From positions 1-32,853 of the forward strand of contig JANQJT010000163.1 in assembly GCA_028281485.1 (NCBI GenBank): a stretch of 32,853 nt of DNA. Reading direction: 5' to 3'. Below the pieces are notes generated by a model, which did not search any database, was not told the origin of the DNA, and saw only the letters and a program-made list of their open reading frames with translations. Numbering within the stretch: the first letter of the stretch is position 1; each line of letters begins with the position of its first letter. Shown in pieces: positions 1 through 32,853 of this stretch. Source of the DNA: Phycisphaeraceae bacterium. GTDB lineage: Bacteria > Planctomycetota > Phycisphaerae > Phycisphaerales > Zrk34. Position numbers and translations under genes: made by a program.

Positions 1-776
1 TGTTGGCCCGGGATGCGCAGGTCGATGTCGAGCGGCTCGTCTTCGATGACGGTGGTGGCGGGGGTGCTGTGTCGCCAAGGGTCGAGGCCGGGGCCGAGCA
101 CGGCGCGGTCGTCGCGCTTCTGGTGTCGCAGCAGCAGCTGCTTGGCGCGGACGTAGGCGTCCATGGTGTGGTGGCGGTCGAGGTGGTTGGGTGAGACGTT
201 GGTGACCACGGCCACGTGCGGCGACCAGTCGCCGATCATCTCGAGCATGAAGCTGGACAGCTCGAGCACGACCCAGTCGTCGCGTCCGATGCGGTCCAGG
301 TCGTCCAGGAGGGAGCCTCCGATGTTGCCCCCGATCCACACGCGCTGGGGCGCGGGGGTGATGCCGCGGAGCATGTGACCGATCATGGCGACGGTGGTGC
401 TCTTGCCGGCGGTGCCGGTGACGCCGATGGTGCGGCCGCGGTTGGGCAGGCGTTCGACGAGCAGGCGCAGCTCGCTGGTGATCGCGGCGCCGTGCTGGCG
501 GGCGGATTCCAGGAAGAGGTTGCGTGTTGGATCGACGGCGGGATTGACCACGATCATGTCGGCGGTCTTGAAGTCCTTCTCGACGTGTTCTCCGAGGCGA
601 AACTCAACGGGCAGGCCCTCGAGCTGGGCGACCGGGTTGGCGAGGTCTTCGAGGCTCATCCGATCGGTCACGAGCACGTTGGCGCCGTTTCGTGACAGGT
701 ATCGGGTGACGCCGACGCCTCCGCCGAACCGTCCCAGGCCCATCACGACCACGCGTTTTCCTTCAAACTCACCCAT
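1..776 (-). CDS. murD: UDP-N-acetylmuramoylalanine--D-glutamate ligase (MurD), N-terminal part, truncated by window edge
   Basis: Minus-strand translation from ATG at 776 reads MGEFEGKRVVVMGLGRFGGGVGVTRYLSRNGANVLVTDR...GRTIGVTGTAGKSTTVAMIGHML...VVLELSSFMLEMI...VVTNVSPNHLDRH: Mur ligase GTxGKST P-loop and NxxxDHLDRH-like motif. Not in the ORF track because it has no stop inside the window. Confidence 0.88.
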   Translation of the reverse strand, partial: MGEFEGKRVVVMGLGRFGGGVGVTRYLSRNGANVLVTDRMSLEDLANPVAQLEGLPVEFRLGEHVEKDFKTADMIVVNPAVDPTRNLFLESARQHGAAITSELRLLVERLPNRGRTIGVTGTAGKSTTVAMIGHMLRGITPAPQRVWIGGNIGGSLLDDLDRIGRDDWVVLELSSFMLEMIGDWSPHVAVVTNVSPNHLDRHHTMDAYVRAKQLLLRHQKRDDRAVLGPGLDPWRHSTPATTVIEDEPLDIDLRIPGQ

Positions 777-850
777 GGCTCCATTCTAACGCAACGGCGC
801 GAGAGATCGGTGTTCAACTTTGGTGTTTGTGTTGTCCGATGAGGTATGTG

Positions 851-1120
851 ATGACCTCTCAGCGGGACTACATCTTGGATATCGAGGGTCTGGCCGATCC
901 GTCGGGCGGGCGATCGGACACGGTCGATACCACGGTCGACGCGTCGAAGGCGGAGAAGGGGTGGCTGGCGGTGCACTGGCGCTGCTGCCACGTCTACAGC
1001 CGCATCTACAAGACGCGGGACGGGCTGGCGTACGCGGGGCGGTGCCCCAAGTGCGGTAAGGCGGTGCGTGCAAAGATCGCGCCCCACGGCACGAGTGCGC
1101 GTTTCTTCGAGGCGATGTGA
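851..1120 (+). CDS. Small conserved-looking hypothetical protein with a putative zinc ribbon (CC...CPKCG)
   Basis: ORF 827..1120; ATG at 851 gives MTSQRDYILDIEGLAD...HWRCCHVYSRIYKTRDGLAYAGRCPKCGKAVRAKIAPHGTSARFFEAM. Divergent from murD. Confidence 0.6.
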   Translation: MTSQRDYILDIEGLADPSGGRSDTVDTTVDASKAEKGWLAVHWRCCHVYSRIYKTRDGLAYAGRCPKCGKAVRAKIAPHGTSARFFEAM

Positions 1121-1136
1121 TTTCGGGGTTGATTGA

Positions 1137-1505
1137 TTACTGCGTGGCGGCGCCCTGACGGACCCAGATCGGTGCGAACGATCGCGCCTGGGGGCCGGTC
1201 GGTGCGGGCTGGGCTTGGGGCGTGTCTTGGCCGAGCAGGTCATCGGTCCAACCGAACAGCAGGTCGCCGACGTCGTTGATGGTGCGGTCGATCTGGTTGG
1301 TGGTCTGCTGCAGCAGGTCGGGCTGAGCGGTGGTGCGGCCGCTGTTGTGGGTGGGGGTGGTGGAGTAGCGGGGAGAGAATCGCATACCGGTCGAGGGGGC
1401 GACGGTCTCGCTGACGACGTGCTCTTCGCATCCGACGGCGGAGAACACGATCGCGGCGAATACGAACGCAGACGTTACAAAACGCATGATCTTCACAGCA
1501 GGCAT
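1137..1505 (-). CDS. Putative lipoprotein/exported small protein
   Basis: MPAVKIMRFVTSAFVFAAIVFSAVGCEEHVV...: signal peptide with lipobox-like SAVGC; GGAG SD upstream of ATG at 1505. Confidence 0.65.
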   Translation of the reverse strand: MPAVKIMRFVTSAFVFAAIVFSAVGCEEHVVSETVAPSTGMRFSPRYSTTPTHNSGRTTAQPDLLQQTTNQIDRTINDVGDLLFGWTDDLLGQDTPQAQPAPTGPQARSFAPIWVRQGAATQ

Positions 1506-1631
1506 AATCGTCTCCGGTTGCAGTGTTCGCCCAAACGGGGTGGGGTTTGGTGTTGGGCGATCGGCCGGTCAATGGTCGAGGGGGAATTATCCGATGAATG
1601 GCGGGGCCTGTCGAACCGCTACCGCTTTGTC

Positions 1632-2939
1632 ATGGATAACGCTTTGAAAAACGCGATTTTCTGGATGTTGCTCGGGGTGATTCTGTGCACGGGCGAGCGG
1701 GTTGATGCGTCGGACAGCATCATCGAGTTCATGCGTCGTCGCGACGCGCTGGCGGCAGATGACATGTCGGGCCACTACCAGCTCGGTTTGTGGGCTGACA
1801 ACCGCGGGTTGCGACACCCCGCGGCGCAGATGTATCGGCGCGTGCTCGAGCTCAAGCCCGATCACACCGCCGCTTACGATCGGATCGTGAAGATCAGCGA
1901 CACCAGTCGCCTGCCGGAAGACGAGGCGCGGCAGCGTGAACTGATCGCGCAGTTTCCCGGTTTTAAGCTGCACGTGTCTGATCACTACCTGGTGGTGTAC
2001 AACTCCGACACCGCGTGGGCGCGCAAGCGTGCGGAGCTGCTGGAGAAGGCGCACGACGTGTACTACTCGACGTATCGCCGGGCGGGACTTCGGCCCGTGC
2101 CGGTGCGGCAGCGCATGGTGTGTGTGTTGTTCGCCGACCACGTCAGCTACACGGCTTACGCGCGGCGTGTCGACCGACACGCGCCCACGTGGGCGGCGGG
2201 GTATTACTCCACGTCGACGAACCGCATCGTGTTTTACGATGAGCGATCGAGCCCGGCCTTCGTTGAGCTGCGCGAGACGATAGAGGCGTACAAGGTGGAA
2301 TCGACGCGGCTGCTGGAAGCGATCAACGCCGCGTCGGCAAGGCGGAAGACGGGCGAGGTGATCGAGCTGCGAGCGCAGTACGAACACGTGAACGATCAGC
2401 TGGCGGTGTACCGGGAGCGGTACGAGTCGATCAGTCGGGTGGGCAACGCGACGAAGACGACGCACGAGGCGGTGCATCAGCTGTCGTTTAACAGCGTGCA
2501 GCAGAGCCCACGCGTGCACTACCCGTTCTGGTTCTCTGAGGGGATTGCGACCAACTTCGAGCCGCGCGATCACACCGAGGCGTTCGGGCCGATGCGGGAC
2601 AACGTCAATCGACGACGCGAGCTGACCGAGTTCGCGAGCCAAGGGTTGTTGATCCCGTTGGATCGGCTGGTGCGATACGACAAGCCGCCCACCGGCGACG
2701 AGCAACACATTCGATTGATGTACAACCAGTCGTGGGCGTTGTACCGGTTCCTCTTTGAGTATCGACGCGCGGACCTGCAGCGTTACGTGGAGTGGATGCT
2801 GGCTGAGCCGGTCGGCCTGCGCAGCGACGCCCAGCGCCACGCGATGTTCGTCAAGACATTCGGCCCGATCCACCGGATCGAGCCGAAGTACCGGGCCTAT
2901 ATCAAGCGACTGGCGGAGCAGACCGCCGACGCTCGCTGA
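1632..2939 (+). CDS. Exported TPR-containing DUF1570-like (metallopeptidase-like) protein
   Basis: Within ORF 1215..2939; internal ATG at 1632 gives a signal-peptide-like start MDNALKNAIFWMLLGVILCTGERVDA; TPR-like segment (HYQLGLWADNRGLRHPAAQMYRRVLELKPDHTAAY); THEAVHQLSFN...PFWFSEGIATNFE resembles the HExxH...W..EG pattern of DUF1570-type proteins. Confidence 0.72.
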   Translation: MDNALKNAIFWMLLGVILCTGERVDASDSIIEFMRRRDALAADDMSGHYQLGLWADNRGLRHPAAQMYRRVLELKPDHTAAYDRIVKISDTSRLPEDEARQRELIAQFPGFKLHVSDHYLVVYNSDTAWARKRAELLEKAHDVYYSTYRRAGLRPVPVRQRMVCVLFADHVSYTAYARRVDRHAPTWAAGYYSTSTNRIVFYDERSSPAFVELRETIEAYKVESTRLLEAINAASARRKTGEVIELRAQYEHVNDQLAVYRERYESISRVGNATKTTHEAVHQLSFNSVQQSPRVHYPFWFSEGIATNFEPRDHTEAFGPMRDNVNRRRELTEFASQGLLIPLDRLVRYDKPPTGDEQHIRLMYNQSWALYRFLFEYRRADLQRYVEWMLAEPVGLRSDAQRHAMFVKTFGPIHRIEPKYRAYIKRLAEQTADAR

Positions 2940-2944
2940 TTTGT

Positions 2945-4360
2945 TTACCAGGTGTAGCTGACCTTGTAGGTCAAGACGGTCTCGCCGCCGGCGGGGACGG
3001 GGATGTCGAACTCGACGGTCTTGGCGTCGACCTTGTTGAACTTGTGGGTCTGCTCGGAGATGGTCCAGTTGCCGTAGCCCATGTGCTCGCGGACACGGAT
3101 GACGGCGTTGTCTTCCTTGTGGTTGCGGAGCTTGATCTCGATGACCTGCTCGCGCCAGCGTCGGCCCTGTTGCTGGCTCTTGACGGTCTTTTCGCCGACC
3201 AGGTCGAACGCGTCGCCGAGGTAGAGCCGGATCTGCTCGTCGGTGGGGGTGTGATCGATCTGATCCTCGCCGATGAACTCGAGGCCGCCGTCACCGCCGG
3301 TGTCGGTCGCGTCGCGTTTGTAGACGCGGACCTTGCCCTTGGGCAGGGGCATGCCCATGTTGGAGGCCTCGTCGTTTTTCAGTTCGACGTAGACGTTGAC
3401 CTTGTAGAGGTTCTGGTCGCCGTAGCGGCGGTGCCAGTAGCGGCCGCCGGGCTCGAAGACGTAGCGCTTGATGACGGGGACCTCGGCGGCGGTGAGCAGT
3501 TCGATCTGCTTGATCTGGTTGTCCTTGACGGTGGTGGGGCGGCCGAGCGTGTAGAGGTGGTACTCGAAGAACGATTTCTGTTCGAAGCCGCCACCGCCGG
3601 CGTCGGCTGTCGCGGCTTCCATCACCATGTCGCGCTTGGTGGGATGCGGGGTGGGTTGGATCTTTCGCACGTCGCCGGCGATGAGTTTCACCTGGGCGTT
3701 GTTGTAGGTCGCGCCCGAGCGGTTGTTGAGCGTGACCCATCCGCCGAGGTCGATCCTGGTGTCGTCGGCGTTGATGACGACGTTGTAGTCGGCCTGCCAC
3801 GAGATGCCGGCGGTCTGGTAGGTGACCTGCGCCAGGTGCTTGCCGGGGCGCTGGGTGGCGAGCGTCCACACGAGGGTGGGGCGGGTGAGCAGGCCCTCGG
3901 GCATGGCATCGAAGCTGATGTTGCGCACGTTGTCGGCGCGCTGGATCATCTTCAGACCGCCATCGGCCTGTTTGATGACGAGCTGGTTGCGATCGAAGCT
4001 GAGCAGCGTGCCGGTAAAGATCGAGCCGTCCTCGGTGTGGATCGACAGGTTGTGATCGATGTACTTGTCGAGCATCTTGTCGGCCGAGACCAGGTCGTAC
4101 TCGTAGTTCTGCTCGATGACGGACGTGCCGGTCGGGTCGGTGAGCGACTTGAAGTGGACGGACGTGGGATCGATCTGCTTGGCGACGTCGTGGAACTGAA
4201 TCACGGGCGTGTGCGGATCGAGGTTGAGCTCGCGCACGTCTTTGACCACGGCGAAGTTGTTGTTGTAGACGGTCAGCGACTGGCCGGGCTTGTCGGCCTG
4301 GGCGGCGGCGGACGAGGTGATCAGGGCGACGAACAGCAGGGTGATGATGGCTTTGAGCAT
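2945..4360 (-). CDS. DUF4139-domain exported protein
   Basis: ORF 2945..4378; ATG at 4360 preceded by AAGGAG; signal peptide MLKAIITLLFVALITSSAAAQA; SLTVYNNNFAVVKDVREL..., ISWQADYNVVINADD, and C-terminal IEIKLRNHKEDNAVIRVREHM...GETVLTYKVSYTW typical of DUF4139 proteins. Confidence 0.8.
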   Translation of the reverse strand: MLKAIITLLFVALITSSAAAQADKPGQSLTVYNNNFAVVKDVRELNLDPHTPVIQFHDVAKQIDPTSVHFKSLTDPTGTSVIEQNYEYDLVSADKMLDKYIDHNLSIHTEDGSIFTGTLLSFDRNQLVIKQADGGLKMIQRADNVRNISFDAMPEGLLTRPTLVWTLATQRPGKHLAQVTYQTAGISWQADYNVVINADDTRIDLGGWVTLNNRSGATYNNAQVKLIAGDVRKIQPTPHPTKRDMVMEAATADAGGGGFEQKSFFEYHLYTLGRPTTVKDNQIKQIELLTAAEVPVIKRYVFEPGGRYWHRRYGDQNLYKVNVYVELKNDEASNMGMPLPKGKVRVYKRDATDTGGDGGLEFIGEDQIDHTPTDEQIRLYLGDAFDLVGEKTVKSQQQGRRWREQVIEIKLRNHKEDNAVIRVREHMGYGNWTISEQTHKFNKVDAKTVEFDIPVPAGGETVLTYKVSYTW

Positions 4361-4479
4361 GAGGCTTCTCCTTGGCATGACGGCAACATAGACGCGGCCG
4401 CGCCGTGCCGGGTTCCCTGGGTCGGCCTGATTATCGAAGAAAGTTGGTCGGGTGGATACCGTTTACGCGTGGAAACGGG

Positions 4480-4695
4480 TTATTCTTCCGCCACGGCGAC
4501 CGATGTGGATTGATCCGGGGCGTTGAAGAAGACGCGCCCGATAGGCTCAGAGGGGGTTTCGCATTCCCGACCCGCGGTGAAGTGGGGGCTGATGGTCATG
4601 GCTCCGCTGCCGGAGAAGCCACATCCTGTCATCGACAGCACACCGACCAACGCGCCCGACACACACCACAACCGCCACCGCAGGGCTTTGCTCAT
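4480..4695 (-). CDS. Small putative lipoprotein
   Basis: MSKALRWRLWCVSGALVGVLSMTGCGFSGSG: signal peptide with lipobox (SMTGC); TAGGAA SD next to ATG. Confidence 0.55.
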   Translation of the reverse strand: MSKALRWRLWCVSGALVGVLSMTGCGFSGSGAMTISPHFTAGRECETPSEPIGRVFFNAPDQSTSVAVAEE

Positions 4696-4795
4696 TTCCT
4701 ACCGCCTTTTCGATACAGCTTGCGTTTTAAACTGATCGATATAAAGCGGTCGGACACAACAGGTTTTTGGGATTATTTGTCCCGGGACGTCTGAT

Positions 4796-4831
4796 AAAAA
4801 AGCGGAGGGTCGCGTGTCCGCAACGCTCCGC
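4796..4831 (-). terminator. Rho-independent terminator-like hairpin downstream of ppk
   Basis: On minus strand: GCGGAG (4831-4826) ... CTCCGC (4807-4802) followed by TTTTTT (4801-4796). Confidence 0.6.
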
Positions 4832-4994
4832 ACACCGATCATCTTTCACCCCGAACTGCTCGTTCTCCCGTTCGGGTCAATGCGGTCGGGGGCGCATCTG
4901 ATCTCACAGCTCGCGTGGGTGGATTATGCCCGGCGGGGGTTAGCCGCGGGTTATCCGTGTCTTACTTCTCGATGTGGATTGTGTTAGGGGCGGA

Positions 4995-7151
<2,157 letters not shown>

Positions 7152-7276
7152 CGTTTATTGGGGGTCCTGGCCCCTGGGTAGGAGTTCGATAAACATCGCC
7201 ATCGACAGAGCGCTCTGTGGGCGTCTATCGGGGCTTTGAGTGCTGTATATTAGTGTATCCACCGGGTTTGTGTGTG

Positions 7277-8368
7277 TTAATTATCCATCGGATGGGTCGG
7301 TCGGAGGCCGGTTTTGACCTCAACGATCGGCTCGTGCGGCGGTGGGCTGGGGTGTTCGGGGGTGTCGTCTTCGATTGGAGGCTGATCGGCAGTGGTCGGG
7401 GTAAGTGGGGCGGGCGGGTTGTCCAACAGGTCGCGGAGTTCGACCCACACGCCCTTGGCCTCGATCTTGTGCCAGTAGCTGGCGAAGCGTTCGTAGACCT
7501 GTTGGCGCTGGGTGCGTTGGTGTTCGGTGAGGTTTTCGATGGCGGTTTCGATGCGTTTGAGGCCGCGTCGGTGGCCGTGGAACTTCTCGTGCCGCACGCT
7601 CTCGGCGTCGTAGAACCGGGGCAGCATGTCGATCCACATGTCGCAGTCGTGCAGCTTACCCAGCGCGTTCTGAAGCTTGCGCGCGGCGCGCACGGTCGGC
7701 GCCAGCGTGTCGTCGGCGTAGGTCGGTGCGAACAGTTCGAGCGTGTATCGCAGGTGTTTGGCGCTGATGCGCATCTCGTGGAGCTGTGTGTTCATGGTGG
7801 GCCGATCGACGAAGGTGCGATAGGCGTGCAACTCTTCGAGGCGTTTGAGGATGTGTCGCCTGGCTTGCGTGAAGGGCTGGCCTGAACTGGTTCGTCCACC
7901 GTCGCGGTTGGCTTTGAGGATGATCTCGTGGAGCTGATTGGACATCGACTCGACGGCGTCGGACTTTTCGAATCGTTCGACGGCGTCGATCACCTTGGGC
8001 TGATATCGCTGGCGAGCCTGTTGCAGGCGGAGCAGCAGTCGCTCGATGCCGATCCGATCGCGTTTGTCTTCGAGGTGTTCGAGATAGCCTGCCACGAAGT
8101 CGATCTGCACGTCCAGGTCGCGCGAACGGCCCAGAGACCGCGTGACCCGCCCGATGGCCTTGGACCACCGGCTGATCTGTTTCTTACCTGCGATGCCGCC
8201 GCTGACTTCCAATGCCGCCCGGAGCTTGCGGCTTGCGACCCGCATCTGGTGGATCGCCTCGATGTCTTCAGACAGGCGAACGTCGGGCGCCAAATCGCGC
8301 ATCGTCTGCAGGCGGTCGAGCAGGGTCTGGGCGATGAAAAGTTTCCAGGAAGGGTCTTTCTTAGACAT
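7277..8368 (-). CDS. CHAD domain-containing protein (putative polyphosphate-associated)
   Basis: Histidine/arginine-rich helical protein: EDIEAIHQMRVASRKLRAALEVSG...LHEMRISAKHLRYTLELFA...LHDCDMWIDMLPRF. Repeated HxMRVxxRKLR-type motifs. GTG start at 8380 is also possible. Confidence 0.88.
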   Translation of the reverse strand: MSKKDPSWKLFIAQTLLDRLQTMRDLAPDVRLSEDIEAIHQMRVASRKLRAALEVSGGIAGKKQISRWSKAIGRVTRSLGRSRDLDVQIDFVAGYLEHLEDKRDRIGIERLLLRLQQARQRYQPKVIDAVERFEKSDAVESMSNQLHEIILKANRDGGRTSSGQPFTQARRHILKRLEELHAYRTFVDRPTMNTQLHEMRISAKHLRYTLELFAPTYADDTLAPTVRAARKLQNALGKLHDCDMWIDMLPRFYDAESVRHEKFHGHRRGLKRIETAIENLTEHQRTQRQQVYERFASYWHKIEAKGVWVELRDLLDNPPAPLTPTTADQPPIEDDTPEHPSPPPHEPIVEVKTGLRPTHPMDN

Positions 8369-8414
8369 GGCTTTGTTCACGACGAATGGGCGGCCAGAAC
8401 ATCGATTTTAATCA

Positions 8415-8486
8415 TTATACAACATTTAAAGCTATTGGTGGCATGGGTTAGCGCAATTCTCACTGAGGGTTAATCGCGTGCTAATT
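8415..8486. promoter_or_regulatory. Candidate degenerate Pho-box-like array between CHAD gene and phoB
   Basis: Hexamers at exact 11-bp register: TTATAC 8415, TTAAAG 8426, (8437 no match), TTAGCG 8448, CTCACT 8459, TTAATC 8470, CTAATT 8481. Confidence 0.3.
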
Positions 8487-8545
8487 GGGTATGGGTATCA
8501 ATGAATCTCCTAACGGCGGGAGTAGTTGGAGTGAGACAGCAGTTC

Positions 8546-9283
8546 ATGACACAGCCTAGCCAAGAAACACTTGAAGGCCGTTACCGCGCGCTGGTCGTCG
8601 AGGACGAGCCGGACCAGCGCGAACTGCTCCGGTACAACTTGGCCCGTAATGGTTTTGAAGTGTACTGTGCGGAGACGGGCAGTCGGGCGCTGGCGATTCT
8701 TGAAGAGCAGACGCCGGATGTGATCGTGTTGGACCTGATGCTGCCGGGCATGGACGGCCTGCAGGTCTGCCAGAGCATTCGCAGCCGAACCGAGACTTCT
8801 GCAATACCGATCGTCATGTTGACGGCTCGCGGTGAGGATACGGACATCGTTGCGGGTCTGGAGTTGGGTGCGGACGATTACATCACCAAGCCGTACAGCC
8901 CGCGCGTGTTGCTGGCCCGCGTGAAGGCGGTGATGCGTTCGCGTTCGAAGAGCGATGGAAACGGTCAGCCGGCCGGCGATGAACCGATCATCCGCCACGG
9001 CGACCTGGTGATCCGCCCCGAGCGATTCGAGGTGTCGATCGACAGCAAGCCGATCAAGCTCAGCGGCACGGAGTTCCGCATGCTGGTGCTGTTGGCGGGC
9101 AAGCCGGGTCGGGTGTTTACCCGGGCCCAGATCATCGCCGCGGTGCACGGCAACAACTGTGCGGTGACCGACCGCTCGGTGGACGTGCACATCTTCTGGC
9201 TGCGTCAGAAGCTCGGATCGGCCGGTCAGCTCGTTGAGGCCGTGCGTGGGGTCGGATATCGGTTCCGTGATGCGGAATCTTAA
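8546..9283 (+). CDS. phoB: Phosphate regulon response regulator PhoB (OmpR/PhoB family)
   Basis: Receiver domain (VVEDEPDQRELL...DVIVLDLMLPGMDGLQV...GADDYITKPYSPRVLLARV) and winged helix (LSGTEFRMLVLLAGKPGRVFTRAQIIAAVHG...DRSVDVHIFWLRQKLG...VRGVGYRF). Adjacent to pst genes. Alternative start 8501. Confidence 0.9.
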   Translation: MTQPSQETLEGRYRALVVEDEPDQRELLRYNLARNGFEVYCAETGSRALAILEEQTPDVIVLDLMLPGMDGLQVCQSIRSRTETSAIPIVMLTARGEDTDIVAGLELGADDYITKPYSPRVLLARVKAVMRSRSKSDGNGQPAGDEPIIRHGDLVIRPERFEVSIDSKPIKLSGTEFRMLVLLAGKPGRVFTRAQIIAAVHGNNCAVTDRSVDVHIFWLRQKLGSAGQLVEAVRGVGYRFRDAES

Positions 9284-9348
9284 GGTGTTGAATCGATCCG
9301 GATTTCGTAAATCGTTGTTTTGAATTGCGATACGCCAGAATCAAAATG

Positions 9349-9398
9349 TTAGGTTTTGATTAACACAAATCTTACATTTCTATGACCTGCCATTAACA
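9349..9398 (+). promoter_or_regulatory. Candidate Pho-box array upstream of pstS
   Basis: TTAGGT(9349)-N5-TTAACA(9360)-N5-CTTACA(9371)-N5-ATGACC(9382)-N5-TTAACA(9393): five hexamers, each exactly 11 bp apart. Confidence 0.6.
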
Positions 9399-9480
9399 GG
9401 CAGCCCCTAGAGTCTGTGCGAAGAATCGATGAAACGAGCGGCTCTTGCGGGCCGTCAATTGAGCCATGAAAGGAATGGAC

Positions 9481-10464
9481 ATGTCGAAGAAGCGCTGGTT
9501 TGCTCAGGGGATTGCGGCTCTCGCGGTGGTTGCGACCGTCTCGTATGCCGCGGTGACGCTGGATAAAGATCTGCCCGATTACGTCCCGACCTCGGGTGTG
9601 AGCGGTAACATCAAGAGTGTCGGTTCGGACACGATGAATAACCTGATGACCCTGTGGGCTGAGGGTTTCCGCAAGATGTATCCGAACGTGATGGTCGAGA
9701 TCGAAGGCAAGGGCTCGAGCACCGCGCCCAAGGCCCTGATCGCGGGTACGGCGACGTTCGGCCCGATGAGCCGGGCGATGAAGAGCAGCGAGCAGGACGA
9801 TTTCGAGGACGCGTTCGGCTACAAGGCGACGAATGTGCGGACCTCGATCGATATGCTCGCGGTGTTCGTCCACAAGGACAACCCCATCGCCGAGCGGGGC
9901 CTGACGCTTCAGCAGCTCGACTGCATCTTCTCCAAGACCCGCAAGTCCGGCGGTGAGGATATCGTCACCTGGGGCGACCTGGGTCTGACCGGTGATTGGG
10001 TCGACAAGCCGATCTCGCTGTACGGGCGCAACTCGGCATCCGGCACGTATGGCTACTACAAGAAGGTGGCGCTGCTGGGGGGCGATTACAAGGATTCGGT
10101 CAAGGAGCAGCCCGGTTCTTCGGCTGTGGTGCAGGGCATCGCGACCGATAAGTACGCGATCGGTTACTCGGGGATCGGCTACAAGACCGCCGACGTGCGG
10201 GTCTTGCCCCTGGCGAAGTCTGCCGACAGCCCCTACTTTGCTCCGACGGCGGATAACGCGGCCGAGTACCCCTTGGCTCGCTTCCTTTACCTGTACGTCA
10301 ATTACAAGCCCGGCAGTTCGCTCGATCCCCTGCGGGCCGAGTTCCTGAAGTACATCTTCAGCAAGTCGGGCCAGAGCGACGTGATCAAGGACGGCTACAT
10401 CCCCGTCACGGCCACGATCGCCGCCGAGGAGCTCGGCAAGTTTGGGATCGAGATCGAGGAGTAA
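9481..10464 (+). CDS. pstS: Phosphate ABC transporter substrate-binding protein PstS
   Basis: Signal peptide MSKKRWFAQGIAALAVVATVSYA; IKSVGSDTMNNLMTLWAEGFRKMYPNVMVEIEGKGSSTAPKALIAGTATFGPMSRAMK; GRNSASGTYGYYKK. ATG at 9481 has AAAGGA SD; ORF track starts at 9466. Confidence 0.93.
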   Translation: MSKKRWFAQGIAALAVVATVSYAAVTLDKDLPDYVPTSGVSGNIKSVGSDTMNNLMTLWAEGFRKMYPNVMVEIEGKGSSTAPKALIAGTATFGPMSRAMKSSEQDDFEDAFGYKATNVRTSIDMLAVFVHKDNPIAERGLTLQQLDCIFSKTRKSGGEDIVTWGDLGLTGDWVDKPISLYGRNSASGTYGYYKKVALLGGDYKDSVKEQPGSSAVVQGIATDKYAIGYSGIGYKTADVRVLPLAKSADSPYFAPTADNAAEYPLARFLYLYVNYKPGSSLDPLRAEFLKYIFSKSGQSDVIKDGYIPVTATIAAEELGKFGIEIEE

Positions 10465-10467
10465 AAA

Positions 10468-10486
10468 TAACGGCAACACGCCGTTA
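10468..10486 (+). other. Perfect 7-bp stem-loop immediately 3' of pstS stop
   Basis: TAACGGC-AACAC-GCCGTTA; no following T-tract. Confidence 0.6.
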
Positions 10487-10508
10487 ATATGAATTCGTTA
10501 CAATCTCG

Positions 10509-10541
10509 CGCGTGGTTGCCCGAAAGCGGCCACGCGTTTTT
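10509..10541 (+). terminator. Rho-independent terminator between pstS and pstC
   Basis: CGCGTGGTTGC-CCGAAA-GCGGCCACGCG (11-bp stem with two G-U wobbles) followed by TTTTT. Confidence 0.75.
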
Positions 10542-10621
10542 CAACCAGCCCGGCCCGTGCCGGCTTGGTGACCGGATGAATCAGGGGTACCCGGAGAGTA
10601 CTGTCGACGCAGACGGGATCG

Positions 10622-13309
10622 ATGCAGGATAGCCATGAGTCATTTTCCAAGCGGCGGCGCAAGCTGCAGACGCCGTGGCGCGTGAAGGCCGCCGACAGTG
10701 CGTCGCGCGCGATCATCACGATCGGTGGTGTCGGCACGATCATCGCCATGTCGCTGTTGGCTGTGATGCTGTTCTGGGAGGTGTTCCCGCTGTTTAAGCC
10801 CGCGGTCGCCACGCGCATCGAAGGGCACGCGCTTCCGCTGGACCAGCGCCAGCCAATCCACATGCGCGCCGACGAGTACCGCACGCTGTCTTGGGTGGTT
10901 TGCGATGACGGCACGCTACAGGTCTATCGCCTTGGCGATGGCGCGGTGATCGAGGACCGCGTGTTGTCGGGCGGTGAGATGCCCACGGCGATGAGCTTCC
11001 CCTTGGCCGGCGAGTCAAGGAATCGCGGCGCGAAGACGGAGCACCGCACGGTGATCGCCAGCGGGTACGCCAACGGCGAGGTGCAGTTCTTTAACGTTGA
11101 TATCATCACGACGTACCTCGATGACGAGACGGTGCCCGAGGCGTTGCACGACCTGGAAGAGGGCGTGGCTGCGCCGTATGAAGACGGGGTGGTGCAACGC
11201 ACGCCGACCGGCCAGTTCCGCCACCAGGCGGTGGTTGTCAGCGAGCGGGGAGAGCGTCGGGCGCTGCTGGACGGGCCTGTCGTTGCGATGGATCACGTGA
11301 TCGATGGCAGCAAGGTGACGATGATCGCAGCGGGCGGGCGTGGTGACACGCAGCCGCAGTTGAAGATGGCCACGGGCCGGCTGAGCGGCGGCGCGTTCAC
11401 GGTTGTCAACAACCTGCCCTACACGCTCCGCGGCGGGCAGCACGCCTCGCACGTCAAGCTTTCGGGTATCAGGGATCAGGTCTTCGCGATCTGGCCGGAC
11501 GGCCTGACAACGCGACTGGCCACCTCCGATCCGCCAAACGCGTACGTCGCTGAGGAACTGGACGTCGCACCGCTGGGCGGCGAGGTGGTGACGAGCGTGC
11601 AATGGTTGTTGGGCCAGGCGACGCTGTTGGTGGGCACCAGCGAGGGCCGACTGAACGGCTACTTCACCATTCGCCCCGCTGACTACGATGTACAGGATCA
11701 GTACCCCGACAACCGGGACGGCGTGGTGTTCTTACGGGCCAAGCCGCTGGCGCCGCCGAGCGGTTCGCCGATCACCTCACTCGACAGTTCCACTCGCACG
11801 CGTCTGATCGTTTCCGGTGACCAGGCGGGAATCGTGCGCAGCTACTACGTGACCAGTGAGCTGGAGCTGATCGCGCTGGACACCGAGCAGCGCAGCAGCG
11901 TCGGCGCGGTGGCCATCAGCCCCAAGGAAGACGCGATCTACGCGACAGACAACAGTCAGCTGTTCCAGTGGTCGTTCGACAAGATGCACCCCGAAGCCAC
12001 GATGGAGACGCTGTTCCGTCCGGTCTGGTACGAGAACTACGCGGTCAAGCTGTACATGTGGCAGAGCACCGGCGGCAGCGACGACTACGAGCCGAAGTAC
12101 AGCCTCGTGCCGCTGGTGTTTGGCACGATCAAGGCGACGTTTTACGGGATGCTGTTCGGGGCGCCGCTGGCGCTGATGGCGGCGATCTTCACCAGCGAGT
12201 TCCTGCCGCCGCGCTGGAAGGCGCGCATCAAGCCCACGATCGAACTGATGGCGTCGTTGCCGTCGGTGGTGCTGGGCTTCCTGGCGGCGCTGGTGTTCGC
12301 ACCGGTGCTGGAGGGCATCCTGCCGGCGGTGCTGTCGATGATGTTGGTCGTGCCGCTGACGTTCATGCTCGGCGCGTACCTGTGGCAATTGCTGCCGTTC
12401 CGGTTCACCGTGATCGCGAGGCCGTACCGATTCATGGTTCACCTGGCGTTGCTGCCAGTGGGTGTGGTCGCGGCACTATTGGCTGGGCCGACGATCGAGC
12501 GGTTGCTGTTTGCCGGCAACATCAAGCTGTGGTTGAACGGCTCGTTGAGCAGCACCAAGCCGTACGGCAGCCCGGTCGGTGGGTGGTTGTTCCTGCTGAT
12601 GCCGGTGGCGGTGTTGGTGGTGGGGCTGGTGATGACGACGATCGTCAACCCGCGGATGCGCACGGTGACGCCGCATCTGACACGTCGCAAGGCGGCGATG
12701 CTGGACCTGGGCAAGTTTGTCGTGGGGGCGGTCGTTGCGTTGAGCCTGGCGTTGGGGGTCGGTTTTGTTCTCTCGCAGATGGGCGTCGACTCGCGTGCGC
12801 CGTGGACGGCGGGCGGTTTTGACCTGGCGATCCTGGGTCAGTTTGATCAGCGTAACGCGCTGCTGATCGGTTGGGTGTTGGGCTTCGCGGTCATCCCGAT
12901 CATCTACACCATCTCCGAGGACGCGCTGTCATCGGTGCCTGAGCACCTGCGCAGCGGCTCGCTGGGAAGCGGCGCCACGCCGTGGCAGACGGCGGTGCGC
13001 ATCGTGGTGCCCACGGCGATGAGCGGTCTGTTTTCGGCGATGATGATCGGCCTGGGCCGCGCCGTCGGCGAGACGATGATCGTGTTGATGGCGTTCGGCA
13101 ACACGCCATTGTTGGACCTGAACATGCTCAGCGGCAGTCGCACACTGGCGAGTAACATCGCCGTGGAACTGCCCGAGGCCGTGCCGGGCACGACGCACTA
13201 CCGCGTGCTGTTCCTCTGCGGCTTCGTGCTGTTTGTCATGACGTTCTTCCTGAACACCGTGGCGGAGCTGGTCCGCATGCGATTCCGTAAGAGGGCGGTC
13301 TCCTTATGA
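10622..13309 (+). CDS. pstC: Phosphate ABC transporter permease PstC, large form with periplasmic beta-propeller-like insert
   Basis: 895 aa; N-terminal TM, about 435 aa soluble region, then permease core with EDALSSVPEHLRSGSLGSGATPWQTAVRIVVPTAMSGLFSAMMIGLGRAVGETMIVLMA. Confidence 0.88.
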   Translation: MQDSHESFSKRRRKLQTPWRVKAADSASRAIITIGGVGTIIAMSLLAVMLFWEVFPLFKPAVATRIEGHALPLDQRQPIHMRADEYRTLSWVVCDDGTLQVYRLGDGAVIEDRVLSGGEMPTAMSFPLAGESRNRGAKTEHRTVIASGYANGEVQFFNVDIITTYLDDETVPEALHDLEEGVAAPYEDGVVQRTPTGQFRHQAVVVSERGERRALLDGPVVAMDHVIDGSKVTMIAAGGRGDTQPQLKMATGRLSGGAFTVVNNLPYTLRGGQHASHVKLSGIRDQVFAIWPDGLTTRLATSDPPNAYVAEELDVAPLGGEVVTSVQWLLGQATLLVGTSEGRLNGYFTIRPADYDVQDQYPDNRDGVVFLRAKPLAPPSGSPITSLDSSTRTRLIVSGDQAGIVRSYYVTSELELIALDTEQRSSVGAVAISPKEDAIYATDNSQLFQWSFDKMHPEATMETLFRPVWYENYAVKLYMWQSTGGSDDYEPKYSLVPLVFGTIKATFYGMLFGAPLALMAAIFTSEFLPPRWKARIKPTIELMASLPSVVLGFLAALVFAPVLEGILPAVLSMMLVVPLTFMLGAYLWQLLPFRFTVIARPYRFMVHLALLPVGVVAALLAGPTIERLLFAGNIKLWLNGSLSSTKPYGSPVGGWLFLLMPVAVLVVGLVMTTIVNPRMRTVTPHLTRRKAAMLDLGKFVVGAVVALSLALGVGFVLSQMGVDSRAPWTAGGFDLAILGQFDQRNALLIGWVLGFAVIPIIYTISEDALSSVPEHLRSGSLGSGATPWQTAVRIVVPTAMSGLFSAMMIGLGRAVGETMIVLMAFGNTPLLDLNMLSGSRTLASNIAVELPEAVPGTTHYRVLFLCGFVLFVMTFFLNTVAELVRMRFRKRAVSL

Positions 13310-16101
13310 GTCAGGTGCGGCTCGATCAACCCGGCGATTCCGGTTCGCGGCCCAGGCGTCGCGGGGGCGGCACGCGTACGGCGTTGGTGGCGCACGGCGA
13401 GCCCATGGTGTGGCTGACCGGGGGGTGTCTGGCGATCAGCGTGGTGATGATCCTGGGGCTGCTGTGGCTGATCCTGATGCAGGGTGCCGGTACGTTCGTG
13501 CCTCAGCCGATCGTGAAGGTCACCACGGTCGACGGCCAGGTGATCATGGGCGAGCCCACGCGGCACGAGAGCTACGAGCTGGTCGAGGACATGGTCGATA
13601 CGCTGCCGACGGCGCTGCGTGACAAGGCCGAGCCCTTGCTTATCGAGAGCTCGCCGGCCGGTCAGCGCTACGGCTACGACACGCGCACGCTCTACCGCAC
13701 CGGCAACTTCCGATTGAACAACACGCGCTTCACCTGGGTGCCCGAGTTCGCGGTGGTCGAAACCGAGAAGCCCGAGTGGGCCATGGTGGTCGAGCGGCAG
13801 GAGTGGGGCCGGTTCTACGGCATCCCTCTGGCTTTTGAAAGAAAACACGAGCGGCCCGTCTCCGAAGAGGAGGAGTTGCTGGCCGATCTGAATCAGCTTC
13901 TCTACATCGGTCAGTTCACCGCTCCCGCCGAGCAGCGCGAACAGATCAAGCGGTTGTTGGAGGGCGCGACGAAGGAATTGGATGATTTGCGCGGCGCTGC
14001 GATCAAAGAGTTTGTTGCCGGGTTCGATGCGCAAGAAGGGGTCTCATTCGGCGCCGAGCTGGACAGCCGCAAGATCGTGTCGCTGACCGACCTGCGACCG
14101 GGTGACAACGTCGTGCGGATCGTCGAGGTGTATGAGGGCTCGCAAGTTGCTTACGAACGGTTCCGGCAGGTCCACGGCCGGGTCTTGGATCAACTGCGTG
14201 AGCGAAGCCGACTCAAGCGTCACGATCTCGGCGAGATCAACGAGCACCAGGAGCACTCGCGTAAGGCGCTGCGTGATGTTGAATTGGTCTACGGTAAGAA
14301 GCTGTTAGATCGTGAGAAGCAGGATCGCCTCGAAGCCGAGGGCGAAGAGGCGTCCGGTGAGTTCCTGGAGTTTCGCGAGGCGCGCCTGCGACAGGTGCCG
14401 CTGGTGGAGCGGGCCGAGTCGATGCTGGTGCAGCAGAACGTGCTGAACGCGATCGAACTGGAGAACGCGGATCGTGCGGCGCTGGTCGAACGCGTCGCGG
14501 AGCGATACGGCCGGGACGCACCGATGACACGGGCGGCGCGGAATAGCGATGAAGCCATGGTTGGCCGCGCCGAGCAGACCGCCGAGAAGGCCGAGGCCGC
14601 CATCGCGACGGTGCGTCAGCGATTGGATCGTGAATACGCCCGGTACGCCCGGCGCATCGGTCCGGTCGATGAGCCACTCAACGCCGCGATCGACGATTAC
14701 ATCCAGACCAAGATCCACACCAACGAGCAGACGCGCGAGATCAACCACCGCATCGAAGAACTGAACGAATCCAGCGAGCGCTACGCGATCCGCTTCGTGA
14801 CCGGCGACAGCCAGTTCGCCACGGTCAATGTCGCGGAGATCGTCCGGGCCTATCCGGCCAACCGGCTGAGCTTCGGCGACAAGGCCGGCGTCTACCTTTC
14901 TCGCTGGGGCGAGTTCCTTACGGCCGACCCGCGCGAGGCCAACCAGGAGGGCGGCGTCAAGCAGCAGATCATCGGCACCGTGCTCATGACGATCATCATG
15001 GCCATCGCCGTGGTGCCTTTCGGTGTGATGGCGGCGCTGTATCTGCGAGAGTACGCCCAAGCGGGCCCGATCGTCTCGATCATCCGCATCTCGATCAACA
15101 ACCTGGCCGGTGTGCCGAGCATCGTGTTCGGCATGTTCGGCTACGCGCTGTTCTGCCGAATCGTCGGCGGCTACATCGACCGCGGCCCCACCGTCGTGCT
15201 GCCCTCGAAGACGTGGTTCGTCATGCTGGTGGTGTTCGGGCTGCTGATCCTGATCGGTGGCGTGGCGGCGCTGCTCAACCGTGGCGGCACGAAGACGCGC
15301 GGCAGCGGTGTGGCGCCCGCGATCAATGTGTTGCTTTGCGTGCTCATGTTCGGCCTGGTGGTCGTGCTCAACGTGTTGTTCGGGTTGAATCCGTACATCG
15401 TGCTGGGCACGGTTCTGCTCTATGTCGGCTGCTACGTGGTGTTCGGCCGCGTACAAGACGTTCGTTCGACGTTCGAGCGGACGGTGTACACGGCGGGGCT
15501 GTCGACGTGCGTGTCGGCGGCGGGCGTGTTGCTCTTGCTGATCGCCGTGACCCCGTTCTTCGACGGCTTCTTCACGGCAAGCTATGCCGACAACAACCCG
15601 ACGTTCGGCAAGGGGGCGCTGATCTGGGCGTCGCTGACGCTGGCGCTGCTGACGCTGCCGGTGGTGATCGTGGCGACGGAAGAGGCGCTCAGCGCCGTGC
15701 CGAACTCGATGCGTGAGGGCTCTTACGCCTGCGGGGCGGGCAAGTGGCAGACGATCAAGCGGATTGTCCTGCCCCGTGCGATGCCGGGTATCATGACGGG
15801 TATGATTCTCGCGATGGCGCGTGGCGCCGGTGAGGTGGCGCCGCTGATGCTGGTGGGCGCGGTGAAGATCGCGCCCGAGCTGCCGTTCGATACCGCTCCG
15901 CCGTTCGGTGTGAACCGCAGCTTCCTGCACCTGGGTTTCCACATTTACGACCTCGGCTTCCAGAGCCCCGACGCCGAGGCCGCCAAGCCGATGGTTTACA
16001 CGACAACGCTGCTGTTGATTTTTATTGTCGCCGTTCTGAATATCGCCTCGATCTGGTTGAGAACACGACTGCGTCGGAAGTTCGTCGCGTCGGCCTTCTA
16101 A
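13306..16101 (+). CDS. pstA: Phosphate ABC transporter permease PstA, large form with coiled-coil-rich insert
   Basis: 931 aa; N-terminal TM, long charged soluble region, then permease core with INNLAGVPSIVFGMFGYALF and ATEEALSAVPNSMREGSYACGAGKWQTIKRIVLPRAMPGIMTGMILAMARGAGEVAPLML. Overlaps pstC stop (ATGA). Confidence 0.88.
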   Translation: MSQVRLDQPGDSGSRPRRRGGGTRTALVAHGEPMVWLTGGCLAISVVMILGLLWLILMQGAGTFVPQPIVKVTTVDGQVIMGEPTRHESYELVEDMVDTLPTALRDKAEPLLIESSPAGQRYGYDTRTLYRTGNFRLNNTRFTWVPEFAVVETEKPEWAMVVERQEWGRFYGIPLAFERKHERPVSEEEELLADLNQLLYIGQFTAPAEQREQIKRLLEGATKELDDLRGAAIKEFVAGFDAQEGVSFGAELDSRKIVSLTDLRPGDNVVRIVEVYEGSQVAYERFRQVHGRVLDQLRERSRLKRHDLGEINEHQEHSRKALRDVELVYGKKLLDREKQDRLEAEGEEASGEFLEFREARLRQVPLVERAESMLVQQNVLNAIELENADRAALVERVAERYGRDAPMTRAARNSDEAMVGRAEQTAEKAEAAIATVRQRLDREYARYARRIGPVDEPLNAAIDDYIQTKIHTNEQTREINHRIEELNESSERYAIRFVTGDSQFATVNVAEIVRAYPANRLSFGDKAGVYLSRWGEFLTADPREANQEGGVKQQIIGTVLMTIIMAIAVVPFGVMAALYLREYAQAGPIVSIIRISINNLAGVPSIVFGMFGYALFCRIVGGYIDRGPTVVLPSKTWFVMLVVFGLLILIGGVAALLNRGGTKTRGSGVAPAINVLLCVLMFGLVVVLNVLFGLNPYIVLGTVLLYVGCYVVFGRVQDVRSTFERTVYTAGLSTCVSAAGVLLLLIAVTPFFDGFFTASYADNNPTFGKGALIWASLTLALLTLPVVIVATEEALSAVPNSMREGSYACGAGKWQTIKRIVLPRAMPGIMTGMILAMARGAGEVAPLMLVGAVKIAPELPFDTAPPFGVNRSFLHLGFHIYDLGFQSPDAEAAKPMVYTTTLLLIFIVAVLNIASIWLRTRLRRKFVASAF

Positions 16102-16118
16102 GTCGAAGGAACTGATCT

Positions 16119-17054
16119 ATGAAATCCATACACGACACGACATTGATCGACCCTAATACCACGCCACCGCTCCCGCCGACGGGCGTCGAGGTGCAGATCG
16201 ATGACAACGCGGCTTCGGCCAACACGGGCGGTCAACTGCTGGACGCGATCAATCGCGGCGAACAGATCCACAGCGAGGTGCACGACGCGATCCAGCACGA
16301 AGAGATCGTGTTGGACGTGGTCGACTTCAACCTCTGGTACGGTGCGAAACAGGCGTTGTACGACAACAACTTCAAGGTGCCGCGCGGCAAGGTCACGTCG
16401 CTGATCGGCCCGTCGGGCTGCGGCAAGAGCACGCTGCTGCGTTCGGTCAACCGCATCAACGACCTGATCGACATCGTGCGCATCAAGGGCGACATGCTGC
16501 TCAACGGCGACTCGATCTACGACCCCGGCGTGGACGTGATCGAACTCCGCAAGCGCATGGGCATGGTGTTCCAGAAGCCCAACCCGTTCCCCATGAGCAT
16601 CTACGAGAACGTGGTGTACCCGCTCCGTATCGACGGCGAGCGCAGCAAGAGCGTGCTGGATGACGTGTGTGAGAACTCGCTGAAGGGCGCGGCGCTGTGG
16701 GACGAGGTCAGCGATCGGCTGCACGACAACGCGCTGGGCATGTCCGGCGGTCAGCAGCAGCGTCTCTGCATCGCGCGCGCCATCGCCGCGGAGCCCGAGG
16801 TCCTGCTGATGGACGAGCCCTGCAGCGCGCTGGACCCGATCGCCACCGGCAAGGTGGAAGACCTGATCCAGGAGCTCAAGGGCGATTACTCGATCCTGAT
16901 CGTGACCCACAACATGCAGCAGGCGTCGCGTGCCAGCGACTTCACCGCGTTCATGTATCTCGGCCGTCTTATCGAGTACGGTCCGACGATCGACGTGTTT
17001 ACCAATCCCCACCTGAAAGAAACCGAAGATTACATCACCGGTCGTTTCGGTTAA
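16119..17054 (+). CDS. pstB: Phosphate ABC transporter ATP-binding protein PstB
   Basis: Walker [10 protein letters not shown], signature [16 protein letters not shown], Walker [17 protein letters not shown]; PstB-like [38 protein letters not shown]. Confidence 0.96.
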
Positions 17055-17118
17055 GCTGATTGCCGCTTCTTGCGGGGGTAGACTGAAACAGGCCCTGTAA
17101 AGAAAGGGAGGATTATCT

Positions 17119-17796
17119 ATGTCGATTCACCTTGAAAGACAGTTCGACCGGCTCAAGAAGCTGATCCTCTCGCAGGGCGCGCGGGTAGAGGAGGCTTTGG
17201 TCGAGGCGATCATGGCGGTGCAGAACTACGACGAAGCGTTGGCGCGTCGCGTGATCGAAAACGACAAGCAGATCGATCTGATGGAGATCGAGGTGGAGGA
17301 AGAGTGCCTGCACACGCTGGCGCTGCACCAGCCGGTGGCGTTCGACCTGCGATACGTTGTGGCGGTGTTGAAGATCAACAACGACCTGGAACGCATCGCC
17401 GACCTGGCGTCGAACATCTGTCAGCAGGCGATCTATCTGTCGCAGTCCGGCGGGTTGGCCGAAATCCCATTCGACATGCGGACGATGTCGGTGAAGGTGT
17501 CCGACATGATGAAGCTGGCGTTGGACGCGCTGGTCAACGTTGATCCGGAGACCGCCCAGAGCGTGCGAGATATGGACGATGAGGTCGACGCGATCCACCA
17601 GGACATGTACGGCAGCATCACGGCGGCGATCCGGGAAAACCCGCACCTCATCGAGCAACTCATTCACTACATGAACATCTCGCGTCAGCTCGAACGCATC
17701 GGCGACCACGCCTGCAACATCGCCGAGGACGTGTTGTACATGGCGCGGGGCGACATCTCTCGCCATCAAGGTCCGGTTCGCAGCCCTAAGACCTGA
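17119..17796 (+). CDS. phoU: Phosphate signalling/transport accessory protein PhoU
   Basis: FDRLKKLILSQGARVEEALVEAI...RRVIENDKQIDLMEIEVEEECLHTLALHQPVAFDLRYVVAVLKINNDLERIADLASNI...NISRQLERIGDHACNIAEDVLYMARG. Confidence 0.95.
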   Translation: MSIHLERQFDRLKKLILSQGARVEEALVEAIMAVQNYDEALARRVIENDKQIDLMEIEVEEECLHTLALHQPVAFDLRYVVAVLKINNDLERIADLASNICQQAIYLSQSGGLAEIPFDMRTMSVKVSDMMKLALDALVNVDPETAQSVRDMDDEVDAIHQDMYGSITAAIRENPHLIEQLIHYMNISRQLERIGDHACNIAEDVLYMARGDISRHQGPVRSPKT

Positions 17797-18853
17797 GCCG
17801 ATCCAATAGTTCCGTCATCGACCACTCGACCACCGCGGTCGACGTGTCCGCTGCGCCGTAGTAGACCAGCAGCTTGTCGTCATTCGCGACAGCGCCGGTG
17901 GGGAAGACCACGTTGGGCACAAAGCCGACGCGTTCGTACTCGGTCTCGGGCGCCATGATCGGGCCGTCGCTGTGGGCGATGACGCGGCCGGGATCGTCGC
18001 GATCCAACAGCAGCGCCGCACCGAAGTAGCGACCGACGTACGCTTCGTCAGCCGAGGCGGTCTTGTCGTTGCCGTGATAGATCACCAGCCAGCCGCGGTC
18101 GGTCTCGATCGGTGGACACCCGCCGCCGATGCGCCCCGCCGACCAGTCGCCCACGCGCACGTCGATGGGTGTGTGGGTGCCCCAGTCGGTCAGGTTGTCG
18201 CTGGTGGCCAGCCACATCTCGGGCGGGCTGAAGTGTGTGCGGGGATTTGGGCGATGCAGCGCGACGTATCGGCCGCCGATCTTGCGCGGGAAGAGCGTGA
18301 CGTCCTTGTTCTCGCTGGGGAAGACGATGCCGTGGCGCTCGAATCGCGTGAAGTCTTCTGTTGAAGCCAGCGCGGTGCACGCGCCGTGGGGTGAGACGGC
18401 GACGTAGGTGATCCAGTACCGGTCGTCGATTCGGGTGATACGCGGGTCTTCTACGCCGAACAGCTCGTAACGCAGGACGGGGTCGATGCGGGGCGCCGCG
18501 GCGAGGGCCTGGGGATCGATCTTTAAGCCGTCGGGGCTGGTGACGATGCGCAGGTGACTGGTGAAGGTCAGTCGCGTGCGTCCGTCGCGCATCTCGACGA
18601 CGCGCGGATCAACGGGGCGGAGCTGATCGTTGGCGGGCCAGTCGATCGCGATGCTCCCGCCTTCCCACCGCGGCAGGGCGGTGAAGCCGTCGCGCTGCTC
18701 GGCCACGGCCTCGGCCACGCGCACCAGGATGACGACGCCGTTGGGTGTGTCGATCACGCCGGGATTGAACGCGCTGACGACACGGAGCCGATCGTCGGTG
18801 GGTTGCAGGTCTTCGGGGCGAATGAGCGGCTTGTTTTGCAGGCGTCGGATCAT
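17786..18853 (-). CDS. Glycoside hydrolase family 130 protein (beta-mannoside phosphorylase-like)
   Basis: Minus-strand ATG at 18853: MIRRLQNKPLIRPEDLQP...VVSAFNPGVIDTPNGVVILVRVAE...FGVEDPRITRIDDRYWITYVAVS...ENKDVTLFPRKIGGRYVALHRP...RIGGGCPPIETDRGWLVIYHG...VVFPTGAV...LLVYYGAADTSTAVVEWSM. The ORF track's 19588 start overruns the real gene. Confidence 0.88.
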   Translation of the reverse strand: MIRRLQNKPLIRPEDLQPTDDRLRVVSAFNPGVIDTPNGVVILVRVAEAVAEQRDGFTALPRWEGGSIAIDWPANDQLRPVDPRVVEMRDGRTRLTFTSHLRIVTSPDGLKIDPQALAAAPRIDPVLRYELFGVEDPRITRIDDRYWITYVAVSPHGACTALASTEDFTRFERHGIVFPSENKDVTLFPRKIGGRYVALHRPNPRTHFSPPEMWLATSDNLTDWGTHTPIDVRVGDWSAGRIGGGCPPIETDRGWLVIYHGNDKTASADEAYVGRYFGAALLLDRDDPGRVIAHSDGPIMAPETEYERVGFVPNVVFPTGAVANDDKLLVYYGAADTSTAVVEWSMTELLDRLRS

Positions 18854-18861
18854 GGTTGGAT

Positions 18862-19986
18862 CTAATCGGAAGCGGCGGCCAGTTCGGTTGCGCGAGCGGC
18901 GGTCTGCACCGAGCGCAGGCCGTTGGCCTCGGTGATGCGTCTTGAGTGGTTGATGTCGGCGATGGCCTGGAGCTGGTCCTGCATGAGGGCGCGGAGGACG
19001 TGGCCGTAGAGCGCGGGCTTGTCCATGCCGGCGTGGGAGGCGATGTGCCAGAAGCCGTCGACGGAGTAGGGCTTGTGTCGGCTGATGCCGACGCGGTCGC
19101 CATCGGTGTAGTGGGCGATGGGGTGGGTGTGTGGATCGGGTAGCAGCGCTGCGATGCGTTCGGCGGCGGCCTGCTCGGTGAAGACCTCGATGGCGATGTG
19201 CGTGGGCACCCACTCGGTCAGCGTGACCGAGCCGTGTTCGAAGAGGATGCGCATCTGCTGACGGTCGAGGCGGGTCGGCTGCGTGAAGCCGTGGTAGAAG
19301 TTGACGAGGACCTCGCGGCCGTAGCGCACGGTGGCGTGGACCTGGTCGACGATGGGGCTGTCGGCGCGGTGGGACTGCTGCGCGGCGACGACTTGTCCCT
19401 TGCCCAGCCACCACTCGAACAGATCGAAGAAGTGCACGCCGTGTTCGATGAAGATGCCGCCGGAGACCGCGGGATTCCAGAACCAGTGATCGGGGCCGAG
19501 CGGTTCGTCCTTGGCGTAGTTCTCGAAGAATCCGTGCAGCGGTTGGCCGAGCAATCCTTCGTCGACGATGGTCTTCACCGCTTCGCACAGCGGGTTGTAG
19601 CGCATGATCAGGTTGGCCGCGAGGGCGCGCTCGCGCACGCCCGCGGTCGCGACGAGCTGCTCGGCGTCGTCTGCGCTGATCGCCAGCGGTTTCTCGCAGA
19701 GCACGTGCTTGCCGGCTTCGAGCGCGCGCATGGCCAGGTCGGCGTGCGTGTTGGGGGGCGTGGCGATGTGGATCAGTTGGATGTCGTCGCGCCCGAGCAT
19801 GGCCTCGACGGAATCGCAGATGTCCATGTCGAATCGAGAGGCGGCTTGCTCGGCGATGTGGCCGTGCTTGTCGGCCAGCGCCACGGGGACGAGGCCTTCG
19901 AGCTGACGGTACTGTTCGATGCAGAACTGACCGAACGCACCGGCGCCGATCAATCCGTAACCGACGGTGGGAAGCTGATCAGGCAT
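18862..19986 (-). CDS. Gfo/Idh/MocA family NAD(P)-dependent oxidoreductase
   Basis: YGLIGAGAFGQFCIEQYR nucleotide-binding start; LIHIATPPNTHADLAMRALEAGKHVLCEKPLAIS (EKP motif); DHWFWNPAVSGGIFIEHGVHFFDLFEWWLG. Confidence 0.9.
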   Translation of the reverse strand: MPDQLPTVGYGLIGAGAFGQFCIEQYRQLEGLVPVALADKHGHIAEQAASRFDMDICDSVEAMLGRDDIQLIHIATPPNTHADLAMRALEAGKHVLCEKPLAISADDAEQLVATAGVRERALAANLIMRYNPLCEAVKTIVDEGLLGQPLHGFFENYAKDEPLGPDHWFWNPAVSGGIFIEHGVHFFDLFEWWLGKGQVVAAQQSHRADSPIVDQVHATVRYGREVLVNFYHGFTQPTRLDRQQMRILFEHGSVTLTEWVPTHIAIEVFTEQAAAERIAALLPDPHTHPIAHYTDGDRVGISRHKPYSVDGFWHIASHAGMDKPALYGHVLRALMQDQLQAIADINHSRRITEANGLRSVQTAARATELAAASD

Positions 19987-20013
19987 AAGCGGATTATACG
20001 CGCGGCGGGCGGA

Positions 20014-22212
20014 TCAGACAGACCCGTTTGCCAACTCGGTCGCTTCGACCGCGAGGCGGAGCGCGGCCACGGCGTCGTCGGGTGTGACCCGCAGGTGGTG
20101 ACGCCGATTGGCGATGCGCTGCAACAGATCGTCCATGAGGTCGCCGACCGCCTGGCTGTAGAGGGCCTGTTTGTCTTGTGGGGCGGTGGCTGTGATGTGG
20201 TACAGGCCGTCGGCACGCTCGGTGCGGCCGCGCCGGTTGACGTGTGTGTCGGTAGGCAACGATTGGAGTTTCTCGAACCGGTATTCGGGCAGCGGGGCGA
20301 TGATCTGTTCGACCTGATCGACCTGTTCGCCGCTGAGCACTGCCCGGATCGACAGTTCCCGCGCGATCCAGCCGTCCAACAGCATCTCGCCGCGCTCGAA
20401 GAGGATCGACAGGCGTTGGCGGTCGAGTTCGTGGGTTTGTGTGAAGCCGTGATAGAAGCTGACGGTGGTTTGCGCGCCGAACGCCGCCTCGGCGGTGGCC
20501 TGGTCGGTGATGGGGGTGCCGGGTCTTTGCTGTTGGTGAGCGGAGAGGATTTGGCCCTCGCCGAGCCAGTGACGGACGAGGTCGAAGCTGTGCACGCCGT
20601 GCTCGATGAAGATGCCGCCGGATTGCGTGTGATCCCAGAACCAGTGGTCGGCGGGCAGGCCACCGTCGCCGGCGTGGTTGGTGAAGGTGCCGCGCAGCGG
20701 TGCGCCGAGCAGGCCGGAGGCGATGAGGTTGCGCACGGGCTCGACGAGCGGGCCGAACCGCATCATGAGATTCACCGCCACGACGCGGTCGTGCTCGGCG
20801 GCAAGTGTTAGGAGGTGACGCGCATCGTGCAACGACGTGGCGATCGGCTTGTCAATCAACACGTACTTGCCGGCCTGGATGCATCGACCGGCCAGGCCGG
20901 CGTGCGTGGCGGGTGTGGTGGCGATGTGGACTAAATCGATACGCGGGTCTTTCAGGAGATCACCGAGGTCGGCGTAGGCGGTGAGCTGGTTGGCTTCGGC
21001 GAAGCGATTGGCGCTGTCAGCGGTTCGACTCCACACACCGATCGGCTCGAGCGCATCGCGCGAGCGGTAGCTGTCCAGGCAGAACTGCGCAAACCGGCTG
21101 GCGCCGACGACCGCGAAACCGACTGGCGCAGCGGGCGAAGTGGTGATGTTGGGGCGGTGTTGTTTTTCGTAGAGCTGCAGTTCGAGTGCCGCCAGGAGGT
21201 GTGCGAGGTAGGACTCGGCGCCCTGGTTCTTGTTCAGGCCGTGGGGCTGGATGCCGTCGAAGATGCCGCCGGTGTCGGGATCGATGAGGGACAGGCCCAG
21301 GTCGTTTTGACCGTGGAACCAGCCGTAGCAACGCTGAGCGTCTTCGATCCACTTGGCGTCGCCGGTGGCCTCGGCGGCGGCGAGCGCAGCCTGGACGAGA
21401 CACTGCGCCTCGATGGCCTGTTGATCGTACTGGGCGCGGTGACCGGCTCGGGTGAACCAGCCGTCGTTTCCGATGACGGTGAGGTGGCCGGTGTCGGCGG
21501 TCTGCACGTGTAGACACCACCACAGCGCCGCGAGCGCCGTCTCGACCCAGTCGTCGCGCCCCAGTGCCCGGCCCGTCACCAGCAGCGCGTGCGGGATCTT
21601 TGCGTTGCCCCAGGTCAGCTCGTCGACAGGCCAGGGCCAGTCTTCCGACGCGTTGGCCTGCCACATCGCCCAGAGCTTGTTGCCGAGCGATTGGCGGAAT
21701 TGAATCGAGCGTGCGTCGTCTTCATTGGCCAGTCGCTCGTCCAGCGCCAGCAGCGTGTAGGCGATCGGGTGGACGTATTCGTACGACTCGGTCACGCCGA
21801 GCGCGCGATCGAAGATCACCTCGGCCAGTTCCTTGACGCGCTGCGACGGCGCGAAGCGGATCGTCACGCCCAACGCCCACAGCGCGCGGGCGTGGCTGTC
21901 GGGTGAGCCGACGTCTTCCAGCCAGCGGCGGTCGTAGCTCATGAAGTTGCGGAACGCGCCGTCGGGATTGAGCGCGTTGACGACGAAGGCGAGGTAGCGG
22001 TCGAGCAGCTCGGCGCAGGCGCGGTCGGTGTGCAGGTGTTCGTAGAGGACGGCGGCGAGCAGGGCGCGGGCGTTGTCGTCGATGCAGTAGCCGTGCTCGG
22101 CGTCGGGGACGTGGTACTTGGCGTGCTGGAACAGGCCGGTGTCATCGGTCATGCGCTGCAGGTGACGCAGGTCGATGTGGGGGCGGAAGATGTGGGCGGT
22201 GTCGCCGCTCAT
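20014..22212 (-). CDS. Fusion protein: N-terminal alpha/alpha-barrel-like (glycosidase/glycosyltransferase-associated) domain + C-terminal Gfo/Idh/MocA oxidoreductase
   Basis: 732 aa. N-terminal ~360 aa: FRPHIDLRHLQRMTDDTGLFQHAKYHVPDAEHGYCIDDNARALLAAV...WPWPVDELTWGNAKIPHALL...GGIFDGIQPHGLNKNQGAESYLAHLLAALEL. C-terminal: VGFAVVGASRFAQFCLDSYR...LVHIATTPATHAGLAGRCIQAGKYVLIDKPIATS...DHWFWDHTQSGGIFIEHGVHSFDLVRHWLG, paralogous to the 18862..19986 product. Confidence 0.85.
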   Translation of the reverse strand: MSGDTAHIFRPHIDLRHLQRMTDDTGLFQHAKYHVPDAEHGYCIDDNARALLAAVLYEHLHTDRACAELLDRYLAFVVNALNPDGAFRNFMSYDRRWLEDVGSPDSHARALWALGVTIRFAPSQRVKELAEVIFDRALGVTESYEYVHPIAYTLLALDERLANEDDARSIQFRQSLGNKLWAMWQANASEDWPWPVDELTWGNAKIPHALLVTGRALGRDDWVETALAALWWCLHVQTADTGHLTVIGNDGWFTRAGHRAQYDQQAIEAQCLVQAALAAAEATGDAKWIEDAQRCYGWFHGQNDLGLSLIDPDTGGIFDGIQPHGLNKNQGAESYLAHLLAALELQLYEKQHRPNITTSPAAPVGFAVVGASRFAQFCLDSYRSRDALEPIGVWSRTADSANRFAEANQLTAYADLGDLLKDPRIDLVHIATTPATHAGLAGRCIQAGKYVLIDKPIATSLHDARHLLTLAAEHDRVVAVNLMMRFGPLVEPVRNLIASGLLGAPLRGTFTNHAGDGGLPADHWFWDHTQSGGIFIEHGVHSFDLVRHWLGEGQILSAHQQQRPGTPITDQATAEAAFGAQTTVSFYHGFTQTHELDRQRLSILFERGEMLLDGWIARELSIRAVLSGEQVDQVEQIIAPLPEYRFEKLQSLPTDTHVNRRGRTERADGLYHITATAPQDKQALYSQAVGDLMDDLLQRIANRRHHLRVTPDDAVAALRLAVEATELANGSV

Positions 22213-22215
22213 GGG

Positions 22216-23613
22216 TTAGTCCAGCGTGACCCGCTCCAGGTAAGCGGGCACGTGTGTGTCGTAGCCGTGTTGTTGGGTGATCTCGTCGGCGAGGTTGTCG
22301 GCGGCCTGCTTGTCGCCGTGGGTGAGGAAGACGCGGCGGGGTTGATTGACCGTGCCGATCCATCGGAGCAGGTCTTCGCGGTCGCCGTGAGCGCTGAAGC
22401 CGTCGATGGATTCGATCTTCGCCAGCACGTCGCGCGGCACGCCGAAGATGCGCACCTTCAGCTCCCCGTCGCGGATGCGTCGGCCGAGCGTGCCGACCGA
22501 CTGGTACCCGACAAAGAGGATGGTGGATTCCTTGCGCCCGATGTTGGCGACGAGGTGGTGCTTGATGCGGCCGCCGGTGCACATGCCGCTGCCGGCCATG
22601 ATGATCGCCGAGCCGCGGATGGTGTTGATGGATTTCGAGCCGTCGACGGTGCGGACCAGGTGCACGTTGTGCCACGCGTTGGAGAAGCGGCCCCTGGAGA
22701 GCTGGCCGCGCATCTCGGCGTCCATGTAGTCGGGGTGACGCAGGAAGATCTCGGTGGCGTTGGCGGCCATGGGGGAGTCGAGGAACGTCGGCAGCAGGGG
22801 GATACGCCCGGCGAGCTTGAGCTCGGTGAGATGGAGGATGAGTTCCTGGGCGCGCTCGATGGCGAAGGTGGGGATGACGATGTTGCCGCCGCGTTTGACG
22901 GTGTCGTTGATGACGTCGGCCAGCTTGTCTTGCACGTTGCCGGCGTCCTTGTGGTCGCGGTCGCCGTAGGTGGATTCCATGACGACGTAGTCGGCTGCGT
23001 CGACGGGCTGGGGATCGGGCACGATGGGCATGTCGTCCTGTCCGACGTCACCGGAGAAGACGATGCGTTTGGTCGAGCCGTTGTGTTTGGCTTCGATCTC
23101 GAGCGTGGCGGCGCCGAGGATGTGGCCGGCCCGGCGGTAGGTGACGGACAGGTCGCCTGAGAGCGAGACGGGGGTGTCGAAGCCGGTGGGGTTGAAGCGC
23201 TTCTCGACGCGCTGCGCGTCTTCGATGGTGTAGAGCGGTTCGTAGGGGTAGCGGCTCTTGCGGCCTTCTTTGCGGTGGCGTTTCTGCTTGTACTTGATGT
23301 CTTCTTCCTGGATGCGCGCCGAGTCGTTCATGACGAGCTGGGCGAGTTCCACGCTGGGCTCGGTGGTGACGATACGGCCGTTGAAGCCGTCGCGCACGAG
23401 CTTGGGGATCAGGCCGCAGTGGTCGAGGTGGGCGTGGGTGAGCAGCAGGACGTCGACGGACTTGGGGCTGACGGGGCACGGCTCCCAGTTACGCTCCTGA
23501 TAGCGGCGTTCCTGGAACATGCCGTGGTCGATCATGATGCGCTTGCCCGCGACTTCGAGCAGGTAGCTGGACCCGGTGACTTGCTGGTTGGCGCCGAGGA
23601 ATTGGAGTTGCAT
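22216..23613 (-). CDS. MBL-fold/beta-CASP metallo-hydrolase (RNA-processing exonuclease-like)
   Basis: MQLQFLGANQQVTGSSYLLEVAGKRIMIDHGMFQE...LLLTHAHLDHCGLIPKLVRDGF...FSGDVGQDDMPIV...VVMESTYGDRDH...SAIIMAGSGMCTGGRIKHHL...GFSAHGDREDLLRWI. Confidence 0.92.
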   Translation of the reverse strand: MQLQFLGANQQVTGSSYLLEVAGKRIMIDHGMFQERRYQERNWEPCPVSPKSVDVLLLTHAHLDHCGLIPKLVRDGFNGRIVTTEPSVELAQLVMNDSARIQEEDIKYKQKRHRKEGRKSRYPYEPLYTIEDAQRVEKRFNPTGFDTPVSLSGDLSVTYRRAGHILGAATLEIEAKHNGSTKRIVFSGDVGQDDMPIVPDPQPVDAADYVVMESTYGDRDHKDAGNVQDKLADVINDTVKRGGNIVIPTFAIERAQELILHLTELKLAGRIPLLPTFLDSPMAANATEIFLRHPDYMDAEMRGQLSRGRFSNAWHNVHLVRTVDGSKSINTIRGSAIIMAGSGMCTGGRIKHHLVANIGRKESTILFVGYQSVGTLGRRIRDGELKVRIFGVPRDVLAKIESIDGFSAHGDREDLLRWIGTVNQPRRVFLTHGDKQAADNLADEITQQHGYDTHVPAYLERVTLD

Positions 23614-23682
23614 GGAAGGATTTTACGCGAAAAATCGATGGGATGCCGGTTATACTGGGCCAGATTAACGGGGTGTTTCGAT

Positions 23683-24171
23683 ATGAAATTCACGCAACAG
23701 TTCTGTCGATTCGCCAGCCAGCCGACCGTTACACTGTGTCTGTTTGTTGTGTTCTTGATGATGGGCTGCCGATCGGCGCAGATCGATGACATTAATACCG
23801 GTGTGATCCATCCGAAGGTGTTCAGCATGATCGAGTGCTGGTGGTCGGACACCCAGCAGCCGGTCGTGACGGAGATTAGCCTTGACGCGGTGGCAGGCAA
23901 TGACAACCAGTTTGACCACGATGCGGTGCGGATGCAGGGCGATTGGGTTCACTACACCGATCCGAAAACGCAGAACGGCCCGCGCGAGGGCTTCATGCGA
24001 TACCGCGTAGTTGAGTCGGATGGGGACCTCCAAACCGTCCTGTTTCAATCCAATGGTGGGGGCACGTTGACGACGGAATCAGTCATCACCTACCGAATCA
24101 CAAAGAGATACGTTGGTAGTCAAGACAGTCTGAAAGAGATCACGGTCTTGAGGGTTGAGGCGATGCGATGA
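23683..24171 (+). CDS. Putative lipoprotein
   Basis: ATG at 23683 gives MKFTQQFCRFASQPTVTLCLFVVFLMMGCRSAQ: signal peptide with lipobox-like LMMGC. ORF track's 23275 start is upstream in-frame extension through the MBL gene. Confidence 0.65.
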   Translation: MKFTQQFCRFASQPTVTLCLFVVFLMMGCRSAQIDDINTGVIHPKVFSMIECWWSDTQQPVVTEISLDAVAGNDNQFDHDAVRMQGDWVHYTDPKTQNGPREGFMRYRVVESDGDLQTVLFQSNGGGTLTTESVITYRITKRYVGSQDSLKEITVLRVEAMR

Positions 24172-24581
24172 AACATACGATTGGCTTTGGTGGATATGAT
24201 CCTCGCAACATGCCAGACTATCTATTCCCGGAGGCGTACGATCTCGATTACGCCAATGCGGTTCGGGCAGATGTTGAGAAACAGAACTGTAGCGTCTGTC
24301 CGCGTCACTGGTATATCGATGCGACGATTGATTGTGTGGATTGTGGAGAGAGTTTCAGGTTTACTAAAGAAGAACAGAAGCATTGGTACGAAGAGCTTCG
24401 GTTCTGGATTGATTCATTCCCCAAACGATGCAAAAGATGCAACCAAGCGCACAAGCTGGTGCATCAGGAGGTCGACTACATCTGTTTACATCGCGACGAT
24501 GAATCGAAATCGGAGAAGATTGAGGCCATGCTGAAGCGAGTCAGAGAGGTGTACGGGTTTCCTATCCGATCGCATTTTTGA
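24168..24581 (+). CDS. Zinc-ribbon domain protein (probable zf-trcl-like)
   Basis: CSVCPRHWYIDATIDCVDCGESFRFTKEEQKHWYEELRFWIDSFPKRCKRCNQ; overlaps upstream stop (ATGA). Confidence 0.65.
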   Translation: MKHTIGFGGYDPRNMPDYLFPEAYDLDYANAVRADVEKQNCSVCPRHWYIDATIDCVDCGESFRFTKEEQKHWYEELRFWIDSFPKRCKRCNQAHKLVHQEVDYICLHRDDESKSEKIEAMLKRVREVYGFPIRSHF

Positions 24582-24587
24582 GAGGCG

Positions 24588-25046
24588 TTAGAGCAACCCC
24601 AGCTGTAGCTTGGCGGCGTCGGACATCATGTCGCGGTGCCAGAGGGGTTCCCACGTGATGTTGACGATCGCCTCACTGACGCCATCCATCGACTCGACGG
24701 CGCCCTTCACGCTGAGCGGCAGCGATTGGGCCTCGGGGCAGTTGGGCGTGGTGAGCGTCATCTCGACCTTGACGATGCCGGAGTTCTCGTTGGCGTCGAT
24801 GTCGTAGATCAGGCCGAGCTCGTAGATGTTGATAGGGATCTCGGGGTCGTAGACGTGTTGGATGGCCCACTTGGCTTTTTCTTTGAGCGACGCGTCGTCG
24901 GGCAGCGGGTCGAGCTTGTGGCGCGGCGCGGGTATCGGGGCGGGCTGGGGCAGACTGGTCACGTGACCGGGCGTGGGCACGGCGGGCGGCGGCGTGACGG
25001 GGGGGCTATCGGGAGTAGGCTGATTGTTTTGCGGCGTGTCGTTCAT
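24588..25046 (-). CDS. sufT: SufT-like DUF59/MIP18 iron-sulfur assembly protein with proline-rich N-terminus
   Basis: EKAKWAIQHVYDPEIPINIYELGLIYDIDANENSGIVKVEMTLTTPNCPEAQSLPLSVKGAVESMDGVSEAIVNITWEPLWHRDMMSDAAKLQLGLL; last gene of SUF operon. Confidence 0.88.
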   Translation of the reverse strand: MNDTPQNNQPTPDSPPVTPPPAVPTPGHVTSLPQPAPIPAPRHKLDPLPDDASLKEKAKWAIQHVYDPEIPINIYELGLIYDIDANENSGIVKVEMTLTTPNCPEAQSLPLSVKGAVESMDGVSEAIVNITWEPLWHRDMMSDAAKLQLGLL

Positions 25047-25474
25047 GCGTGTTGCTCGGCGAGTGTGCGGATGCGCTGGACCATGGCGTGCAGGCCGTTG
25101 CGTCGGGTGGGCGAGAGGTGTTGTTCGAGGTCGAGCTGGTTGAAGACGGCCTGGTAATCGATGGCGAGCATGTCGGCGGGGGATTTGTCGTTGTAGAGGG
25201 TCATGAGGATGGCGATGAGGCCGTTGACGATGTGGGCGTCGGAGACGGCCTGGAAGTGGATGGTCGGTGTGTTGTTGTCGGTGCGCATCTTGGCGTGGAG
25301 CCAGACCTGCGACTGACAGCCGTGGACCTTGTTGTCCTCGGTGCGCGCGTCTTCGGGGAACTCGGGTAGTTTCTTGCCGAGGTCGAGCAGGTAGCTGAAG
25401 CGCTGCTCCCAGTCTTCGAGGAAGTCGAAGCCGGCGGTGATGTCGTCGATGGTGAGGCCTTGCAGGGCGGGCAT
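25043..25474 (-). CDS. sufE: Cysteine desulfuration protein SufE
   Basis: FDFLEDWEQRFSYLLDLGKKLPEFPEDARTEDNKVHGCQSQVWLHAKM...FQAVSDAHIVNGLIAILMTLYNDKSPADML. Confidence 0.95.
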   Translation of the reverse strand: MPALQGLTIDDITAGFDFLEDWEQRFSYLLDLGKKLPEFPEDARTEDNKVHGCQSQVWLHAKMRTDNNTPTIHFQAVSDAHIVNGLIAILMTLYNDKSPADMLAIDYQAVFNQLDLEQHLSPTRRNGLHAMVQRIRTLAEQHA

Positions 25475-25497
25475 GGTTCGGCTCGTTGGGGGGGAAA

Positions 25498-25610
25498 CCG
25501 CAGAGAACGTCGTTGCGCAGAGCTTTGGGTCGGTGCTTGTGATCTGAACGTGGTTCAGATTTCTACAGACGCAGGGTCATGTTGTGCTCTGTCGCCCGCG
25601 TTCTCTGCGG
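25498..25610. repeat. Intergenic inverted-repeat (MITE/REP-like) element between sufS and sufE
   Basis: Perfect 12-bp terminal inverted repeat CCGCAGAGAACG (25498-25509) / CGTTCTCTGCGG (25599-25610), with an internal perfect IR ATCTGAAC-GTG-GTTCAGAT (25542-25560). Confidence 0.6.
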
Positions 25611-25612
25611 GT

Positions 25613-26866
25613 TTAGCTGAAGAGGGACTTCACTTTCTGTAGCGCCGAGACGAGGGCGTCGATCTCGGCTGGTGTATTATAGAACGACAACGACGCGCGG
25701 ACAGTGGCGGGGATGGCAAACTTGTCCATGACGGGTTGGGTGCAGTGGTGACCGGTGCGGATGGCGATGCCCTCGTGGTCGAGGACGGGGCTCATGTCGT
25801 AGGGGTGGATGCCGTCGAGGGTGAAGCTGAAGACGGCGGCCTTGTGTTCGGCGGTGCCGATGAGGGTCAGGCCTTCGACGGCCTGCAGGGCCTCGGTGCC
25901 GTAGGCCAGCAGCTCGTTTTCGTAAGTGACTATCTTGTCGAAACCTATCGCGGTGACGTAGTTGAGTGCGGCGGCCAGGCCGATCGCGCCGGCGATGTGG
26001 GGCGTGCCGGCCTCGAAGCGGGTGGGGGCCGCGGCGAAGGTGGTTTTCTCGAAGGTGACCTGTTCGATCATCTCACCGCCTCCCTGGTAGGGGGGCATGG
26101 CTTCGAGCAGTTCGGCTCGGCCGTACAGCGCGCCGATCCCGGTCGGGCCAAACACCTTGTGACCGGAAAAGGCAAGGAAATCGACGTCGAGATCGGTCAC
26201 GTCCACGGCCATATGCGGCGCGGCCTGTGCCGCGTCAACCAACACGACCGCGCCGGCGGCGTGGGCCAGTTCGATCATCTTCTTGATCGGGTTGATTGTG
26301 CCCAGCGAGTTGGACACGGCGGTCACGGCCACGAGGCGCGTCTTGTCGTTCAGCAGCGCGTGGTAGGTGTCGAGGTTGATCTGGCCGCGCTCGTCGATGG
26401 GGATCATGACGACCTTGGCGCCGGTCTTCTCTGCGATGAGTTGCCAGGGGACGATGTTGGAGTGGTGCTCCATCTGGCTGACGAGGATCTCGTCACCGGG
26501 CTTGAGGTTTGCGCCGCCCCACGAGGCGGCGACGAGGTTGATGGCCTCGGTGCAGCCGCGCGTGAAGACGATCTGTTTCGCGTCGGGTGCGTTGAGAAAC
26601 CGCGCGACGGTGATGCGGGCGTGTTCGTAGGCCTCGGTGGCGAGCTCGGCGAGCTTGTGCAGGCCGCGGTGGACGTTGGCGTTGTACCGGCGGTAGTAGT
26701 CGTCGAGCGTGTCGATGACGGCCTGGGGCTTCTGGCTGGTGGCGGCGTTGTCGAGGTAGACCAGGGGCTTGTCGTGCACCCGCTGGTAGAGCGCGGGAAA
26801 GTCGCCACGCACACGCTCGACGTCGAGCGCCGGTGTGTGGGTAGGTTGGGATTTGGCCACGGTCAT
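25613..26866 (-). CDS. sufS: Cysteine desulfurase SufS
   Basis: ALDVERVRGDFPALYQRVHDKPLVYLDNAATSQKPQAVIDTLDDYYRRYNANVHRGLHKLAELAT...FSGHKVFGPTGIGALYGR...IAIRTGHHCTQPVMD. Start set at MTVAKSQPT (26866). Confidence 0.96.
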   Translation of the reverse strand: MTVAKSQPTHTPALDVERVRGDFPALYQRVHDKPLVYLDNAATSQKPQAVIDTLDDYYRRYNANVHRGLHKLAELATEAYEHARITVARFLNAPDAKQIVFTRGCTEAINLVAASWGGANLKPGDEILVSQMEHHSNIVPWQLIAEKTGAKVVMIPIDERGQINLDTYHALLNDKTRLVAVTAVSNSLGTINPIKKMIELAHAAGAVVLVDAAQAAPHMAVDVTDLDVDFLAFSGHKVFGPTGIGALYGRAELLEAMPPYQGGGEMIEQVTFEKTTFAAAPTRFEAGTPHIAGAIGLAAALNYVTAIGFDKIVTYENELLAYGTEALQAVEGLTLIGTAEHKAAVFSFTLDGIHPYDMSPVLDHEGIAIRTGHHCTQPVMDKFAIPATVRASLSFYNTPAEIDALVSALQKVKSLFS

Positions 26867-26894
26867 GTTGACCTTTCGGGCATTCCGGATGGGG

Positions 26895-28271
26895 TTAGAT
26901 GCGGTAGAGCCGCTGCTTGATCTCTTCGTTGAACTCAGCAGAGAGTTTATTGGCCATGGGGAGTTTGGCAATCATCTCGTTGGCGAGCAGGGCACGGACG
27001 GGCACGAGCTGCATGCGGTCGAAGCCTTCGGCGGCGAAGGCGTAGATGAGCATGGCGCGGGCGACGTCTTCGGGCAGGCCGCGTGCGCGGAAGTAGAAGA
27101 CGGCCTCGGGGTCGACCTGGCCGGTCGTCGCGCCGTGGGTGCAGCGGACGTCGTCGGCGTAGATCTCCAGCTGCGGGCGGGCGTTCATGCGTGCGTCGTC
27201 GCTGAGCAGCATGTTGCGGTTGGACTGGATCGCGTCGGTCTGCTGGCCTTCCTCGGCCACGACGATGCGTCCGGTGAACACGCCGTGCGATTTGTCGGAC
27301 ATGATGCCCTTGTAGAACTGTCGGCTGCGGCAGTTGGGGGCGTTGTGTTCAACGCGCATGGCGTTGTCGAGGGTCTGGTCGCCGTGGCCGACGAACAGGC
27401 CGTTGATGAGGCAGTGTCCGTCTTCGCCGGCCATGGTGGGTCGGACGTTGTTGCGTACGAGCTTGCCGCCGAGCAGGACGGTGTGGGAGTGCACGTCGGA
27501 CTTTTCGCCCTGGTGAATTTCCAGTGTGGAGATGTTCACCGCGGACTCGGCTTCGCGCTCGAGCAGGTAGTGGTGCACCTCGGCGCGGTCGGCCGCGAAC
27601 AGCTCGGTCACGGCGTTGTTGAAGTAGTTCTCGCCGCCCAGCGTGACGTAGTGTTCGAGCACGGTGACGCTGGCGTCCTCGCCGGCGACGATGAGGTTGC
27701 GTGGGTGGGTCATGGTGCCGGCCGCCTTGGCGGTGGCGACCGAGAGCACGTGGATCGGCTTGTCGATCGTCTTGCCGGGCTTGAGGTAGATCGCTGCGCC
27801 GTCTTCCATCAGCGCGGTGTTGAGCGCACTCATGGCGTCGGTCTCGAGATCGACCTGCTTGCCGAGGTAGTCGGTGATGCCGGTGCAGCCCTTGGCGTAG
27901 GCCTGGGCGAGGGTGCCGATGGCGGTGCCTTCGGGGTGTTCATCGATGGCCGAGAGGTCTTCGCGCCAGTGGCCGTCGACGAAGACGATCAGGTGGGTGT
28001 CGAGGTTGGGGATGAGGAAGGGGGCGATGTCGTCGGCGGTGACGTCGGTATTGGGCTCGGCGGGGGCGTAGTCGGTCTTGTTCAGCTCGCGCAGGTCGGT
28101 GTATCGCCAGTCCTCGTGCTTGAGGGTGGGGATGGATTGTGCGGTGAAGGCGTCGAAGGCGGCGCGGCGCGTGTCGTTGAGCGCACCGGTGCCGGCGGCG
28201 TCGGCGCGGGCGAGCACGGCCGCGTGGGCGTCTGCGAAGCGAGTCGTGGATTCGGCGGTGGCTTGGGTCAT
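26895..28271 (-). CDS. sufD: Fe-S cluster assembly protein SufD
   Basis: LKHEDWRYTDLRELNKTDY...GKTIDKPIHVLSVATAKAAGTMTHPRNLIVAGEDASVTVLEHYV...KSHGVFTGRIVVAEEGQQTDAIQSNRNMLLSDDARMNARPQLEIYADDVRCTHGATTGQVDPEAVFYFRARGLPEDVAR. Confidence 0.96.
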   Translation of the reverse strand: MTQATAESTTRFADAHAAVLARADAAGTGALNDTRRAAFDAFTAQSIPTLKHEDWRYTDLRELNKTDYAPAEPNTDVTADDIAPFLIPNLDTHLIVFVDGHWREDLSAIDEHPEGTAIGTLAQAYAKGCTGITDYLGKQVDLETDAMSALNTALMEDGAAIYLKPGKTIDKPIHVLSVATAKAAGTMTHPRNLIVAGEDASVTVLEHYVTLGGENYFNNAVTELFAADRAEVHHYLLEREAESAVNISTLEIHQGEKSDVHSHTVLLGGKLVRNNVRPTMAGEDGHCLINGLFVGHGDQTLDNAMRVEHNAPNCRSRQFYKGIMSDKSHGVFTGRIVVAEEGQQTDAIQSNRNMLLSDDARMNARPQLEIYADDVRCTHGATTGQVDPEAVFYFRARGLPEDVARAMLIYAFAAEGFDRMQLVPVRALLANEMIAKLPMANKLSAEFNEEIKQRLYRI

Positions 28272-28290
28272 GGTGTGTTGCTCGCGTGGT

Positions 28291-29061
<771 letters not shown>

Positions 29062-29127
29062 TGCGTGTTGTCCTGAGTGCTTTTCGATGCGTTCGTGTTT
29101 CGTGATTTCTATTTCCGGTGGCGGGTG

Positions 29128-30626
<1,499 letters not shown>

Positions 30627-30630
<4 letters not shown>

Positions 30631-31190
30631 GGCGTGTTCCCACTGGTTTGTCCGATCGCGTTGTTCAGCGCGACCGGTTGTGTGTCTTGCTGGCTGTGGA
30701 TGGTGCGGTCGTCGCTCGCGTCGGAGTTGCGGATCACCATCGACATCGACAGGTCGTTTCGCATCATGTCCTCGAGCGTCATCGAGTAGAGGAAGGCGAC
30801 GACCAGATCGTTAAATTGCTTCATCGCGCCGGTGATGGGGCAGGATTGCTCCAGACGACAGGCGAGACAGGGCTCTTCGCTTTCGTCCTCTGATGTATCC
30901 TCGCAACAGGCCGTTACCGTCACGGGGCCTTCGATGGCTTCGATGACCTGCGCGAAGGATATCTGCCCGTGGGGCCGGCTGAGGTAGTAGCCGCCGGACG
31001 CGCCTCGCTTGCTGGTGACCAGCCCGGCGGAGGCTAAGTCCTTGAGGACGTTCATCATGATCGGCAGGGGGAGATCGTAGAGATCGGCGATGTGCCGCGC
31101 ACTGACCGGCGAGGCCTCGGCGCTGTCCACGGCCAGCCGGCTGAGCGCCACAAGGGCGTAATCGGTCTTTCTGGTCAGTGAGAAGCTCAT
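30627..31190 (-). CDS. Rrf2-family SUF operon regulator
   Basis: ATG at 31190: [119 protein letters not shown]: Rrf2 HTH and Cys cluster; overlaps sufB start. Confidence 0.92.
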
Positions 31191-31228
31191 AGGGTCCTCT
31201 TGGTGAGATCGAGTCTCAGTGCGGTCTA

Positions 31229-31257
31229 TTATTAGCACTGATTCGGTACTATATCAA
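31229..31257 (-). promoter_or_regulatory. Candidate sigma70-type promoter of the SUF operon with operator-like palindrome in the spacer
   Basis: Minus strand: TTGATA (31257-31252) - 17 bp - TAATAA (31234-31229). Spacer region TAGTACCGAATCAGTGCTA (31251-31233) is an imperfect palindrome. Confidence 0.55.
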
Positions 31258-31400
31258 GTCTGCGGCCAGAAAACCGCATTTTTTGGGTAAAAATCAGGTT
31301 TATAATATCTAAAATGGGTTTGTGACCCCTTAAACAGTTATTGCATCCCAAGGCACTAGACAACACAAGGCAATGGGGCATAGGGTGTGCACACACCCCG

Positions 31401-32024
31401 ATGAAATACGTCGACCCGTATATTCCAGAGGACCCCGTTGCCGAGGAGGCCGAGCTGTTACAGGGCCTGCGCGAAGGTGATGCGCAGGCGTTCGAGAAGC
31501 TCGTGCGTTGGCATTTCGGCCGATTATTCGCCGTGGCCAACCGCATCTTGCGGAGCGAGACCGACGCACAGGATGCCGTTCAGGAAGCGTTCGTGATGGC
31601 GTATCGCGCCATGGACCGCTTCGACGGTCGAAGCAAGCTTTCGACCTGGCTTCACCGCATCACCGTCAACGCGGCGCTGATGCGACTGAGAAAGATCAAG
31701 CGGTTGCACGAGGTCTCGGTAGAGGACCTCGGACCGAAGTTCAGTGACGAGGGTTACCGGCGCGACGTCGGGCCCACGTGGAAACGCACCGCCGAGGAAG
31801 ACACGCTCGAACAGGAGCGTGCCGACCAGGTGCACGAGGCCATCGCCCAACTGCCCGAATCGTATCGAGAGATCATCATGCTCCGTGACATCGAACAGCT
31901 CGACACCGAACAGACCGCCAAGGCCTTGGGCATCAAACCCGGCGCGGTCAAGACGCGTCTGCACCGGGCGCGGCAGGCGTTGCGAGAGCTGCTGGACCCG
32001 TACATGCAGGAGGCCGGCGTTTGA
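31401..32024 (+). CDS. RNA polymerase sigma factor, ECF/sigma-70 family
   Basis: LLQGLREGDAQAFEKLVRWHFGRLFAVANRILRSETDAQDAVQEAFVMAYRAMDRFDGRSKLSTWLHRITVNAALMRLRK (sigma2) and LPESYREIIMLRDIEQLDTEQTAKALGIKPGAVKTRLHRARQALRELL (sigma4). Upstream in-frame start 31341 possible. Confidence 0.92.
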   Translation: MKYVDPYIPEDPVAEEAELLQGLREGDAQAFEKLVRWHFGRLFAVANRILRSETDAQDAVQEAFVMAYRAMDRFDGRSKLSTWLHRITVNAALMRLRKIKRLHEVSVEDLGPKFSDEGYRRDVGPTWKRTAEEDTLEQERADQVHEAIAQLPESYREIIMLRDIEQLDTEQTAKALGIKPGAVKTRLHRARQALRELLDPYMQEAGV

Positions 32025-32326
32025 CCGATAAGCCCTGTCAACACGATCACAGCCACGACGGCATGCTGCTGTGCAGTGAGCTGGCGCAGTTCCTCGACGA
32101 CTACCTCGACGGCAAGCTCGAGGGCGAAACCCTGGAGAAGTTCGAGGCGCACCTGAAGCTGTGTCCACCGTGTGTGCAGTACATCGAGAGCTACAAGAGC
32201 ACGATCCACATGACCCACAAGGCGTTGTGTGAATGCGAAGAGGACGAGGCTCCGAAAGAAGTGCCCGAGGCGCTGGTGCAGGCGATTCTTCACAGCTGCA
32301 CAGGGTGCAAGGGCGAGGAAGATTAA
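32021..32326 (+). CDS. Putative zinc-finger anti-sigma factor
   Basis: CSELAQFLDDYLDGKLEGETLEKFEAHLKLCPPCVQYIESYKSTIHMTHKALC: HxxxCxxC zf-HC2-like motif; TTG start overlapping the sigma stop (TTGA). Cys/His-rich tails. Confidence 0.8.
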   Translation: MTDKPCQHDHSHDGMLLCSELAQFLDDYLDGKLEGETLEKFEAHLKLCPPCVQYIESYKSTIHMTHKALCECEEDEAPKEVPEALVQAILHSCTGCKGEED

Positions 32327-32415
32327 TTCTTCTCTTTCAGCAATCGGGGGGAGTAACGTCGGCGGGGGAATACACATCTACTTACGCGAACCGACTTCCA
32401 TCCAAGGAGAACGCT

Positions 32416-32853
32416 ATGACCCCGAGCCGAATCCTGTTGGCCATTTTATTGCTGTTTAACGTCTCTTCGCTCGCTCTTGCCGACGACGATTCGTCGTTCG
32501 CCGAGTCATACGCACGCGTGCCCGAAAAGATGCACGGCCTGGACGCGTGGAAGAAGCACAAGGCCGTCGAGTACGACATCGTTATCAACTTCATGGGTAA
32601 CCGGATTCTCGACGCGACCACGACCTTTGAGATCGGCAGCGAACGCGTGCGACTGGAACTCAAGAACGGCACGGTCATGGTGTGGGACGGCGAGCAGGCT
32701 TCGATCTCCCCGGCCGATGCCAAGTCGCCCGGCTTGCCGCCGCGTTTCCACCTGCGCACGTGGACCTACTTCCTCACTGCCCCGTTCAAGCTGCGTGCTC
32801 CGGGTGTGCACCTGGCCCCGGCCGCCGATGTGCCGTTCCGCGGCGGCGAGCCG
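32416..32853 (+). CDS. Exported hypothetical protein, 3'-truncated by window edge
   Basis: ATG at 32416 preceded by AAGGAGA; signal peptide MTPSRILLAILLLFNVSSLALA; then DDDSSFAESYARVPEKMHGLDAWKKHKAVEYDIVINFMGNRILDATTTFEIGSERVRLELKNGTVMVWDGEQASISP; open to the window end. Confidence 0.65.
   Translation, partial: MTPSRILLAILLLFNVSSLALADDDSSFAESYARVPEKMHGLDAWKKHKAVEYDIVINFMGNRILDATTTFEIGSERVRLELKNGTVMVWDGEQASISPADAKSPGLPPRFHLRTWTYFLTAPFKLRAPGVHLAPAADVPFRGGEP

Follow-up and report, generated by a model that had tools for sequence, protein, structure and literature searches.

The five evenly spaced hexamers between a phoB-like gene and a phosphate transport operon raise the question of whether they form the operator of this operon and, if so, which regulator would act on it. 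Direct reading of the window, i.e., the whole stretch of 32,853 nucleotides that was analyzed, confirmed the sequence, position, and exact 11-bp spacing given in an earlier note: on the forward strand, between phoB1 (stop at 9283) and pstS, the array (9349-9398) consists of TTAGGT (9349-9354), TTAACA (9360-9365), CTTACA (9371-9376), ATGACC (9382-9387), and TTAACA (9393-9398), all direct repeats in the same orientation. Four of these units (9360-9398) form the core, while the outermost TTAGGT is weaker; it corresponds to TTAAGT in the array of a porin O/P-phoB2-phoR operon, where the TTTGA spacer is shared, and to CCAATT in the sister species G001. Judged from sequence, we consider it highly probable (about 0.9) that pstSCAB-phoU has this array as its Pho operator-promoter and that further copies of the operator also control phoB1 and porin O/P-phoB2-phoR.

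The operon is well defined by its protein families. The gene for the phosphate-binding protein PstS (9466-10464; TIGR02136 above cut-off, PF12849) starts at 9466 or slightly downstream and is followed on the same strand by a long pstC-type permease gene (10622-13309; TIGR02138 with 194.6 bits, cut-off 196.45), a long pstA permease gene (13306-16101; TIGR00974 above cut-off), the ATPase gene pstB (16119-17054; TIGR00972 above cut-off), and phoU (17119-17796; TIGR02135 above cut-off). The products PstC (895 aa) and PstA (931 aa) are of unusual length, with large additional regions ahead of the permease domain. Divergent genes on the reverse strand encode a CHAD protein and the polyphosphate kinase Ppk1, and a search against Rfam gave no match in the window.

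A promoter scan of the pstS upstream region found no sigma-70 -35/-10 pair. The region does contain a putative -10 element of the form TANNNT, TAGAGT (9408-9413, forward strand), located 9 nt past the last half-site and without a -35 consensus. This geometry recurs in other arrays: among 32 arrays chosen on their hexamers alone, TANNNT begins exactly 9 nt past the final unit in 16 and at 20 nt (9 + 11) in 3, with a total of one for the other offsets between 0 and 19.

The array region is richer in AT than the surrounding coding sequence, and two of its units, ATGACC and TTAGGT, match poorly, as would be expected if TTA-like words had fallen into an 11-bp period by chance in AT-rich intergenic DNA. 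We therefore list this explanation, but it fares badly. With a hexamer position weight matrix (PWM) trained on other genera only, and four units scored at 11-bp phase on both strands, none of 3,000 dinucleotide shuffles of the region 9284-9480 reached the score of the pstS array, which is also the top four-unit array within the 32.8-kb window; the same holds for the arrays upstream of phoB1 (0 of 3,000 shuffles) and of the porin gene on contig C261 (0 of 2,000). Since the sites in the PWM were drawn from relatives of the same gene, an independent spacing test with a fixed word was added (YTAACA, one mismatch permitted in TAACA; 54 orthologous pstS upstream regions; 200 shuffle rounds). YTAACA-like hexamers occurred 11 bp apart 22 times compared to 0.40 expected (shuffle maximum 3), 22 bp apart 9 times (0.50 expected), and 33 bp apart 4 times (0.40 expected); a smaller excess was seen at distance 20 (6 vs. 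0.49). Tandem Repeats Finder detected no repeat at the array, as expected for units so diverged. The shuffle comparison that the earlier note had proposed thus came out in favor of the array, and together with an 11-bp signal common to several genera, its fixed distance to the -10 element, and the genome-wide restriction described below, it led us to reject chance periodicity, which we regard as vanishingly improbable.

Conservation before orthologous pstS genes was looked for and found, supporting the earlier proposal of a local Pho operator with a lineage-specific consensus (YTMACR here vs. CTGTCAT in Escherichia coli). Arrays of YTMACR type precede pstS in 6 of 7 family members with a PstS match (G000, which is this genome, G001, G002, G003, G006, and G007), and at the threshold used none was found before pstS of G005 (family f1). 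They also occur in other families; overall, about 20 of the 54 upstream regions pass the array threshold, and about 34 have no array of this type at that threshold (families f2 and f3, as well as G005). In f2 and f3, the 11-bp signal is borne by TTCAC- and TGAAC-type words instead, and many PhoB recognition helices there read S-S-R-T-V-D-V-H versus T-D-R-S-V-D-V-Q, which is suggestive of covariation between half-site words and recognition helix. In the sister species G001, whose PstS is 73% identical, the surrounding sequence has diverged while the hexamers remain recognizable before both pstS and phoB1. The closest named records based on PstS include ones labelled Phycisphaeraceae and Phycisphaerales, and YTMACR is the predicted Pho-operator consensus of the phycisphaeral lineage of the source genome. 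An eight-unit 11-bp array with two imperfect units was observed before pstS of an unclassified MAG (L034, 2616-2714); it ends 9 nt before CATACT and has a second four-unit array downstream.

The source genome is itself a MAG (2.64 Mb, 344 contigs, 85.9% complete), and a search of all of it for 4 x YTNAY with at most one mismatch returned three places only, compared to none for the reversed-pattern control. The genome-wide scan recommended in the earlier note thus confined four-unit arrays to pstS, phoB1, and, on another contig (C261), porin O/P-phoB2-phoR, i.e., to positions before Pho genes, where they abut a putative -10 element without a -35. The array upstream of phoB1 (8448-8486, forward strand) comprises TTAGCG (8448), CTCACT (8459), TTAATC (8470), and CTAATT (8481), is conserved in G001, and is followed 9 nt after its last half-site by the -10-like TATCAA (8496-8501; TATCAC in G001), which is without the final T of TANNNT. 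Because an ATG at 8501 falls in this putative -10, the ATG at 8546 is preferred as the start of phoB1 (8546-9283, forward strand), which may be autoregulated through its upstream array. The earlier note had missed this second array within the window as well as the -10 spacing (9 nt vs. 11). In the porin O/P-phoB2-phoR operon (L115, 2686-6476), the array starts at 2686 and reads TTAAGT, TTAACA, TTTATT, TTAACC, and TTAACA, then 9 nt and TAATAT; 24 of its 30 hexamer bases are identical to those of the pstS array, and the spacers TTTGA and GCCA are common to both. An array was also looked for upstream of phoB2 in G001, where none was found.

Across 24 genomes, 3 x YTMAYR gave 8 matches (2 for the reversed-pattern control), 5 of which precede phoB (G001 and G057), pstS (G033), or porin O/P (G033 and G042). 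The matches in G067, as well as one of those in G033 (L079), were left uncounted, since no recognised Pho gene adjoins them. A three-half-site match in the source genome (CTAACC, CTAACC, CTAACA; C16, 9415) was likewise not counted, as it has no TANNNT at +9, the nearest sizeable forward ORF is about 300-500 nt away, and the control pattern is equally frequent. In G001, a four-unit array with TACCCT at +9 lies directly before a gene for an OlsF-like bifunctional aminolipid synthase (L168, on contig C45 of G001, 719-2607), which is in line with phosphate-saving lipid remodelling. OlsF-type synthases were rejected as a general target, because the array is clear in G001 only; the copy in the source genome is interrupted by a contig end.

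Furthermore, a weaker array of six partly degenerate units was found behind ppk1 on the reverse strand (4998-4938; 4923-4998 including CATAAT). Its units CTAATC (4998), CTAACA (4987), CACATC (4976), GTAAGA (4965), ATAACC (4954), and CTAACC (4943) are followed after 9 nt by CATAAT (4928-4923), and about 90 nt past the latter, a strong hairpin with TTTTTT (4831-4796) would end a candidate small RNA (4796-4922, reverse strand, no ORF; fold z -2.4; expected transcript about 100-120 nt). The arrangement recurs in G001, in the same order and likewise on the minus strand (L129, 3371-3150): the units TTAACC, TTAACA ... CTAATA are followed after 9 nt by CACAAT and further on by a hairpin with 86% identity over 36 nt. 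This stretch is possibly a Pho-controlled small RNA, but since its array statistic is weaker (6 of 2,000 shuffles as high; 2 of 2,000 for the G001 counterpart) and the arrangement of array and terminator was seen in two genomes only, it stays a lead. A match to the candidate in G002 was rejected, as no array accompanies it and it resembles coding sequence.

Among known Pho boxes, that of E. coli shares the 11-bp direct repeats replacing the -35, with four half-sites there and four core units here. E. coli pstS has CTGTCA, CTGTCA, CTTACA, and CTGTCA, followed after 11 nt by TATTTT, which we take to be its -10, and its CTTACA is identical to one unit of the planctomycete array. While the earlier note correctly saw four or five half-sites, its contrast with an expected two does not hold, given that four are also present in E. 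coli. The planctomycete consensus is nonetheless YTMACR rather than CTGTCAT-N4, TGTCA being absent from all five units, and at 9 nt the array stands two bases closer to the -10. The Bacillus subtilis PhoP box, TT(A/C/T)A(C/T)A, has in common TTAACA, which occurs twice in the planctomycete array, and several tandem half-sites; 2 of the 5 units fit it exactly, the rest starting with C or A or differing inside, and the planctomycete spacing is exact, with C often at the first and often at the third base. The core region of the Bacillus PhoP box ends near -22, which would equal 9 nt to the -10.

Pho boxes have also been placed 10 bp upstream of the -10 (PMC1906773), and the cyanobacterial SphR box consists of YTTAAYYW repeats with a 3-bp linker (PMC1906773, PMC13226834). 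The latter shares the TTAAC core, the 11-bp phase (8 + 3), and the placement of two to four units across or upstream of the -35, whereas planctomycete hexamers commonly carry A in position six and C in position three, and those in the window, reading ATTAACAC and ATTAACAG, do not conform to YTTAAYYW. Bacteroidota-type pstS upstream regions (L038-L041 and L046) carry TTAACA/TTAATA-like 11-bp arrays of up to six units but belong to distant PstS proteins (26-29% identity). Pho regulation in Planctomycetota appears to be undescribed in the papers searched, among which the only one combining "Pho box" with "Planctomycetes" was a review of Agrobacterium membrane lipids.

The regulator itself is less straightforward. 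A PhoB-family gene does lie upstream of the array, as had been claimed, but its product PhoB1, an OmpR/PhoB-family response regulator, is a divergent paralogue with no kinase gene next to it and was found only in the genus of the source genome (g1); its best family is the PhoB equivalog TIGR02154, with 240 bits, below the curated cut-off of 296.2. The source genome has two PhoBs, the other being PhoB2 on C261, where its gene is followed by that of a PAS-HisKA-HATPase kinase, so that a PhoB-PhoR pair is encoded. In the tree, PhoB2 falls together with the PhoB of most relatives, which have just one (moderate fork support, 81/90), and PhoB1 and its counterpart in G001 stand apart on a long branch (100/100). 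The best solved relative of the DNA-binding domain is E. coli PhoB (entry 3t72, a PhoB-sigma4-DNA complex). PhoB1, with the recognition helix H-I-F-W-L-R-Q-K, has F, W, and Q at R200, R201, and K204 of E. coli PhoB and A for T217, and adjacency alone therefore does not prove that it binds the array. Its receiver aspartate and partner residues are intact by eye, and thus PhoB1 may still be phosphorylated.

An operator worked by the adjacent PhoB1, whose DNA preference would have changed along with the operon while PhoB2 served other genes, would agree with the location of phoB1 directly upstream, the array in its own promoter, and its distinctive helix. We nevertheless think this unlikely: the array before pstS and its spacing are the same in genera that lack PhoB1, which makes the PhoR-linked PhoB2 the likelier binder, and the PhoB2 operon bears the best-matching array of the genome. 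A circuit of both proteins in this genus, in which the canonical PhoB2-PhoR pair and an orphan PhoB1 whose recognition helix has been remodelled would each be under the control of the YTMACR operator, and in which this operator would also drive the small RNA just behind ppk1, is a tentative possibility. OmpR-family sites are in general direct repeats with a phase close to 11 bp, and a first look gave 23 candidate relatives of PhoB1 in the source genome, so that the array could in principle serve another member of this family unrelated to phosphate. This we hold to be very unlikely, as the array places in the genome are restricted to pstS, phoB1, and porin O/P-phoB2-phoR, and the sites in relatives precede phoB, pstS, and porin O/P.

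For the preferred Pho operator-promoter, we propose that when cells starve for phosphate, the phosphorylated form of a PhoB-family regulator would occupy the 11-bp repeats, its dimers arranged head to tail and in register along a single face of the DNA. This regulator is most likely PhoB2, the partner of PhoR, though PhoB1 may bind too. With the innermost unit ending 9 nt before TAGAGT, the bound protein would substitute for the absent -35 and recruit sigma-70 RNA polymerase. The same operator at phoB1 and porin O/P-phoB2-phoR would create positive feedback.

The consensus, phase, and promoter spacing would make the Pho regulon of Phycisphaerales genomes readable from their sequence. Moreover, these arrays may offer a natural experiment on how a PhoB array comes to stand at a given distance from the -10 (9 vs. 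11 nt), and on the way in which recognition helices change along with half-site sequences.
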